Assembly: GCF_014202275.1 (NCBI RefSeq)
Contig: NZ_JACHGF010000001.1
Coordinates: forward strand, 744,001-808,000
Length of the DNA: 64,000 nucleotides
Origin: Rhabdobacter roseus
Lineage (GTDB): Bacteria > Bacteroidota > Bacteroidia > Cytophagales > Spirosomataceae
Direction of reading: 5' to 3'
The notes under the pieces are model-generated. The model made no database searches, was not told where the DNA came from, and worked only from the letters and a program-made list of their open reading frames with translations. The position numbers and the translations under genes were made by a program. Positions 1 to 64,000 of the stretch are shown here, piece by piece (position 1 is the stretch's first letter; every line of letters starts with the position of its first letter).

Positions 1-357
1 GATCGCGACCGTAGCCAGGCCCAGGAAGAAAATGGCGCTGTTGCCCGGAATGGCCAGGATAATATGCCCGATCATGATCACGACGCCTCCCCACCAAATG
101 GCTTTTTTCTGGCCCAGGATGTTGTCGGCGATCCAGCCGCCGGGCAGCGTGAGCAAATACACCGAGGAGGTGTAGAGGCCGTAGATGGCGCCCCCTACCT
201 GCTCGGATAGCCCCATGGCGCCTTCTGAAACCGACTTGATCAAAAATAAGAAGAGAATGGCGCGCATGCCATAGTAGCTGAAGCGCTCCCACATTTCGGT
301 GAAGAAGAGCACGTAAAGCCCCCGGGGGTGCTTCTGTGACACAGTAGGTGAGGTCAT
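1..357 (-). CDS. POT/PTR-family proton-dependent peptide transporter, N-terminal part
   Basis: Partial gene; the 3' part lies beyond the left edge of the window. The 119 residues visible start at an ATG at 357 and contain the signature FFTEMWERFSYYGMRAIL of proton-coupled oligopeptide transporters of the major facilitator superfamily, with the ExxERFxYYG motif in the first transmembrane segment. Further hydrophobic segments follow, separated by a GGWIADNILGQKKA loop, which is the conserved MFS loop between helices 2 and 3. The family imports di- and tripeptides with protons across the inner membrane. The family call is secure; substrate specificity is not readable from this fragment. Confidence 0.9.
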   Translation of the reverse strand, partial: MTSPTVSQKHPRGLYVLFFTEMWERFSYYGMRAILFLFLIKSVSEGAMGLSEQVGGAIYGLYTSSVYLLTLPGGWIADNILGQKKAIWWGGVVIMIGHIILAIPGNSAIFFLGLATVAI

Positions 358-614
358 AGGTAGGTTAATGAAATAAGTATAGCAAAGATTAGTTGGGTTA
401 CGATTAGGAACGCAAGATAGGAATATTGGATAAATAATAAGGAAAATCCGTTTTGGGTTGGGTACTATTGGGTCAGAGCGGGTTTTTAGCAAAGGTTGTG
501 TGTGTTATGGCGCCATAAGTGAATAAAGATTACGAGCGGGCCGGGCCTTTCTCCCCAAAAAAGCTTCGTGATTTCTCCGTACCTTAGCCGCCAATAAGTG
601 TTCTTTTTCGCCGT

Positions 615-1301
615 ATGAATGTAGTTGATTTGCTGGTAAAGTACCCCTACTTTGCCGAAGTAGTGGCCGGCATCCGTCGTCCGGGGGCGTACCGCTGGCT
701 GGATTTTACCCAACAAAACGCCGACCTGGACCGGCTGGACCTGGCAGATACCGCTGCTTTTGATGACTACGTTTTTGGTAAACGACTCGAAGGCGGAAAG
801 TACCTGGGCGTAGGTGGCTACGCCGAGCACCGTACCATCTACCACCGGAGCGCGCATTTTAGTACCGCCAACGAGGAGCCTCGGTGCATTCACCTGGGTA
901 TGGATGTATGGGCGCAGGCAGGTACCCCGGTATACGCGCCGCTGGCCGGGCAGGTACATAGCTTTGGCTTCAATGACCGCTTTGGCGACTACGGGCCTAC
1001 CATCATCCTGGAGCATTCCCTGGAGAGCTACACTTTCTATACGCTGTACGGGCATCTGTCACTCAGCTCCCTGGAAGGGATGGAGGCGGGGCGGCCTCTG
1101 CAAGCTGGTGAGGCTTTTGCCACGATCGGGACTTATCCCGAAAACGGCCATTGGCCTTCGCACCTGCACTTCCAGATCATTACCGACATAGGTACCCACC
1201 GGGGCGATTTCCCCGGCGTGTGCACCCTGAGCGACCGGGACCGGTACCTGGCCCTATGTCCCGATCCCAATCTCATGTTACAGATACCGTCCGGCACCTA
1301 G
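615..1301 (+). CDS. M23-family metallopeptidase (peptidoglycan DD-endopeptidase-like)
   Basis: The 228-residue protein carries the M23/LytM zinc site: HLGMD (His93, Asp97), a GHL at about residues 146-148 and HLHF (His183, His185). These are the metal-binding and catalytic residues of glycyl-glycine and DD-endopeptidases that cut peptidoglycan cross-links. The domain fills residues 85-200, preceded by a short alpha-helical N-terminus. I see no signal peptide, so either the protein is cytoplasmic or export uses another route; many Bacteroidetes homologues look the same. The gene stands alone, divergent from the peptide transporter and 40 bp upstream of a secreted protein gene. There is no obvious link to the lasso genes downstream. 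Confidence 0.88.
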   Translation: MNVVDLLVKYPYFAEVVAGIRRPGAYRWLDFTQQNADLDRLDLADTAAFDDYVFGKRLEGGKYLGVGGYAEHRTIYHRSAHFSTANEEPRCIHLGMDVWAQAGTPVYAPLAGQVHSFGFNDRFGDYGPTIILEHSLESYTFYTLYGHLSLSSLEGMEAGRPLQAGEAFATIGTYPENGHWPSHLHFQIITDIGTHRGDFPGVCTLSDRDRYLALCPDPNLMLQIPSGT

Positions 1302-1362
1302 TTGGTACCGCGTTTTTTTCTATTTTTGGGCGCTTATTTGAATGATAGAATCCGCAGAGGGA

Positions 1363-2616
1363 ATGATGATGAAGAAATGGGGTAGTTTACTAGGCCTGGT
1401 GCTGGTGGGGGTACTGGTGTTTTTTAACGCGCAGGCGCAGGGCTACGTGATCATCGGCGGTCAGGTAGTAGATAAAGCCAGCGGGCAGCCCATTCCCTAC
1501 GCCCGGATCGGCATCATGACGAAAGGTACCGGCACCATCGCCAACGAGAACGGCGAATTTTACTACCGCTTCCCGAAAATAGCCGCCGAAGAGCCCGTTA
1601 CCGTGGCCGTGATGGGCTACAAAAACTACCACCGCAAAGGCACGGACTTCACACCCAACGACCGCAAGGTACGTATAGAGCTCGAAGCCGCCCCGCCCGT
1701 GGTGGTAGACGCGGGCTACACCCAGCGGTTTGAAGCACGCAGTATAGTGAGCGCCGCGCTGGGGAAAATTGCCCAAAACTACCCCGAAACACCCGTGGTC
1801 ATGACGGGCTTCTACCACGAAACCCTGCAGCAGAACGAAGCCTACGTAGACATCCGGGAGGCGATCCTGAAAGTAGAGAAAGATCCGCGGCCCAAGATTG
1901 AGGTGCGTGAAAAGGTGCGGATGCTCCGCGGACGGCGCTACCAAAGTACCCAGCGCGCCAAGGTACTTGACGGCTACGAATTTCCGAATGGCACGGCCAT
2001 CGTGACGCGTAGCCTCGAAACCGGCATCCCTGAGTACTTCGCCGGTACGCACCTCTCTGACTACACCTTCCAGCTCGACGACACCATTGCTTTCTACAAC
2101 CAGAAAGACGTGTACCGGATTCGGTTTGCGCCGGTAGGTACCAGCGTGAAGGCCGCCCGCAACGGCATCATCTGTATCAACAAAGCCGACTCGGCCGTGG
2201 TCCGGATCGAGTACGACTTTACGCCCAGCGGCATGAGCGACGTTTTCCAAACCTCCATGAAAAGTACCTTTGGGAAGGTACTTGGCAAAAACCGGCGCGA
2301 AGCCCGGCGGGTCAGTAGCTTCACCAACTACGTACCCTACAACGGAAAATGGTACCTTCAGGACTCGCAGCTGCTGATCCAGACGCAGTTTTTCGACAAA
2401 GCCGATTCGCTCCAGGGTACCATTCGGCTGCATTTTGTGGTAAATGATATTTTAAAAAGCAACGGAAATGCCGTACCCGTATCGGACCAACTGCTGGACA
2501 CGGGTAGTTTTCCGGCGCAGTCGGTACCCAAGTACGACGAGGTCTACTGGGCCAATTTTAACCACATCATTCCGTCGGAGGCCATGCGCCGGATTACGGA
2601 GAGTTTAAAAAAATAG
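1363..2616 (+). CDS. Secreted carboxypeptidase-regulatory-like domain protein
   Basis: The ATG cluster at 1363-1371 gives a signal peptide (MMKKWGSLLGLVLVGVLVFF, cleavage after AQA). An in-frame ATG at 1342 would add seven polar residues in front and is less likely. Residues about 25-110 form a CarboxypepD_reg-like beta-sandwich (GGQVVDKASGQPIPYARIGI, then NENGEFYYRF), common at the N-terminus of Bacteroidetes outer-membrane and periplasmic proteins. The remaining 300 residues are a conserved but functionally unassigned beta-rich region seen in similar Cytophagales proteins. It is probably located at the periplasm or outer membrane. The function is unknown, and being upstream of the lasso-type cyclase is not enough to connect the two. 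Confidence 0.75.
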   Translation: MMMKKWGSLLGLVLVGVLVFFNAQAQGYVIIGGQVVDKASGQPIPYARIGIMTKGTGTIANENGEFYYRFPKIAAEEPVTVAVMGYKNYHRKGTDFTPNDRKVRIELEAAPPVVVDAGYTQRFEARSIVSAALGKIAQNYPETPVVMTGFYHETLQQNEAYVDIREAILKVEKDPRPKIEVREKVRMLRGRRYQSTQRAKVLDGYEFPNGTAIVTRSLETGIPEYFAGTHLSDYTFQLDDTIAFYNQKDVYRIRFAPVGTSVKAARNGIICINKADSAVVRIEYDFTPSGMSDVFQTSMKSTFGKVLGKNRREARRVSSFTNYVPYNGKWYLQDSQLLIQTQFFDKADSLQGTIRLHFVVNDILKSNGNAVPVSDQLLDTGSFPAQSVPKYDEVYWANFNHIIPSEAMRRITESLKK

Positions 2617-2686
2617 GGTAGTTTGGGAGTTATTCTGGGCTCTTAAACGACTAAACGGTATTCATGCAAACAAACGGGTAGGTACT

Positions 2687-4696
2687 TTGAGTGGAATAGC
2701 CGGGGTTATTTTTTTTGATCAGGAAGGGGCCGACGTCCAGCCCCTGCTTGAGGGCCTGGTGCGTCACATGCCGCATCGCGCTACGGAGGGTGTGCACCGC
2801 GGTGGAGATCGCTTTGGCTCTCTAGCCTACCTGCACCGGAGCGTCACCCGCCTGGACCACACAGTACGCCAGCCCCTTTGTACCCCCGCGGGCCAGCTGC
2901 TCGTCGCTGACGCCCGTCTTGACAACCGCCCCCAGCTGGCCGAAAAACTATCGCTTGATGCCGCTTCCTTCACCGAAGCGGAGCTACTAATGGCCGCCTG
3001 GCAGCGCTGGGGCGACGACATGCTGGATCACGTCATCGGAGATTTTGCCGTGGCCATCTGGGATGCGACGGATCAAACGCTTCACCTGCTGCGCGATCAT
3101 AGCGGTGCCAGGCCGCTTTTTTACTACCACAATACCACGTCGGGTTGGGTGGCTTTCGCCTCGGAGGTGCAGGCGCTGGTGGCCCTGCCGCAAGTACCTC
3201 GGGTGGCTAACGAAAAAGCCATTGCCCTGTACCTCAACTACGGCAATGACCTGAGAGCGCCCACCAAACAGACCTTTTTTGAAGACATTTACCGGGTAAG
3301 GCCCGCCCACGCGGTGGCTCTAACGGCTCGTCAAAGAACCGAGCGTTTTGTCTGGACGATCCAGGACCCCACGGCCGGGCTCACGACGCCGGAGGAGTAC
3401 GCCGAGGCTTTCGGTGCCCTGTTTCGGGAGGCGGTGCGTTGCCGGATGCAGAGCGACTACCCCATCGCTTCGGAGCTGAGTGGTGGCATGGACTCTTCGT
3501 CGGTAGCGGCTACGGCGCGTCACTTTCTGCGGCAGGAGGGGCGTCTACTCACAACCGTGCATTTTGATCTGGGCTTTGAGTCGTCCAACGAGCGCTCGTA
3601 TGCGCAGGCCGTAGTGGACCTGGGCGGGCTGGAGCACCACTGGACGAGCCCACTACCAGACTACTACCAAACTACCTCGGAGATTGCTGCCGCCTGCGGT
3701 GCCCCTGACTGCTTTCCCATGCCCTCCACGGCGCACCTCGGCTACGCGCAGGTACTACGCCAAAAAAAGGTACGGACGCTGCTGACGGGGCATGACGGTG
3801 ATTCGGTAGTAGGCTACGGCTTTGAATACCTGGACCGGCTTTTTGAAGATAAAGACTGGGAGGCGCTCAGGACGGCTTTGTATCAGCTGGCCCGGCACGT
3901 GGACTTTACCTACTACTACCCGGACTGGAATCAATGGAGCGACGACGAACGGGTCCGGCAGTGCATGGGTACCTATATGGCTCCTATGTTTATCTCTTCG
4001 TTAACCCAAAAAAAACCTAAAAGGGCGTTGACGATCATTTGGCACTCCTACCGCCGGTACCAACTGGCACCTACTTACTTCCTTAAAAAGTTCAGGGAAG
4101 CACTTGTAAAAAAACTCACTAAAACCTCCCGACACCTGCTGGCGGATTCCTTTGTGGAGAGAATACACTTAAAGGAGATAATTCAGAAAAGCAAAAACTC
4201 TAGTGCCGTTCCGTTGGGCTTATCAGGCAAAGCATTAGCCAATTGGACGTCTGTATATTCGCAGGATATGCTGGATGCCACCGAACAACAAAATAGAATG
4301 GGCCAGCATTATGGCTATGAAGTATGCCATCCTTTTTTAGATAAACGGCTCATTGAATTTTGCCTCTTTGTGCCGGATGTTATCAAGTATAACCAGGGGC
4401 TTTACCGAGGGTTATTGCGACGAGCCATGGAGGGCTTCCTCCCCGATTACGTGCGACTAAGGGGATCCAAAATGGATCCTAAGGAATTTATTCTCACTAC
4501 TTTATTGGGGCTAAACCCCTCCTGGAAAATTTTCTGCCAAAAAAATATTGTCCTGGAAAAGTATATTAGTAAGGATATTATGCAGAATTTTACGACTAAT
4601 AGCCAAACGGGAAATTTTAAAAATAAGTCTCGACAGCACGTCCTTCATCTGCGGGTTATTGGATTTTACGCTTGGTATAGAAATTTCTTTACTTAA
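2687..4696 (+). CDS. Lasso peptide isopeptide-forming cyclase (asparagine synthetase-like)
   Basis: The 669-residue protein has a class-II glutamine amidotransferase-like domain (about 1-200) and an asparagine-synthetase ATP-pyrophosphatase domain whose P-loop is SGGMDSS (residues 265-271). The start is a TTG giving Met-Ser-Gly-Ile-Ala-Gly. Glutamine-using AsnB enzymes have Cys2 here as nucleophile; this protein has Ser, as lasso cyclases of the McjC type lack a working glutaminase. Lasso cyclases adenylate an Asp/Glu side chain of the precursor and join it to the core N-terminus. The 43-codon gene 30 bp downstream has a lasso leader, which makes this role likely. From about residue 455 onward the DNA becomes AT-rich and lacks GTAC, unlike the 5' half. 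No B1/B2 leader-processing gene lies nearby. The alternative is an asparagine-synthetase-like enzyme of another pathway. Confidence 0.82.
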   Translation: MSGIAGVIFFDQEGADVQPLLEGLVRHMPHRATEGVHRGGDRFGSLAYLHRSVTRLDHTVRQPLCTPAGQLLVADARLDNRPQLAEKLSLDAASFTEAELLMAAWQRWGDDMLDHVIGDFAVAIWDATDQTLHLLRDHSGARPLFYYHNTTSGWVAFASEVQALVALPQVPRVANEKAIALYLNYGNDLRAPTKQTFFEDIYRVRPAHAVALTARQRTERFVWTIQDPTAGLTTPEEYAEAFGALFREAVRCRMQSDYPIASELSGGMDSSSVAATARHFLRQEGRLLTTVHFDLGFESSNERSYAQAVVDLGGLEHHWTSPLPDYYQTTSEIAAACGAPDCFPMPSTAHLGYAQVLRQKKVRTLLTGHDGDSVVGYGFEYLDRLFEDKDWEALRTALYQLARHVDFTYYYPDWNQWSDDERVRQCMGTYMAPMFISSLTQKKPKRALTIIWHSYRRYQLAPTYFLKKFREALVKKLTKTSRHLLADSFVERIHLKEIIQKSKNSSAVPLGLSGKALANWTSVYSQDMLDATEQQNRMGQHYGYEVCHPFLDKRLIEFCLFVPDVIKYNQGLYRGLLRRAMEGFLPDYVRLRGSKMDPKEFILTTLLGLNPSWKIFCQKNIVLEKYISKDIMQNFTTNSQTGNFKNKSRQHVLHLRVIGFYAWYRNFFT

Positions 4697-4726
4697 TATT
4701 ATCAAATACTAAACACAATCATTCAA

Positions 4727-4858
4727 ATGAAGAAGACGAAATTGTATCGCAAGCCGCAGTTGATGCGCCACGGGAAGTTAAGTTCAATTACCAGAAATAT
4801 CTCAACAGGTAGTGCTGCCGAAACATTTGGTTCAAACATGAAAGTTACCGGAGCATAA
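4727..4858 (+). CDS. Putative lasso peptide precursor (lasso leader-containing small protein)
   Basis: The 43-residue peptide starts MKKTKLYRKPQLMRHGKLSS. Residues 7-22 match the lasso leader consensus YxxPxLxxxGxxxxxT exactly (Tyr7, Pro10, Leu12, Gly16, Thr22). Thr22 fits the invariant penultimate leader Thr, which puts cleavage after Arg23 and starts the core at Asn24. The only acidic residue in the peptide is Glu32, the ninth core residue, exactly where the ring carboxylate is expected (7-9). The predicted product is a 20-residue lasso with a 9-residue ring (NISTGSAAE) and an 11-residue tail TFGSNMKVTGA. Asn as ring residue 1 is unusual; Gly, Ser, Ala or Cys are commoner. The gene lies 30 bp after the cyclase on the same strand and before a strong terminator. 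Maturation has not been shown. Confidence 0.82.
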   Translation: MKKTKLYRKPQLMRHGKLSSITRNISTGSAAETFGSNMKVTGA

Positions 4859-4886
4859 TCTTCTCTACGGAATCAGCAAGAAGATT

Positions 4887-4938
4887 GGTAAAAAGATAAG
4901 GGCCTGGGGAATATTCCCCAGGCCCTTATCTTTTTACC
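4887..4938. terminator. 52-bp perfect palindrome, bidirectional terminator
   Basis: Two perfectly complementary 24-base arms (4887-4910 and 4915-4938) flank ATAT. The stem is GC-rich in the centre and has A- and T-runs on the outside, as for an intrinsic terminator in both directions. It separates the lasso-type pair from the convergent 3' end of the curli operon, whose last gene ends at 4951. Confidence 0.85.
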
Positions 4939-4950
4939 ACGTAAAGTAAT

Positions 4951-6456
4951 TTACCGCCAGTAGGGCATTTCGGCATTTTGCACGAGGAGGGTACGGGTTT
5001 TGCCCGCCAGGTCCATCGAGTAAATGCCGCGCGTCGAAATCCCGTCGTTGTTTGTGTTGGTAAAAATGATGCGGGCTCCGTCGGGCGCAAAGCGGGGCTC
5101 CAGGTCATTGGTTCCGGCGGTTTTTTCGGCGGATAAATCCACCGAAGTACCCGCGGCAATATCCATCAGGAAGATCCGGGCGTCTAGCTGGCGGCCCTGA
5201 GGGTTCTGGAAATTACTCACGTCCAGGGAGTACACAATACGCCGACCATCTACGGAGAAGGCCGGATTGCTCATACGGCCAGCTTGGCCACCCACTAAGC
5301 GGGTCGTCTGACCCGTTGCAGGATTGATGAGATAAAGCTCATTGTCGTAAATGCTCTGCGTCGTCGCTCTTGCCACGATCCGGTTGCCCTGCTCGGTCCA
5401 GTCACAACCCGCAAAGAAGCGCCCGCTTGGGGCTTGTGCTACTAGGCGAAGTCCCGTTCCGTTGGGTCGAATGGCGTAGAGCTTATCGTAGCTGGGATAC
5501 AGGAGCTCGGTGCCATCCGGCGACCAGCAGAACGACAGATCCGTGACCGACAACCCGGCAATAGGAACCGTAGTAACCTGCCGTAGATTGTTTCCGTTAA
5601 GATCAGATACAAAAAGTTGGGCCTCGGTATTCCGGTTCGAAATGAATGCCAACTGGGTGCGGTTAGGGCTTACGATGGGGCGCCAGTTGCTGTATTCTTT
5701 GGTTACACTGAATTGCTCGGCTGCGTTGGAGGCCACAATCTGGAAGGTATTGTTGGTTTCTCTCCGAGCGAAGAAATAAGGGAAATCGGGCAGGTCGCGG
5801 GTACGGAAAGACCAGATTTGCCCGTATACAGTGTTATTGACCCGGTCGCGGGCGATCACCTGCCAGTAGTAAGTTGCTCCATAATCCAGGCCGTTTACCA
5901 CGAGTGAGTCGGCCAGGATATTTGTTGCAATCGGGACGGACGTCTTGTTGCCTTCCCGGAAAAGAATTACATCGTAGCGCAGCGTATCTTTTTCGGGATC
6001 GGTAGCGGTCCAGTCCAAAATCACCGAGGTGGTGACGTTCGTAGCGCCGTCGGCCGGGAAGGGGTTGCCAGGCAGGGTAGGAGCCCGATTTTGCAAATTA
6101 TCTTCGACCAGATAAACCACGATATTCGTTTGTTTGCGAGGCTCGATCTCAATATTGGTCAGGTCACTCCGGTAGCCGCTCTTGGTGGTCTGGACGCCGT
6201 ATTTATCCACGAGCAGGCTATCTACTTTAAAACGGCCCAGGGAGTCCGTTTCGGCACTCCGTCCGGAAGGGCTAATACGGATCAGGGCATTTGCAACGGG
6301 TTCTTTGGTGACTTGGGTAAGGATCTGACCGGCTACGGAGCCGTAGAGTTTAGGTTCAACGTAGGTGTCTTCCGTACAACCTGCCACCAGTACCACAACC
6401 AACAAACCCAGATAGAAGCGGGAAAACGTTCTGGTTGAAAAGGGAATTAAATTCAC
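4951..6456 (-). CDS. Lipoprotein with carboxypeptidase-regulatory, FnIII-like and PD40/TolB-like propeller domains
   Basis: GTG start giving MNLIPFSTRTFSRFYLGLLV with lipobox VAGC, so a lipoprotein of about 500 residues. The domain order is a carboxypeptidase-regulatory-like beta-sandwich (about 35-110, with GQILTQVTKEPVANALIRIS), a fibronectin-III-like region (about 125-220, NPFPADGATNV and DYGATYYWQV), and a WD40-like/PD40 propeller (about 225-500) with repeats such as FCWSPDGTELLY, FSVDGRRIVYSLD and FAPDGARIIFTNT. It is the last gene of the minus-strand curli operon, 31 bp after csgG, which suggests a role in assembling or anchoring the amyloid matrix, but that is inference. Propellers of this kind bind proteins or glycans at the cell envelope. 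Confidence 0.75.
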   Translation of the reverse strand: MNLIPFSTRTFSRFYLGLLVVVLVAGCTEDTYVEPKLYGSVAGQILTQVTKEPVANALIRISPSGRSAETDSLGRFKVDSLLVDKYGVQTTKSGYRSDLTNIEIEPRKQTNIVVYLVEDNLQNRAPTLPGNPFPADGATNVTTSVILDWTATDPEKDTLRYDVILFREGNKTSVPIATNILADSLVVNGLDYGATYYWQVIARDRVNNTVYGQIWSFRTRDLPDFPYFFARRETNNTFQIVASNAAEQFSVTKEYSNWRPIVSPNRTQLAFISNRNTEAQLFVSDLNGNNLRQVTTVPIAGLSVTDLSFCWSPDGTELLYPSYDKLYAIRPNGTGLRLVAQAPSGRFFAGCDWTEQGNRIVARATTQSIYDNELYLINPATGQTTRLVGGQAGRMSNPAFSVDGRRIVYSLDVSNFQNPQGRQLDARIFLMDIAAGTSVDLSAEKTAGTNDLEPRFAPDGARIIFTNTNNDGISTRGIYSMDLAGKTRTLLVQNAEMPYWR

Positions 6457-6487
6457 GGTAAATATTTTTGGATAGTTAAAAGCAGAA

Positions 6488-7870
6488 TTATCTTGTAAAA
6501 CGGGGATTGGATTTACCCAGATGGAAGGTCAGCCCTACCGATGCGCGCCAGAATGAGTCATTGAAGCCACCCCGTACTACCTCGTCCAGGTCGTCGTTCA
6601 GCATGTAATTGTACTGCCCAATGAGGTGAAGACCCACGCGGTTGGTTAGGGAATACTCGAGCCCCGCGGCGGCGTTTACGTAGGGTAGTTTTTGGCCGCT
6701 AAATTGCATGGGAGTATCCGAGCGAGCGACAATGCCAGCGCCTGCTTGCAAAAAAGGGCTGGCTTTCTGGTAAGGTAGCGTTCGGAATCGGAGGTCAAAT
6801 TCGCCGTAATTGATGGGCTGCTGGTACCCTCCGGAACGGATCGCCAAAGTACCTACCCCGGCGTTCAGCATAGCGATCCAGGCCGGACGAAGGGCGTAGC
6901 CTACTGCCAAGCCGTAGCCAGCCTTGTTGATGGAAGGGCCATAGTCTCCTTCATAGCGGACAAGCGATCCGTAGGGTTGTAAGGTAAATGAAGGTCGTGA
7001 TATGCTATTCCGGCCGCCAAACACGTCGGTTTCGCGGGCTTCATTCAGTTCGGTTTCGTAGGCGGCAAGCAGCGCCTGGGTTTCTCTTTGGTACTTGGTG
7101 TCGGCATCCCAGAGTCCATCTCGTATCCCTTCAATAATCAAGGATTGGACCGCCTTTTCAATGGCTTCGGTCACGGCTAACTGGGCGGGTTCGTTGGTAG
7201 TATAGCCAGTTTCAGCTTCCAGCAGGCGCTTAAATTTTACAAACCGAAACAGTCCTACGTCCACGGCTTGGGAAAGCACGGTTTTGGAAGTATAGACCGT
7301 CTTCAGAATTTTACCGGATTTAGTAGCCACGGCGCGTAAATATACCGTTACGCGGTCCTGCCGGTACTGGGTAGAACCGCCCGCACCGAAGTACCTTAGG
7401 CCCGCTCCGCCGGTAATGACGTTCGCATCGTACGAAACGACCCCGCCTTCCAGGATTACCCCGGCAAAGAGCAGCGGAGGGAGATTGTCGTTTTCGTTTT
7501 TGTATTGAGCCATGCTGGAGCGAATGATTTTCCGCTCGTTTAGGAGGTTACTCACGTTTTCCCGCTCGATCGCCATAAACCAGCCACTCTCTTCCAGGGC
7601 TTTAAGAAGAATATTGGTAGTTCCCTGCGTGATGGCGGTAGACCAGTTAGCTCCCGTTTCTGAAGGTTTGTACTGGCCCGTTTGGTCACGGAACTTGTAG
7701 ACGGCCGCTGCGAGCTTTTCCTTAGGGAGCGGTAATTTCCGCAGCTCGCTAGTCAGGTTGGTTTCTTCACCCAACCGTGCTTTTTGCCAGCGGGTAGGCT
7801 GGTGCATGGTGGAGTTACAACTGGCTAGAATGACTAAAAGAATTATACTAGAGTAGAGGGTTCTTAACAT
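6488..7870 (-). CDS. csgG: CsgG-type curli secretion pore lipoprotein with C-terminal beta-barrel extension
   Basis: The ATG at 7870 gives MLRTLYSSIILLVILASC, a lipoprotein signal; an in-frame start at 7915 would place 15 extra residues before it. Residues about 45-265 match CsgG closely: AAAVYKFRDQTGQYKP, NLLNERKIIRSS, TGGAGLRYFGAGGSTQYRQD, VFTSKTVLS-like and ETGYTTNEPAQLAV segments all correspond to E. coli CsgG. CsgG forms the nonameric outer-membrane channel for curlin export. The E. coli protein is about 277 residues, whereas this one is 460: residues about 295-460 add an alternating glycine/aromatic outer-membrane beta-barrel-like domain ending SVGLTFHLGK. It follows csgF by 60 bp and precedes the propeller lipoprotein. 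Confidence 0.92.
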   Translation of the reverse strand: MLRTLYSSIILLVILASCNSTMHQPTRWQKARLGEETNLTSELRKLPLPKEKLAAAVYKFRDQTGQYKPSETGANWSTAITQGTTNILLKALEESGWFMAIERENVSNLLNERKIIRSSMAQYKNENDNLPPLLFAGVILEGGVVSYDANVITGGAGLRYFGAGGSTQYRQDRVTVYLRAVATKSGKILKTVYTSKTVLSQAVDVGLFRFVKFKRLLEAETGYTTNEPAQLAVTEAIEKAVQSLIIEGIRDGLWDADTKYQRETQALLAAYETELNEARETDVFGGRNSISRPSFTLQPYGSLVRYEGDYGPSINKAGYGLAVGYALRPAWIAMLNAGVGTLAIRSGGYQQPINYGEFDLRFRTLPYQKASPFLQAGAGIVARSDTPMQFSGQKLPYVNAAAGLEYSLTNRVGLHLIGQYNYMLNDDLDEVVRGGFNDSFWRASVGLTFHLGKSNPRFTR

Positions 7871-7929
7871 ACTGGATTTTCGTACAAATGCTGTTGTGGA
7901 ATGCCATAAATACAAGCCGGATAAGGGGC

Positions 7930-8358
7930 TCAGTAGAAGGGTACAGTAATGGTCGTTTCTCCTCCTTGTCCATCGGCAATCTGAATGATAAAACCTTCCA
8001 GTCCCCTGGAAATATTAACGAAGAAATCGCCAAACTGATAGGAGCCTTCTTTCAGGCCGTCCTCACCAAATTGGTCATCCACCAGTTGCCGGGATAAGCG
8101 GCTCAAAAGCTGACGATTTAAGCTTTCCGTAAAGCTTCCCAAAGCAGTCTGGCTGGTTAAGGCAGAGCGAGTAGCACTCAAAGCTTCCGGATCTTTGGTT
8201 TTGTCTTGTACCTGAGCCGAGCTCAGCATCCATTGGTAATTAAACGTATTACCTCCAAAGGCCGGGTTTTTTGCCTGGTAGATCAGGGCCTGTGCCTGCC
8301 CTGAAAAGCTACAAAGACACATCCCGACCACCCCACTAACTAAAAATAGATATTTCAT
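7930..8358 (-). CDS. csgF: CsgF-type curli assembly factor
   Basis: The 142-residue protein has a signal peptide (cleavage after GQAQA). It continues LIYQAKNPAFGGNTFNYQWM and LSSAQVQD, which matches the N-terminal pore-binding segment of CsgF (ELVYQFVNPxFGGNPxN in the Escherichia protein). CsgF plugs the CsgG channel and holds the nucleating curlin at the surface. The C-terminal half has the DFFVNISRGLEGFIIQIADG beta-structure expected of the family. It sits upstream of csgG in the usual functional pairing. A strong stem-loop between this gene and the upstream curlin gene may lower its expression relative to the fibre subunit. Confidence 0.92.
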   Translation of the reverse strand: MKYLFLVSGVVGMCLCSFSGQAQALIYQAKNPAFGGNTFNYQWMLSSAQVQDKTKDPEALSATRSALTSQTALGSFTESLNRQLLSRLSRQLVDDQFGEDGLKEGSYQFGDFFVNISRGLEGFIIQIADGQGGETTITVPFY

Positions 8359-8391
8359 GCATACAGGATTGGTTACTAGGTTAATAAGTGC

Positions 8392-8430
8392 ATCAAAGCC
8401 AAGAGGAGCAGCGCTCCTCTTGGCTTTGAT
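8392..8430 (-). terminator. Stem-loop terminator or attenuator between curlin gene and csgF
   Basis: Arms of 18 bases (8392-8409 and 8413-8430) are perfectly complementary around a 3-base loop. It lies just after the stop of the 249-residue curlin gene and before the csgF start. There is no long T-run, so it may act as a partial terminator or as a 3' stabiliser of the curlin mRNA. Confidence 0.65.
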
Positions 8431-8444
8431 GACAAAACAAAAGA

Positions 8445-9194
8445 TTAATGGTTATTTTGAATCACTTGGATAAAATTATTCATGCCGTTTTGGGTAGTAG
8501 CGCTGGTATGGTTATTGCCATATTGCTTTAATTCTCCCCGATTCTCCTTTCCGGTTTGGATGGCCACGTAAGCCAGCGTATTTCCAGCCTGGTACGACGT
8601 CAGGTAATTTGCCTCGCCCGTTTGGGTCATGGTTACCGTTTTATCATTTCCGAGCTCCTGGCCTACCAAGGCCATATTACGATTTCCCGTCTGGGTTATC
8701 GTTGCTTTATTTCGTTGTCCATCTGCATTGGAAGCTTCTACTTTGTTCTGATTCCCTTCCTGCTTAACCACCGCCATTCCATCGATGCCAAACGACTCGG
8801 CAAAGGCGTAGTTGTTATCTCCGATCTGCGTTATTTTAATAGAGGTACCTACGTTTTGCCCTAAGGAGGCAGGAAGTACATCCATGGCGGTAATGGCTAT
8901 ATTATTATCGCCGGTCTGGTACATTTCTACTTTCATTTTCTGGGCATCGAAAGAAGGGGGATTCTGAACGCCCATGTAGGTACTTGCTTTATTATTGTCT
9001 CCTATTTGTTTAATGATCACGTCATTGTTGGAGCCCTGGAGTTTTAAAAGCACATGGTTAGAAAGCCCGTCCTGATCCAGATCATAAACATTAAAGTCTC
9101 CTTGCACCTGGATGGTTGAGGTATTATCCTGGCCAAAAACACAGGTCGAGAAGGAGGCCAGCAGCAAGCATATACAGGTAGCTGATTTTTTCAT
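8445..9194 (-). CDS. Curlin-repeat amyloid subunit (CsgA/CsgB-like), long form
   Basis: The 249-residue secreted protein has a signal peptide ending CVFG. About eleven copies of the curlin signature QxGxxN follow: IKQIGDNNK, MYQTGDNNI, ITQIGDNNY, VKQEGNQNK, ITQTGNRNM, MTQTGEANY, AIQTGKENR, LKQYGNNHT, TTQNGMNNF and others. Each unit forms one strand-loop-strand rung of the curli beta-solenoid. Repeat number and length exceed the five repeats of E. coli CsgA, which points to the major fibre subunit. It lies between csgE and csgF in the same orientation. Which of the three curlins here is the nucleator cannot be decided from sequence. Confidence 0.88.
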   Translation of the reverse strand: MKKSATCICLLLASFSTCVFGQDNTSTIQVQGDFNVYDLDQDGLSNHVLLKLQGSNNDVIIKQIGDNNKASTYMGVQNPPSFDAQKMKVEMYQTGDNNIAITAMDVLPASLGQNVGTSIKITQIGDNNYAFAESFGIDGMAVVKQEGNQNKVEASNADGQRNKATITQTGNRNMALVGQELGNDKTVTMTQTGEANYLTSYQAGNTLAYVAIQTGKENRGELKQYGNNHTSATTQNGMNNFIQVIQNNH

Positions 9195-9305
9195 AGAAGC
9201 GGCACGTTGAGCGAAGGCGTTTCGGGTACTTATTTAGTAAACTTTAGTAGACCTATTTATTTTGTCGTAGCTGATAGCAAAATATCCCTCCCTAAAAAGG
9301 AAAAA

Positions 9306-9818
9306 TTAGTAAATACCCGTCCCCATCTGATCCTCGGTTCCAAGCTGGCTTTGGATCAGTTGGTAGTTGACCAGGTACTGTAGTACGGTTTGGGCGGCAT
9401 TCTCCGCTTGGGCTTCCAGAATTTCCAGGCGAGGCTGTACAAACTGCTGCCAAACAATTTGGTCCCCTACCGAGATTTCAATGATATTCGAAAGCCCAAT
9501 CGAAGGCAATTCTTCGATCTTGACCGTCAGCTCATCGATGTTCTGCTCGAAGGTAGCATTCATTTGGCCCATCGACGTTGAGTCAAGCTGGGCGCTGGTC
9601 CATTGGCGGTAAAATTCTTCATAAAAGTCGCGGCCAACTTTAGTACGGCTATTGTCCAGGATCAGCGTAGTACCGCTTTCACTCTCAATCAAAGCCTCGT
9701 CAAGGGGCCTTACGGAATATTCTTCCAGGGCTTCTTCTTCCAAAGGGGTTTCCTGAGCCAGGCAGTTCACTCCTCCTAAGGAAATGAGCAGAAATAGAAG
9801 GCGAAGTACATACCGCAT
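9306..9818 (-). CDS. csgE: CsgE-type curli periplasmic adaptor
   Basis: The 170-residue protein has a signal peptide (MRYVLRLLFLLISLGGVNCL). The CsgE domain (about 45-155) shows LILDNSRTKVGRDFYEEFYR, LTVKIEELPSIGLSNIIEIS and a QFVQPRLEILEAQAENAA segment, equivalent to the LLLDxTxSRxGxDFY and following conserved parts of Escherichia CsgE. CsgE caps the CsgG pore from the periplasm and delivers unfolded curlins. An acidic linker of about 20 residues after the signal is unlike the Escherichia protein. It lies between two curlin genes. Confidence 0.9.
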   Translation of the reverse strand: MRYVLRLLFLLISLGGVNCLAQETPLEEEALEEYSVRPLDEALIESESGTTLILDNSRTKVGRDFYEEFYRQWTSAQLDSTSMGQMNATFEQNIDELTVKIEELPSIGLSNIIEISVGDQIVWQQFVQPRLEILEAQAENAAQTVLQYLVNYQLIQSQLGTEDQMGTGIY

Positions 9819-9843
9819 GGGGCCAAGGATTACGATCCAACGA

Positions 9844-10359
9844 TCAATTTTGGGGAACGTAGAAATTAGTAGTCTCGATGATGAGTTTCATCCCGCCCGT
9901 TTGCTCAATTTTCAGAGAGGGGAGCGCTCCCAGCCCGTTGCCATTGCGGGTTAGCTCATTGCCGTCACCTCGCTGAATCACCTGAAACTGAATTCCGGAG
10001 CTGGTGGTGTTCATCAGTTGGAGCAAATTATTATTGCCGTCCTGAAGCAGGTCGTATTTGTTATTCTGGCCAGTTAAGTCCAAACGGAGCTGGTTGTTAT
10101 TTCCTACTTGTTGGGTTGTGATCAGGTTGCCGCTCCCGATGATATTGAGCATACTCTGGTTGTCCAAACCCGACTGCAAAAGTGCCACGTTACTCCCGGC
10201 CGATCCGGTGCCGCTGTAGGTAAGCCCCAACTGAGTAATGATGGCTTCGTTGGGCAAATCAAGCTGTGTGTTAAGCCCCTGTATGGTGATTTCGTTGGAT
10301 TGCTGCGCTTGTGAACAGTAACCTAGCGTAAGAAAGAGGCAGGCAAGTAGGTACTTCAT
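9844..10359 (-). CDS. Curlin-repeat protein, medium form
   Basis: The 171-residue secreted protein (signal MKYLLACLFLTLGYCSQAQ) has degenerate curlin repeats: LLQSGLDNQ, NIIGSGNLI, TQQVGNNNQ, DLTGQNNKY, LLQDGNNNL, VIQRGDGNE and IEQTGG. The repeats diverge more from QxGxxN than in the 249-residue protein, which is a feature of minor or nucleating curlins (CsgB-like), but the assignment is tentative. It is the second gene of the operon, 55 bp after the short curlin and 25 bp before csgE. Confidence 0.83.
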   Translation of the reverse strand: MKYLLACLFLTLGYCSQAQQSNEITIQGLNTQLDLPNEAIITQLGLTYSGTGSAGSNVALLQSGLDNQSMLNIIGSGNLITTQQVGNNNQLRLDLTGQNNKYDLLQDGNNNLLQLMNTTSSGIQFQVIQRGDGNELTRNGNGLGALPSLKIEQTGGMKLIIETTNFYVPQN

Positions 10360-10414
10360 AACTATATCTTAATATTTAAAATAACAATTTAGCCCCGAAA
10401 GTTACAAAAAGTTC

Positions 10415-10801
10415 TTAATTACTACCTTGCTTAATCACCACTTTATTACCAGAACCCTGTTGGGACACTTGGGCGGTGTTGCCCTGCCCCGATTGGTGTA
10501 TCTGAACCTGATGGCGGGCCTTCTGCCCGGGCAGGGTATCCTGCACCATAATCACCCGGTTGGTGCCATCCTGGATTATGGTAGTAACCAGCGTGGTAGA
10601 GTCCGAGGAGCGCTCGCTCTGTTGGATCTGGATGTTGTTTCCGGCTCCTTCCTGCGATACCTGCACGTGGTGCGGAGCCGTTACGATCACTTCTTGTTTG
10701 GACTCCATCGGTTTTGCCTTTTTGGATTTAGAAGTTTGAGCCTGAGCATTTATCGTCATGCCCAGTAAGCCCAACACAACCATTGCTATTTTTCTTTCCA
10801 T
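10415..10801 (-). CDS. Short curlin-repeat protein, first gene of curli operon
   Basis: The 128-residue secreted protein has a signal peptide, a lysine-rich spacer (SKSKKAKPMESKQE) and about four curlin units: VSQEGAGNNI, IIQDGTNRV, IHQSGQGNTA and VSQQGSGNKV. The final units are followed by the C-terminus VIKQGSN. Few repeats and a basic spacer suggest an accessory or capping subunit. It heads the operon. A run of ten C (ten G on the coding strand) lies about 80 bp upstream of its ATG. Confidence 0.78.
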   Translation of the reverse strand: MERKIAMVVLGLLGMTINAQAQTSKSKKAKPMESKQEVIVTAPHHVQVSQEGAGNNIQIQQSERSSDSTTLVTTIIQDGTNRVIMVQDTLPGQKARHQVQIHQSGQGNTAQVSQQGSGNKVVIKQGSN

Positions 10802-11376
10802 GGTACTTGTACGTAGAACATGAGTAATATGAAAGTGATACAGGTAGGGGCGCGCTACGGAAGGGTTGGGATTAAAAAGTCCCCCCCCCCGGTAGTAGCC
10901 TTACCAGGCTAGCCAAAATCTGTGTCAATGTTATATTAGTCGTGATAGCATCTGATTTATCTCATTTTATCTTCATAATATTTTAGCGTAATTCGTACGA
11001 ATTTTAAGCAAGTAGGTTGTCTGAGTTACTAGAGCAGCAACCGAGCAAGCGGATATAAAGTGTCAGCTAAAGCGCAAGTGCTTATAGATTAGTAGGTTGT
11101 CTTGGTGCCGTGCTTGTGTCTACTGATTCATTTACACTCCGGAAATCCACATAATTTTGCCTTTGAAACAAGTAAATAAATGTTTTTAAACCTTTACAAA
11201 CGTAAAGACGAAAGCGTATGCTTGCTTTATGATCAGCCCCTGGGCCCTCAACGGCGTTGGCACCTTCCTCCAACAACTAGCGAGCCAAGGTATTTGAAGA
11301 TACTTCCTGGATTGGATTCCCTGTAGAGCCACTACACAATATACTCACTACTCGCATTGAAGAACGTTATACCCAC
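10802..11376. other. Intergenic region between curli operon and divergent sigma factor
   Basis: 575 bp without a supported gene. It is AT-richer than most of the window and holds the C10 tract (10881-10890), a 12-base direct repeat (11011-11022 and 11091-11102, exactly 80 bp apart) and a match to the Bacteroidetes -7 element, TAATTTTG at 11152-11159, facing the sigma factor gene. A possible 64-codon open frame at 11082-11276 has no recognisable features. Confidence 0.6.
10881..10890. repeat. C10 homopolymer upstream of curli operon
   Basis: Ten consecutive C on the plus strand (G10 on the operon's sense strand), 80-90 bp before the first curlin start codon. Homopolymer tracts of this length are prone to slipped-strand length change. 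Confidence 0.8.
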
Positions 11377-11982
11377 ATGATACTTCTGCATCAGACGCAA
11401 AGAGAGGAGCATTTAATTCATTCGTTGCAATCCCAGGGAAGGGTGAAGGAATTAGCTGTAAAAGAGCTGATTGATCGGCACGCCGGGTATATATACCGGC
11501 TTCATCGGGATATGGGACTGGCAGAAGAAGTGCTGAAAGATATCTATACCGATACGGTTATTTCTGTGGTCCGGCAGGTTGAAGAGGGCCACTTCCGAGG
11601 CGATAGTAAGCTGTCTTCCTATTTTTTTCGCATTTTTTATTTCAAAACCATAGACTACCTGCGCAAAGAGGCACACAGCCAGAGTAGAATACTTTTTACG
11701 AACGAAGTACCCGATCTGGGCGACAGCAACTCCTGGAATGGTACGATCCACGACGGCCTGGATTCGGAAGATCGCCTTAAGCAGATTTCGGCGGTACTTA
11801 ATAAAATGTGTCCACTTTGCCGCTCACTCATCGACGACTGGATTTTAAAAGGATATACCGTCCAGGAAATGGCCGAACGCATGGGCGAAACGGACATCAG
11901 GAAATTTTCCCGAACGAAATACAAGTGTACCGAGAAGTTCAAAAGCCTTTGGAACCAGCAAATGAGGGTACTTGCTTACTAA
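11377..11982 (+). CDS. Sigma-70 family (ECF-like) RNA polymerase sigma factor
   Basis: The 201-residue protein has a sigma region 2 at about 20-95 (KELIDRHAGYIYRLHRDMGL through SSYFFRIFYFKTIDYLRKE, the core-binding and -10 helices) and a region-4-like helix-turn-helix at about 145-195 (LIDDWILKGYTVQEMAERMG). No anti-sigma gene adjoins it. It is divergent from the curli operon, which lacks a CsgD-type regulator nearby, so control of curli by this factor is an attractive guess only. Its 3' end is 1 bp from that of the convergent photolyase gene. It is distinct from the second sigma factor at 50076. Confidence 0.85.
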   Translation: MILLHQTQREEHLIHSLQSQGRVKELAVKELIDRHAGYIYRLHRDMGLAEEVLKDIYTDTVISVVRQVEEGHFRGDSKLSSYFFRIFYFKTIDYLRKEAHSQSRILFTNEVPDLGDSNSWNGTIHDGLDSEDRLKQISAVLNKMCPLCRSLIDDWILKGYTVQEMAERMGETDIRKFSRTKYKCTEKFKSLWNQQMRVLAY

Positions 11983-11983
11983 C

Positions 11984-13300
11984 TTACTCTTTCCCCAGCG
12001 CGGCCTTATACGCCTTTAGGCAGCGCTCCCGCGCCTGGGCGTGATCTACCATCGGGGGCGGATAGTCCAGGCTGTTGAGTTCCGGAATCCAGTCTCGGAG
12101 GTACTTCTGCTGCGGATCAAACTTCTGGGCTTGTGACGTAGGGTTAAAAATCCGAAAGTAAGGAGCGGCGTCGGTACCTGAGCCCGCCGCCCACTGCCAG
12201 CCGCCGTTGTTGGCGGCCAAGTCGTAGTCCAGCAGCTTGGCGGCAAAGTAGGCCTCTCCCCAGCGCCAGTCCACCAGCAAATCTTTGATTAAAAAACTAG
12301 CCGTGATCATCCGGACGCGGTTGTGCATGTAACCCGTGGCGTTGAGCTGCCGCATACCGGCGTCCACGATCGGGAAGCCCGTGCGGCCTTCGCACCACTT
12401 TTGAAACTCCTCCTCGTGGTTGCGCCAGCGTATGCGGTCATATTCGGGCCGGAAGGCCTTGCCTTCACCCACGTGCGGAAAATTCCACAAAATTTGCTGG
12501 TAGAAGTCGCGCCAGATGAGCTCGTTGAGCCAGGTACTGCTGTGGGCCTCCCCCTTTCGGGCCAGCTCCCGAATGCTCACCGTACCAAACCGCAGGTGTA
12601 CACTCAGCCGCGAAGTACCCGGAGCGGCGGGGTAGTTGCGCAGGTCGTGGTACTTTTCGAGCATTTCGCGCCGAAGAACCTTTTTGGGGAAAGGCTCTCC
12701 CGATGCTTCAAAGCCCAGGGCCTCCAGGGTAGGCAGGGGTTCGGAGGTAGCAGACAGGAAGTGGCGAAAGTACTTTTCGGTGGGGTAGGACTTTACATAA
12801 AAAGGATCTTTCGCTTTTTGCTTCCAGGCCCGGCTGTAGGGCGTAAATACCGTGTAGGGTTTGTGTTGGGTGGTCAGGATTTCGTCTTTTTCAAAAATAA
12901 CCTGGTCCTTATACGTTTTGAAGGCAATGCCCCTTTCGCGCAGCAGGGCTTCTATTTTTTTGTCGCGCTCCTGAGCGTAGGGCTCGTAGTCGTGGTTGGT
13001 GTATACTTCCGCAATGGCGTAGTCTTCCAGCAGCTGCTGCCAGGTACCTTCGGGATAGCCGTACTTGACCAGCAGCGTCGATCCTTTTTCTTTTAATTCC
13101 TCCTGAAGCTCGCCAAGTACCTGATGGATAAACTCCAGGCGGCGGTCGCGTTTGTCTTCGAGCGGGTCGAGGATATGGCGGTCAAACAAAAAAAAGGGAA
13201 GGACCGGGTAGCCACTGCGCAGCGCGTGGTACAGGCCGGCGTTATCTTGAAGACGCAGATCGCGCCGAAACCAGAAAAGAGCGATTTTTTGCCTGGACAT
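11984..13300 (-). CDS. phrB: Deoxyribodipyrimidine photolyase / cryptochrome family
   Basis: The 438-residue protein has an N-terminal antenna-binding Rossmann domain (LFWFRRDLRLQDNAGLYHAL) and a C-terminal FAD domain with LIWRDFYQQILWNFP, TGFPIVDAGMRQLNATGYMH, NRVRMITASFLIKDLLVDWR and LAANNGGWQWAAGSGTDAAP. This is the canonical class I CPD photolyase arrangement, for light-driven repair of cyclobutane pyrimidine dimers with reduced FAD. Length is typical (about 430-470). The N-terminal CPD-binding and FAD residues look intact, so an active enzyme is likely; a cryptochrome function cannot be excluded. It stands as a single gene. Confidence 0.92.
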   Translation of the reverse strand: MSRQKIALFWFRRDLRLQDNAGLYHALRSGYPVLPFFLFDRHILDPLEDKRDRRLEFIHQVLGELQEELKEKGSTLLVKYGYPEGTWQQLLEDYAIAEVYTNHDYEPYAQERDKKIEALLRERGIAFKTYKDQVIFEKDEILTTQHKPYTVFTPYSRAWKQKAKDPFYVKSYPTEKYFRHFLSATSEPLPTLEALGFEASGEPFPKKVLRREMLEKYHDLRNYPAAPGTSRLSVHLRFGTVSIRELARKGEAHSSTWLNELIWRDFYQQILWNFPHVGEGKAFRPEYDRIRWRNHEEEFQKWCEGRTGFPIVDAGMRQLNATGYMHNRVRMITASFLIKDLLVDWRWGEAYFAAKLLDYDLAANNGGWQWAAGSGTDAAPYFRIFNPTSQAQKFDPQQKYLRDWIPELNSLDYPPPMVDHAQARERCLKAYKAALGKE

Positions 13301-13387
13301 ACAAACGGGTTACGAATTTATCCCTTCGTAACCCGGCGCACAGAGGTTTTGTTTAGGTTAAGTTAAACATAAAAGGAGTAAGCTCCG

Positions 13388-13807
13388 TCAGTACAGGTCC
13401 AGCAGGTACCTCATGACATCCGTGGTAGTAACGATCCCCACCAAAGTACCTTTTTCGTCGGTGACGGGCAGGGCGTGGAACTCTTCCTGCGTAAAGATTT
13501 CGGCCACGTCGCGGATGGTTTGGTCGGCCCGGATCAGGCGCGGCTTGTGGGTCATAACCTGCTCCAGCGTCAGCATGGTCAGGACGGCTTCGTCGACACC
13601 CGCCTGGTTGTCAAACAGCGCGCTGAATGTCAGGCGATTGATGTCCGTCCGGCTAATCATGCCCACCACCTCCTGGCCGTTAAGAACGGGTACGTGGCGG
13701 ATTTTATGTTTATTGAAAAGGTCTACAACTTCGTGTAAATCATCAGCCAGGTTAACGGCAAGTACGTTTTCCGTCATAATGTGGGTGATGGGCTCGCGGC
13801 GTTTCAT
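13388..13807 (-). CDS. Two-CBS-domain protein
   Basis: The ATG at 13807 gives a 139-residue protein (MKRREPITHIMTENVLAVNL); upstream in-frame codons add a low-complexity stretch without support. Two CBS motifs are visible: ITHIMTENV...VPVLNGQEVVGMISRTDI (about 8-65) and VMTHKPRLIRADQTI...ALPVTDEKGTLVGIVTTTDV (about 78-135). A tandem pair makes a Bateman module that binds adenine nucleotides and usually regulates a partner enzyme or channel. No partner domain is fused, and no neighbour indicates the target. A GTAC-rich inverted repeat lies upstream at 13925-13967. Confidence 0.88.
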   Translation of the reverse strand: MKRREPITHIMTENVLAVNLADDLHEVVDLFNKHKIRHVPVLNGQEVVGMISRTDINRLTFSALFDNQAGVDEAVLTMLTLEQVMTHKPRLIRADQTIRDVAEIFTQEEFHALPVTDEKGTLVGIVTTTDVMRYLLDLY

Positions 13808-13924
13808 AAGCAGGGATTGGTTTGGTGAATAACTACCCCAAAAGTAAGGCGAGCTGCTACGCGCGGGCATGAGCAAAGTCAGTAGTAAACATGAGTGTGG
13901 CCCAGGTACCTGGCTGTTTAAAGA

Positions 13925-13967
13925 GAGTCCCCGAAAGTACCTTGGCGTAAGGTACTTTCGGGGACTC
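13925..13967 (-). terminator. Inverted repeat, likely terminator of the small lysine-rich gene
   Basis: Arms of 19 bases (13925-13943 and 13949-13967) pair perfectly around a 5-base loop. The structure lies 24 bp after the stop of the 37-residue gene on the minus strand and before the CBS gene. Each arm contains a GTAC in the AAGTACCTT / AAGGTACTT form. Confidence 0.6.
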
Positions 13968-13990
13968 AAGGACGTGACCAGCCGCAGCCG

Positions 13991-14104
13991 TTAGTAATCT
14001 TTCTTGCTGTCTCGTTTGGCCTTTTTCTCGGCCCGCTTGTCTTTGATGGTTTTCGTCGACTCCTTCTTAGGGCTGTTTTGCGAAGGATTTTTTCCTTTTG
14101 CCAT
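13991..14104 (-). CDS. Small lysine-rich protein, 37 residues
   Basis: The ATG at 14104 encodes MAKGKNPSQNSPKKESTKTI and ends KKDY; 13 of 37 residues are lysine and the whole is strongly basic. Short proteins with this pattern (MAKG..., then PKKE..., then KxKRxxKK) recur across Cytophagales, so I judge it real despite its length. A strong inverted repeat just downstream supports an independent transcript. Basic, disordered proteins of this size may bind RNA, DNA or ribosomes, but there is no evidence here to choose a function. Confidence 0.65.
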   Translation of the reverse strand: MAKGKNPSQNSPKKESTKTIKDKRAEKKAKRDSKKDY

Positions 14105-14363
14105 GACTTTTCTGTTTATTTAAGACTTGCTGAAAAGTACTTTAATGATCACTAAGAAATACGTGTACAGGTACTTTATTATTGAGTCCTGCCCGTTTAA
14201 ATTTCTTGAATTTCTACCGAAAGGTACCTGTTTTTTATTAAATAAAGGAAAGGCTTCCGCCGCCTGGGTACTTTGAAAGGGCAGAACTACTCTCAAAACT
14301 GGATTTTGAGCTTATTTAAGGCTATATTCACTTTTTATAACCTGACTATAACGAAGCTTCTCT

Positions 14364-16835
14364 ATGTTAAATCGCTACCTACTGGGGGCTCTGGCGTTGT
14401 TGTATACGACCTGCTCGCTGGCTCAAGTACCCACCATCGAAACCTTCACGAACGAAATGGAGAAGCAGGAGGGCTTTATGCCCTTCTATTGGGACGTCCG
14501 AAAGGGGAAAATTTGGCTGGAAATAAATCAGTTTGACACCGAACTGCTGTACTACGCTACCCTGGCGCAAGGCGTGGGTTCCAACGACATTGGCCTGGAC
14601 CGGGGTAGGCTGGGAGGCGAGCACGTGGTGACGTTTCGGCGGAGCGGCCCCAAGGTACTTATGGTGGAGCCCAACTACCGCTACCGCGCGCTCAGCAACG
14701 ACCCGGTGGAACGAAAGGCGGTGGAGGAGTCGTTTGCGCGGTCGGTGCACTGGGGCTTTGACGTAGTGGCGGCGTCCAACGGACGAGTACTGATAGACCT
14801 CACGCCTTTTCTGATGCAGGATGCCGTGGGGGCCATCCAGGCCCTAAGCCGAACGAAGCAAGGTACCTTCCGTTTGGACGCTTCGCGCTCGGCCATGTAC
14901 CTGGAGCGCACCAAAAATTTCCCGCAGAATACCGAGTTTGAAACCATGATCACCCTCGTTGGTGATAACCCCGGAGGGTACCTGCGGTCGGTGGTACCTA
15001 CACCCACCGCCGTGACAATGCACCAGCATCACTCCTTCGTACAACTCCCCGACGACGGTTACCAGCCCCGCGCCTTTGACCCCCGGGCGGGCCTGAATGG
15101 CACCGAGTTTTATGACTACGCCTCGCCCGTGGGTGAGCCCCTGGCCAAAAGGTACCTGGTGCGGCACCGCCTCCAGAAAAAAGACCCCACCGCAGCCGTG
15201 AGTGAAGCCGTGAAGCCCATTGTCTACTACATGGACCCCGGTGCGCCCGAGCCCATCCGGTCGGCGCTTATGGACGGCATTGCCTGGTGGAATCAGGCCT
15301 TCGAGGCGGCGGGCTACAAGGATGCTTTTCAGGTAAAACTCCTCCCGCCCGACGCCGACCCCATGGATATTCGCTACAACCTGGTGCAGTGGGTACACCG
15401 CTCTACGCGCGGCTGGTCGTACGGGGCCAGCATCCGCGACCCACGCACGGGCGAAATCCTGAAGGGAAAAGTGACACTGGGCTCTCTGCGCGTACGGCAG
15501 GACTTTCTGATTGCGCAGGGGCTGGTGGCGAAGTACGAAGAAGGCCAGCCCGTATCGGACGAAATGATGCAGCTCTCGCTGGCGCGCCTGCGGCAGCTGG
15601 CCGCTCACGAAGTAGGCCATACGTTGGGCCTGCCGCACAACTACATTGCCAGCACGCGCGACCGCGCCTCGGTGATGGATTACCCGCACCCGCACGTCGA
15701 CATCAGGAACGACAGTACCCTGGACCTGGCCAATGCCTACGCGACGGGGATCGGGGAATGGGACAAAATTGCGATCAACTACGCCTACCGGGAGTTTCCG
15801 GCAGGAGTGAATGAAAAAGATTCACTCAATAAAATCATTACCAACTACCTCCGGGCCGGGCAAAGCTTTCTGAGCGATCAGGACGCCCGCCCTACCGGAA
15901 GCGCCCACCCGCAGGCCCACCTTTGGGACGGCGGGGCTGATGCCGTAGATGAACTGGAACGCGTCATGAAAGTACGCCGCATCGCGCTGAATCAATTTGA
16001 CGAGAAAAAAATACCCGTCGGCATGCCCCTGGCTACGCTGCAGGAAGTACTGGTGCCCATGTACCTCTTCCACCGCTACCAGGTAGAGGCGGCCAGTAAA
16101 GTAGTGGGAGGAGCTAACTATTCGTACGCTCTGCGGGGCGATGGGCAGCTGGCCTACCAACCGGTGGAGGGCGGTGAGCAGCGGCGCGCCCTGCGGGCGC
16201 TGCTGGCTACGCTGCGGCCTGGGGAGCTGGTGCTGCCCCGCCCCGTGCTGGCGCTCATTCCGCCCCGTCCCTACGGTATTTCGGCGAATCCCCGGGAAGT
16301 ATTTCGGGGGCGTACGGGCCTTACCTTCGATCCGCTGTCGCCCGCCGAAGCGGCCACCGGCTTGGTATTGGCCCTGGTACTTGACCCCGAGCGGGCTAGC
16401 AGGCTGGAGGCCCAGCGGGCGGTAGATACTAGCCTGCCAGGCCTGGGCGAAGTACTGGACGCCCTGCTGGACGACACCTGGAAAAACAAGGTACCTACGC
16501 GCGAAAGCTACCAGGCGTCGGTTCGTCGGCAGACCGAACAGCTCCTGTTGCAACAGATGCTAAGCCTGGCGCAGGCGAGCGAAGCCTCAGCGGCGGCACG
16601 AGCTATGGTACTTTTTAAAATCAATGAGTTGAAAACCTGGATCGACCAGAAGCAATTTGGCGTAGATGAGCAGCACCGGGCGCACTACCAGTTTGCGCTG
16701 CGCCGCATCGAGCTCTTCGAAAAGGGACAGGCCGAAGGTGTAACTACCCTACAGGTAAACGACGCTCCCGACGGCGCACCCATCGATTCGGGGCAGGATT
16801 GGCTCGAGCCGGTATGTGGCTGGGAAGTACCCTGA
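14364..16835 (+). CDS. Secreted zinc-dependent metalloprotease (DUF5117/DUF4953 family)
   Basis: The 823-residue protein has a signal peptide (MLNRYLLGALALLYTTCSLA). The zinc site is HEVGHTLGLPHN at about residue 415, the extended metzincin motif HExxHxxGxxH, followed by the Met-turn VMDYPHPH. The N-terminal 200 residues match the DUF5117 region (GFMPFYWDVRKGKIWLEI), with the DUF4953 catalytic part after it and a C-terminal helical region ending in WLEPVCGWEVP. The family is secreted or periplasmic in Bacteroidetes and is presumed proteolytic; substrates are unknown. A stem-loop terminator follows. Confidence 0.88.
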   Translation: MLNRYLLGALALLYTTCSLAQVPTIETFTNEMEKQEGFMPFYWDVRKGKIWLEINQFDTELLYYATLAQGVGSNDIGLDRGRLGGEHVVTFRRSGPKVLMVEPNYRYRALSNDPVERKAVEESFARSVHWGFDVVAASNGRVLIDLTPFLMQDAVGAIQALSRTKQGTFRLDASRSAMYLERTKNFPQNTEFETMITLVGDNPGGYLRSVVPTPTAVTMHQHHSFVQLPDDGYQPRAFDPRAGLNGTEFYDYASPVGEPLAKRYLVRHRLQKKDPTAAVSEAVKPIVYYMDPGAPEPIRSALMDGIAWWNQAFEAAGYKDAFQVKLLPPDADPMDIRYNLVQWVHRSTRGWSYGASIRDPRTGEILKGKVTLGSLRVRQDFLIAQGLVAKYEEGQPVSDEMMQLSLARLRQLAAHEVGHTLGLPHNYIASTRDRASVMDYPHPHVDIRNDSTLDLANAYATGIGEWDKIAINYAYREFPAGVNEKDSLNKIITNYLRAGQSFLSDQDARPTGSAHPQAHLWDGGADAVDELERVMKVRRIALNQFDEKKIPVGMPLATLQEVLVPMYLFHRYQVEAASKVVGGANYSYALRGDGQLAYQPVEGGEQRRALRALLATLRPGELVLPRPVLALIPPRPYGISANPREVFRGRTGLTFDPLSPAEAATGLVLALVLDPERASRLEAQRAVDTSLPGLGEVLDALLDDTWKNKVPTRESYQASVRRQTEQLLLQQMLSLAQASEASAAARAMVLFKINELKTWIDQKQFGVDEQHRAHYQFALRRIELFEKGQAEGVTTLQVNDAPDGAPIDSGQDWLEPVCGWEVP

Positions 16836-16863
16836 AAGTACCTGCTTCTGTAACAAAACAGTA

Positions 16864-16900
16864 AAAAACCGTCGTAGCTGAGGTAGTTACGACGGTTTTT
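16864..16900. terminator. Stem-loop terminator between convergent genes
   Basis: Arms of 13 bases (16864-16876 and 16888-16900) with A-run before and T-run after, loop of 11. It serves the metalloprotease gene and overlaps the last codons of the convergent minus-strand gene. Confidence 0.75.
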
Positions 16901-17612
16901 CCTTTAAACTCTCACAAAAACGGAGCAAACGTTTCAGGTCTTCTTCTTTATTAAAGCGCACCGGCTCCTGCTTCAGGTAGTTCTCAATGCTTTTTCGGTG
17001 CTTGGGGTAGGCACTCAAAAAACCTTTCCGGATGGCCGGCAGCGTACGGTAGTTAGGGTCCATCAGGAAGTAAGTGGCTTCTTTGGAAAAAACAATGTCT
17101 CCTTTCACGTCCAGCTTATAAATGGGGCCATTGCCCGTGGAGTAGCTCTGGTAGTTTTTAATGGAAGAGACTCCGCTAGACTGTCCGTAGGCCCCGATCT
17201 TATCTACCCCCGCTACCTTCAGAAACTGCTGAACTACGAGCTTCATACCGGGCTGGGTAGCGACCATCTTCAGATAGCCCTTTTTCAGATCGTAATAAAA
17301 GGTATCTCTACTGACCGTAATCCGCAGGAAGGTATATTCGTTGGCTAAGGATAACGTATCACCGCTTAGGTTTACAAATTGCATTTCCTTAGTCAGAAGA
17401 TTATAATTCAAGCGGGCCCGGAGGGAGCCGCCGTTACGGTAGTAAACGGTACTTTCCTGAAATCCCTCGTAGAGGTACTTGGAGGCCTCCTTGCTGAAGT
17501 TATCTTCTGTCTTCAGCCGGATCAAATCACTTTTCTGCGCCCTTACGTATCCGTAGCTCGTCAGGCACAGGATCAGCATCAGCACTACTATTTTCGTACG
17601 AGCGCCTTTCAT
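16887..17612 (-). CDS. Secreted protein of unknown function
   Basis: The 241-residue protein has a signal peptide (MKGARTKIVVLMLILCLTSY, cleavage near VRAQ). The mature part reads FSKEASKYLYEGFQESTVYY, RNGGSLRARLNYNLLTKEMQ and a C-terminal basic helix. This pattern (yL y-f.es.V.f..g....a.lNYN...eemqF) is familiar from uncharacterised Bacteroidetes envelope proteins. I do not recognise a named domain or catalytic residues. It is divergent from the SusC-like gene at 17874 and convergent with the metalloprotease; there is no functional hint. Confidence 0.65.
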   Translation of the reverse strand: MKGARTKIVVLMLILCLTSYGYVRAQKSDLIRLKTEDNFSKEASKYLYEGFQESTVYYRNGGSLRARLNYNLLTKEMQFVNLSGDTLSLANEYTFLRITVSRDTFYYDLKKGYLKMVATQPGMKLVVQQFLKVAGVDKIGAYGQSSGVSSIKNYQSYSTGNGPIYKLDVKGDIVFSKEATYFLMDPNYRTLPAIRKGFLSAYPKHRKSIENYLKQEPVRFNKEEDLKRLLRFCESLKEKPS

Positions 17613-17700
17613 GGGTAATTAATGGTCAAAGTGGGGGGTATTTTACCTTTTGTCCTACGGGTCAGAGCTAAGTCAAACTAAAAGCACGGCGGTGAGTAGA

Positions 17701-17752
17701 TTGTATTTAAACAATACAAATACCCTAAAAGCTCCTTATTAATTGTACAATT
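17701..17752. promoter_or_regulatory. Candidate operator: two TTGTA/TACAA inverted repeats upstream of the SusC gene
   Basis: TTGTAT (17701-17706) pairs with ATACAA (17714-17719) around 7 bases, and AATTGTACAATT (17741-17752) is a 12-base palindrome. Both share the TTGTA/TACAA halves and lie 122-173 bp before the SusC-like start. They could bind the PUL regulator, but this is conjecture. Confidence 0.35.
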
Positions 17753-17783
17753 CTCTTTGATGTAGTAGTGATGTAGTCTCTTT

Positions 17784-17816
17784 CTTGATTTTTGCTTGCT
17801 AGGGCCTTTAGATTTG
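17784..17816 (+). promoter_or_regulatory. Predicted Bacteroidetes-type promoter of the polysaccharide utilisation locus
   Basis: TAGATTTG at 17809-17816 fits the -7 consensus TAnnTTTG exactly. A weak -33 element CTTG (17784-17787) precedes it at 21 bp, within the usual 19-21 bp. The start codon at 17874 is 57 bp downstream. Confidence 0.5.
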
Positions 17817-17873
17817 CAGTCAATTTAATCTTACAATAATTCAACTAAGTTCATCAACTGCCAAGTTAAGCAC

Positions 17874-20800
17874 ATGAAAGGAACAATACAATCTCTCTGC
17901 CTGGTGCTTTGTCTCATGGGAGCCGTAGCCTATGGCCAGGGAATAAACGTGAGCGGGGTAGTAACCTCCGCCAGTGACGGCTCGCCGCTACCGGGAGCCA
18001 GCGTACTTATAAAAGGAACCACCCAAGGGGTCCCTACTGATGCCGACGGTAGATTTACACTTGAGGTACCTTCGGAAACTTCGGTGCTGGTCTTCTCGAT
18101 GATCGGCATGACGTCTCAGGAAATCACTGTAGGTACCCAAACGACCATCAACGTCAGCCTCGAAGACGACTCCCGTACCCTGGGAGAAGTCGTGGTGATC
18201 GGGTACGGTACGGCTACCAAGCGTGATCTCACGGGCTCCATCGTGACCATCAAGGGTAGCGAGCTGGCCGACAAGCCCAACGCCAACCCCATCAACGCGT
18301 TGCAGGGAAAGGTAGCGGGTCTGTCCGTAGTGACCTCTGGCCGGCCCGGCCAGGAGCCCGACATCCGGATTCGGGGTACCAACTCCATCAACGGCGTCCG
18401 GCCGCTCTACGTAGTGGATGGTATCCTGAACGACAACATCAACTTCGTTAACCCCGCCGACATTGAATCCGTAGAGGTACTTAAAGACCCTTCGTCGCTG
18501 GCGATCTTCGGGGTACGCGGGGCCAACGGGGTCATTGCCATCACCACCAAGAAAGCCAAAAGTGGTCAGCTACAGGTTAATTTCAACTCCACGGTAGGCT
18601 TCAAGCAGGTAGTAAACCGCATGAGCCTTACCAACGCCGACCAGTTCAAAGAGCTGTACAATGAGCAGTTGCAAAACCAGGGCGTTGCCCCCTATGACTA
18701 CACCATCTGGATGGGTAACACCGACTGGCAGGATCAGATTTTCCAGAACGGGCTCCTGAACTACAACAACGTCAGCATCACCGGTGCTACCGACAAGAAC
18801 CGCTTCTACATGGGTATTGGCTACATCAACGAAGAGGGGATCATCAAGCACGAGCAGTATAACAAGCTCACCCTGAATATCAACGACGAGCTGAGGGTAT
18901 CTAATAACCTGAAGTTCGGATTTACCTTCAACGGCTACCGTGCCGCGCTGCCCGTCAACAAGGGCGTGGGTGGTGCGATCCGGGCGGTACCTATTGCCCC
19001 CATTATGGATCAAGCCTCCGGCATGTACCACACCTTGCCGGATTTTCAGCGGGCGCAGGTGTACAACCCATTGGTCGACGTAGAGCTACAGAAATTTACG
19101 GCGATTGCGCGCGAGTACCGCGCTGTGGGAAGTATTTACGGAGAACTGAATTTCCTAAAAAACTTCACGTTCAGGGCCTCTCTGTTTGCTGATTACGGGT
19201 TTAATACCTCTCGCTCGTACCAGCCACTCGTGATGGTGTATAACCCCCAGATCGTAGGCGACTCCAAAGTAGATTCGTTGGTGCGGCAAACGTCCGTATC
19301 GCAGAACCAGAGCATTTATCCCAAGATTCAACAGGATTATCTCCTGACCTACGCCAAGCGCTTCGGCGATCATGACCTGACGGTACTGGGGGGAGTCACG
19401 ACCTACTTTAGGGGCTTTGAAGGTACCGGCTCGAGCATTCAGCAGGGTAGTAGCTTCCCGATTCCGAACAATCCGCGCTTTTGGTATACCGACAACGTAG
19501 GAGACGCCTCCACCCGGCTAGGGAGCGGATCGGCCTGGGAGTCGGCCACGCTCTCGTACCTGGGACGGGTACTTTACAACTACCAGGGCAAGTACCTCGT
19601 AAATGCTTCCTTCCGGCGCGATGGTAGCTCGGCCTTCCTGGGTTCGGGCCGCTGGCAGAACTTCGGTGCCGTGGGGCTGGGTTGGGTACTTAGCGAAGAG
19701 GATTTCTTCAAGGAGCAATCCATTTTTGATTTCTTCAAAGTAAAAGGCTCGTGGGGGGTACTTGGGAACCAAAATATCGATGATCGCTACCGCTATCCCG
19801 CTTATCCTACGCTCACGGCGGCCAACTCGGGTGTATTTGGCAATAACGTCGTAGCGGCCCTGCAAAATGAGTACATCGCCGACCCGAACCTGCACTGGGA
19901 AACCGTACACGCCATGGAAGGAGGCGTTGAATTCAATATGCTCAAGAATCGGCTGCAGGTAGAGGCCAACTACTACAACAAGCTCACCAAGGATATTTTG
20001 GTGATTGTGCCCGGCATTGCCGGTACGGCTCCGGGCCTCAGCAACCTCGGGGAGGTAAGCAACAACGGGATTGAGCTGTCGGCCACCTGGAATCAGGACG
20101 TAACCAACGATTTTTCCTATACCCTCAGTGGTAACCTCACTACGATGAACAACAAGGTCCGGAAGCTATCCACTACCGGCTACCAAATCATCAGCGGCGC
20201 TTCCCGCACCACCGAAGGCTATCCTATCGGGTACTTCTGGGGCTACGTAGCCGACGGTATTTACCAGTCGGAGGCGGAGATTGTACGCTCGCCGTCGAGC
20301 TCCATCGGGGAGGTATTTCCGGGGGATATCAAGTACCGGGACGTAAACGGCGACGGCTTCATTACCGAAGCCGACCGCACCCTCATCGGGAATCCTACCC
20401 CAGACCTCATGTATGGAGCTTCCGCTTCGGCCAGGTACAAAGGATTTGATCTGGGCGTGGAGCTGACGGGCGTGTACGGCAACGAAATCTTCCGCGACTG
20501 GAACCGAAGTACCTTTGCTCAGTTCAACTACCAGACCGAGCGCCTGGATCGGTGGAACGGTCCGGGTACCTCCAACTGGGAGCCCATCCTGAACACAAGC
20601 CGCCCTAACAACTACCAGATTTCTTCGTACTGGATCGAGGACGGTAGTTTCTTCCGGATTCGGAACGTGCAGCTGGGCTATAACTTCAGCCAGGAAGCCC
20701 TCAAGCGCCTGCGTATGAAGTCGCTCCGTTTGTTTGTGAACGCCCAGAACCTGGCCACTTTCACCAATAGCACGGGCTTTACGCCCGAAATCGGCGGCTC

Positions 20801-20879
20801 GGCTACTTCTTTTGGCGTCGACGGCGGTACCTATCCCGTACCCGCCATTTATACCTTCGGTGTTAACCTGAATTTCTAA
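17874..20879 (+). CDS. SusC/RagA-type TonB-dependent outer-membrane transporter
   Basis: The 1001-residue protein has a signal peptide (after AYGQ), a carboxypeptidase-regulatory-like domain (INVSGVVTSASDGSPLPGAS, about 23-100), a plug (about 110-220, with SIVTIKGSELADKPNANPIN and VDGILNDNINFVN) and a 22-stranded beta-barrel. The C-terminus TFGVNLNF is the outer-membrane insertion signature. SusC-type proteins import oligosaccharides across the outer membrane with TonB energy. Nothing resembles a signal-transduction N-terminal extension. The SusD partner starts 18 bp after the stop, and glucanases follow, so the likely substrate is beta-1,2-glucan oligosaccharide, inferred from the GH144 genes. 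Confidence 0.95.
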   Translation: MKGTIQSLCLVLCLMGAVAYGQGINVSGVVTSASDGSPLPGASVLIKGTTQGVPTDADGRFTLEVPSETSVLVFSMIGMTSQEITVGTQTTINVSLEDDSRTLGEVVVIGYGTATKRDLTGSIVTIKGSELADKPNANPINALQGKVAGLSVVTSGRPGQEPDIRIRGTNSINGVRPLYVVDGILNDNINFVNPADIESVEVLKDPSSLAIFGVRGANGVIAITTKKAKSGQLQVNFNSTVGFKQVVNRMSLTNADQFKELYNEQLQNQGVAPYDYTIWMGNTDWQDQIFQNGLLNYNNVSITGATDKNRFYMGIGYINEEGIIKHEQYNKLTLNINDELRVSNNLKFGFTFNGYRAALPVNKGVGGAIRAVPIAPIMDQASGMYHTLPDFQRAQVYNPLVDVELQKFTAIAREYRAVGSIYGELNFLKNFTFRASLFADYGFNTSRSYQPLVMVYNPQIVGDSKVDSLVRQTSVSQNQSIYPKIQQDYLLTYAKRFGDHDLTVLGGVTTYFRGFEGTGSSIQQGSSFPIPNNPRFWYTDNVGDASTRLGSGSAWESATLSYLGRVLYNYQGKYLVNASFRRDGSSAFLGSGRWQNFGAVGLGWVLSEEDFFKEQSIFDFFKVKGSWGVLGNQNIDDRYRYPAYPTLTAANSGVFGNNVVAALQNEYIADPNLHWETVHAMEGGVEFNMLKNRLQVEANYYNKLTKDILVIVPGIAGTAPGLSNLGEVSNNGIELSATWNQDVTNDFSYTLSGNLTTMNNKVRKLSTTGYQIISGASRTTEGYPIGYFWGYVADGIYQSEAEIVRSPSSSIGEVFPGDIKYRDVNGDGFITEADRTLIGNPTPDLMYGASASARYKGFDLGVELTGVYGNEIFRDWNRSTFAQFNYQTERLDRWNGPGTSNWEPILNTSRPNNYQISSYWIEDGSFFRIRNVQLGYNFSQEALKRLRMKSLRLFVNAQNLATFTNSTGFTPEIGGSATSFGVDGGTYPVPAIYTFGVNLNF

Positions 20880-20897
20880 AAAAGCATTTCTCTGATC

Positions 20898-22403
20898 ATG
20901 AAACATACATCTTATAAAGCGTGGGTCTTGGCCGTGACTTTCTCCGTTGCGATGCTGGCTACCAGTTGTAGCGACTTCCTGGACCGCGAACCGCTGGGAC
21001 GGTACATTGAGGAAGACATTCCGGCGGGTTCTTTCGAAAGCCAGGTATTTGGGGTATACGCCCGTATGAGAACCGGCGGCGTGTCGGGCTTGCCCTACAT
21101 TGCCGTGCACAACATCCGCTCCGACGACGCCGACAAGGGTAGTTCTACGACCGACGGGGCCGACGCTGAGCGCATCTTCGACGAATTCCAGTATACCCGG
21201 GATTTCTGGTTGATGAATAACTACTGGGCCGACCACTACTCGTTGATCATTGCTGCCAACGCCGTCATCACAGATATTGATTCCGTAGGCGTTTCGGATG
21301 CGGCCACGCTGGCCAACCGGGGCGAAGCCAAGTTCATGCGAGCCAACGCCTACTTCAACCTGGTACGTGCCTTTGGCGAAGTACCCAAGATTGATTTTAA
21401 AGTACTGGATGCCGCCCAGGCCAACGTCCCTAAAGCACCTGTAAGCGAGATTTTCGCGCTGATCGACGCCGATTTGCAGGACGCCGCGGCTACGCTACCC
21501 GTCATGTGGGCCGACGCCAAGTACACCGGACGGCTCACGCGTGGCGCGGCGCTGGCCCTTCAGACCAAAACTTACATGTGGCGTAGCAACTGGCAGGCCG
21601 CACTCAACTCCGCCAAAATGGTGATCGGGCTAGGTACCTACAGCCTGGTGAGCGACTACGGCAGTATCTTCCGCGAAACCGGCGAAAACAACGCCGAGTC
21701 GATTTTTGAAATCCAGGCGTACTATTCGCCCACGCTGACTACGCTGGGAGTACAATACGCACAGGTACAGGGCGTGCGGGGTTCGGGAGCGTGGGATTTG
21801 GGCTGGGGCTGGAATACCCCCAACCAGCGCCTCGCCAACGCTTTTGAAACTGGTGATCCGCGCAAGGACGCTACGCTGTTGTACTCGGGCCAGGTCAATA
21901 CGCCTTATAACGAAAACGTACCACCCGCTACAACGAGCATTCCGCGGCCGTATTGGAACAAAAAAGTGTATACCAACCCGAGCCTGCGCGCCGCTAACAA
22001 CAGTCGCTTTGGACAGTGGATGAACGTGCGGGTAATCCGCTACGCCGACGTACTGCTGTGGGCCGCCGAAGCCGCCAACGAGCTGGGAGGTACCCAAAAC
22101 ACCACCGACGCCCTGGCGTGGCTGGAGCAGGTCCGGGCGCGGGCTCGGGGGGCCAATACCACCATTTTGCCCCGGATCACGACCACCAGCCAGGCCGAGA
22201 TCCGCGAGGCGATCCGCCACGAGCGGCAGGTAGAGTTTGGCATGGAAAACGAGCGTTTCTTTGACCTGGTACGCTGGGGCATCGACGTGGAGGTGATGCA
22301 AGCCGCGGGCAAAACGTATCAGGCTCGGAACCGGTACCTGCCCATTCCGCAGCCCGAAATTGATCGGTCGGGTGGGGTACTGGTGCAGAACCCTGCGTAC
22401 TGA
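20898..22403 (+). CDS. SusD/RagB-type surface glycan-binding lipoprotein
   Basis: The 501-residue protein has a lipobox (MLATSC) and the SusD helical-repeat fold: the N-terminal SDFLDREPLGRYIEEDIPAG, FMRANAYFNLVRAFGEVPKI in the TPR-like part, and the C-terminal motif LEQVRARARG, RHERQVEFGMENERFFDLVR and RNRYLPIPQPEID. SusD proteins cap the SusC barrel and bind glycan outside the cell. It starts 18 bp after the SusC-like gene on the same strand, which is the standard operon pair. Ligand specificity cannot be read directly. Confidence 0.95.
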   Translation: MKHTSYKAWVLAVTFSVAMLATSCSDFLDREPLGRYIEEDIPAGSFESQVFGVYARMRTGGVSGLPYIAVHNIRSDDADKGSSTTDGADAERIFDEFQYTRDFWLMNNYWADHYSLIIAANAVITDIDSVGVSDAATLANRGEAKFMRANAYFNLVRAFGEVPKIDFKVLDAAQANVPKAPVSEIFALIDADLQDAAATLPVMWADAKYTGRLTRGAALALQTKTYMWRSNWQAALNSAKMVIGLGTYSLVSDYGSIFRETGENNAESIFEIQAYYSPTLTTLGVQYAQVQGVRGSGAWDLGWGWNTPNQRLANAFETGDPRKDATLLYSGQVNTPYNENVPPATTSIPRPYWNKKVYTNPSLRAANNSRFGQWMNVRVIRYADVLLWAAEAANELGGTQNTTDALAWLEQVRARARGANTTILPRITTTSQAEIREAIRHERQVEFGMENERFFDLVRWGIDVEVMQAAGKTYQARNRYLPIPQPEIDRSGGVLVQNPAY

Positions 22404-22455
22404 TAGCGCGTGAGTAATTATTAAGTGTAGAGTGATAAATTATCCCTGGTATAGT

Positions 22456-23301
22456 ATGAGAAAGTACAGTAATATATTTTTCAAAAGCGTACTCGTTTGC
22501 CTGGCCGTAGGTACCTTTTCCTGCCAAAACTTCGAGCGGCCCGAAATGATGCTCATCTCGGACGACGACCCCGCCCTCAGCGGACCCCTGCAACGCTTCT
22601 GGGCGTTTGAAGGGGTAGCCACGGACAGCATTCTGGGCTCCCGAGGTACCTCTTCGGGCAACGTTAGCTACGTCGATGGCGTACGGGGAAGGGCCTACAA
22701 AGGCTCTACCACGGGCCAGATCGAGTACGCCTCGGCGGGCAAACTGGCCACCATGGAGAGCTTCACGGTGGCTTTCTGGATGAACACCACCAAGCACACC
22801 GGCGGTGCGCAGGCGGTTTTCATGCTGCCCAATACGGAAGATTTCTGGGGCAATATGTTCATGCTGATCGAAGGAAATGACAGTGCTACCGACAGCTCCA
22901 TGATCGTTAAATTTCACTTTGGGGGCAACTGGGTAGAGTTTACAGGCAACGGTACCAATGCCAATGGCCTCAACCGCTGGCCCAACGCCTACGGCAGGTG
23001 GAAGCACGTGGCTTTCTCCTACGACGCCGCTACCTCTAAATTTGCGGCCTACGTAGATGGGCAAAAGCTCAACCTGGCGGCATCGGTTACCGATCGGGTG
23101 AGAAACAATGCGCCGCTGGGCGCGTTGAAGTTCAGCAATGCGTCGAAGTTTGTGATCGGAGGCTTCCAGCAACACATCGGTATCCGGCCTCCGGCTGATG
23201 CCTGGATGCTCCGCTACACGGGGATGCTGGACCAGTTCCGGATTTACACCCAGGCCCTGACGGATGCCGAGGTGAAAGACCTATTTGATACCAAGAAATA
23301 A
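22456..23301 (+). CDS. LamG-like jelly-roll lipoprotein
   Basis: The ATG at 22456 gives MRKYSNIFFKSVLVCLAVGT with lipobox FSC; an upstream in-frame start at 22432 adds only eight polar residues. Residues about 40-270 are a concanavalin-like (LamG/LamGL, glucanase-like fold) domain: FWAFEGVATDSILGSRGTSS, ESFTVAFWMNTTKHTGGAQA, WKHVAFSYDAATSKFAAYVD and GMLDQFRIYTQALTDAEVKD. No glycosidase catalytic motif is seen, so it probably binds glycan at the surface (a SusE/F-like position in the operon). It starts 53 bp after the SusD gene. Confidence 0.83.
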   Translation: MRKYSNIFFKSVLVCLAVGTFSCQNFERPEMMLISDDDPALSGPLQRFWAFEGVATDSILGSRGTSSGNVSYVDGVRGRAYKGSTTGQIEYASAGKLATMESFTVAFWMNTTKHTGGAQAVFMLPNTEDFWGNMFMLIEGNDSATDSSMIVKFHFGGNWVEFTGNGTNANGLNRWPNAYGRWKHVAFSYDAATSKFAAYVDGQKLNLAASVTDRVRNNAPLGALKFSNASKFVIGGFQQHIGIRPPADAWMLRYTGMLDQFRIYTQALTDAEVKDLFDTKK

Positions 23302-23454
23302 CAAATCAACGAATTAGCAGCGGCAGCGGGGTACTTGGGAGGTACGTTTCTCTGTACGGAGCGTCACGCTCGCTTCGGCGATCCGGTCCGTTCGCAGAGG
23401 TACTTTCCGGGGTACTTGGCTTCCGCTGTTCTTTTTAGTGACTGAACTGTGCGT

Positions 23455-25110
23455 ATGAAAACCTATTGGATGAGGTACCTGGCGGTGCTAGTGTTTATTG
23501 GCTGGGGATGCCAGGAAAAGGAAGAATCGGTACGGCCTTCGGTTTTTAGCCTCAATGCCACCCGCGTCAATGGTGTAAGCAGCGGCTTTACTTACACCAA
23601 CCTGGCGGCCAGCCCGGTCGTCAAGCTTTCCTTTTCAACGAAAATAGACCGGGCCTCGGTAGTGCCGAGTGTCACGTTCACGGGTACTTCGGGTACGGGC
23701 GTGGGTTTCAATACAACCTACGAAAACAGCGACAGTACCCTCGTCATTCAGCCTTCGGCTCCGCTGGGTTCGCTGGCTACCTACACGCTGGCCGTAAGTA
23801 CCACCCTAAAGTCACAGGCGGGAGGTACCTTACAGATTCCGGTAACGGTGAGCCTGAGAACGGCTCTGGATTCGTCGGACAAATTTCCGGTACTTTCGGA
23901 AACCGCTTTGCTGGATAAAGTACAAAGCCAAACCTTTAAGTACTTCTGGGATTTTGCGCACCCCGTAAGCGGGCTGGCGCGGGAGCGCAATACCTCCGGC
24001 GACCTCGTGACCTCGGGCGGCAGCGGCTTCGGCATCATGACCATCCCCGTGGCCATTCAGCGGCATTTCATCAGCCGCGCCGAAGGCCTGGCCCGGATGC
24101 AAAAGATCGTGGGTTTTCTGAAAAATAACGCCCAAACTTTTCACGGCGCTTTTCCGCACTGGCTCAACGGGGCCACGGGAGCGGCCCTGCCCTTCAGTGC
24201 CAAGGACGACGGCGCCGACCTGGTCGAAACGTCGTTTTTGATCCAGGGGCTGCTGACCGCCCGCCAGTATTTCAACGGTACCGATGCCGCCGAAACCGCC
24301 CTGCGTGCCGACATCAACGCCATTTGGGAGGCCGTGGAGTGGGACTGGTTCCGGCGGGGCGATCAGAACGTACTGTACTGGCACTGGAGCCCTGTCCACG
24401 GCTGGGACATGAACCTACCCATCCGCGGCTGGAACGAGTGCCTCATCACCTACGTGCTGGCGGCGGCCTCGCCCACGCACCCCATTCCGAAGGTAGTGTA
24501 TGATAACGGCTGGACGCAAAACGGCGGCTTTGCCAACGGCAATACCTACTACGGCTACCGGCTCCCGCTGGGGAGCGCCTACGGTGGCCCGCTGTTCTAT
24601 GCCCACTATTCGTTTCTGGGCCTGGACCCGCGCCAGCTTACCGACGCCCACGCCAACTACTGGACCCAAAACCAGCACCACACGCTCATCAACCAGGCCT
24701 ACTGCATCGATAACCCGCAGAAGTACTACGGCTACAGTGCGGAATGCTGGGGGCTGACGGCCAGCGATATACCCAACGGCTACACGGCCAACTCACCCAC
24801 CAACGACCGGGGCGTCATTACCCCCACGGCGGCGCTGTCGTCCTTCCCGTACGCACCGGAGCAGTCCATGAAAGCCCTGAAGTTTTTTTACTACAAGCTA
24901 GGCGACAAGCTCTGGGGCGAATACGGCTTCCACGATGCTTTTTCGCTGCACGAGCCCTGGTTTGCGTCGTCTTACCTGGCCATCGACCAGGGGCCGATCG
25001 TACTCATGATCGAAAACCACCGTAGCGGGCTGCTGTGGGAGCTCTTCATGAGCAGCCCCGAAGCAAAAGCGGGCCTGCGCAAGTTAGCTTTCCAGAGTCC
25101 CCATCTTTAA
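23455..25110 (+). CDS. GH144 endo-beta-1,2-glucanase-like lipoprotein with Ig-like N-terminal domain
   Basis: The ATG at 23455 gives a lipoprotein signal (lipobox IGWGC). Residues about 25-145 are an Ig-like (Big_5-type) domain. The rest is the glycoamylase/GH144 fold: TFKYFWDFAHPVSGLARERN, GGSGFGIMTIPVAI, AFPHWLNGATGA, KDDGADLVETSFLIQGLLTA, WHWSPVHGWDMNLPIRGWNE and PYAPEQSMKALKFFYYKLGD. GH144 was defined on Chitinophaga endo-beta-1,2-glucanase. The lipoprotein form suggests a surface enzyme that cuts beta-1,2-glucan before SusCD import. Its paralogue lies 30 bp downstream. Substrate is inferred from family; other specificities in PF10091 are possible. Confidence 0.85.
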   Translation: MKTYWMRYLAVLVFIGWGCQEKEESVRPSVFSLNATRVNGVSSGFTYTNLAASPVVKLSFSTKIDRASVVPSVTFTGTSGTGVGFNTTYENSDSTLVIQPSAPLGSLATYTLAVSTTLKSQAGGTLQIPVTVSLRTALDSSDKFPVLSETALLDKVQSQTFKYFWDFAHPVSGLARERNTSGDLVTSGGSGFGIMTIPVAIQRHFISRAEGLARMQKIVGFLKNNAQTFHGAFPHWLNGATGAALPFSAKDDGADLVETSFLIQGLLTARQYFNGTDAAETALRADINAIWEAVEWDWFRRGDQNVLYWHWSPVHGWDMNLPIRGWNECLITYVLAAASPTHPIPKVVYDNGWTQNGGFANGNTYYGYRLPLGSAYGGPLFYAHYSFLGLDPRQLTDAHANYWTQNQHHTLINQAYCIDNPQKYYGYSAECWGLTASDIPNGYTANSPTNDRGVITPTAALSSFPYAPEQSMKALKFFYYKLGDKLWGEYGFHDAFSLHEPWFASSYLAIDQGPIVLMIENHRSGLLWELFMSSPEAKAGLRKLAFQSPHL

Positions 25111-25140
25111 TGGATTATTAGGTACTTAACGACGTTATTT

Positions 25141-26499
25141 ATGAGACAACTACCTTTCTATATAGCCCTAGTACTTTGCCTGCTGGCCGTGGAGACCAGC
25201 CAGGCACAACGAAAAAAAACGAGCGCGGCCCCGGCGGCTTTCAATCCGGCCAATCGCCTCAAAAACCTCTCGGATACGGCCTTGCTGGAGCTGGTCCAAA
25301 AACAAACGTTTAGGTACTTCTGGGAATACGGGCATCCAGTGAGCGCCATGGCGCGAGAGCGCAGCAACGTGGCCTTCGACTACGGCAACGAGGTAGTCAC
25401 GACCGGAGGTACCGGTTTTGGCATCATGGCCATGATCGTGGCCGCCGAGCGCCAGTGGGTACCTCGCGACTCGGTAGCCGAGCGGCTGCTCAAAATGGTG
25501 AAGTTTTTAAGTAAGGCCGACCACTACCACGGTGTTTTTGCGCACTGGCTCAACGGCGCGACGGGCAAGACGATCCCCTTCAGCCGCAAGGACGACGGCG
25601 GCGACCTGGTCGAATCATCTTTTTTGTTCCAGGGACTGCTCTGCGCGCGGCAGTACTTTACCGGCGACTCCAACACCGAGCGGGAGCTACGTAACCGCAT
25701 CACCTGGCTCTGGAACGACGTGGAGTGGGACTGGCACACCCGCGGCGGCCGCGACCAGCTCTACTGGCACTGGAGCCCTAACCACGGCTGGAGCATGAAT
25801 TTTGAACTACGCGGCTACAACGAAACCCTCATCACGTACATTCTGGCGGCTTCGTCGCCCCGCTACGCCATCGACGCCAACGTGTACCACCGCTGCTGGG
25901 CGCAGAGTAGCCATTTTAAAAACGGACAGGAGTTCTACGGCGTCAAACTACCCTTGGGCTTCGACTACGGCGGGCCGCTGTTCTTTGCGCACTACTCGTA
26001 CCTGGGGCTGGACCCCCGCGGCCTCGAAGACCGCTATGCCAACTACTGGGAGCAAAACGTGAACCACTCGCTGATCAACTACCGCCACTGCGTGGAGAAT
26101 CCGGGGAAGTTTAAGGGCTACGGCGAAAACAGCTGGGGCCTCACCGCCAGCGATACCTACAACGGCTACAACGCCCATTCTCCCACCAACGACTTCGGGA
26201 CCATCACCCCCACGGCGGCGCTGTCGTCTTTTCCTTACACGCCCGAGCAGTCGATGAAGGCCCTGAAGTACTTCTACAACGACCTGGGCGATAAGCTCTG
26301 GACCGAGTACGGCTTTGTGGATGCCTTCAACGAGTCGCAGAACTGGTATGCGCAGTCGCACCTGGCCATTGACCAGGGACCCATCATTGTCATGATCGAA
26401 AACTACCGCACGGGCCTGCTCTGGAAATTATTTATGGAGGTACCTGAGATACAAGCGGGACTAAAAAAGCTTAACTTTAAGAGTCCTAACCTAAATTAA
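25141..26499 (+). CDS. GH144 endo-beta-1,2-glucanase-like secreted enzyme
   Basis: The 452-residue protein has a cleavable signal peptide (MRQLPFYIALVLCLLAVETS, then QAQ), unlike its lipoprotein neighbour, and lacks the Ig-like domain. The catalytic domain starts near residue 40 (ALLELVQKQTFRYFWEYGHP) and shares KDDGGDLVESSFLFQGLLCA, WHWSPNHGWSMNFELRGYNE, YAIDANVYHRC and SFPYTPEQSMKALKYFYNDL with the preceding gene. Probably periplasmic, degrading imported beta-1,2-glucan oligosaccharides further. A stem-loop separates its end from the convergent regulator gene. Confidence 0.85.
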   Translation: MRQLPFYIALVLCLLAVETSQAQRKKTSAAPAAFNPANRLKNLSDTALLELVQKQTFRYFWEYGHPVSAMARERSNVAFDYGNEVVTTGGTGFGIMAMIVAAERQWVPRDSVAERLLKMVKFLSKADHYHGVFAHWLNGATGKTIPFSRKDDGGDLVESSFLFQGLLCARQYFTGDSNTERELRNRITWLWNDVEWDWHTRGGRDQLYWHWSPNHGWSMNFELRGYNETLITYILAASSPRYAIDANVYHRCWAQSSHFKNGQEFYGVKLPLGFDYGGPLFFAHYSYLGLDPRGLEDRYANYWEQNVNHSLINYRHCVENPGKFKGYGENSWGLTASDTYNGYNAHSPTNDFGTITPTAALSSFPYTPEQSMKALKYFYNDLGDKLWTEYGFVDAFNESQNWYAQSHLAIDQGPIIVMIENYRTGLLWKLFMEVPEIQAGLKKLNFKSPNLN

Positions 26500-26510
26500 T
26501 TGTGTGAATG

Positions 26511-26554
26511 GTAAGCCCGAGCGGAGCCCCTGGTAGGGTGAGGCTCGGGTTTAC
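26511..26554. terminator. Putative terminator between PUL and regulator gene
   Basis: Arms 26511-26521 and 26544-26554 pair over 11 bases with one G-T wobble. It lies between the second GH144 stop (26499) and the convergent regulator gene, overlapping the latter's stop codon. Confidence 0.45.
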
Positions 26555-29388
26555 ACATCCATCATAAACTCGTTCAGGTTTATATCGGAATCAAAACCCA
26601 GCTTTTTGCGCAGCCGGTACCGTTTTATCTCCACGCCTCGCACCGAAATCCCCAGGATGGGCGCGATTTCCTTGCTCGAGAGGTTCATGCGGAGTCCGGC
26701 GGCCAGGCGCAGCTCGGTGGGCGTTACGGCCGGACAAATGGCCTTGAGCCGCTTGAAAAATTCTTCGTGTACTTCGTTGAAATTATCCTCAAAAAGCTTC
26801 CAGTCTTCCTTGCCCGAGACGTTGCGCTCGATGCTCGTCAGGAGCTTTTGGTAATGAATGTTGGGTAGCTGGTGGCCCAGTTCTTCCTTGACCTGTACCA
26901 GCTCCGAGCGGATCTCCTCCAGAATCTCGTTCTTGCGCACCACGTTGATGGCGATGTTGCTCAGCTGCTGGCTTTTGCTGTTCACCTCCGACAGCAGCGC
27001 CTTGTTCTGGATTTCCATGATCCGCTTTTCGTTGATGAGCTGCTGCTGGCGTAGCTTCTCTTCCTGTTCGAGCAGCAAATGCTGTTTTTGCTTTTTGATT
27101 CTTTTTTCCTGGTAATACAGGAAACCAAGGATGCAAAGTACCCCCAGCAGGCCAACGGAGATCTTGGTAAAGAGCATCTCGTACCAGTACGGAAGTACCC
27201 TAAAACGATAGGTGGCTACCTGGCTTTGGTGTAAACTTTGTACTTCAAAGACATACTGACCCGTGGGCAGGTTGGTGAAATCGACATAGTGCTGATCCGT
27301 GAGCTCCGACCAGTCGTCGGTGAGGCCCACCAGCCGGTACCGAAACCGCGCCTCCTGCCCGTTCAGGGGTAGGGCGTACTGGATCCGCAGGTCGCGGACG
27401 GCCGCCGGAATGGTACTTTCCGGGCCCAGCGGAAAAAGGTCGGCGGAGTTGCGGAGGTTGGCTACGCGCCGGATCAGAGGCCGGGGCATCACTTGCTCGG
27501 AGGGAGTTTCGCGGTAACGATCAAAAAGTACGTAGCCGTTATCTACACAAAAGAGATAGTATTGGTCGGTAAGCGGCACGATTGTCTCGTTGTTTCGTAC
27601 CAAAGAAAAGTCCAGGCTGCGGGTAGTGCCGTCGGCTTTGTGCAGGATAATCTCCTCCCGGAATACCCGAAACCAGTCACCGTATAATCCCTGGCGTAGC
27701 TTGTAGGGCTGGTCGGCCGTTTTTTGGTAGGCGGGCATGGGCTGCAGCCGGTGCGCCTGGTCTGCCGTAAAGTACTGGTCGCCGGAGCGGATCAGTACGT
27801 CGTCTTTCCAGGGGAGTACCTCCACGGAGTAGGCGTCGGGCAGGTCGTGCGGAGCCTGGTAAGGTACCCATTCTTGTAGGGCGCGGGTGTCGGGCGTCAG
27901 GGTAGTTCGGTATAAGCCTTTGTAGGCGTGGGCCAGCCACAAAGTACCCTCTTCGGTCTGCGCCAGGTACTTGATTGGGATCGGCGGCACGCCCTGTACT
28001 TTGTGCGCGTAGGCCCACTGGCCGCGGGCGTCGAGCCGGTATACGTGCAGGCCCGTGTAGGTACCTTGCAGCAGCGTGGGCTCCGCCTGGCCTTTGAGCG
28101 GAAGCAGTACCCACCCGCCGGAGACCGTCGACAGGCGCCGACTGGTTTCCCCCTCGATCAGGAAGGTACCTTCGTTGTGCCCGCAGAGAAGCTGGTCGTG
28201 AAGTACCTGGAGCGTCCAGACCTGCCCTTGCAAGCCGGGAATGAGCCGGAACGGCTCATCGGCGCGCCATTTTTTTACAAAAACCCCGCTGTTGGTCCCT
28301 ACGTACAGCAAACCCCGGTGGAGCGCGGCGGCGTAGGTAGTTCCGAGCGGATTGTTGGCTACGTTGTAAGAAGTAATGGGCGAGGCTAGCTTCACGAGGT
28401 CGATGCCCTTGTCCAGGCCCAGCCACAGGTTTTGGGAGCTATCCTCCCAGAGGGCCAGCACGGTATTGTTTTGCAGGCCATTGCCCTGATGAAAGTGGTA
28501 TAACAGCTCGCCTTTTTCGGAGATAATATAAACGCCCTTCAGGATAGTCCCGATGGCATAGTGGCCATTTTTGAGGACAATCATTTTGTTGATCACGTTT
28601 TTTTTGAGCTCCGCAGCGAGCGGAATCATCCATTCGCGCAGGGTACCTTCGTCCCAGAGCAGCAGGCCGCGGCGGGCTGTAGCGATGAGGAGTTGGTGGT
28701 GGTGGAAAGGAAGTACCGTCGATACATTTTTGCTGGGTACCTGCTCGCCGTTTGGGAGCGGAATAAAGTCCCGGCCCCGGAGCTCGTACAGCCCTTTGTC
28801 GATCAGGGGCACAAGCAGCCGACCGTGCACGTAGCGCAAAAACAGGAAGTTGCCCGGTGCTTTGATCTCCTCAAGCACCTGGCCGTCGTAGCGGTAAATA
28901 TGGGAGAAAGATTGAAAATAGAGCGCGTCGGGCGTTTTCAGGATGTGCCAAATCTCCTCGGTGCCCAGACTTTCCAGGGCCGCACCTTCGTTCAACGACT
29001 GGTACTTCAGCTGTCCGGTGGGGGTTGGCTGCCAGTAGCCGAACTCGCCGTAGCCGCCTACGTACACCCGATTGCCGTCGCAAAGTACCGAGCGGACGAT
29101 CTGGCCGTTGGGCAGGGGGTAGGTACGCCAGGTGGCGCCGTCGTACTCCAGCAGGCCGTCGGAGTTGGCGCTGTACAGGATCTGCTGGGTACTTTCGGCC
29201 AGGCCCCAGTTTTGGTTGTGGGCTTTGTAGGTGGTATAAGGGTAGTTGATCAGCGGCGGGGTTTCCTGCGCGTAGCTGCCGAGGGCAAAGCCCAGCCAAA
29301 GGTACCCTCCGAAAAAAAATAGAATCTTTTTTGATTCAAGGCAGGAAGCGCGCCCGTAGTCAAGTAGTCTATCGATTAAAAATTTCAT
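26551..29388 (-). CDS. Propeller/Y_Y_Y-domain sensor with C-terminal LuxR-type helix-turn-helix
   Basis: The 945-residue protein has an N-terminal signal or anchor, two-component-regulator-type beta-propeller repeats (about 40-620, e.g. LYVGTNSGVFV, LWEDSSQNLWLGLDKGIDLV), a Y_Y_Y domain (about 660-730, NGQEARFRYRLVGLTDDWSE), a transmembrane helix (ISVGLLGVLCILGFLYY) and a long coiled coil (QEKRIKKQKQHLLLEQEEKL). The C-terminus is a LuxR-type helix-turn-helix (VTPTELRLAAGLRMNLSSKE). It lacks the kinase and receiver domains of hybrid two-component systems, so sensing and DNA binding are joined in one polypeptide across the inner membrane. It is convergent with the PUL and probably its regulator. 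Confidence 0.85.
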   Translation of the reverse strand: MKFLIDRLLDYGRASCLESKKILFFFGGYLWLGFALGSYAQETPPLINYPYTTYKAHNQNWGLAESTQQILYSANSDGLLEYDGATWRTYPLPNGQIVRSVLCDGNRVYVGGYGEFGYWQPTPTGQLKYQSLNEGAALESLGTEEIWHILKTPDALYFQSFSHIYRYDGQVLEEIKAPGNFLFLRYVHGRLLVPLIDKGLYELRGRDFIPLPNGEQVPSKNVSTVLPFHHHQLLIATARRGLLLWDEGTLREWMIPLAAELKKNVINKMIVLKNGHYAIGTILKGVYIISEKGELLYHFHQGNGLQNNTVLALWEDSSQNLWLGLDKGIDLVKLASPITSYNVANNPLGTTYAAALHRGLLYVGTNSGVFVKKWRADEPFRLIPGLQGQVWTLQVLHDQLLCGHNEGTFLIEGETSRRLSTVSGGWVLLPLKGQAEPTLLQGTYTGLHVYRLDARGQWAYAHKVQGVPPIPIKYLAQTEEGTLWLAHAYKGLYRTTLTPDTRALQEWVPYQAPHDLPDAYSVEVLPWKDDVLIRSGDQYFTADQAHRLQPMPAYQKTADQPYKLRQGLYGDWFRVFREEIILHKADGTTRSLDFSLVRNNETIVPLTDQYYLFCVDNGYVLFDRYRETPSEQVMPRPLIRRVANLRNSADLFPLGPESTIPAAVRDLRIQYALPLNGQEARFRYRLVGLTDDWSELTDQHYVDFTNLPTGQYVFEVQSLHQSQVATYRFRVLPYWYEMLFTKISVGLLGVLCILGFLYYQEKRIKKQKQHLLLEQEEKLRQQQLINEKRIMEIQNKALLSEVNSKSQQLSNIAINVVRKNEILEEIRSELVQVKEELGHQLPNIHYQKLLTSIERNVSGKEDWKLFEDNFNEVHEEFFKRLKAICPAVTPTELRLAAGLRMNLSSKEIAPILGISVRGVEIKRYRLRKKLGFDSDINLNEFMMDV

Positions 29389-29633
29389 GTAGTGTGTTGG
29401 GTAGCTACAAAACAGCCAGTTAGGATTTTTACCAGCTCAAAATGACAGTTAAATAACAAGGCCGCTTTACATAACGTGCCCGGATGTGCGCTTCGTACGA
29501 CGGCCAATAGCAACGGCCATAACGCGGCTCGCTCGTAAGGTTATTCTTATTTTAATGCTATTTTAATGTATTTTTAACCCAGCGTTAATAAAGCAATCGG
29601 TCGTTTGTACGGCTCATCAATCCTATTTTTCGT

Positions 29634-31025
29634 ATGTACAACAAGCTAAGAAATACGGTACTTTTTCTTTTAAGTGCCGCGGGCTCCGTATTGGCCCAAA
29701 CGAGTCCTGCGGGTGGAAGCAATACCCGTAACGACATTCGCTACGCCCTCAACGAGTCGGGTACGCACTACATCAAGGCTACCTTCCTGAACCAAACCTG
29801 GCTGCGGCTCAACGACAGCAACCCCGGCACCACCGTCTTCGGCGACCCGGCCTCGCAAACCTTCGACATCGGCCTGCGCCGCACCCGGATGCAGCTCTTC
29901 GGCCAGCTCACCGACCGCGTGTTTTTTTATACGCAATTTGGAATGAATAATTTCAACCGCACCAACGCTTTTCCGGGTTATAACACCACAGGTACCCCCA
30001 GCAACCGCAAGATCGCGGCCTTTTTTCACGATGCCCTGGGTGAGTACGAAGTACACCGGAAAGGAACCAGCTTCGTGCGCTTCGGGGCCGGGCTCACCAT
30101 CGTAAACGGCCTTTCCCGCTTTACGCAACCGGGCATCGGTACCATTCTGACGATGGACGTACCCGTTTTTGCCCAGGCTACCGTGGACCAAACCGACGAA
30201 TTTGCCCGGAAGCTGAGCGTGTACAGCCGCGGACAAGTAGGAAAAATCAACTACCGCGTAGCGGTGTCGGACCCGTTCCCGATCGAAACCAACGCCAGCG
30301 CACCGCCGCCCCTGGGCGTGAACGCGACCTTTGCCCAGCGAAAGCACCGGAAGCAATTTCAGGGGATGTTGATTTACAACATCTTCGATACCGAAGACCA
30401 AACTACCCCCGGCTACCTGGCGGGTACCTACCTGGGCCGCCGCAAGGTACTTAACCTGGAGGCCGGAATCATTTCCGAACAAAACGCCACTTGGCGCCGC
30501 GAAAACGTCGATACGATCTACAGCGCCCTTACGCTCTGGTCGGTGGCGGCCTACCTCGACATGCCCCTGGATGCTGCTAAAGGCACGGCGGTGTCGGGCT
30601 ACCTGGGGTACTTTGGTACCGACTACGGCCCCGGCTACCTGCGCTACAACGGCCTCATGAACCCCGCTACGGGTACTACCGCCCCGCTGCCCGGCGTAGG
30701 CGGTACCCAGGGCAACGCCTACCCCATGTTCGGGACGGGCAACGTGATTTACGCCCAGGTGGGCTACAAGCTCCGTGACGCGCTGCTGGGCCGCCAAGGT
30801 ACTTTGCTGCCCTACGCCTCGGTACAACACGCCAGCTACGACCGCCTCGACGGCGGCATGAGCGTGTACAACCTGGGGCTCAACTGGCTCATGCAGGGCC
30901 ACACGGGCAAGCTCACGCTCAACTACGAAAACCGCCCCATCTACCGCGCCAGCCCCGTGGCCAACCGGCTGAGCCCGGACGGGCGGCGAGGTGCCTGGGT
31001 ACTTCAGTACCAGGTTTCGATTTAG
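29634..31025 (+). CDS. Porin-like outer-membrane protein
   Basis: The 463-residue protein has a signal peptide (after VLAQ). Its body has alternating hydrophobic/aromatic strands typical of phosphate-selective porin O/P-like proteins: HYIKATFLNQTWLRLNDSNP, FDIGLRRTRMQLFGQLTDRV, FYTQFGMNNFN, and KLTLNYENRPIYRAS before the terminal WVLQYQVSI with aromatic/hydrophobic end. It probably forms a trimeric or monomeric barrel in the outer membrane; substrate unknown. It is divergent from the PUL regulator, and a bidirectional terminator separates it from convergent mdh. Confidence 0.75.
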   Translation: MYNKLRNTVLFLLSAAGSVLAQTSPAGGSNTRNDIRYALNESGTHYIKATFLNQTWLRLNDSNPGTTVFGDPASQTFDIGLRRTRMQLFGQLTDRVFFYTQFGMNNFNRTNAFPGYNTTGTPSNRKIAAFFHDALGEYEVHRKGTSFVRFGAGLTIVNGLSRFTQPGIGTILTMDVPVFAQATVDQTDEFARKLSVYSRGQVGKINYRVAVSDPFPIETNASAPPPLGVNATFAQRKHRKQFQGMLIYNIFDTEDQTTPGYLAGTYLGRRKVLNLEAGIISEQNATWRRENVDTIYSALTLWSVAAYLDMPLDAAKGTAVSGYLGYFGTDYGPGYLRYNGLMNPATGTTAPLPGVGGTQGNAYPMFGTGNVIYAQVGYKLRDALLGRQGTLLPYASVQHASYDRLDGGMSVYNLGLNWLMQGHTGKLTLNYENRPIYRASPVANRLSPDGRRGAWVLQYQVSI

Positions 31026-31328
31026 TTTATAGCATAGGGCAGGGGGCTTTGGGCAGAGGGTACCTTGGAATTGAAAGAGGTACCATGGGTTCAGTCATTA
31101 TAATGAAAGCGAACCGCTAGGGGAAAATAGTACGTGATTGCCTTTGCGAAAAATCCTGAATAGAATAAAGTACCTTTTTAGCATATCCATAAAAAACCCT
31201 CCCAGGTGTATAACCGGGAGGGCTTTTTATTAGCCAGAGGTACTTATCACCTAATGGCGATCTTTGGTAGCCTAGGTTTCGACAGGAGCGGAAGCTCCCT
31301 CTGCCCTTACCCCTCTGCCCTTTGCTAC
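31026..31328. other. Intergenic region between porin-like gene and mdh
   Basis: 303 bp between convergent genes. Apart from the terminator hairpin at 31191-31229 and several GTAC motifs, I see nothing: no open frame with recognisable features. Confidence 0.6.
31191..31229. terminator. Bidirectional terminator between porin-like gene and mdh
   Basis: CCCTCCC (31197-31203) pairs with GGGAGGG (31216-31222), preceded by six A and followed by CTTTTTA. A second GGT/ACC pair lies inside the loop. Confidence 0.75.
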
Positions 31329-32258
31329 TTAGCCCAGATTCAGCGCGGCGTTCATGTTCCGGACCGCCTCGGCCGATTTCTCGAAAGCGGCTTTTTCGGC
31401 GTCGCTCAGGCGCAGGCTGATGATTTTCTCCCAGCCCGTACGGCCAATCACCACGGGCACGCCCATGCAGATGTCCTTCTGGCCGTACTCGCCGTTGAGG
31501 TACACGCTGCAAGGTACAATGCGCTTCTGGTTACGGACGATGCTCTCCACGATCATGGCCGTAGCGGCACCCGGTGCGTACCAGGCCGAGGTACCGATGA
31601 GCTTGGTGAGCGTAGCGCCACCCACCATGGTATCGGCGGCTACTTTTTCCAGCTTCTCGGCCGACAGGAACCGGCTTACGGGGATACCGTTGTAGGTAGC
31701 CAGGCGGGTCAGCGGGATCATGGTCGTGTCGCCGTGGCCCCCGATCACCATGCCGTGGATGTCATTGGGAGATACTTCCATCTCCAGCGCCAGGTAGGTC
31801 TTGAAGCGGGCGCTGTCCAGCGCACCCCCCATCCCGATCAGGCGTTTCTTCGGAATCCCCGAATCTTTCAGCGCCAGGTACGTCATGGTATCCATGGGGT
31901 TTGACACCACCACCACAATGGCCTTGGGCGAGTACTTCAGAATGTTGTCCGTCACGGACTTCACGATACCCGCGTTGATGCCGATCAGCTCTTCGCGCGT
32001 CATGCCCGGCTTGCGGGGCAGGCCGGAGGTAATCACTACGACGTCCGATCCTTTGGTTTTTTCGTAATCATTGGTAGAGCCTACGGGCTTGGTGTTGAAG
32101 CCCAGTAGGGCGGCCGTTTGGTACATATCCAGCGCTTTGCCTTCGCTGACACCCTCTTTAATATCCAGCAGCACGACTTCCTCGGCCAGCTCGCGGCGGA
32201 TGATGTTATCGGCGGTGGTGGCCCCTACGGCTCCGGCCCCTACGACAGTTATTTTCAT
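31329..32258 (-). CDS. mdh: Malate dehydrogenase
   Basis: The ATG at 32258 gives MKITVVGAGAVGATTADNII, the NAD-binding GxGxxG Rossmann motif; an upstream in-frame start would add a short hydrophobic stretch. The 309-residue protein has the lactate/malate dehydrogenase features: VVITSGLPRKPGMTREELI (coenzyme loop with the Arg of the substrate lid), VVVVSNPMDTMTYLAL and the catalytic VIGGHGDTTMIPL. The RKPGMTR loop with Arg rather than Gln fits malate over lactate. It belongs to the tricarboxylic acid cycle, oxidising malate to oxaloacetate with NAD. It stands alone, terminated by the hairpin at 31191-31229. Confidence 0.95.
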   Translation of the reverse strand: MKITVVGAGAVGATTADNIIRRELAEEVVLLDIKEGVSEGKALDMYQTAALLGFNTKPVGSTNDYEKTKGSDVVVITSGLPRKPGMTREELIGINAGIVKSVTDNILKYSPKAIVVVVSNPMDTMTYLALKDSGIPKKRLIGMGGALDSARFKTYLALEMEVSPNDIHGMVIGGHGDTTMIPLTRLATYNGIPVSRFLSAEKLEKVAADTMVGGATLTKLIGTSAWYAPGAATAMIVESIVRNQKRIVPCSVYLNGEYGQKDICMGVPVVIGRTGWEKIISLRLSDAEKAAFEKSAEAVRNMNAALNLG

Positions 32259-32438
32259 ATTACTTGCAAGTAGTAAAACGGTTAAAATCAAAATCGCCCT
32301 AAAATTAGAAGCAATAATCCGTTTTATCCATTTTGCAGGATTTTTTTTGGTAGTACGGAAGGAGTGATTAGCAGGGGCTGCAATTTTTTTTGCCGCTTCG
32401 TAGTTATATACCGGAACTTAACCCCTTTCAAAAAGTCT

Positions 32439-32870
32439 ATGGCAGAGAACTCTTTAATTGCGCGGGTATTGCGGTCTATCTTCTTTCGGAAGGCCACCGG
32501 TCGGGCTGGGCGTTACGCCCGCAACAGTTCGCGCTTATTTACTTTGCTCACGCAGGTAGCCAAAAAATCGCAGCAGCTAGGTTTTAAGGAAAGCGTGTCC
32601 GTTTTTCAAACCCAGGTGCAGGTACTTATTCGCATGATCCGGGCCTACGCCTCCGGCGAATACCGGGGCTTGCCCTGGAAAAGTCTGGTGTCGATCATCG
32701 CTACCCTGATTTATTTCGTATCTCCCATAGATCTTATCCCGGACATTCTGCCCGTAGTTGGTTTTACGGACGACCTGGCGCTGGTAGTATGGGTATTTAA
32801 GTCGTTTAGCGACGATATTGAGAAATTCAGCGCCTGGGAGAATAAAAGAAAAACCATTAACATTGGATAA
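32439..32870 (+). CDS. YkvA-like DUF1232 membrane protein
   Basis: The ATG at 32439 (MAENSLIARVLRSIFFRKAT) is preferred; the frame is open upstream, but those codons are unlike a protein start. Residues about 85-125 hold the DUF1232 signature IYFVSPIDLIPDILPVVGFT and DDLALVVW, a short amphipathic/transmembrane hairpin. The N-terminal half is basic and helical. The family is widespread and its role unknown. It precedes tatA by 70 bp on the same strand. Confidence 0.85.
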   Translation: MAENSLIARVLRSIFFRKATGRAGRYARNSSRLFTLLTQVAKKSQQLGFKESVSVFQTQVQVLIRMIRAYASGEYRGLPWKSLVSIIATLIYFVSPIDLIPDILPVVGFTDDLALVVWVFKSFSDDIEKFSAWENKRKTINIG

Positions 32871-32907
32871 AACCTTCTTTTTTTCTTTCCTTAGTAAAAA
32901 GAATCAG

Positions 32908-32915
32908 TAAATTTG
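32908..32915 (+). promoter_or_regulatory. Predicted -7 element upstream of tatA
   Basis: TAAATTTG matches TAnnTTTG exactly and lies 27-34 bp before the tatA ATG. The -33 region is only a weak match (TTTC at 32886). Confidence 0.4.
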
Positions 32916-32941
32916 TAATCTATATAAAACAAACAGTCAGT

Positions 32942-33148
32942 ATGGAATTCGTATCAATCTTGGCATTTATGGGTTTGGGGGGACAGGAGATTTTCCTCAT
33001 TGCCTTGTTCATTCTCTTATTCTTCGGCGCAAAAAAGATCCCCGAGTTAATGCGTGGCCTGGGTCAAGGGATCAACGAATTTAAAAATGCGACTAAGGAC
33101 GTAAAGGATAATATCGAAAAAAGCATGGAGGATACTACCTCCAAATAA
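32942..33148 (+). CDS. tatA: Sec-independent twin-arginine translocase subunit TatA/E
   Basis: The 68-residue protein is the usual length. It has a single N-terminal membrane helix (EIFLIALFILLFFGAKKIPE), the conserved hinge FGAKKIPEL and an amphipathic helix with GLGQGINEFKNATKDVKDNI. TatA oligomers form the pore for folded proteins carrying RR signal peptides. Two such candidates lie in this window: the oxidoreductase at 48449 (NRRDFLQ) and the DUF1501 protein at 55351 (QRRDFLRG). A terminator follows. Confidence 0.95.
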   Translation: MEFVSILAFMGLGGQEIFLIALFILLFFGAKKIPELMRGLGQGINEFKNATKDVKDNIEKSMEDTTSK

Positions 33149-33184
33149 ATTGCTTTGATTCCGTAAAGCATTCATCTTCTTGGG

Positions 33185-33226
33185 GAGCCGTTTTGTAGCA
33201 ACACCGAAACGGCTCTTATCTTTTTT
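33185..33226 (+). terminator. Rho-independent terminator after tatA
   Basis: GAGCCGTTT (33185-33193) pairs with AAACGGCTC (33207-33215), followed by TTATCTTTTTT. Confidence 0.8.
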
Positions 33227-33254
33227 GTGTAATCCCTCAAAGTAAAGCACTATT

Positions 33255-34700
33255 TTGAAAGAGTACCTGTCGCTGGCTGACATACAGCACGATCTGCGTG
33301 CCGGAAACACTACCTGCGAAGAATTGGTAGGGTACTACCTGTCTCGTATCGACGCCCACCGTCATCTCAATGCTTTTGTGGAAGTATACGCCGAAGAGGC
33401 GCGAGCCCGCGCCCTGGAGGTGGACGCACGCCTGCGCGAAGGTACCGCCGGTAAGCTGGCGGGCCTGGTGGTGGGGCTCAAAGACGTACTTTGCCACGCG
33501 GGGCACGGGGTTCAGGCCGGCAGCCACATGCTCGACAACTACCGCTCGCCTTTTACGGCTACGGCCGTGCAGCGCATCCTGGACGAAGACGCCATCGTGA
33601 TCGGTCGGCAGAACTGCGACGAATTCGCGATGGGGTCATCCAACGAAAGCTCTTACTTTGGTCCGGTCCGTAACGCGGCCGACTCCACTCGGGTACCGGG
33701 CGGCTCGTCGGGTGGTTCGGCGGCGGCCGTACAGGCCAACCTCTGCCACGCCGCGCTGGGCAGCGACACGGGCGGCTCGGTCCGGCAGCCCGCCGCTTTC
33801 TGCGGTACCGTTGGGCTGAAGCCCTCCTACGGGCGGGTGTCGCGCTGGGGGCTGATTGCCTACGCCTCGTCGTTTGACTGCATCGGGCCCATTACCCGCA
33901 GCGTAGAAGACGCCGCGTTGCTGCTGGAAATCATGGCCGGGCCTGACGAGCACGACAGCACCGTGTCTACCCGGGAAGTACCTGCCTACTCGCGCGAGCT
34001 CCACTGGGAGCAACCTGCCCGCGTAGGGTACCTGCGCGAGGCCGTGGAGAGCGAGGCCGTGGAGCCCGCCATTCGGGAGCGCACCCTGGCCGTTCTGAAC
34101 CAGCTTCGGGAGCAGGGGCACACGGTAGAGCCCATCGAGATGCCGCTGCTGCGCTATTTTTTGCCTACCTACTACATCCTTACCACGGCCGAAGCCAGCT
34201 CCAACCTGTCGCGTTTTGACGGCGTGCGCTACGGCTACCGCAGTCCCGAGGCCTCCAATTTGGAAGGCCTTTATAAGAAATCCCGTACCGAAGGTTTTGG
34301 CGATGAAGTACGGCGGCGCATCCTGCTGGGTACTTTTGTTTTGAGTGCCAATTACTACGACGCATACTATACCAAGGCCCAGCGCGTTAGAAACCTAGTG
34401 CGAAAGGAATCCGAGGGGCTGTTCGATCACCATGACTTTCTGATTTCGCCCGTTACCCCAACTACCGCTTTCCGCCTGGGTGAAAAAATGGACGATCCGT
34501 TGCAGATGTATTTAGCCGATATTTTTACCGTACAAGCCAACGTGGTGGGGGCTCCGGCCATTTCCATTCCCAACGGCACGGACGAAGCCGGACTGCCCAT
34601 TGGGGTGCAGGTCATGGCGCGTCCCTTTGCGGAGCAAGACCTCCTGGCTTTTTCCAACTACCTGACTGAATTGATCGGAGCGGGAGAAAGCGTTAAGTAA
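33255..34700 (+). CDS. gatA: Aspartyl/glutamyl-tRNA amidotransferase subunit A (GatA-like amidase)
   Basis: The start is TTG (33255), giving MKEYLSLADIQHDLRAGNTT, aligned with GatA N-termini; no ATG lies upstream in frame near it. The amidase signature includes the catalytic Lys in GLKDVLCH, the cis-Ser and nucleophile Ser region in VPGGSSGGSAAAVQ and GSDTGGSVRQPAAFCGTVGL. The length of 481 residues is typical. GatA generates ammonia from Gln or Asn for converting misacylated Glu-tRNA(Gln) or Asp-tRNA(Asn). GatB and GatC are not in this window. Other amidases share the fold, but the sequence is close to GatA. Confidence 0.92.
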   Translation: MKEYLSLADIQHDLRAGNTTCEELVGYYLSRIDAHRHLNAFVEVYAEEARARALEVDARLREGTAGKLAGLVVGLKDVLCHAGHGVQAGSHMLDNYRSPFTATAVQRILDEDAIVIGRQNCDEFAMGSSNESSYFGPVRNAADSTRVPGGSSGGSAAAVQANLCHAALGSDTGGSVRQPAAFCGTVGLKPSYGRVSRWGLIAYASSFDCIGPITRSVEDAALLLEIMAGPDEHDSTVSTREVPAYSRELHWEQPARVGYLREAVESEAVEPAIRERTLAVLNQLREQGHTVEPIEMPLLRYFLPTYYILTTAEASSNLSRFDGVRYGYRSPEASNLEGLYKKSRTEGFGDEVRRRILLGTFVLSANYYDAYYTKAQRVRNLVRKESEGLFDHHDFLISPVTPTTAFRLGEKMDDPLQMYLADIFTVQANVVGAPAISIPNGTDEAGLPIGVQVMARPFAEQDLLAFSNYLTELIGAGESVK

Positions 34701-34853
34701 AGCCTAGCCATGAAACCAGGGACGCGACGTCCCGCCTACGCAGAAAGAAGAATACAGAGGTAGATCATCACTTTACACTGCCCGAAGCACACTAGCATAG
34801 ATCAGCAATTAATCTAGTATGAACTATAAAACTCGTAAATTCTCTTGACACTG

Positions 34854-36632
34854 ATGAAGACTGTAAAGCGTACGCTGTGGCTGACAGCCATTACGGTGGG
34901 CTTGTGGAATGTACCTGCTCAGGCTCAGGCAACGCCCCAACAAGAAGAAGTAGACTACGAAACCGATACCGTCGGACTGGCGATGGATTTCGTGCCGGAA
35001 ATTGAAAAGCCCTCGGTGGTGGTTCCCGGTGAGCTCATCAAAACGCGGCTCGCCTCTTTACAGAAAGAAATACCGCTGGTGTACCATCCCGATTCTCATA
35101 AGTTTGTTGAGTATTTTATCAATATAAAGCCCCACTTCACCCGGCGGATGCTGGAGCACAAGAACCTCTATTTTCCCATCTACGAAAAAGCGTTTGCCAA
35201 GCACGGCCTGCCGGATGAGCTCAAGTATCTGTCCATGATCGAGTCCGGGCTGGACCCGCGCATTATTTCGTACGCCGGAGCGGGTGGGCTGTGGCAGTTT
35301 ATGCGCCCAACGGGCCGGGAGTTTGGCCTGCGGCAGGATGCTTACATTGACGAGCGCTTCGACCCGGAGAAGTCCACCGAGGCGGCCTGTAGGTACCTGC
35401 GCCAGCTGCACAAGATCTTTGGTGACTGGGAGCTGGCCCTGGCCTCGTACAACGCCGGCCCCGGCAACGTACGGCGGGCCATGCGCCGCTCGGGAGGAGA
35501 TACGTTCTGGTCGGTGTACCCGGCGCTGCCCAAGCAGACCCGTCACTATGTACCCCAGTTCGTGGCGATGCTCTACATGATGCACTACGCCGAAGATCAC
35601 GGCATTGTGGCCGAAAACCCCGAGTACCTCACCGTTACGGATACAATCCACGTGAATGGGTACCTGGATCTGACTACTTTTTCGGCGCTGAGCAGTGTGA
35701 GTATGGAAGACCTGCGCAAGCTAAACCCCCAGCTCATCAATACGGTACTGCCCGACTACACCCGCGATTTCGTGCTGAAAGTACCTGCCGAACAGTTTGC
35801 CTACATGAAACCCATGCGTCCGGCCATCATGGACTCGGCCTCCAAAAAGAATGGCGTACGAGTGATGCTGGCCTCCAACGACTACGAGGGCGATTATGAA
35901 TACAAAACCAAGCGGGTGACGTATACCGTCCGCAGTGGTGAGACGCTCTCGTCCATCGCCAACAAGCACCGGGTGAGCGTAGCCGAGCTGAAAAAATGGA
36001 ACCGGCTCAAGAGCAGCAGAGTACTGCGTGGCCAGCGCTTGACGATTGTACGGCAGGTACGGGTAGCAGCCCCGGCACCCGTGCTGATAGCCGAAGCCAA
36101 GCCCAAAACAACTACCGCGCCGGTAGCCACCACCACCGAAGAAACGGATGATGAAAACGAAGAGCTAGTAGCGGAGGGTACCCCGGTTGCTGAAGCGAAG
36201 CCCGCCTCCGGGAAGGCAGGAGCGGCGGCCAGCTCGGTAGCCTCAGCCACTACGACCAAGTCCGTCAATCACCTGGTGAAAAAAGGCGAAACGCTGACGG
36301 TCATTGCCCGGCAGTACGGCGTAGAAATAAGTGATCTCAAGGAGTGGAACGACATGGAAGACGGTCGGCTGCTGGCTGGGCAGAAGCTCGTGATCCAAAA
36401 GCAGGTAAAGGGTGAAGTACTGGCCAAAAGTACCGATACCAAGGCTACTGCCCCAACGGTGGCGGCGCAGCCTAACTACCCCATCAAGGCTCGTTACCAT
36501 ACCGTGCAGCAAGGCGATACGCTCTGGACTATCTCGCAGCGCTACGGCTTGACCGTTGACAAAATTAAAAGGAATAATAATATCCGTGGCAATAGCATTA
36601 AAGCAGGTATGAAGTTGCTCATAACAAGTTAA
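34854..36632 (+). CDS. Lytic transglycosylase with three LysM domains (MltD-like)
   Basis: The ATG at 34854 (MKTVKRTLWLTAITVGLWNV) gives a cleavable signal (AQAQA); a TTG at 34845 would add three residues. The SLT domain (about 85-260) has MIESGLDP with the catalytic Glu at about residue 130, AGLWQFM-like GGLWQFMRPTGREFGL and ALASYNAGPGNVRRAM. A proline/alanine-rich linker separates three LysM peptidoglycan-binding repeats, starting near residues 357, 470 and 545 (e.g. RSGETLSSIANKHRV, KKGETLTVIARQYGV, QQGDTLWTISQRYGL). It cleaves glycan strands of peptidoglycan, yielding 1,6-anhydro ends, in the periplasm. A terminator follows. Confidence 0.93.
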   Translation: MKTVKRTLWLTAITVGLWNVPAQAQATPQQEEVDYETDTVGLAMDFVPEIEKPSVVVPGELIKTRLASLQKEIPLVYHPDSHKFVEYFINIKPHFTRRMLEHKNLYFPIYEKAFAKHGLPDELKYLSMIESGLDPRIISYAGAGGLWQFMRPTGREFGLRQDAYIDERFDPEKSTEAACRYLRQLHKIFGDWELALASYNAGPGNVRRAMRRSGGDTFWSVYPALPKQTRHYVPQFVAMLYMMHYAEDHGIVAENPEYLTVTDTIHVNGYLDLTTFSALSSVSMEDLRKLNPQLINTVLPDYTRDFVLKVPAEQFAYMKPMRPAIMDSASKKNGVRVMLASNDYEGDYEYKTKRVTYTVRSGETLSSIANKHRVSVAELKKWNRLKSSRVLRGQRLTIVRQVRVAAPAPVLIAEAKPKTTTAPVATTTEETDDENEELVAEGTPVAEAKPASGKAGAAASSVASATTTKSVNHLVKKGETLTVIARQYGVEISDLKEWNDMEDGRLLAGQKLVIQKQVKGEVLAKSTDTKATAPTVAAQPNYPIKARYHTVQQGDTLWTISQRYGLTVDKIKRNNNIRGNSIKAGMKLLITS

Positions 36633-36657
36633 TTAGTGCTAGCTTTGCTTTGTGCCG

Positions 36658-36693
36658 ACACCCGCAAGCCGCTTATCAAGGTTTTGCGGGTGT
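36658..36693 (+). terminator. Stem-loop terminator after the LysM transglycosylase gene
   Basis: Arms 36658-36667 and 36684-36693 pair over ten bases (ACACCCGCAA / TTGCGGGTGT) around a 16-base loop, 26 bp after the stop codon. Confidence 0.65.
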
Positions 36694-36739
36694 TGTGTAA
36701 GTAGTACTTTTACCGCTTAGAATTACTCCATACTACTAT

Positions 36740-37330
36740 ATGATTGCTTACGTTGCCGGAAAGCTGGCCTACAAGGAACCTGCCTATGCTATCATAGATA
36801 CCCAGGGGGTAGGCTACGAAACGCGGATTTCGCTCCAGACCTACGCGGCCCTTCCGGACGTAGGGCAAGACTGTAAGCTGGTGACCTACCTCAACATTCG
36901 GGAAGACGCCCACGTGCTGTTTGGTTTTGCTGACGGGGACGAAAAGCAGCTATTTCTAGATCTGACTGCCGTGTCGGGGATAGGCCCCTCGACGGCGCTG
37001 GTGATGCTATCCTCGTTGTCTTCATCCGAGATTCGCCACGCCATTGTGAACGAAGACCTGCGCGTGATCCAATCCATCAAGGGGATCGGCTCCAAGACGG
37101 CCCAGCGGGTCATTCTGGAGCTAAAAGATAAGATGCGTAAAGAAGAGTTGCTTTCGCCCTTGTCGCTTACGGCGGCATCGCCCGGAAATAAGCTGCGAAA
37201 CGAAGCGCTGGCCGCCCTGATGACGCTGGGGATTCCGAAGCCAGCTGCCGAAAAAAGCATCGAAACTATATTGAAACGAGAAGGAAACGAAATCTCGCTG
37301 GAACAGCTGATAAAACTGGCACTTCGGTAG
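36740..37330 (+). CDS. ruvA: Holliday junction branch migration protein RuvA
   Basis: The 196-residue protein matches RuvA in full. The N-terminal OB domain (MIAYVAGKLAYKEPAYAIID, GVGYETRISLQTY) is followed by two helix-hairpin-helix motifs (LTAVSGIGPSTALVMLSSLS and IQSIKGIGSKTAQRVILELK) and a C-terminal domain III (EALAALMTLGIPKPAAEKSI) that contacts RuvB. RuvA tetramers hold four-way junctions for RuvB-driven migration. RuvB and RuvC are elsewhere. It precedes sprA by about 130 bp; the order ruvA, sprA, gcvH is common in Cytophagales and other Bacteroidetes as far as I recall. Confidence 0.97.
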   Translation: MIAYVAGKLAYKEPAYAIIDTQGVGYETRISLQTYAALPDVGQDCKLVTYLNIREDAHVLFGFADGDEKQLFLDLTAVSGIGPSTALVMLSSLSSSEIRHAIVNEDLRVIQSIKGIGSKTAQRVILELKDKMRKEELLSPLSLTAASPGNKLRNEALAALMTLGIPKPAAEKSIETILKREGNEISLEQLIKLALR

Positions 37331-37398
37331 TGAGATACTCCCTAAAAAAATCGTTTTGAAAAAAGAATATTGGCAAGGTTTTGGCCGTTCTGTGGATA

Positions 37399-37422
37399 GT
37401 CCGGAACCACCCAGTTCCGGAC
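37399..37422 (+). promoter_or_regulatory. Stem-loop in the ruvA-sprA intergenic leader
   Basis: GTCCGGAAC (37399-37407) pairs with GTTCCGGAC (37414-37422) around a 6-base loop, about 40 bp before the sprA start. No T-run follows, so it is not a standard terminator; its function is unknown. Confidence 0.35.
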
Positions 37423-37463
37423 GGCCAACTACCCGAACCCTCTCAAACTAAGTGTGAACGACT

Positions 37464-40400
37464 TTGTCAGCAACGGTCTACCAACTCCTCTTCAGGTCAG
37501 TAACTATTTCCGCGGGCGCGCTGCTGTTGGTCACGGCTCCCGTAAGTAGGTACCCCCAATCCTATACAGGCCCCTACGAGGCCCAAGGGGGCCTTTCGGT
37601 CATGGATACCCTACCTGACACGACGGCTGACGAGCTGAAGCGTTCGGGACGGCAGGCTATAGTACGCTGGCAAGATTACTACCGCAACCGGTTTGCGGAC
37701 CCACGCCCCCGATCGCCGTTTTATTTGTCCGATCCCAACAACATCAATACCACCATTCGGCTCGACTCCACGGGGCGCGTGGGGATCTTTGAAGATATAA
37801 CTACCCCCAAAGGCATTCTGGATTACCGGCCCGCCGAAAGCCTGGACCTGGAAACTTACAACGAAATTCAGGAAAAAAGAGCCTTTAATAGCTTGCTGCG
37901 GGAGTACGCGGCCCGGCAAGACGGCCAGAGTGCCATGGGTGGGCGCGGCTTGTTACCCAAGCTGGACATGCCTCCCGCGCTGGACAAGCTGTTTGGGAGC
38001 AATTTTATGGATTTTAAACCCAACGGTTTCGTAGCGCTGGATCTGGGCGTGATCCACCAGTTTATCGACAACCCGGCCGTCCCCATCCGCCAACGCCGCA
38101 ACACCAACTTCCTTTTTAACGAGCAGATCAACATCAATTTTAACGCGAACCTGGGTGATCGGATGGGCTTCTTGACCAACTTCGACACCAAGGCCAGCTT
38201 TAACTTTGAAAACGCGCTGCGCCTAAACTACAAGGCCCCCGAAGAAAGCCTAATTCGGAAGGTAGAGGCGGGTAACATCAGCTGGCCGCTCAACAGCCAG
38301 CTCATTCCGGGAGTACAGAACCTCTTTGGCCTCAAGACCGAGTTTCAGTTGGGGCGGCTGAATGCCACCGTAGTAGCTTCTCAGCAGCGTTCGCGGAAGG
38401 AACGGATTGTGCTACGCGGCGGAGCGCAGACGAAGGATTTTGAGATCAGGGTAGATACCTACGACGAGAACCGTCATTTTTTCCTCTCGCAGTACTTCCG
38501 TAATATCTACGAAAGCGCGTTGAAGAATCTGCCCATGATTACCTCGGGCGTGACGATCACCCGGATGGAAGTATACGTCACCAACCGCACCACCACGACC
38601 GAATCGCTGCGGAACATTGTGGGCTTTTCGGATTTAGGCGAGCCTCGTCCCTACAATGCTACCAATCCCAGCTTGCAGCCCATAACAGCCAGCTCGCCCG
38701 CCAATAACGAAGCCAATGGCCTGTATACGGCCCTACGCAACGACGAAACATTCCGGCAGGTAGATCGGACCTCCGATGCCCTGACCGGAGCGCTGGGCCT
38801 TCAGAAAACCATCGACTACGAGCTGCTGCGGGGAGCCAAGCGGCTGATCATGGACCGGGAGTACAAGTTTCATCCCCAACTGGGGTACCTGTCGCTAACG
38901 GTGCCTTTACGCAACGACGAGGTACTGGCCGTGGCTTACGAGTACACGCTCAACGGACGGGCTTACAAAGTAGGAGAGCTGACCGAAGACTACCAGAACC
39001 GCAACGACGACGAGGTCATTGCGTTGAAATTGCTCAAGTCGTCCACCATCCGGAACAACACCCAGCTGCCGATGTGGGACCTGATGATGAAGAACGTGTA
39101 CTCGCTCGGCACCAGCCAGATTGACAACACCGGATTTCAGCTACGGATCATCTACAAAGACGACCTGACCGGCATCGACAACCCCAACCTCCAGGAAGGT
39201 AGTTTGCAAAATACCCCGCTGCTGCGGCTGGTGGGGCTGGACCGGCTGAACCCCGTGAACGACCTGCAACCGGATGGGAACTTTGATTTTGTGGAAGATA
39301 TCACCATCGACTCCGAAACGGGCCGGATCTTTTTTCCGGTGCTGGAGCCCTTCGGATCCAACCTGGCGAAGTACTTCGGGCCGGGAGAAGAAATTCTGCG
39401 GGAAAAGTACGTGTTTGAAGAGCTCTACCGCACCACGCTTATTGACGCTCAGCAGGTCAATGAAAAAAATAAGTTTTATCTAAAGGGTAGTTACCAGTCG
39501 GTGGGTGGCACGGACGTGCAGCTGCCGTTTGGGGTGTCGGAGCAGTCGGTGACGGTCACGGCCGGGGGCGTAGCCCTCACGCCGGGACAAGACTTTATTG
39601 TGGAGGCGCAGATTGGCCGGGTACGGCTGGTCAATCCCAGCATCCTGAACTCGGGCCGGGAGATTATCATTGAATTTGAGCGGCCCGACATGTTCAACAA
39701 CCAGATCCGTACCTTGCTGGGTACCCGCCTGGACTACCTCCTGAACAGCGACATGAGCTTCGGGATGACCGCCATGCGCTACCGGGAAACGCCCGCCGGG
39801 TTTTTGACCCGCGTCGCCATTGGCAACGAGCCCTCCAACAACACCATTCTGGGTTTGGACGCCAACATCCGCAAGGAAGCCCCTTTCCTGACCAAGCTAT
39901 TGGACAAACTACCCCTGCTGCAAACCAAGGAAATGTCCAACATTCAGTTTAAGGGCGAGGTCGCCCAGCTGCTTCCGGGGGTGTCGCCGCGCATCAGCAA
40001 CCGTTCGCTCATCGATGACTTTGAGGCCGCGCGTACCATCTACGACCTCACCCGCCAGCCTACCCGCTGGCGCCTGGGCTCCACGCCGCAGCAGTTTCCG
40101 CAAGGTAGCTCTACGGAACCTCTCGAGTTTGGGTACCGCCGGGCGCGGGTATCGGCCTACTCGGTGGATAATATTTTTGGGCGGGGGATGGGGATCTCCT
40201 TTTTTCAACCACCTGCCAATCTAACGGAAGAAGACCGGCAGAACTACTACGAGCGTTTATTCCGTCCGCAGGATATTTTTCCCGGACGCAACCAGCTGCT
40301 GAATAACTTTTTGCCGCAAAATATCCTGGATGTCGCCTACTACCCTCGGGAAAGAGGTATGTACAACTACAACCCGGACCTGGACCCCGACGGCCGCCTG

Positions 40401-43400
40401 AAAAATCCTAAAGGTAACTTTGGCGCCATCAGCCGGGCCATTACGTCGGACATTGACTTCGACAACGCCAACATCGAAAGCATCGACTTCTGGATGATGG
40501 ACCCCTTTCTGGATGGTCCCCGGGGGGTAGTTCGTGACGGCGTGGAAAACCGCAACAACGTGACCGGCGGGAAGCTGGTATTTAATCTGGGGGATGTTTC
40601 GGAAGATGTGGTTAAAGACGGGCGCTTCAACTTTGAGAATGGCCTGCCCATAACCGATAACCCCACCAGCGCGCAGATAGACTCCTCGGCCTGGGGGCGG
40701 GTGACGCGGCAGCAGTACCTGATCAACGCGTTCAGCAACGAGCCGGGGGCCCGCGAAAAGCAGGACATTGGCCTGGATGGCCTCAACAATGCGCAGGAGC
40801 GCAGGTACTTTCAGGAGCGTTTTCTGGACCGGCTTCCGGCCAACCTCACAGCGGCCGCGCGGGAGCGCATCCTAAACGACCCGTCGGGCGACGACTTTCA
40901 GTTTTACTTGGGCCCCGAACTGGATTCAGCGGACCAAAAGGTACTTGAGCGCTATAAGTACTTCATGGGTATGGAACGAAACTCGCCCGAAAGTACCTCC
41001 AGCTCCAGCAACATTACGCCCGCTTCCACCAATATCCCCGATTCGGAAGACCTCAACGCCGATAATACCATCAACGACAACGAAGCCTACTACGAATACG
41101 AAGTGGACCTGAAGCCGGGGGCGCTGGACATAGGCAACGGGTACATTGTGGATAAAACCCTGGCCGACGGCACCAACTGGTACTTGTTCCGGGTACCGGT
41201 GCGGGAGTTTACGCGTAAAGTAGGAAGCATCAACGGCTTCAAATCCATCCGCTTTGTGCGCATGTACCTGACGGATTTTGAGCAGCCGGTGGTACTTCGC
41301 TTCGCCCAGCTGCAAATGGTAGGCCAGCAGTACCGCAAGTACACCGCCGACCTGGACGCCCCCGGCCTCCAGGAGGTACCTGAGCCCTACGACGCCAAGT
41401 TTACGGTAGGTACCGTGAGCGTGGAAGAAAACAGCCAGAACAACAACGAGGCCAAAAAGTACGTGTACGACCTGCCGCCGGGCTGGCAGCGCGACCAGGA
41501 TATTTCGCAGCCTACGGCCAATTTTCAGCTCAATGAGCAGTCGATGAGCCTGTGTGTAACGGAGCTTCGGAACAACGACTCGCGGGCCGTTTTCAAGAAC
41601 GTAAGCCTGGACCTGCAGTTCCGGAAGCGGCTACGCATGTACATCCACATGCACAACGACGAAGACGAAAACTACCAGGTAGGTGCTTTCATGCGGCTGG
41701 GTACGGATTTAACCCAAAACTACTACGAAATCGAGGTGGCGGGCCTGCGCTCCACGCCCGAAAACCGCAGCGCCCGGGAGGAAATCTGGCCGGAAGAAAA
41801 CGAGATCAACGTAGCGCTGGAGGAGTTGATTCGGGCCAAGGCCGAGCGAAACCAGAGTGCCAGCCGCACCCTGACTATCCCTTACTCCATCATAACGGCC
41901 GACGGCCGCCACCGGATCACCGTGGTAGGAAACCCCGATCTGAGCGCAGTGCGGGTACTTATGATCGGCGTTCGGAATCCTAAGTCGCTCGATGAACGTT
42001 CCAAGAGTTTTTGTATTTGGGTGAATGAAATGCACGTGGAGGGTTTTGACCAGTCGGCGGGGCAGGCGGCCGTAGGGCAGCTGAACGCCAAGCTGGCGGA
42101 CATCGCTACCGTCACTGCCTCCGGGCGCTTCGAAACGTTTGGGTTTGGGGGAGTTCAAACCAAAATAGGAGAGCGGGCCCGGGCCACGACTACGGAGTTC
42201 GGGATTTCGTCGAACATTGCAGTAGATAAATTCCTGCCGCAGCAGTGGGGGTTCAGTATTCCGCTGTACGTCAACTACGACAATCGCAAGATTACACCGC
42301 ACTTCAATCCCCTGGATCCGGATACGCCGCTGGAAACGAGCCTGGCTAACCTGGAAAATGCCGAGGCGCGCGAACGGTACCGACGGATGGTGGAAGACAA
42401 CACCGTGCGGCGGGGGATCAACCTTTCCAATGTACGCAAAGTAAAAACCAAGCCGGGCGCTAAGAACCATTTCTATGATTTCGAGAACCTGGCCTTTACC
42501 TACGCGTTCAGCGATTTGCGCCGTACCAATGTCCTGACCCAGGAGTACTCGCAGCGCATGTACCGGGCCGGGGTGGCCTATGCCTACAGCAGCCAGCCTA
42601 AGCCTTTGGAGCCTTTCCGGAAGTGGGAAACCACCAGCCGGTACCTCAACTTCGTGAAGGATTTTAACGTGACACTCCTACCTACTTCGGTGGCAGTGCG
42701 GGCCGACGTAGACCGGAACTTCACCAAAACCCAGCTTCGGAATTCGGACCTAACCACGGATGGCATGGAGCCCTACTTTGAGAAGTACTTTTGGTTCAAC
42801 CGCTACTACGACCTGAACTGGAACCTGACCCGCAACGTGGTACTTACCTACAACTCGGTGGCGAATGCCATCATCGACGAGCCCCTGGGTGACATCAATA
42901 CGTCCGAGAAACAGGATGTACTTTGGAACAATTTCAAACGGCTGGGGCGGATGAAAAACTTCGACCAGCGCATCAACCTGACCTACCGCCTACCGCTCGA
43001 CAAACTACCCCTGACCGACTGGCTCACCGCCGACTACAACCACCGGATCGGGTACCAGTTCCAGGCCAACGCGCTGGGTATTTCGGATTCGCTGGGCATT
43101 CCGTTTGGCAATATTGTGCGCAACAGCCGCGAGCGCGGCGTGACGGGAGGGGTGGATTTCGTGGCACTTTATAACAAGCTCAGGTACCTGAAATTCGCCA
43201 ATTCGCCTTCGGCCCCCCGCAAAAACTTTGCCCGCAGCCCGGGTGATATGGAAGACATTCAGCAGCGCTCCAGCGAGGTACTTAAAAACGTAACGCGCCT
43301 CCTGATGACCGTGCGCCGCATCAACGTGACCTACTCCATCCTGGAAACAACGGCCCTGCCCGGCTACCTGAATACACCGCAGTACTTTGGCCTGGACAAC

Positions 43401-44636
43401 GTCAACGCGCCGGGGCTTCCTTTCGTGCTCGGGAGCCAGGACCGGACCATCCACATCAAGGCGGCCAACAACGGCTGGATTACGCCCAGTACGGTCCTGA
43501 ACCAGCCCTTCCAGCAGACCATCCAGAAAACATTTAATATGCGAACGACCCTGGAGCCCTTCAAGGATTTTCGGATGCAGATCGAGGCCCGCCTGACGCG
43601 CCAGGATGCCTACCAGGAATTCTACCGGCCCGAGGTGCCTGGAGGCGAGTTCTCGAGCCAGAGCCCCTTCCGCAACGGCCAGTTCAGCATGTCGTTTTTG
43701 TCGTTCCGGACGGCCTTTGCCAAGGCCCAGCGCGATAACTCCTCCCCGGTCTTTGACCGCTTCCGCGACTACCGGGCCATCCTGCGCGACCGCCTCAACG
43801 GCCAAAACGATACCGGTGGCGAGTACAACGAGAATTCGCAGGATGTGCTTATTCCCGCTTTCTTTGCGGCTTACACCGGCAAAGACCCCAGCACGGTTCG
43901 GATCTCGCCCTTCCTGAATTTTCCCATGCCCAACTGGCGCATCGACTACAACGGCTTGTCCCAATTGGCTCCCTTTAAAAAACTATTCAGCTCCTTCACG
44001 CTCACCCACAACTACAATTCGACCTACAGCGTGGGCAATTTTACCTCCTCGCTGGGCTACGAAGCGTTGTACGTGAACCTGGCGGTGATGGGCTACCCGC
44101 TGGCTTCCCAGACCAACTACCTGGGGCAGTACGTGCCGGTGTTTGCCATGTCCACGATCACCATGTCGGAGAAGTTCTTCCCGCTGGTGGGGATCAACTT
44201 CCGGACCCAGAGCCGCATCACGGGCCGCGTTGATTACAACCGTGACCGCACGGTGGCGCTCAACCTGTCCAACTCGCAGGTAGCGGAGCTCTTCAACCAG
44301 GATCTGACGGTGAGTATTGGCTTTACCAAGAATAACGTACCGATTCCGTTCAAGATCAACGGCGTGAAAACCAAGCTCAAAAACGACCTGACGGCCCAGC
44401 TGGGGATGACATTTCGGGATACAAGGGCTATTCAGCGCAAATTTGACGGACAGAATGTACCCATCAACGGAAATATCAACTTCCAGCTACGGCCCAGCGT
44501 CAACTACGTAGTAAATACCCGGTTGAGCATGCAGTTTTATTTTGAACGTACCTTCAATGACCCGCTGGTGTCCAACTCCTTCTACCGATCCACCACGGCC
44601 GGGGGCGTGCAGGTGAAGTTCAACCTGGCGGAGTAG
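37464..44636 (+). CDS. sprA: Cell-surface protein SprA, T9SS outer-membrane translocon
   Basis: The 2390-residue protein has the length and sequence of SprA (Sov), the 36-strand beta-barrel forming the type IX secretion pore in the outer membrane. The start appears to be TTG at 37464 (signal MSATVYQLLFRSVTISAGAL); GTG at 37452 is followed by a stop and no ATG is in frame nearby. Typical parts seen are SILDYRPAESLDLETYNEIQ-like N-terminal region, LPKLDMPPALDKLFG, GFVALDLGVIHQF, NINFNANLGDRMGFLTNFDT, GISFFQPPANL and the C-terminal GVQVKFNLAE. It exports proteins carrying T9SS C-terminal domains, such as the one at 51510, and gliding adhesins. The gene is intact. Confidence 0.96.
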   Translation: MSATVYQLLFRSVTISAGALLLVTAPVSRYPQSYTGPYEAQGGLSVMDTLPDTTADELKRSGRQAIVRWQDYYRNRFADPRPRSPFYLSDPNNINTTIRLDSTGRVGIFEDITTPKGILDYRPAESLDLETYNEIQEKRAFNSLLREYAARQDGQSAMGGRGLLPKLDMPPALDKLFGSNFMDFKPNGFVALDLGVIHQFIDNPAVPIRQRRNTNFLFNEQININFNANLGDRMGFLTNFDTKASFNFENALRLNYKAPEESLIRKVEAGNISWPLNSQLIPGVQNLFGLKTEFQLGRLNATVVASQQRSRKERIVLRGGAQTKDFEIRVDTYDENRHFFLSQYFRNIYESALKNLPMITSGVTITRMEVYVTNRTTTTESLRNIVGFSDLGEPRPYNATNPSLQPITASSPANNEANGLYTALRNDETFRQVDRTSDALTGALGLQKTIDYELLRGAKRLIMDREYKFHPQLGYLSLTVPLRNDEVLAVAYEYTLNGRAYKVGELTEDYQNRNDDEVIALKLLKSSTIRNNTQLPMWDLMMKNVYSLGTSQIDNTGFQLRIIYKDDLTGIDNPNLQEGSLQNTPLLRLVGLDRLNPVNDLQPDGNFDFVEDITIDSETGRIFFPVLEPFGSNLAKYFGPGEEILREKYVFEELYRTTLIDAQQVNEKNKFYLKGSYQSVGGTDVQLPFGVSEQSVTVTAGGVALTPGQDFIVEAQIGRVRLVNPSILNSGREIIIEFERPDMFNNQIRTLLGTRLDYLLNSDMSFGMTAMRYRETPAGFLTRVAIGNEPSNNTILGLDANIRKEAPFLTKLLDKLPLLQTKEMSNIQFKGEVAQLLPGVSPRISNRSLIDDFEAARTIYDLTRQPTRWRLGSTPQQFPQGSSTEPLEFGYRRARVSAYSVDNIFGRGMGISFFQPPANLTEEDRQNYYERLFRPQDIFPGRNQLLNNFLPQNILDVAYYPRERGMYNYNPDLDPDGRLKNPKGNFGAISRAITSDIDFDNANIESIDFWMMDPFLDGPRGVVRDGVENRNNVTGGKLVFNLGDVSEDVVKDGRFNFENGLPITDNPTSAQIDSSAWGRVTRQQYLINAFSNEPGAREKQDIGLDGLNNAQERRYFQERFLDRLPANLTAAARERILNDPSGDDFQFYLGPELDSADQKVLERYKYFMGMERNSPESTSSSSNITPASTNIPDSEDLNADNTINDNEAYYEYEVDLKPGALDIGNGYIVDKTLADGTNWYLFRVPVREFTRKVGSINGFKSIRFVRMYLTDFEQPVVLRFAQLQMVGQQYRKYTADLDAPGLQEVPEPYDAKFTVGTVSVEENSQNNNEAKKYVYDLPPGWQRDQDISQPTANFQLNEQSMSLCVTELRNNDSRAVFKNVSLDLQFRKRLRMYIHMHNDEDENYQVGAFMRLGTDLTQNYYEIEVAGLRSTPENRSAREEIWPEENEINVALEELIRAKAERNQSASRTLTIPYSIITADGRHRITVVGNPDLSAVRVLMIGVRNPKSLDERSKSFCIWVNEMHVEGFDQSAGQAAVGQLNAKLADIATVTASGRFETFGFGGVQTKIGERARATTTEFGISSNIAVDKFLPQQWGFSIPLYVNYDNRKITPHFNPLDPDTPLETSLANLENAEARERYRRMVEDNTVRRGINLSNVRKVKTKPGAKNHFYDFENLAFTYAFSDLRRTNVLTQEYSQRMYRAGVAYAYSSQPKPLEPFRKWETTSRYLNFVKDFNVTLLPTSVAVRADVDRNFTKTQLRNSDLTTDGMEPYFEKYFWFNRYYDLNWNLTRNVVLTYNSVANAIIDEPLGDINTSEKQDVLWNNFKRLGRMKNFDQRINLTYRLPLDKLPLTDWLTADYNHRIGYQFQANALGISDSLGIPFGNIVRNSRERGVTGGVDFVALYNKLRYLKFANSPSAPRKNFARSPGDMEDIQQRSSEVLKNVTRLLMTVRRINVTYSILETTALPGYLNTPQYFGLDNVNAPGLPFVLGSQDRTIHIKAANNGWITPSTVLNQPFQQTIQKTFNMRTTLEPFKDFRMQIEARLTRQDAYQEFYRPEVPGGEFSSQSPFRNGQFSMSFLSFRTAFAKAQRDNSSPVFDRFRDYRAILRDRLNGQNDTGGEYNENSQDVLIPAFFAAYTGKDPSTVRISPFLNFPMPNWRIDYNGLSQLAPFKKLFSSFTLTHNYNSTYSVGNFTSSLGYEALYVNLAVMGYPLASQTNYLGQYVPVFAMSTITMSEKFFPLVGINFRTQSRITGRVDYNRDRTVALNLSNSQVAELFNQDLTVSIGFTKNNVPIPFKINGVKTKLKNDLTAQLGMTFRDTRAIQRKFDGQNVPINGNINFQLRPSVNYVVNTRLSMQFYFERTFNDPLVSNSFYRSTTAGGVQVKFNLAE

Positions 44637-44714
44637 GAAAATACATTTGGAAAATAACCCCTACATCCTGTAATTTGCGCTCGGATTATCCCCCAACTGA
44701 CTTATTATCTCGCT

Positions 44715-45095
44715 ATGGAGTTTCCTGAAGAACTTAAATACACCAAAGACCACGAATGGGTGCGCTTGGAGGGCGATGTAGCTCTGGTAGGCATTACGGA
44801 CCACGCGCAGCACGAACTGGGCGACATTGTGTACGTGGATGTCAATACCATCGGGCAAACGCTGGCCCAGAACGAAGTGTTCGGCTCGGTGGAGGCCGTC
44901 AAAACGGTATCTGATCTGTATTTGCCCATAGCGGGTGAAGTTCTGGAAATCAATCCCGAGCTGGACAGCAACCCCGAACTGGTCAATACCGACCCTTACG
45001 GTCAGGGCTGGATGATCCGCGTGCAGGTGTCAGAGCCAAGCGAGGCCGATGCCCTGATGTCAGCGGACGAATACAAACAGTTTATAGGAGCCTGA
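44715..45095 (+). CDS. gcvH: Glycine cleavage system H protein
   Basis: The 126-residue protein is standard: [20 protein letters not shown] at the N-terminus and [20 protein letters not shown] containing the lipoyl-attachment Lys63. GcvH carries the aminomethyl intermediate between P, T and L proteins of glycine cleavage. It lies 78 bp after sprA, with its own terminator hairpin just downstream. The other gcv genes are not in the window. Confidence 0.97.
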
Positions 45096-45107
45096 TCCTT
45101 CTATTCC

Positions 45108-45133
45108 AAAGCTCCGGGAGGAGCTTTTTTTTT
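45108..45133 (+). terminator. Rho-independent terminator after gcvH
   Basis: AAAGCTCC (45108-45115) and GGAGCTTT (45120-45127) with a 4-base loop, followed by a run of T to 45133. Confidence 0.85.
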
Positions 45134-45144
45134 GAGGTTTATTT

Positions 45145-46431
45145 ATGAAATTACTACTACGCTCGGTTCGTATCATTGACAAAGCCTCTCCCTGGCATAA
45201 CCAGGTGAAGGATGTACTCGTTGAGCACGGAACGATTGCCCGTATTGGTGACCAGTTAGAGGCCGAAACAGCCCAGGTAAAGGAGGGAAACGGCTGGTGC
45301 GTATCGCCCGGCTGGGTAGATATGCGGGTGGCCTCGCGTGATCCCGGCTTTGAGCACAAAGAAGACTTCCGGTCGGTACGTGAAGTAGCCGCACGGGGCG
45401 GATTCACCGATGTCCTGATGCTGCCCAACTCACGGCCCGTGGTGGATTCGAAAGGTACCCTCAACTACATCCGGCAGGAGCTACGAGAGCAGTCGGTGCA
45501 GCTGCACGTAGCGGCGGCCGTTACGCGCCAGGCCGAAGGAGTGGATTTCACCGAGATGATCGACCTGCACCGGGCGGGCGCTGCGGCTTTTACCGACGGG
45601 GAACACCCGATCCAGAATGCGGATATTCTGCTGAAAGCGCTCCTGTACCTGCGCCCGCTGAACACCCTGCTGATTAACCGCCCCGAGGACCGGCAACTGA
45701 CGATTTTCGGCCAAATGAACGAAGGCGTGACCAGTACCCTGCTGGGTCTCAAAGGGATGCCGCACCTGGCTGAGGAGATGATGGTGTTTCGGGACTTGCA
45801 GCTCCTGGCCTATGCGCTCGAAAAAAATGATTTTGAGCCGGGTACCGAAAAACCGCTTTTGCACCTGTCGCTGCTTTCCACGGCCCGGGCCGTAGAGATG
45901 GTACGGGAAGCGAAAAAGAAGGGCCTGCCCGTCAGCTGCGATATGGCGGCGCATCAGCTGGCGTTTGACGACACCGCCATTCAGGACTTTGATACCAACC
46001 TGAAAGTAAACCCGCCGTTTCGGACGGCCACCGACCAGGAAGCGCTCCGGCGGGGCCTGGCCGACGGCACCATCGACGTGATCGTGTCGGACCACAGCCC
46101 CCACGACGAAGAAAGTAAAAACCTAGAATTTGACCACGCCGACTTTGGAATAACGGGCCTGGAAACGGCTTTTTCCCTGGCGCTGATGCATACCGGCCTC
46201 GCCGTAGAGGAGGTAGTAGCCAAGCTGACAAGCCGCCCCCGGCAGATCCTGCGCCTACCGGCGGTTTCGGTGGTGGAAGGAAGTGCCGCCTGCCTCACGA
46301 TCTTCGAGCCCGAGGCGGAATGGACCTTCACCCGGAGCTATTCCAAAGCAAAAAATACCCCATTCCTGGGCCAAACGCTGCGGGGGCGGGTGCACGGAAT
46401 ACTAAACCAAGGCCAGGCGCGTTGGTTCTAG
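45145..46431 (+). CDS. Dihydroorotase-like protein lacking metal-binding histidines
   Basis: The 428-residue protein is dihydroorotase-like throughout (VSPGWVDM at 53-60, RDPGFEHKEDFRSVREVAAR, NSRPVVDSKGTLNYIR and SDHSPHDEESKNLEFDHADF). Active dihydroorotase has a metal motif D-x-H-x-H between the strand and REPG; here the segment is D59-M-R61-V-A63, so both His are replaced. The later H-x-E-D motif is replaced by NRPEDRQL. One His in LLHLS and the SDHSPH Asp/His remain. It may be a non-catalytic paralogue, like the PyrC' proteins that support aspartate transcarbamoylase assembly in Pseudomonas, rather than a working dihydroorotase. Confidence 0.85.
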   Translation: MKLLLRSVRIIDKASPWHNQVKDVLVEHGTIARIGDQLEAETAQVKEGNGWCVSPGWVDMRVASRDPGFEHKEDFRSVREVAARGGFTDVLMLPNSRPVVDSKGTLNYIRQELREQSVQLHVAAAVTRQAEGVDFTEMIDLHRAGAAAFTDGEHPIQNADILLKALLYLRPLNTLLINRPEDRQLTIFGQMNEGVTSTLLGLKGMPHLAEEMMVFRDLQLLAYALEKNDFEPGTEKPLLHLSLLSTARAVEMVREAKKKGLPVSCDMAAHQLAFDDTAIQDFDTNLKVNPPFRTATDQEALRRGLADGTIDVIVSDHSPHDEESKNLEFDHADFGITGLETAFSLALMHTGLAVEEVVAKLTSRPRQILRLPAVSVVEGSAACLTIFEPEAEWTFTRSYSKAKNTPFLGQTLRGRVHGILNQGQARWF

Positions 46432-46494
46432 TCGGTGAAGCTTTACCAAGAATAAATAAGGTACCTGGCGGCCCGTGTGCCGCTAACACTGCGT

Positions 46495-47055
46495 ATGAGA
46501 AAACTGCTTGATTTTTTTAACAAACCCTTGCTGAAGATTCCCCTGGTGCTGGGAGCGCTGACGGGCATACTGACGTTCATGTACTTCCTGGCGCTCTACT
46601 TCCTGGATATAACCCCGCTGGGCAACAAAAAGATGCCGGATTTTGGCATTCATATGATCATGCTGGTGGTAGGCTGCTGGTACTACCGCAAGTACGTTGG
46701 CAAAGGGCTACTTCACCTGTGGGAGGGACTCACGCTGTGCTACGTGCTCAACACCACCGCGGCTTTTCTCAACGGTTGGCTCATTTATTTCTTCATTACC
46801 TACGTGGACCCGGCGGTATTTACCAACTACCTGGCCGAAATGCAGCAGCTACTGGTGCAGGGAAAGGGCGAACTGGTGAAAAATATCGGTGAAGCCGAGT
46901 ACCAGCAAATGCTTCGGAACGTCATGGCTACGGAACGCTCCCAGATCATTACCGACGAGCTCAGCAAAAAGACCCTCATGGCCGTTCTGCCCATCATCAT
47001 TGTTTCCATGATTTTTCGTCGGCAGGATTATGGCGTCTTTCAGGGAAGGCCGTAG
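46495..47055 (+). CDS. DUF4199 membrane protein
   Basis: The ATG at 46495 (MRKLLDFFNKPLLKIPLVLG) gives a 186-residue protein with four hydrophobic helices: IPLVLGALTGILTFMYFLAL, HMIMLVVGCWYY, LTLCYVLNTTAAFLNGWLIY and the C-terminal MAVLPIIIVSMIF. The pattern KIPLVLGALTGILTF...YYRKYVGKGLLHLWEGL is that of DUF4199, a Bacteroidetes inner-membrane family of unknown function. A second member follows 116 bp downstream, an arrangement common in these bacteria. Confidence 0.85.
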   Translation: MRKLLDFFNKPLLKIPLVLGALTGILTFMYFLALYFLDITPLGNKKMPDFGIHMIMLVVGCWYYRKYVGKGLLHLWEGLTLCYVLNTTAAFLNGWLIYFFITYVDPAVFTNYLAEMQQLLVQGKGELVKNIGEAEYQQMLRNVMATERSQIITDELSKKTLMAVLPIIIVSMIFRRQDYGVFQGRP

Positions 47056-47170
47056 GGTACTTTCGTGGACCCGGATGACCATTTGTCCCTAAATGATAGC
47101 CTTTGAGCCTAGCGTGTACTATCTTGGTCAGGAAAAACTACTACTACTCACTTCCTAAACGCTTATTTCT

Positions 47171-47686
47171 ATGCAAGAAAATGTTTCTACCGCTCGCGTC
47201 GCTCTGAAGTACGGCATCATTACCGCCGTCGTTGTCATTGTGTACTCTACCATACTAAACCTGGCCGGACTTGGCCAGAACCAAGGAGCTACGTCGGTGG
47301 CCTTTCTGTTTTTACTGGGAGGGCTTATTTGGGCCATGCGTGATTTCCGGGAGCAAAACGGCGGCTTCATGTCCTACGGGCAAGGGCTGGGCATCGGGGC
47401 GCTGCTGTCGGCGATTGTAGGTTTGCTGGGTTCTACCTTTATGCTCTTTTACATTCAGTTTATTGACAATACTATTTTTCAGCAGTCGCTGGACCGGGCG
47501 CGCGAAGACATGGAGCGGCGCGGCATGGACGACGCGCAGATTGAGCAGGCGATGGAAATCTCGGAGAAATTCATGTCGCCCGGTGCCGTTTTTCTCATTG
47601 GGGTACTTAGCTACCTGATTTTAGGCTTTATTATTTCGCTCATCGTGGCGGCCGTGATGCGTAGGAACAAGCCCGTATTTGAATAA
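47171..47686 (+). CDS. DUF4199 membrane protein, second copy
   Basis: The 171-residue protein has the DUF4199 helices: YGIITAVVVIVYSTILNLAG, FLFLLGGLIWAMRDFREQNG, FMSYGQGLGIGALLSAIVGL and GVLSYLILGFIISLIVAAVM, with a conserved EKFMSPGAV loop before the last helix. Its sequence resembles the common form of the family more than the preceding gene does. It precedes gldF by 29 bp on the same strand, so it may share a transcript. Function unknown. Confidence 0.88.
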   Translation: MQENVSTARVALKYGIITAVVVIVYSTILNLAGLGQNQGATSVAFLFLLGGLIWAMRDFREQNGGFMSYGQGLGIGALLSAIVGLLGSTFMLFYIQFIDNTIFQQSLDRAREDMERRGMDDAQIEQAMEISEKFMSPGAVFLIGVLSYLILGFIISLIVAAVMRRNKPVFE

Positions 47687-47714
47687 AAAAATCAACCAAC
47701 CTTAGCCCTGGAGC

Positions 47715-48443
47715 GTGTTTGCCATTTTTCGTAAAGAAGTCAACAGCTTTTTCAATTCCCTGATTGCCTACATCGTCATGGTGGTGTTCCTGGTGGCGGT
47801 GGGGCTGATGGTGTGGGTATTTCCCGACTCCAACGTGTTGGACTACGGCTACGCGGACCTGGGGGCGTTTTTTTCGTTGACGCCCTACGTACTTCTTTTT
47901 TTGATTCCGGCTATTACCATGCGCTCCATTGCCGAAGAGAGCCGCAACGGTACCCTGGAGCTACTCCTCACCAAGCCCCTGACTGACTGGGCCCTGGTAC
48001 TGGGCAAGTTCCTGGCCAACTGGGTGCTGGTGGTACTTACCTTGGTACCCACGCTGCTCTACTACCTGAGCGTGTACTGGCTGGGCAACCCACCGGGCAA
48101 TATCGACTCGGCTGCTGTGACGGGCTCCTACTTTGGGCTTTTGCTACTCAGCGGGGTACTTGTATCCATGGGCCTATGGGCTTCGTCTCTGAACGACAAC
48201 CAGATCGTGGCCTTCGTGCTGGGTGTGTTCCTGGGGTTTGTGTGGTACGTAGGGCTGAGCTCGCTTTCTCAGCTCCTGGGTACGGGCACGCTGGCCTGGG
48301 GAGTGCAGTGGGTGGCCCTGGACGAGCAGTATCAGGCCCTGGGACGGGGCCTGATCGACTCGCGAAATATCGTGTACCTGCTCAGCCTTACGGCCTTCTT
48401 TCTGTGCTTGACTCACTGGCGCGTTGGGCGCTTGCGGAAGTAG
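47715..48443 (+). CDS. gldF: Gliding-motility ABC transporter permease GldF
   Basis: The start is GTG (47715). The 242-residue protein has six predicted membrane helices and the GldF features: FAIFRKEVNSFFNSLIAYIV, ITMRSIAEESRNGTLELLLT, TKPLTDWALVLGKFLANWVL, WASSLNDNQIVAFVLGVFLG. GldF with GldA and GldG forms an ABC transporter required for gliding in Flavobacterium johnsoniae. In many genomes gldG follows directly; here a convergent oxidoreductase gene does, so gldG and gldA must be elsewhere or absent. Confidence 0.93.
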   Translation: MFAIFRKEVNSFFNSLIAYIVMVVFLVAVGLMVWVFPDSNVLDYGYADLGAFFSLTPYVLLFLIPAITMRSIAEESRNGTLELLLTKPLTDWALVLGKFLANWVLVVLTLVPTLLYYLSVYWLGNPPGNIDSAAVTGSYFGLLLLSGVLVSMGLWASSLNDNQIVAFVLGVFLGFVWYVGLSSLSQLLGTGTLAWGVQWVALDEQYQALGRGLIDSRNIVYLLSLTAFFLCLTHWRVGRLRK

Positions 48444-48448
48444 TGGGG

Positions 48449-49558
48449 CTACCCGATCATGATCTTTTGTCCTCCTTTCCGGATCGACTCGTAGATAGCA
48501 TCAATGACTTTCATGTCTCTAAGGGCTTCGTGCCCCGTCATGTTCGGGTCGGGTTTGTTATCCAAAATACATTCCGCCAGCCCGTCCATCTGTGCCGTCT
48601 GGTGGGTTATTACGGGCTGGTTAAGGGGACCCTTGTGCGTGCGGCCTTTGATGGGCCCGTAGCCAAAAGCCGGGTCTAGCTCCGCAAAGCCTTTTTCGCC
48701 GACCACGTACAGGCGGCCCAGGTTGTTGAAGTTGTAGGTAGTACTACAGGTAGCAATGGCTCCGCCCGGAAAGCCCATCTGAAACGTAATGGTTTCGTCT
48801 ACCTCGGCAAATTTTACCGGGTCGGTTTTGATCTCCTGGGCCGTCACCCACAGCGGCTCTTCTCCGGTACCGTAGCGGGCACCGTTGATGGCATAAATGC
48901 CCACGTCCATCAGCGCACCGCCGCCCGCCAGGGCCTTTTTGAGCCGCCACTGGGTTGGGTCGCCGATCTTGAAGCCGCAGGTATTATCCACAAACAGGAT
49001 GGTACCCAGCTCACCCGCTTCGCGCATCCGGATCACCTCGCGGGTGTGGGGCTCAAAATGCAGACGGTAGCCCACGTACAGCTTCATGCCCGCTTTCTCG
49101 CAGGCCGTGATCATTTCCTGGGCCTGCTTGGCGGTGTCGGCCAGTGGCTTTTCACAGATCACGTGCTTGCCCGCCGCGGCTACCTGCATCACGTGCTGGT
49201 GGTGCAGCGAATTGGGCGTAATGATGTACACGGCGTCGATGTCCGGATTGTTCTTGAGCTGGCTGACGGTTTGGTAGTTGTAGATGTTCTTATCCGGGAT
49301 GTTGTACTTTTTTTTCCAGGCTTCGGCTTTGGCCGGGGTACCCGTCACGATTCCCACCAGCTTGGCCCGCTGGCAACTTTCCATGGCCTCGGCTACGCGG
49401 GTGGCATAGCTACCCAGCCCCATGAGCGCTACCCGAAGCTGGCGGTCTGATTTTGGCAAGCTTGAAAGTACCCCCGCGCGGGCCGACGTAGCCCGTGAGA
49501 GTGCCGTGAGGCCCGCCCCCAACGAAAGGATTTGCAAAAAATCACGACGATTAGCCAT
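48449..49558 (-). CDS. Gfo/Idh/MocA-family oxidoreductase with Tat-type signal
   Basis: The 369-residue protein starts MANRRDFLQILSLGAGLTAL, a twin-arginine signal peptide (RRDFLQ) ending in SARAG, so it is probably exported folded. Next come the NAD(P)-binding GxGxxA-like motif LMGLGSYATRVAEAME, the conserved EKPLADT (with the catalytic Lys of the family at EKP) and a C-terminal GFO_IDH_MocA domain. These enzymes oxidise or reduce sugars and their derivatives with bound NAD(P). The substrate is unknown. It is convergent with gldF (5 bp apart). Confidence 0.9.
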   Translation of the reverse strand: MANRRDFLQILSLGAGLTALSRATSARAGVLSSLPKSDRQLRVALMGLGSYATRVAEAMESCQRAKLVGIVTGTPAKAEAWKKKYNIPDKNIYNYQTVSQLKNNPDIDAVYIITPNSLHHQHVMQVAAAGKHVICEKPLADTAKQAQEMITACEKAGMKLYVGYRLHFEPHTREVIRMREAGELGTILFVDNTCGFKIGDPTQWRLKKALAGGGALMDVGIYAINGARYGTGEEPLWVTAQEIKTDPVKFAEVDETITFQMGFPGGAIATCSTTYNFNNLGRLYVVGEKGFAELDPAFGYGPIKGRTHKGPLNQPVITHQTAQMDGLAECILDNKPDPNMTGHEALRDMKVIDAIYESIRKGGQKIMIG

Positions 49559-50075
49559 AAAGTAGATGATTGTAGGTTGATATGAAAATAAGCATAACGG
49601 AAGCTACAAAAAGAACGCCATGCCTCCAAACTACTACCTGTGAAATACCACCAAGTACTCAAAAAGCCGGGTCGTGAAGGGGCCTCCTGCGTACAAAATA
49701 ATTTAGTAAAAAAATATTGATCAATGGGAATCCGCCAAATGATCTTTGGTAGAAAATAGGGCGTATATAAGCCTACTGAATCAAAGGGGAATACCCGCCT
49801 TCGTGCCACCGGATACGTAGCCGGTACCAGCGCCTGGGGATTGACCTCATGGGTGAGGGTAATTGGTTGAGAGCTAGTTTAGTATGTCCGGTCTTCTATG
49901 ATGAAAACAACATGAACTATGAAAAAAAAGTCAAAAAGCGACTAGGCGCAAGCGCCATCGGTGGGTTTGTCCGGTATAATACCAATCGTAATCCTACTTT
50001 TTTGCATTTTGCTATACACGCCAGTAAGAAATTTGTTAGCTTGCCACTCTAGGCTTACCATTAACAAAGAAACCC
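49559..50075. other. Intergenic region upstream of ECF sigma factor
   Basis: 517 bp without a supported gene. It is AT-rich. A 67-codon frame at 49849-50052 has no recognisable features and no coding-type bias that I can see. A small GGCGC/GCGCC hairpin lies near 49950. This region should hold the promoters of the divergent oxidoreductase and of the sigma factor. Confidence 0.55.
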
Positions 50076-50621
50076 TTGGCAACGCAAAAAGTAAAGTATT
50101 CAGAAGAAGACCTGGTCGCTTCGCTGAAACGAAATGAGCGCGCGGCTTTCGACTACTTATATGATCATTATTCCGGGGCTTTATTCAACGTAGTTTGTAA
50201 AGTGCTGAAGGATAGTGAGCGGTCGGAAGACGTCATGCAAGATGTATTTCTAAAAATTTGGAAAAGTATTGCCTCTTACAACTCTGAAAAAGGAAGGCTT
50301 TTTACCTGGATGCTGAACATTGCCCGCAACAGCGCCATTGACGCCGTGCGGGCAGAAGGCCGGGCACCCATCATGGATGATATACAAGAGCATTCAGCCT
50401 GGGCCGACCAAAGTGCCGTTTATCAACCCTCCTTATCTACGTTGGATCTAAAAGCGCTGGTAGAGAAACTCCGACCCGAACGAAAAATACTGGTGGATTT
50501 GGTGTACTTCCAGGGATATACCCAGGAGGAAGTAGCCGAGAAGCTTAGTATTCCACTGGGTACCGTCAAATCGCGGATCAGGACTGCATTACAAGATCTA
50601 AAAATTTTCTTTGCCGTATGA
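50076..50621 (+). CDS. ECF-type RNA polymerase sigma factor
   Basis: The start is TTG (50076), giving MATQKVKYSEEDLVASLKRN. The 181-residue protein has sigma region 2 (AAFDYLYDHYSGALFNVVCK, DVMQDVFLKIWKSIASYN, GRLFTWMLNIARNSAIDAVR) and region 4 helix-turn-helix (LVYFQGYTQEEVAEKLSIPL, GTVKSRIRTALQDLK). It overlaps the following anti-sigma gene by four bases, the standard pairing, and is probably held inactive at the membrane by that protein. Confidence 0.95.
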   Translation: MATQKVKYSEEDLVASLKRNERAAFDYLYDHYSGALFNVVCKVLKDSERSEDVMQDVFLKIWKSIASYNSEKGRLFTWMLNIARNSAIDAVRAEGRAPIMDDIQEHSAWADQSAVYQPSLSTLDLKALVEKLRPERKILVDLVYFQGYTQEEVAEKLSIPLGTVKSRIRTALQDLKIFFAV

Positions 50622-51424
50622 ACATTCAAGCCTATATAGAGTCAGGCATTTTAGAAGAATACGTTCTGGGGACCGTTTCTCCCCAGGAAAAACAGGAAGT
50701 GGAGTGCCTGACGAAGATTTATCCGGAACTAAAGGAGGAACTGCTTACGCTGGAAGCCGCTCTGGAAAAATATGCTCAGGAACACCAAACGCCTCCCCCG
50801 GCCGATCTGAAAGATAAAATATTTGCTCAAATGAATTTTGAGCCCGTAGAAGAGCCCGCCGACGAAGTGGCTCCCACGGAAAGCCGGGTGGGGGTACTTA
50901 GCCCGGAACAAAAAGCGATCGTGCGGCCTTTGTGGTCCATGATGGCCGTGGCCGCCTCAGTGCTGCTGGCCATTGGTTTGGCCTGGGCCATCTACGAAAT
51001 GTCCGATCTGAAGTTTCAGAACAAGCGCCTGGCTACCCAAATCAGCAACCTGGAAGAAACCGTGGCTTACAGTGGTACCCTGGCCCGTCTCTATCGGGAC
51101 CCTACCTACAAAGTAGTGCGTATGGCTGGCGTAGCGAAGTCGCCGGAGAGCTCGGTGGTAGCCCTGTGGAACCAACAAACCAACGAGGTACTGCTGGACG
51201 TACAAAAACTACCCGTGGCACCCAGCGGCCGGCAGTACCAGCTCTGGAGCATCGTGAACGGCCAACCGGTAGACATGGGGGTACTTGAGCCCGCCTTCGA
51301 CGGGAAGATCCTACGCATGAAAACCACCCAACCGGGCTCGGCGGCTTTTGCCATCACCCTGGAAAAAACGGGCGGCAGCCCCACCCCTTCCCTGGACGAA
51401 ATGTACGTCATGGGGAGTGTCTAG
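50618..51424 (+). CDS. Membrane anti-sigma factor (RskA-like)
   Basis: The 268-residue protein overlaps the sigma gene by ATGA. An N-terminal cytoplasmic anti-sigma domain (SGILEEYVLGTVSPQEKQEV, about 8-95), one membrane helix (WSMMAVAASVLLAIGLAWAI, about 108-128), a short coiled coil (NKRLATQISNLEETV) and a periplasmic RskA C-terminal domain (VALWNQQTNEVLLDVQKLPV, PSGRQYQLWSIVNGQPVDMG) are visible. Signal-driven proteolysis of this type of protein would release the sigma factor. The stimulus is unknown. A strong terminator follows at 51459-51489. Confidence 0.93.
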   Translation: MNIQAYIESGILEEYVLGTVSPQEKQEVECLTKIYPELKEELLTLEAALEKYAQEHQTPPPADLKDKIFAQMNFEPVEEPADEVAPTESRVGVLSPEQKAIVRPLWSMMAVAASVLLAIGLAWAIYEMSDLKFQNKRLATQISNLEETVAYSGTLARLYRDPTYKVVRMAGVAKSPESSVVALWNQQTNEVLLDVQKLPVAPSGRQYQLWSIVNGQPVDMGVLEPAFDGKILRMKTTQPGSAAFAITLEKTGGSPTPSLDEMYVMGSV

Positions 51425-51458
51425 GAAGGTAGGTACTTACGGGGTTTATATTTTTATA

Positions 51459-51489
51459 AGAGAGAGCCAGCCGCCCGCTGGCTCTCTCT
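51459..51489. terminator. Strong stem-loop terminator between anti-sigma and esterase genes
   Basis: Arms of 13 bases (51459-51471 and 51477-51489), loop of 5, between the convergent gene ends; a short T-run (TTTT at 51491-51494) follows on the plus strand. Confidence 0.75.
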
Positions 51490-51509
51490 GTTTTGAGGGA
51501 AACCAAGCC

Positions 51510-53561
51510 TTACTTAACCCAAATCCGCTGCGTTTGCTGCGAAGTACCTTGCACCACTCTGAGCAGGTACATGCCGGGCGACAAAGGTACCTGCGGATAC
51601 AACGCCCACAGCCCCAGCACGTCACTTTCCAGCAGTTGGGCCGGAATGGCGCGGCCCAGGATGTCAAAGAGCTGGCCGCTGAGCTCGGTGGGTACATCGG
51701 GGCGCAGGTAAATGGGCTCGTGGGTACCTACCGGATTGGGAAATACCGAAAAAAATGGAGGCGTATCGCCCCGAAAAACAGCTACTGCCCGGGAGTAGTA
51801 GGTACTTCCGTCGGCCTGCTCGACCCGCACCCGGTAGTAGGTCGTTTGGGTTTCGGGAACGTCGTCAACGTAGCTGTACAAGCGGGGAAGGCCTCCGGTG
51901 GAGGTAAAGGTAGTCAGCTCCTGGTAGTTGGTAAGATCCACACTGCGCTGAAGCGTAAGGCGCTGGCTCTGCGGCGTAGTGGCCACGAGCCAGTGTAGCA
52001 TTACCCGGTCCTGGACAGGGTAGGCCGCTAGGCTCCGCACCAGATTAGGAATGGCTAGTTGGCCATTGATCGAAAAAACCTCCGACACAGAACCCACCCG
52101 ATGAGGTACCTGCCCCACCGCCCGGAGCCGGTAGCTGCCATCAGGTACCTGAGCCGGAATGGTAACGGCCACGGGGTTTTGGCTGGAAGTACCTACCGTG
52201 GCCACGTACTCGCCCTCCGCCGTGAGCAGCTCCATCTGTACCGGTGCGGCCGCCGAAGTACCTCCCGCCAGGTAGTAGGGTACCAGAAAGGTATGGCCCG
52301 GTGCCACGGCGGCGGGTACCACGCCCGTGTGCAGAAAGCTACGGGCCACCAGCGGTACCTGGCTGGCAAAAAAGCGCGCGTCCAGGTTGGTGTTCCAGGC
52401 CTGGGCGGCCAGGGTGAGGCCTTGCTCACCGTTGGTGATATTTTCAAAATGCCCGTTGGGGCGGTCTTTCTGGATCAGGTCCAGGTCGGGGCCCAGCCAG
52501 GCCTGGAAGCCGGGCGTTTGGGCCAGTTGTACCTGCGCGCTGCGGACGGGCGCGTAGGGAAGGTCGGCGTTGTAGCTGACGGTCGAGAGGGCAATCACCC
52601 ACGGCATGGGGTACTCCAGCGCCTGGCGCGAGGCCTCGATCAGGTACTTGATGTTGGAAAAATACTCCTGCTGCGAGAGCTTCAGATGCACGGCGTCGTT
52701 CTCTCCGTGCGACCAGAGTACCGCCCGGATACCCAGCCAGGAATGGTAGTACCGCAAGCTGTTGGCGAGGTTGGCATAGGGTTGGCGGTTGGGCCAGGGC
52801 TTGCCTACGTAAATGTTGTTGGTATTTTTTCCCTGGGCGGCCTCGCGCCAGTTGATGGAGTTGGCGGCGGCCCAGCTGGCGTTCAAGAAACAGACCGGTA
52901 CCCCCAGGCGCTTGACGAGCGAGTCGCCTAATTCGCCCCAGTACCAGGGGGTTTCACCCGTGGGGAATACGTCGCTGTCGGCCGTCATGGTACTGAACGT
53001 AGGGCTGGGCATGGGCGTATCCGGTGCCACCGTGATGTTCTCGACGTTGAGGTACTTGTTGAGGGTGTCAAAGCTAACTACCTGCTCGGACGTGGCTCCT
53101 TTCGCGCCCAAACCATACACGCCCATGGCGTTGGAATTGCCCGATACCAGGAATACTTCGCCCACGCCCACCCGTGCCACCACGACGGTGTCGCGCGGCT
53201 GCTGGTTGTAAATCCCCCGTACTTCCAGGCGGTACCAGCCGCCCCGAGCGGACAAAGTACCCCTAAAACTACCATCCTGATTCCCCGTCGATGCATATTC
53301 CGCCAGCGTAGTCCAGCTGGGCTCCGCAGAGGTACTTAGGCTCACCAGCCGGGCTTCGATGCGCTCGTAGGGCAGGTGTAGGTACCCCATCACGGGCACG
53401 GTGGCTTCGTTCTGGAGTGAGCGCTGGAAGACCGTATTGGTGGTGGGTAGGTTCACGACCAGCTGCGCTTGCGCAAAAAAGGGCTTTTGTAAACAAAAAA
53501 GACTAAGCAGTAGCCTTAATAGTTTAGTGAAGAAAAAGGGGGTAATTTTTTTTTGAACCAT
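51510..53561 (-). CDS. SGNH/sialate O-acetylesterase-like protein with T9SS sorting domain
   Basis: The ATG at 53561 (MVQKKITPFFFTKLLRLLLS) gives a signal peptide ending FAQAQ; a GTG at 53573 is also possible. The central SGNH-type esterase region shows VFLVSGNSNAMGVYGL (block I Ser) and WSHGENDAVHLKLSQQEYFS (block with the Asp/His-type GEND). The C-terminal 80 residues, FSVFPNPVGTHEPIYL to the final TQRIWVK, form a T9SS type A sorting domain. So it is exported by the SprA system and anchored or released outside. Deacetylation of sugars is likely; the actual substrate is not known. Confidence 0.85.
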   Translation of the reverse strand: MVQKKITPFFFTKLLRLLLSLFCLQKPFFAQAQLVVNLPTTNTVFQRSLQNEATVPVMGYLHLPYERIEARLVSLSTSAEPSWTTLAEYASTGNQDGSFRGTLSARGGWYRLEVRGIYNQQPRDTVVVARVGVGEVFLVSGNSNAMGVYGLGAKGATSEQVVSFDTLNKYLNVENITVAPDTPMPSPTFSTMTADSDVFPTGETPWYWGELGDSLVKRLGVPVCFLNASWAAANSINWREAAQGKNTNNIYVGKPWPNRQPYANLANSLRYYHSWLGIRAVLWSHGENDAVHLKLSQQEYFSNIKYLIEASRQALEYPMPWVIALSTVSYNADLPYAPVRSAQVQLAQTPGFQAWLGPDLDLIQKDRPNGHFENITNGEQGLTLAAQAWNTNLDARFFASQVPLVARSFLHTGVVPAAVAPGHTFLVPYYLAGGTSAAAPVQMELLTAEGEYVATVGTSSQNPVAVTIPAQVPDGSYRLRAVGQVPHRVGSVSEVFSINGQLAIPNLVRSLAAYPVQDRVMLHWLVATTPQSQRLTLQRSVDLTNYQELTTFTSTGGLPRLYSYVDDVPETQTTYYRVRVEQADGSTYYSRAVAVFRGDTPPFFSVFPNPVGTHEPIYLRPDVPTELSGQLFDILGRAIPAQLLESDVLGLWALYPQVPLSPGMYLLRVVQGTSQQTQRIWVK

Positions 53562-53636
53562 AGCTTGCCGCACGGATTACACATAGGGTATAACCTGCAA
53601 ATCAACTACCTTGTTAATAAGTACCCTCATGAAAAA

Positions 53637-53658
53637 TGCGCCCGAAAGCTCGGGCGCA
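53637..53658 (-). terminator. Terminator of the minus-strand oxidoreductase/DUF1501/DUF1553 operon
   Basis: TGCGCCCGA (53637-53645) pairs with TCGGGCGCA (53650-53658) over a 4-base loop, with a T-run on the minus strand beyond it. Confidence 0.8.
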
Positions 53659-53706
53659 CCAGGTTTCTTTGTCAACATCTTTGAAGGTACCTTACAGACG
53701 TTTGTC

Positions 53707-55089
53707 TTACTCCACCGTTGTGGCTTTTTCCAAAGCCTGGGTGGTGGTAAAGTACTTCGTGATCATGTTGGGTACTTCCCAGGCGGGTAGTTTGCCGTCT
53801 TTGAGGTACTCCATGTACTTCTCGGCTACCTGCCCGAAGTGCGCTTCGTGGCCTACTTCGTAGCGGTCAGGAATGACGAGCTGCCAGCCTTTATCATTCT
53901 TTTTCAGCTCAACGCCGGGGTACTTGCTCTCGATCTGGGCTACTTGTTGCTGAAGCGTTTTTTCGTAGTCAGCTCCCGGATTGATGGGCTCAATGTACAC
54001 GACGGGTTTGAAGTTCTGCTCTTTTCCCTGCCGGATCACCAGGTTGGCCTTCGAGCCGCGCATGATGGAGTAGTGCGTATCGCCGGTACCTTCGGGAGCC
54101 CGGAAGTTCCACTTCACGATCACCCGCGCGTGAATGCCTTTGAGGGTGTAATTTATCTCGCCGTTGGCATACACGCTCAGGGTGCTGTCCTTCACATTTT
54201 GGGCCAGGTAGCTGGGGTACTCGTCGGCCTGCGTCACGAGCTTAAACTGGCTGGGCGTCATCTTGGTAGGGGAGCGCCGGGCCGAAAGTATCTGTACGTC
54301 TTTGCGGTAGTCGAGGGGCGTTTCGGGGAAGCTGGCCCACTGGATCAGGTCCACCAGGTGGGTGGTTACGTCCACGATGCCTTCGCCCTGCTGCTTCACG
54401 TCGAAAAACCAACTCGGCCGCACCAGCGGCGCACCAGACACGTACTTAAAGATATGGTGAATGCTTTCCTTCACCACGGCGGGCTCTTCCAAAGTACCCT
54501 TTTGGAGTTCTCCGAATACCTCCGGGAGCTGGGCCAGTTCGCGTTGGAGGGCGTTGGTGATCTCGTAGCGCTCGGTCATGATGTCGTAGAGCAGCACGTT
54601 GTTTTTCTCGGCGCTGGCAAAGGCTTCCCGCAGCAGCGCAAAGCCCTGCGCGTCGATGGCCATGGGCTTGTCGGCCAGGACGTTGAGGCCCGCATCAACC
54701 GATTGCTTGATGTACGACGTCTTCTTTTGGTTATTCCCGGCCAGCACCACCACGTTGCCGGGCTTGTCTTTCAGCATTTTTTCAAAGAAATCGTCACTGG
54801 TGTATACCTTTTCTTCCCAGCTAGTAGGGTTTTCCTCCCGCGAATTGTACTGATTGATCTTGTCGAGGTAGGCTTGCACGTCGGGCCCGGCGGGCGCGTA
54901 TACGTGTACATGCGGGTCAATGGCCTCGTACATCGACTTCTGCACCAGAGCGGCGTGGAAGTGACCGGGATCGACCACCATGAGGCTCAGCGAGCCGGTA
55001 CTTTCGTTGGCGGTTTTGGTAGAATTACAGCTTTGCATAAAAACCAGCGAGGTAGCTACGGCCAGGACGGGCAAATAGTTCTTGATCAT
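53707..55089 (-). CDS. Gfo/Idh/MocA-type oxidoreductase lipoprotein with putative oxidoreductase C-terminal domain
   Basis: The ATG at 55089 (MIKNYLPVLAVATSLVFMQS) gives lipobox MQSC, so a 460-residue lipoprotein; in-frame codons up to 55170 are unlikely to be used. The N-terminal part has the Rossmann-fold region (LMVVDPGHFHAALVQKSMYE) and VLADKPMAIDAQGFALLREA where the family has EKP. The C-terminal half fits the putative-oxidoreductase C-terminal family (Oxidoreduct_C, e.g. YSIMRGSKANLVIRQGKEQN). It is the last gene of a three-gene minus-strand cluster with DUF1501 and DUF1553 proteins. Substrate unknown. Confidence 0.82.
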   Translation of the reverse strand: MIKNYLPVLAVATSLVFMQSCNSTKTANESTGSLSLMVVDPGHFHAALVQKSMYEAIDPHVHVYAPAGPDVQAYLDKINQYNSREENPTSWEEKVYTSDDFFEKMLKDKPGNVVVLAGNNQKKTSYIKQSVDAGLNVLADKPMAIDAQGFALLREAFASAEKNNVLLYDIMTERYEITNALQRELAQLPEVFGELQKGTLEEPAVVKESIHHIFKYVSGAPLVRPSWFFDVKQQGEGIVDVTTHLVDLIQWASFPETPLDYRKDVQILSARRSPTKMTPSQFKLVTQADEYPSYLAQNVKDSTLSVYANGEINYTLKGIHARVIVKWNFRAPEGTGDTHYSIMRGSKANLVIRQGKEQNFKPVVYIEPINPGADYEKTLQQQVAQIESKYPGVELKKNDKGWQLVIPDRYEVGHEAHFGQVAEKYMEYLKDGKLPAWEVPNMITKYFTTTQALEKATTVE

Positions 55090-55350
55090 GAACGAAATAA
55101 ATAGAAATGAAGACAGACGAGGTACTTTACGAAGGTACCCTAAAAACAGGACGAAATTTAGGAAAGACACACTGACTTAGAAACTAAAAAACGCTTTTTT
55201 TAGGATTGAGCATACCCTTTAGAAGCGTGCAATTCCTCTGAAATCGAGCCAGATCCTTTACAGACTGACTATAAACGTGCGATTCATCCTGAATCGACCT
55301 TTTCCCCAGGTACTTTCCCGAAAAGAACGGAGCTATTGAAGTACCTTAAT

Positions 55351-56826
55351 CTAAACCAAAATATCCTTGACTACGTGGCCGTGGACGTCGGTGAGGCGGT
55401 AGCGTCGGCCCTGGCTTTTGTAGGTAAACTGCTCGTGGTCGATGCCCAGCAGGTGCAGCAAGGTAGCCTGGAAGTCATGCACGTGCACCGGATTTTGAAC
55501 CACATTGTGCGCAAAGTCGTCGGTTTCGCCGTAGACCAGCCCCGGCTTCACGCCCCCGCCTGCCATCCACATGGTGAAGGCCCCGGGGTGGTGGTCGCGG
55601 CCGAAGGCTTCGGGGGTGAGCTTGCCCTGGCAGAAGCTGGTGCGGCCAAATTCGCCGCCCCATACCACCAGCGTGTCGTCCAGCAGGCCGCGCATTTTGA
55701 GGTCTTGTACCAAAGCCGCCGAAGCCTGGTCGGTTTGGCGGGTGGCGTTGCGGATGCCCTTCGAAAGGCTGCCGTGGTGGTCCCAGCCCAGGTGATAGAG
55801 CTGGACGAAACGCACGTCCTGCTCGGCCAGCCGCCTTGCCAGCAGGCAGTTATACGCAAACGAGCCGGGTACTTTCACGTCGGGGCCGTACATGTCCAGG
55901 ATGTACTGGGGCTCCTGCGAGATGTCCGTCACGCCCGGTACGGCGGCCTGCATCCGGTAGGCCATTTCGTACTGCGTCAGGCGTGAGTCTACCTCGGGGT
56001 CCTGCCAGGTTTCGTTTTGGAGAAGATTCAATTCTTTGATAAAATCCAACGCCCGGCGGCGGTCCATGCGATCGAGACCGCCCGTCGACGACAGGTACAG
56101 CACGGGATCTTTGCCCGACATAAACTGCACGCCCTGGTGGTGCGAAGGCAAAAAACCGTTGCTCCAGGCCGAGGAGCTGATGGGCTGGTCGCCGCCCCCT
56201 TTGGAGAGCATCACGATGAACGACGGCAGGTTTTCGTTCAAACTACCCAGCCCGTAGCTAAGCCAGGAGCCCATGCAGGGGCGGCCGCTGAGCTGGTTGC
56301 CGGTTTGCATAAAAACCATGGCGGGCTCGTGGTTGATCTGCTCGGTGTACATGGACTTGACCAGGCAAATATCGTCCACGATCTGGCCCGTGTAGGGAAG
56401 CAAATCGCTGATGTAGGTACCATTGGCCCCGCGCTGGCTGAAGGTGGCGGCGGGCTGGGCCAGCGGGAAACTGTACTGGTTGGAGACCATGCCCGAAATA
56501 CGGTTTTTGCCCACCACCGACGGCGGAATTTCCTGACCGTGCATTTCGGTGAGCTTGGGCTTGTACTCGAAAAGCTCCATCTGCGACGGCCCGCCGCTCT
56601 GGAAGAGGTAGATGACCCGCTTGGCTTTGGGCGCAAAGTGCGGCTTGCCCAGCGGACGGTTTTCGTCGGGTACCTGGGCGGCTTCGGCGGCAGGGGTACT
56701 TTCGGAAGTACCTTTTTGACAACCCATGAGCGACTGGAGCACCAACGTACCCAGGCCCAGTACGCTGCCGCGCAGGAAGTCGCGCCGCTGCTGAGAAAGT
56801 AGTAGTTGCCGAAGTTCTTCGTTCAT
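55351..56826 (-). CDS. DUF1501 (sulfatase-like fold) secreted protein
   Basis: The 491-residue protein begins with a Tat-like signal (QRRDFLRGSVLGLGTLVLQS) followed by lipobox LMGC. Conserved DUF1501 features include VIYLFQSGGPSQMELFEYKP, MVFMQTGNQLSGRPCMGSWL, LARRLAEQDVRFVQLYHLGW and VWGGEFGRTSFCQGKLTPEA. DUF1501 proteins are abundant in Planctomycetes and Verrucomicrobia, nearly always beside a DUF1553 protein as here (26 bp apart), and share the alkaline-phosphatase/sulfatase fold. Function unknown, perhaps a sulfated or phosphorylated glycan. Confidence 0.88.
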   Translation of the reverse strand: MNEELRQLLLSQQRRDFLRGSVLGLGTLVLQSLMGCQKGTSESTPAAEAAQVPDENRPLGKPHFAPKAKRVIYLFQSGGPSQMELFEYKPKLTEMHGQEIPPSVVGKNRISGMVSNQYSFPLAQPAATFSQRGANGTYISDLLPYTGQIVDDICLVKSMYTEQINHEPAMVFMQTGNQLSGRPCMGSWLSYGLGSLNENLPSFIVMLSKGGGDQPISSSAWSNGFLPSHHQGVQFMSGKDPVLYLSSTGGLDRMDRRRALDFIKELNLLQNETWQDPEVDSRLTQYEMAYRMQAAVPGVTDISQEPQYILDMYGPDVKVPGSFAYNCLLARRLAEQDVRFVQLYHLGWDHHGSLSKGIRNATRQTDQASAALVQDLKMRGLLDDTLVVWGGEFGRTSFCQGKLTPEAFGRDHHPGAFTMWMAGGGVKPGLVYGETDDFAHNVVQNPVHVHDFQATLLHLLGIDHEQFTYKSQGRRYRLTDVHGHVVKDILV

Positions 56827-56851
56827 GGTATCGGTTGGTTTTTGGGGTACT

Positions 56852-59800
56852 TTATTTCCTGGTCATGTACTCGTCGGTATTCATTACGGCGGCGGCTACG
56901 CGGGCCAGCGCGGCGGTTTCGGGCGTGGCGTAGCCGGTGGGTAGGGGGCTGTAGCCTACCGCCAGGTACTCCTGTACTTTTTGCGGGGCCTGCCGTAGGG
57001 TTTGATACTCCGTTTGGTACATCCGCTCAAGTACCTTCAGCTCTTGGGCGTTGGGGGCGCGGCCCGTCAGCAGGCGGTAGCCGTGGCGCAGCTGGTCGTG
57101 GAGCTGGGAGGTACTTTCCCGCTGCATGCGCAGGGCCACAAAGCGGGCTGCTTCCACAAACTGCGGGTCGTTGAGCAGCACCAGCGCCTGCAAGGGCGAG
57201 CTCGACTGCACACGCTTCACGGCGCAGAAGTTGCGGTCGGGCGCGTCGAAGATCAGCATGGAAGGCGGCGGGGAGGTACGTTTCCATACGGTGTAGATGC
57301 TCCGCCGGTAAAGGCCTTCGCCCGGCTCCTCCAGGTACTTGTAGCGCCACGACTTGTCACTGAGCTCGTCCCAGAGGCCCGCGGGCTGGTAGGGGTACAC
57401 GCTCTTGCCGCCGATTTTCCCGGCCAATAATCCGCCCGAAGCCAGGGCGTTGTCGCGAATCATCTCGGCGGGCATTCGGTAGCGCGACGCCCGCGCCAGC
57501 CATACGTTTTGCGGGTCTTTGGTCCGGTGCTCGGGCGTGATCCGGGAGCTCTGGCGGTAGGTAGCCGAAAGCAGCATCCTTTTTTGCAGGGCTTTCAGGT
57601 TCCAGCCCGAGGCCCGAAACTGTACGGCCAGGTAGTCGAGCAGCTCGGGATGCGAGGGTAGTTCGCCCTGGTTGCCGAAGTCGTCGGTGGTTTTGACCAG
57701 CCCGCGCCCAAAGTAAAACTCCCAGAAGCGGTTGACCGCCACGCGGGCCGTGAGTGGGTTTTCGGGCAGCAGCAGCCACTGGGCCAGGCCCAGGCGGTTT
57801 TTGGGTAAATTTTCGGGAAACGCCAGCAAAGAACCGGGGGTACTTGGGTACACGCGCTCGCCGTAGCTGTCGTACACGCCGCGTTCGAGCACGTGCGTAG
57901 GCCGGGGCTGGGGTAGTTCGCCCATGACCATCACTTCCGGGAGGGAGTCAAGCTCGGTGGTGAGCTGGTGGCGCAGCTTAAGAAGAGGCGTTTCGCGCGC
58001 GCTGAGGTACTTTTGGCGTTGGGAGGGCGGTGCGGCGGCTACTTTGTTTTTGGCCAAAAGGTACTTTACCTCCGAAGCCGACAGTTCGTTGTCGAAGAGC
58101 ATGAATTCGTCCAGCTCCCCGCCGGGTAGCGAGCGGTCGAGGTCGCGCATCCCGATGCGTACGCCGTTGAAGCGGCTCGACTTATGGATGTTGGGCCGGG
58201 AGCGGATGTTCTTCACCAGGTGGTCGTACTCGGTGGTGGTAGGTACCTTTTGGCCGTCGAGGTACAGGCTCATCCCCGCGGCCCGGCTGGAGCCGTCGTA
58301 GCTGGCGGCGAGGTGGTACCAGCGGTTGGGCTGCAGCGCGGAGGTACTTAGCACGCTGAGGGCGTCGTGCGGGAAGGCGTGCATGAGCCGGAAATTGACT
58401 TTATTGTCTAATAAAATCAGATCGTAGCCCTGGTTGCCGTAGCGCCAGGTGTCGGTATGGTAAACGAGCGTGGCTTTGTCGTAGACCTCGGGTACCTTCA
58501 CCCAAAGCGAAATGGCGAACGGCTCGTGGCGCTCAAAGTACCCCACTTTATAGGGCGGCAGGTTGAGGCGGGTATCGGCGTTTATTTTCAGGGATTGGCC
58601 AAGTACCCCTTCGCCCGCTTCGGCAAAAAGTACCTCGGCGGGGGTACTTGGGTCGGCCAGGTTTACAAACTGCTCCACCGCGCGCGGGGCACCTTTGGGC
58701 TGAGGTACCTGCTTTTTGATCAATTTCTCAAAAGCCAGGTGCGCTACCAGCTTCTGTCCCAGCGAGGTACCCGGCGCTGCGGAGGTACTTGGTACTTGAG
58801 GGACTTTTTTTTCCTGCTGCGCAATGTGCTTTTTGAGCTCGGCAATTTTACGGTCGTGCTCGGGCTGGGTGAGCAGCAGCGTGGGGCCGGGCACCACGTC
58901 TTCGCCGCCGTAGTTGGGGCTGCCTTTTTCGAAGGTACTGTTAAAAAATGCGTAGAGCGAGTAGTAATCCTTCTGGCTGATGGGGTCGTACTTGTGATCG
59001 TGGCACTTGGCGCACTCCACGGTCAGGCCCAGGAAGGCCTTACCGAGCGTATTGGTGCGGTCGGTGACGTACTCCACGCGGTACTCTTCCTCAATGATCC
59101 CCGCCTCGGAGTTCTGCTTGTGGTTGCGGTTGAAGCCCGTGGCCAGAATCTGCTCCTGCGTGGCGTTGGGCAATAAATCCCCGGCCAGCTGCCAGCTGAT
59201 GAATTTATCAAACGAAAGGTTACGGTTGAAAGCCGAAATGACCCAGTCGCGCCAGGGCGACATGTCGCGGTGCTTGTCGTCGAGGTAGCCGTGGCTGTCG
59301 GCAAAGCGGGCCACGTCGAGCCAATAGGCCGCCATGCGCTCGCCGTAGCGCACCGAGCGCAGGTACTTGTCTACCATCTTTTCGTAGGCCTGCGGCGAAG
59401 TATCCTGCACGAAGGCGTCGATGTCGGCTAGGGTTGGGGGTAGGCCGGTGAGGTCGAAGCTCACCCGGCGGATCAGCGTTTCGCGGTCGGCCTCGGGCGA
59501 GGGCGCGAGCCCCTGCTTTTCCAGTTTATTCAGTACAAAATAGTCGATCTCGTTCTTGGGCCAGTCGCGTTGCTTTACTTTAGGTAGTTTGGGCTCCTGA
59601 GGAGCCACAAAAGCCCAGTGCGGCTTGTACTCGGCCCCCTGGTCGATCCAGCGCACCAGCGTGGCTTTTTCCAGGGGCGTGAGCGTCAGGTGCGACTCGG
59701 GCGTGGGCATCACGGCGTCGGGGTCGGTGGTCAGGATGCGGTATACCAGCTCACTGCGCGAGGGGCGCCCCGGCTCGATGGCCTTGCGGCCGCTTTCGGT

Positions 59801-60037
59801 TTGTTTGTGGTAGGCAAAATCGGCCAGATCGAGGCGCAGGTCGGCTTTTTGCTTGGCTTGGTCGGGTCCGTGGCAGGCAAAGCATTTGTCCGAAAGGATG
59901 GGCTTCACGTGCAGGTTGTAGTCTACCGCTTCGGGTACCTCCTCCATGGCCGCGGCTACTTCCTCGGGGAGGTCCACCGAGGAACAGGAGGCCGCGAGTC
60001 CGGCCAGCAGAAGCATGAGTAAGCTACGGTACAGCAT
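56852..60037 (-). CDS. PSCyt1/DUF1549-LamG-DUF1553 multidomain lipoprotein
   Basis: The ATG at 60037 (MLYRSLLMLLLAGLAASC) gives a lipoprotein of about 1061 residues. The order seen is a cytochrome-like PSCyt1 domain with KCFACHGPD (CxxCH haem motif, about 40-105), DUF1549 (about 165-365, DRETLIRRVSFDLTGLPPTL), a LamG domain (about 425-650, HEPFAISLWVKVPEVYDKAT) and DUF1553 (about 730-1010, ARVAVNRFWEFYFGRGLVKT). This composite is typical of Planctomycetes and marine Bacteroidetes and is paired with DUF1501. It may bind glycan and haem in an extracytoplasmic redox process; the role is unknown. Confidence 0.88.
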   Translation of the reverse strand: MLYRSLLMLLLAGLAASCSSVDLPEEVAAAMEEVPEAVDYNLHVKPILSDKCFACHGPDQAKQKADLRLDLADFAYHKQTESGRKAIEPGRPSRSELVYRILTTDPDAVMPTPESHLTLTPLEKATLVRWIDQGAEYKPHWAFVAPQEPKLPKVKQRDWPKNEIDYFVLNKLEKQGLAPSPEADRETLIRRVSFDLTGLPPTLADIDAFVQDTSPQAYEKMVDKYLRSVRYGERMAAYWLDVARFADSHGYLDDKHRDMSPWRDWVISAFNRNLSFDKFISWQLAGDLLPNATQEQILATGFNRNHKQNSEAGIIEEEYRVEYVTDRTNTLGKAFLGLTVECAKCHDHKYDPISQKDYYSLYAFFNSTFEKGSPNYGGEDVVPGPTLLLTQPEHDRKIAELKKHIAQQEKKVPQVPSTSAAPGTSLGQKLVAHLAFEKLIKKQVPQPKGAPRAVEQFVNLADPSTPAEVLFAEAGEGVLGQSLKINADTRLNLPPYKVGYFERHEPFAISLWVKVPEVYDKATLVYHTDTWRYGNQGYDLILLDNKVNFRLMHAFPHDALSVLSTSALQPNRWYHLAASYDGSSRAAGMSLYLDGQKVPTTTEYDHLVKNIRSRPNIHKSSRFNGVRIGMRDLDRSLPGGELDEFMLFDNELSASEVKYLLAKNKVAAAPPSQRQKYLSARETPLLKLRHQLTTELDSLPEVMVMGELPQPRPTHVLERGVYDSYGERVYPSTPGSLLAFPENLPKNRLGLAQWLLLPENPLTARVAVNRFWEFYFGRGLVKTTDDFGNQGELPSHPELLDYLAVQFRASGWNLKALQKRMLLSATYRQSSRITPEHRTKDPQNVWLARASRYRMPAEMIRDNALASGGLLAGKIGGKSVYPYQPAGLWDELSDKSWRYKYLEEPGEGLYRRSIYTVWKRTSPPPSMLIFDAPDRNFCAVKRVQSSSPLQALVLLNDPQFVEAARFVALRMQRESTSQLHDQLRHGYRLLTGRAPNAQELKVLERMYQTEYQTLRQAPQKVQEYLAVGYSPLPTGYATPETAALARVAAAVMNTDEYMTRK

Positions 60038-60151
60038 TCGGTTCAATCTTCTCTTTCCTGAAATAAAAGAAACCATTCTGCCTTTCCTACTTAACGTCGA
60101 AAAGGCTGGACATGTACTTAGGGATTGATTTTTAGCCCGTTTGAAAAGAAA

Positions 60152-60183
60152 ACAATCCGCCATGCAACGAGCGGGCGGATTGT
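60152..60183 (-). terminator. Terminator of the aldo/keto reductase gene
   Basis: ACAATCCGCC (60152-60161) pairs with GGCGGATTGT (60174-60183), with a T-rich run beyond it on the minus strand (60143-60151). Confidence 0.7.
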
Positions 60184-60240
60184 CTCTAAGAAATAGAAAA
60201 TGCGTCTGATGCAGAAAACAGACAAGAAAGTACCCCCAAA

Positions 60241-61104
60241 CTACGTACGCGAAAGTACCTTAAGGTCTTCATCGTCCAGGTGAAGGCTGGCGGCGGCGGT
60301 GTTTTCTTCCAGGTGCTTCACTGAGCCCGTGCCGGGAATGGGCAGCATGGCGGGCGAGCGCTGCAACAGCCAGGCCAGCGCTACCTGGTAGCTGGTGGCC
60401 CGGTGCTTTTGGGCTACCTGCTCCAGGGCTTTCTCGGCCGCCAGATTCCCGCTCGCCAGCGGGTACCAGGGGATAAAAGCGGCCCCGTTTTGTGCGCACC
60501 AGTCCAGCACGTCGTTCCATTTTTGCTGCGCGAAGTTGTACATATTTTGTACCGAAACTACCTCCACGCCCAACTCCTGCGCCTGCCGGATCTGCGCCAC
60601 CGACACCTCTGAGAGGCCCAGGTGCCGGATCAGGCCGCGGTCCTGCTGCTCTTTCAGGAAACCCAGCGTGTCTTCGATGGGTACTTCTGGATCAAAGCGG
60701 TGGAGTTGGTAGAGGTCGATGCGCTCCAGGCGCAGGCGCTTCAAACTACCCTCCAGCGCCTCGCGCAGGTGGTCGGGGTGGCCGTTGATGGGCCACTGGT
60801 TGGGGCCGGTGCGCGTGAGCCCGCCCTTGGTAGCAATCACCAGGTCGTCGGGGTAGGGGTGGAGCGCTTCGGCAATGAGCTCTTCTGAGATGTGCGGTCC
60901 GTAGCTGTCGGCGGTGTCGATGAAGTTAATGCCCAGGTCAAGGGTCCGTTTCAGGGTCCGGATGGCTTCGGTTTTATCTTTGGGCGGGCCCCAGATGCCC
61001 TCGCCCGTGATGCGCATGGCCCCGTAGCCCAAGCGGTTGACGGTCAGGTCGCTGCCCAGGGTTAAGGTACCGGCGGCGTCTGCCTGGCTGGTGTTTTTTT
61101 TCAT
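60241..61104 (-). CDS. Aldo/keto reductase
   Basis: The 287-residue protein has the tetrad Asp63 and Tyr68 (FIDTADSYGP), Lys93 (VIATKGG) and His135 (LYQLHRFD), and the cofactor-binding C-terminus (SVKHLEENTAAASLHL). Aldo/keto reductases reduce carbonyl compounds with NADPH in the cytoplasm. It is an intact enzyme of AKR type; substrate unknown. The gene stands alone, the promoter region (61105-61326) being AT-rich. Confidence 0.92.
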   Translation of the reverse strand: MKKNTSQADAAGTLTLGSDLTVNRLGYGAMRITGEGIWGPPKDKTEAIRTLKRTLDLGINFIDTADSYGPHISEELIAEALHPYPDDLVIATKGGLTRTGPNQWPINGHPDHLREALEGSLKRLRLERIDLYQLHRFDPEVPIEDTLGFLKEQQDRGLIRHLGLSEVSVAQIRQAQELGVEVVSVQNMYNFAQQKWNDVLDWCAQNGAAFIPWYPLASGNLAAEKALEQVAQKHRATSYQVALAWLLQRSPAMLPIPGTGSVKHLEENTAAASLHLDDEDLKVLSRT

Positions 61105-61326
61105 GGTACTGAATCGATCGATGATTAGATGTGTTCCTTCAACTGTACCCTCCTTTGTTTTGTTTGGGGCGCTTGGGGGTACTTTCTGGGCAGCATTAAA
61201 AATTTCATTTATTTTCTAAGTTTATTTTAATTAAATTCTAAACTCTTTTTAAGTAAAGGAATGCACCTTTGGGCTTTAATTTACTTGGATCGGCATTTTG
61301 GATAATTAACTCGGATCTGTGTTTGG

Positions 61327-62073
61327 ATGGTACCTGTAAGTGTTGTGATTATTACGTTCAACGAAGCCCATATTTTGGCTAAAACGTTGCAATCGGTAAG
61401 CTGGGCAAGCGAAATTATAATAGTGGACTCAGGAAGTACCGACGGTACCGTGGAGGTGGCGCGGGCGCACGGCGCACGGGTACTACACCGGGCTTTCGAC
61501 GGCTACGGCGCGCAGAAGCACTTTGCGGTGCAGCAGGCCACCCACGACTGGATCTTGTCATTGGATGCCGACGAGCTGGTTTCGGAGGAGCTGGGGCGGG
61601 AGATCCGGGAGCTACTGCGTACTGAGCCGCCACACCGGGGCTACCGCTTCCCGATTTCGCTCGTCTTTATGGGGCGAATGCTGCGCTATTCGGGCGAATA
61701 CAACAAAAAATTCCTGCGGCTCTTTGATCGCCGGGCCGGCAACTTCACCACCGACCAGGTACACGAGCGGATTCAGCTACAGGGTACCATAGGTACTTTG
61801 CAGCAGCGGGTGTACCACTACAGCTACGAAAATTTGTCGGACTTCCTGGAAAAACAAAACCGGTACAGCTCGCTTTCGGCCCAAAAGCTCCTTCTTAAGG
61901 GCAAAAAAGCCTCGGCTCTGAAAACGGTGCTGCGTTTTCCGCTTACATTTCTGCGCATTTATGTACTGCGCTTTGGGGTACTTGATGGCTACCCCGGCTT
62001 CATGTGGGCCATGGTGATGGCCGCTTTCACTACTACCAAGTACGCCAAGCTACGCGAAATTGCGCTTTCCTGA
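61327..62073 (+). CDS. Family-2 glycosyltransferase
   Basis: The 248-residue protein has the GT-A fold: VPVSVVIITFNEAHILAKTL, IIIVDSGSTDGTVEVARAHG (nucleotide binding) and ILSLDADELVSEEL (DxD motif for divalent metal). It resembles the WaaE/KdtX-type glycosyltransferases of lipopolysaccharide core synthesis, with the typical DQVHERIQLQ and YSYENLSDFLEKQNRY segments. It acts at the inner face of the inner membrane. It is followed by a polysaccharide deacetylase gene 33 bp downstream, and both may be involved in envelope glycans. Confidence 0.9.
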   Translation: MVPVSVVIITFNEAHILAKTLQSVSWASEIIIVDSGSTDGTVEVARAHGARVLHRAFDGYGAQKHFAVQQATHDWILSLDADELVSEELGREIRELLRTEPPHRGYRFPISLVFMGRMLRYSGEYNKKFLRLFDRRAGNFTTDQVHERIQLQGTIGTLQQRVYHYSYENLSDFLEKQNRYSSLSAQKLLLKGKKASALKTVLRFPLTFLRIYVLRFGVLDGYPGFMWAMVMAAFTTTKYAKLREIALS

Positions 62074-62106
62074 ACTCCCAAAGTACCTACTAACGACGAG
62101 CCCGGT

Positions 62107-62832
62107 TTGAATAGCAAAGCGAGGGTGCGGGTGCTGATGTACCACAAAGTAAGTGTGCAACAGCCCGACTACCTCACCGTCACCACTGAGCAGCTACGCG
62201 CCCAGCTGGCACATTTGCGGCAGCAGCAGTACGAGTTTATTACGGTACAGCAATGGCTCGACGCCTGGCAAGGTACCTCATCGCTTCCCCCAAAGCCCGT
62301 GCTCCTTACCTTCGACGACGCCTACCAAACTACCCTTACGCTGGCCGCGCCGATACTGCAAGAATTTGGCGCCAAGGCCACCATCTTTGTGCCTACGGCC
62401 TACGTAGGCCAGCATTCGGACTGGGACCAGGAGGCGGCCGCGCCGCTGCTGTCGGTAGAAGCCTTGCGCGGGCTCGACCCCGGTGCCTTTGAACTGGGCC
62501 TACACTCGCATCATCACCAAAACTATAAGTACCTCCCGGCGGAAGAGATGGCGGCGGATCTGGCCGCCTGCCTGCGTTTTTTTGAAACGCACCAACTACC
62601 TTTTGTGCGCGCCCTGGCTTATCCCTACGGTGGGCGGCCTAAAGGTACCTTGGCGCGCGAAGCCATGCGGCGGCTGTTTCGGGAGAAAGGCATTGCGGCG
62701 GCTTTTCGGATTGGCAACCGCCTCAACCGCGCAGTACCTCCCGACCCCTACGAACTCAACCGGATCGACGTGCGGGGTACGGACTCCCCGGCGGCCTTTG
62801 CCCGGAAAGTACGCTGGGGGAAGTGGTTCTGA
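62107..62832 (+). CDS. Polysaccharide deacetylase-family protein
   Basis: The start is TTG (62107). The 241-residue protein has the NodB-type fold: RVLMYHKVSVQQPDYLTVTT, VLLTFDDAYQTTLTLAAPIL (TFDDAY, motif 1 Asp pair), ATIFVPTAYVGQHSDW and ELGLHSHHHQNYKYLPAEEM (motif 2 HSxxH) and RALAYPYGG (motif 3). The metal-binding Asp and His residues are present, so it is likely active in removing N- or O-acetyl groups from a polysaccharide. Target unknown; the glycosyltransferase upstream suggests an envelope glycan. Confidence 0.88.
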   Translation: MNSKARVRVLMYHKVSVQQPDYLTVTTEQLRAQLAHLRQQQYEFITVQQWLDAWQGTSSLPPKPVLLTFDDAYQTTLTLAAPILQEFGAKATIFVPTAYVGQHSDWDQEAAAPLLSVEALRGLDPGAFELGLHSHHHQNYKYLPAEEMAADLAACLRFFETHQLPFVRALAYPYGGRPKGTLAREAMRRLFREKGIAAAFRIGNRLNRAVPPDPYELNRIDVRGTDSPAAFARKVRWGKWF

Positions 62833-62986
62833 ATCCTGGAATTCCTTTGGCTCAATTCCTCTTTTCTTTTAAAAAAACATTTTGCAAAATTTGCCACCCG
62901 TTTGGCTCGTTAGTAGGCTATTCCCTCCGCTGTGCCTAGTGCATTCGAACAGTACGCATGAGTATGATTGATTTTTGTCCGCTTCC

Positions 62987-63736
62987 ATGTACCGACACCG
63001 TATTCGTTTTGTGAGCCTTACTATGCTTGTTGCTGCTTTGGGGCAGGTACTTCTTTCGGGCGGCGCTCTGGCCCAGGCGGCTGACTCGGCGGCGGTGGTG
63101 CGGGCCACCTGGCCCGTGAGCCTCGACAGCCGTACTTCGTTCATCGACAAGCGCCTGGTGAATGTCTGGGGCGCTAATATTGGTTATAGCTGGGGCAAGC
63201 GGCGGCACAAAGTGACGCTGGGGTACTATTGGCTGGGGTACCAGGCCTCGCGGCGGCTCATCGAATGGGAAAAAGACCAAGCGCTACGCTTTCATCCCAA
63301 CTACTATACCCAAACCGACCTCTACTACGTAAGTCCGGTTTACTGGTACAATTTTGTCAATAACGACCGCTGGCGGCTAAGTGCGCCCGTGGGTGTGGGG
63401 TACGGACGGGCGCGGGCGCTGCGGCGTGAGTTACTAACCGAGGCCGAGGAGCCGCAGTTTGTGCAGCGGTACGGGTTTGTGCCTATTCACGTGGGCGGCT
63501 ACGGCGAATGGAAAGCAACCCGCTGGGCGGGTATCAGCGCGCAGGTAGGCTACCGCTGGGCGCTCAACGGCCGCCGCCTTACCGACAACTTCAACGGCAT
63601 GTACTACAGCGTGGGGTACTCGGTTTACACGGCTTTTTTTCGCGACTGGCACGCTTTCCTGTTCAAGAAGCAACGTTTGCGGTCGCCGTTCTGGCCCCGG
63701 CGTACTAAAAAAGCCGCCGAACCGGCTACGCCTTAG
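62987..63736 (+). CDS. Outer-membrane beta-barrel protein of unknown function
   Basis: The ATG at 62987 (MYRHRIRFVSLTMLVAALGQ) is preferred over an in-frame TTG at 62975. A signal peptide ends near ALAQA. The mature protein alternates aromatic and polar residues (VNVWGANIGYSWGKRRHKVT, LGYYWLGYQASRRL, YYVSPVYWYNFVNNDRWRLS), the look of a small outer-membrane beta-barrel, ending with a basic tail. I recognise no named family. A paralogue lies 60 bp downstream. Confidence 0.65.
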   Translation: MYRHRIRFVSLTMLVAALGQVLLSGGALAQAADSAAVVRATWPVSLDSRTSFIDKRLVNVWGANIGYSWGKRRHKVTLGYYWLGYQASRRLIEWEKDQALRFHPNYYTQTDLYYVSPVYWYNFVNNDRWRLSAPVGVGYGRARALRRELLTEAEEPQFVQRYGFVPIHVGGYGEWKATRWAGISAQVGYRWALNGRRLTDNFNGMYYSVGYSVYTAFFRDWHAFLFKKQRLRSPFWPRRTKKAAEPATP

Positions 63737-63795
63737 CGTTGGGAAAGTACCTCCCTAAACATTTGAGGGCTCTCCAGTGTTTGGTTACAACACCT

Positions 63796-64000
63796 ATGAA
63801 AACATTCCCCCTTTTGGTTCTGCTGCTTTTTCTGCTGCCCTTCTTCAGCGGAAAGCATAGCCATGCCTGCGCACAGGATTCGCTGAGCCAGTGGAAAATT
63901 CACCTCGACCGCCGCGCCTCGTTTCTGGGAGGAAATAAGCTAAACCTCTGGGGAGGTAGCATAGGCCGTACCTGGGGTCCCATGCAGCACGAACTGACGC
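63796..64000 (+). CDS. Paralogous outer-membrane protein, N-terminal part
   Basis: Partial gene, cut by the right edge after 68 codons. The signal peptide MKTFPLLVLLLFLLPFFSGK ends near HACAQ. The mature start, LDRRASFLGGNKLNLWGGSI followed by GRTWGPMQHELT, parallels LDSRTSFIDKRLVNVWGANI in the preceding protein. The two are therefore tandem paralogues, probably in one operon. Confidence 0.7.
   Translation, partial: MKTFPLLVLLLFLLPFFSGKHSHACAQDSLSQWKIHLDRRASFLGGNKLNLWGGSIGRTWGPMQHELT

Follow-up and report, generated by a model that had tools for sequence, protein, structure and literature searches.

Among the systems closest to the locus analysed here is the paeninodin cluster of Bacillota, padeC-A-B1-B2-D (PMC5067487), in which a cyclase gene (C) precedes the precursor gene (A), B1 and B2 are separate genes and the leader is of the YxxP or WxxP type. 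Our locus is alike in each of these respects, and its C-A order is thus nothing out of the ordinary; but in paeninodin B1, B2 and an exporter follow directly, whereas here they are absent locally and the B1-B2 pair lies 319 kb away. Within the Spirosomataceae, the C-A-B1-B2 loci found in Runella (L050, from R. rosea) and in relatives (L053 and L055) share the adjacent C and A genes, the Y/P/G/T leader and membership of the same 17-row cyclase clade, but they carry B1-B2 within a few kb and have rings of 8 residues under the Thr(-2) rule, against 9 here. A leader protease encoded apart from the modifying enzyme and precursor has a parallel in unclustered lanthipeptide proteases (PMC8960859), although these belong to another peptide class and protease family, and a lasso B2 also needs B1. 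For a stand-alone lasso B1, FusB1, promiscuous leader binding has been shown (PMC13381572).

The window, by which we mean the whole 64-kb stretch of DNA analysed, contains a cyclase gene followed on the same strand, after 30 bp, by a precursor reading frame:

2687..4696, plus strand: lasso cyclase (C) of 669 aa, starting at TTG; its N-terminus, MSGIAG, is that of relatives, and the ATP-pyrophosphatase loop reads SGGMDSS
4727..4858, plus strand: lasso precursor (A), 43 aa, MKKTKLYRKPQLMRHGKLSSITR/NISTGSAAETFGSNMKVTGA, with leader motif and profile match
4796..4855, plus strand: predicted core N1-A20, NISTGSAAETFGSNMKVTGA, with a predicted N1-E9 ring and 11-residue tail, the cut being placed from the sequence by the Thr(-2) rule
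4886..4939, no strand: perfect 27-bp inverted repeat without spacer, bordered by runs of T/A and lying between the precursor gene and the propeller gene, which converge here

The first gene encodes an asparagine-synthetase-like cyclase of the lasso type. The lasso cyclase model NF033535 matches it over its full length (residues 1-661, E = 4.8e-115, 386 bits), a score below the curated cut-off of 525 bits; that cut-off is uninformative here because no cyclase among 24 Spirosomataceae genomes reaches it, including cyclases of complete clusters beside B1 and B2. A domain search found Asn_synthase and GATase domains, and a 49-row alignment shows intact SGG-DSS (ATP-loop), TGHDGD and HPF-D motifs. 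Relatives aligned with the cyclase have their ATG starts where the window gene has TTG, which supports the TTG start. AsnB carries a Cys nucleophile at the N-terminus of its glutaminase domain, and this residue is not present in the window cyclase, which starts M-S-G-I-A.

The precursor had been proposed from its fit to the lasso leader consensus, and this fit holds at all five positions. Its motif, Y..P.L...G.....T (Y7, P10, L12, G16 and T22), occupies the five invariant columns of an alignment with the precursors of five relatives, and over 20 precursors the same columns are invariant except for Leu12. A profile built from those 20 rows recovers the window precursor at 6.6e-10. It falls below the cut-offs of the curated leader models NF033521 and NF033528, as do the other precursors of the genome, and on that account these models were left out of the decision. 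A complete ATG...motif...stop reading frame is expected 0.017 times per 64 kb in first-order Markov random sequence of the window's composition, which makes a chance origin unlikely; this is the only such frame in the window. Full conservation of the leader alongside a diverged core is what one expects of a precursor that still works.

Thr is the penultimate residue of a lasso leader, and T22 stands at -2 to the predicted cut. The core so defined has a single acidic residue, Glu at position 9, within the range (Asp/Glu at 7-9) appropriate for ring closure and leaving 11 residues as tail, just as had been predicted. We predict a product with a lasso fold, an isopeptide ring and a threaded tail, and the 20-residue core minus one water would have a monoisotopic [M+H]+ of 1924.907. 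Downstream, the 27-bp inverted repeat is probably a two-way terminator; a consensus terminator scan did not list it because that scan demands a loop of 3-8 and the repeat has none.

No B1 or B2 gene lies in the 64-kb window, and to that extent the description of a locus without B genes stands. It does not extend to the genome (6.9 Mb, 27 contigs, 99.98% complete), where a whole-genome search gave convincing matches to B1 and B2 at a single position (G000:C1:1,067,515-1,068,255), 319 kb from the window locus:

L007:4516-4800 and 4807-5256: B1 and B2, available in the same genome
L118:1447-1602; L119:1321-1476 and 3397-3582; L120:11024-11158: solitary precursors without a cyclase

B2 scores 63 bits, above its cut-off of 33, and keeps the Cys/His/Asp positions common to 29 homologues; B1 scores 71 bits, below its cut-off of 80. 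A second precursor and a second cyclase adjoin this pair, and four solitary precursors with cores K[TS]GS[QL]SD.FSPY.. are found on contigs C15 (two), C18 and C19, giving a genome total of six precursors, two cyclases and one lasso-type B1-B2 pair. On C15 and C18 the solitary precursors are flanked by secreted proteins of leucine-rich-repeat-like character, repeat proteins of one kind; one of them, on C15, combines a secretion tail with receptor-L and leucine-rich-repeat domains. A further precursor match, at G000:C18:3039-3152, is interrupted by two stops and is apparently a decayed copy. For LTLK.GS..D cores (L007:11632-11775 and many precursors of the family) the Thr(-2) rule predicts a Lys start and a 7-residue ring at Asp7, which is small for a lasso peptide. 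Of 46 cyclase loci, 30 have a gingipain-type C25 peptidase close to the lasso cyclase, L007:14455-17396 among them, and 29 a small probable lipoprotein; neither occurs at the window locus.

We conclude that this is a genuine lasso locus using known chemistry, its B functions most likely being supplied in trans, and we put the probability of a C-A locus served by B1 and B2 in this way at roughly 0.7. The reading is favoured because a second lasso locus, at a distance of 319 kb, holds one intact B1-B2 pair, and of the two options originally offered, supply from elsewhere in the genome or a different mode of leader removal, the first has gained by this and the second has been made unnecessary. 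In the mechanism that we infer, from leader binding through to export and function, the cyclase and 43-aa precursor would be made together from 2687-4858; B1, encoded 319 kb away, would bind the window leader through Y7, P10 and L12, and B2 would cut after Arg23, two residues counted from Thr. The cyclase would then activate Glu9 with ATP and join it to the new N-terminal Asn1, producing a 9-residue ring through which the 11-residue tail would be threaded. The second cyclase and the remaining five precursors would rely on this same B pair. Against B1 and B2 acting in trans are the sequence around the cut, which is ITR in the window precursor and of the LTLK type beside the B pair, the long branch of the window cyclase, and the locus itself, where no adjoining exporter, an optional component of lasso systems, was noticed.

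The separation of cyclase and B genes was implied to be rare, and the family says otherwise. In 222 Spirosomataceae genomes we counted 110 listed cyclases (those with a match reaching residue 594 or beyond), and 80 of them have no B2 within 15 kb. The nearest B2 is within 15 kb for 27, farther away on the same contig for 33 and on another contig for 47, a class that includes fragmented assemblies; for three none was found. Assembly breaks cannot explain the 33, because there B2 is on the same contig, in many cases of genus g8 about 600 kb away. All 50 listed cyclases of genus g8 are unlinked to B2, and the B1-B2 loci fetched from that genus have no cyclase nearby; across eight B1-B2 loci fetched from genomes other than that of the window, there is no cyclase or credible precursor within about 7 kb. 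Among genomes at least 90% complete, B2 is present in 88 of 88 with a lasso-type cyclase, compared with 22 of the 93 others (Fisher p = 5e-31, on a genome split made by hand and with counts that ignore shared descent). Cyclase and B2 are thus unlinked and yet retained together, as expected of genes that cooperate from separate places, and this implies B proteins acting in trans. The split state of the window is the usual one in the Spirosomataceae, and clustering with B1-B2 is not obligatory. The scale of this split, and the curli-linked rows described below, were new to us, and a literature search, with most subscription papers outside its reach, found no report of either. A second, distant locus type, B2-cyclase-B1, occurs in Runella genomes (L093:7871-11196, L095:4186-7515 and L096:6849-10210), and the leader pattern finds no precursor at these three loci.

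This co-retention also bears on the possibility that maturation dispenses with B proteins, an unrelated protease such as a C39 peptidase-transporter removing the leader, or the cyclase using a core freed in some other manner. There are precedents, for PMC10885120 cites pseudomycoidin, which is made with neither a leader nor a leader peptidase, and cochonodin, whose system includes a peptidase-ABC transporter; and in a relative (L158) an 802-aa C39-peptidase transporter-like protein, assigned by eye, is encoded near a solitary lasso precursor. We nevertheless think such a route unlikely in our genome, which has an intact B1-B2 pair, and the presence of B2 in all 88 near-complete genomes with a lasso-type cyclase argues against it, as does the window leader, where every B1-contact position is kept and a B-free route would not need them.

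The cyclase tree places the window gene in a 17-row clade (support 96/99) that also holds the C-A loci L048, L050, L052, L053, L055 and L063, the loci with A before C (L049, L051, L057, L060 and L062) and the curli-linked cyclases; contig ends truncate two further loci, L058 and L061. Conservation of the C-A order among relatives had been proposed as a check, and the order does recur in those six other loci of the family, which, with the full-length model match and intact motifs, bears out the identification of a lasso-type cyclase beside its precursor. In L050, L053 and L055 the C-A unit has B1-B2 next to it, and in L048 and L052 only B1 was seen. Neither was seen in L063, and the B pair of that genome (G164) lies at a distance of 1.2 Mb, so the state of the window is not unique. 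The window cyclase itself is a long branch with a best identity of 34%, and a search for close relatives gave two distant matches only. Its grouping with the curli-linked cyclases is neither rejected nor supported (AU p = 0.083), and for a single clade with the C-A loci the value is p = 0.038.

That long branch could suggest a decaying or silent remnant, the C-A piece of a formerly complete cluster that now yields no product, and the three relatives with B1-B2 beside C-A make loss by fragmentation possible. Both frames are intact, however, the catalytic motifs are conserved and the precursor combines a conserved leader with a diverged core, all of which makes a remnant quite improbable. A functional locus supplied with B1 and B2 in trans accordingly remains our preferred reading as we turn to its surroundings.

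The C-A unit abuts a curli (csg) operon at 4951-9818, which runs towards it, and co-transcription is not implied in the window since the two are convergent:

4951..6456, minus strand: beta-propeller lipoprotein with PD40 repeats, last gene of the curli operon, with orthologues in the same place in G049, G152 and G173
6488..7915, minus strand: CsgG, curli export pore (PF03783, 1.6e-66)
7930..8358, minus strand: CsgF (PF10614, 7.6e-41)
8445..9194, minus strand: curlin-repeat protein (PF07012, 5e-24)
9306..9818, minus strand: CsgE (PF10627, 8.3e-14)

In G049, G152 and G173, representing three other genera, a lasso cyclase likewise stands at the end of the csg operon with B1-B2 elsewhere in the genome; unlike the convergent arrangement of the window, A opens and C closes a single same-strand row of about 12-14 kb, in which the precursor is followed by large curlin-repeat genes, the csg genes, the propeller lipoprotein gene and lastly the cyclase:

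L151:5648-19592, L152:6530-18818 and L153:652-14239, each on one strand: curli rows, precursor to cyclase
L155:8372-8500 and 10410-10529; L156:507-689; L158:6636-6773; L154:8212-8388: scattered precursors of G049

The three curli-row precursors, which were missed by the regular expression and recovered by profile search, have a common core, A[GA]GS.SADVPGGAT.GP, in which Asp8 is positioned to close a ring of 8 residues. The five scattered precursors of G049 have an identical end, LTLKIGSTSDVGGMQPMP, and each adjoins a large secreted-type protein. Among genomes with both, four of 39 cyclase-csg pairs, a set compiled by hand, are no more than 10 kb apart, where 0.11 would be expected (P = 5e-6); when the three similar curli cases are counted once there are two, against the same expectation (P = 0.005).

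It is very improbable that the cyclase acts on a curli component rather than on the 43-aa peptide, as its contact with the curli operon, and the position of a cyclase as last operon gene in G049, G152 and G173, might suggest, for those three operons also open with a lasso-type precursor, so that each cyclase has a lasso substrate in its gene set, and the window precursor is just 30 bp from its cyclase. With the peptide as substrate and B1-B2 in trans, a tentative and rather doubtful extension is that the curli operon of several genera in this family includes a lasso precursor and cyclase as members, and that the product may build, anchor or control curli fibres, the B1-B2 pair shared across the genome removing the leader.

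These observations affect how lasso loci are sought, since to mining based on clusters, which looks for precursor, cyclase and B genes together, most cyclases of this family would look incomplete, and solitary precursors would be missed. The genome, with its one B pair and six scattered precursors, offers a ready-made test of the promiscuity of B1 and B2, and also of the way in which a single bacterium handles several lasso products simultaneously. Functions outside antibiosis are known for few lasso peptides, and the curli link, a lead to function and not a shown function, gives a concrete one of this kind.
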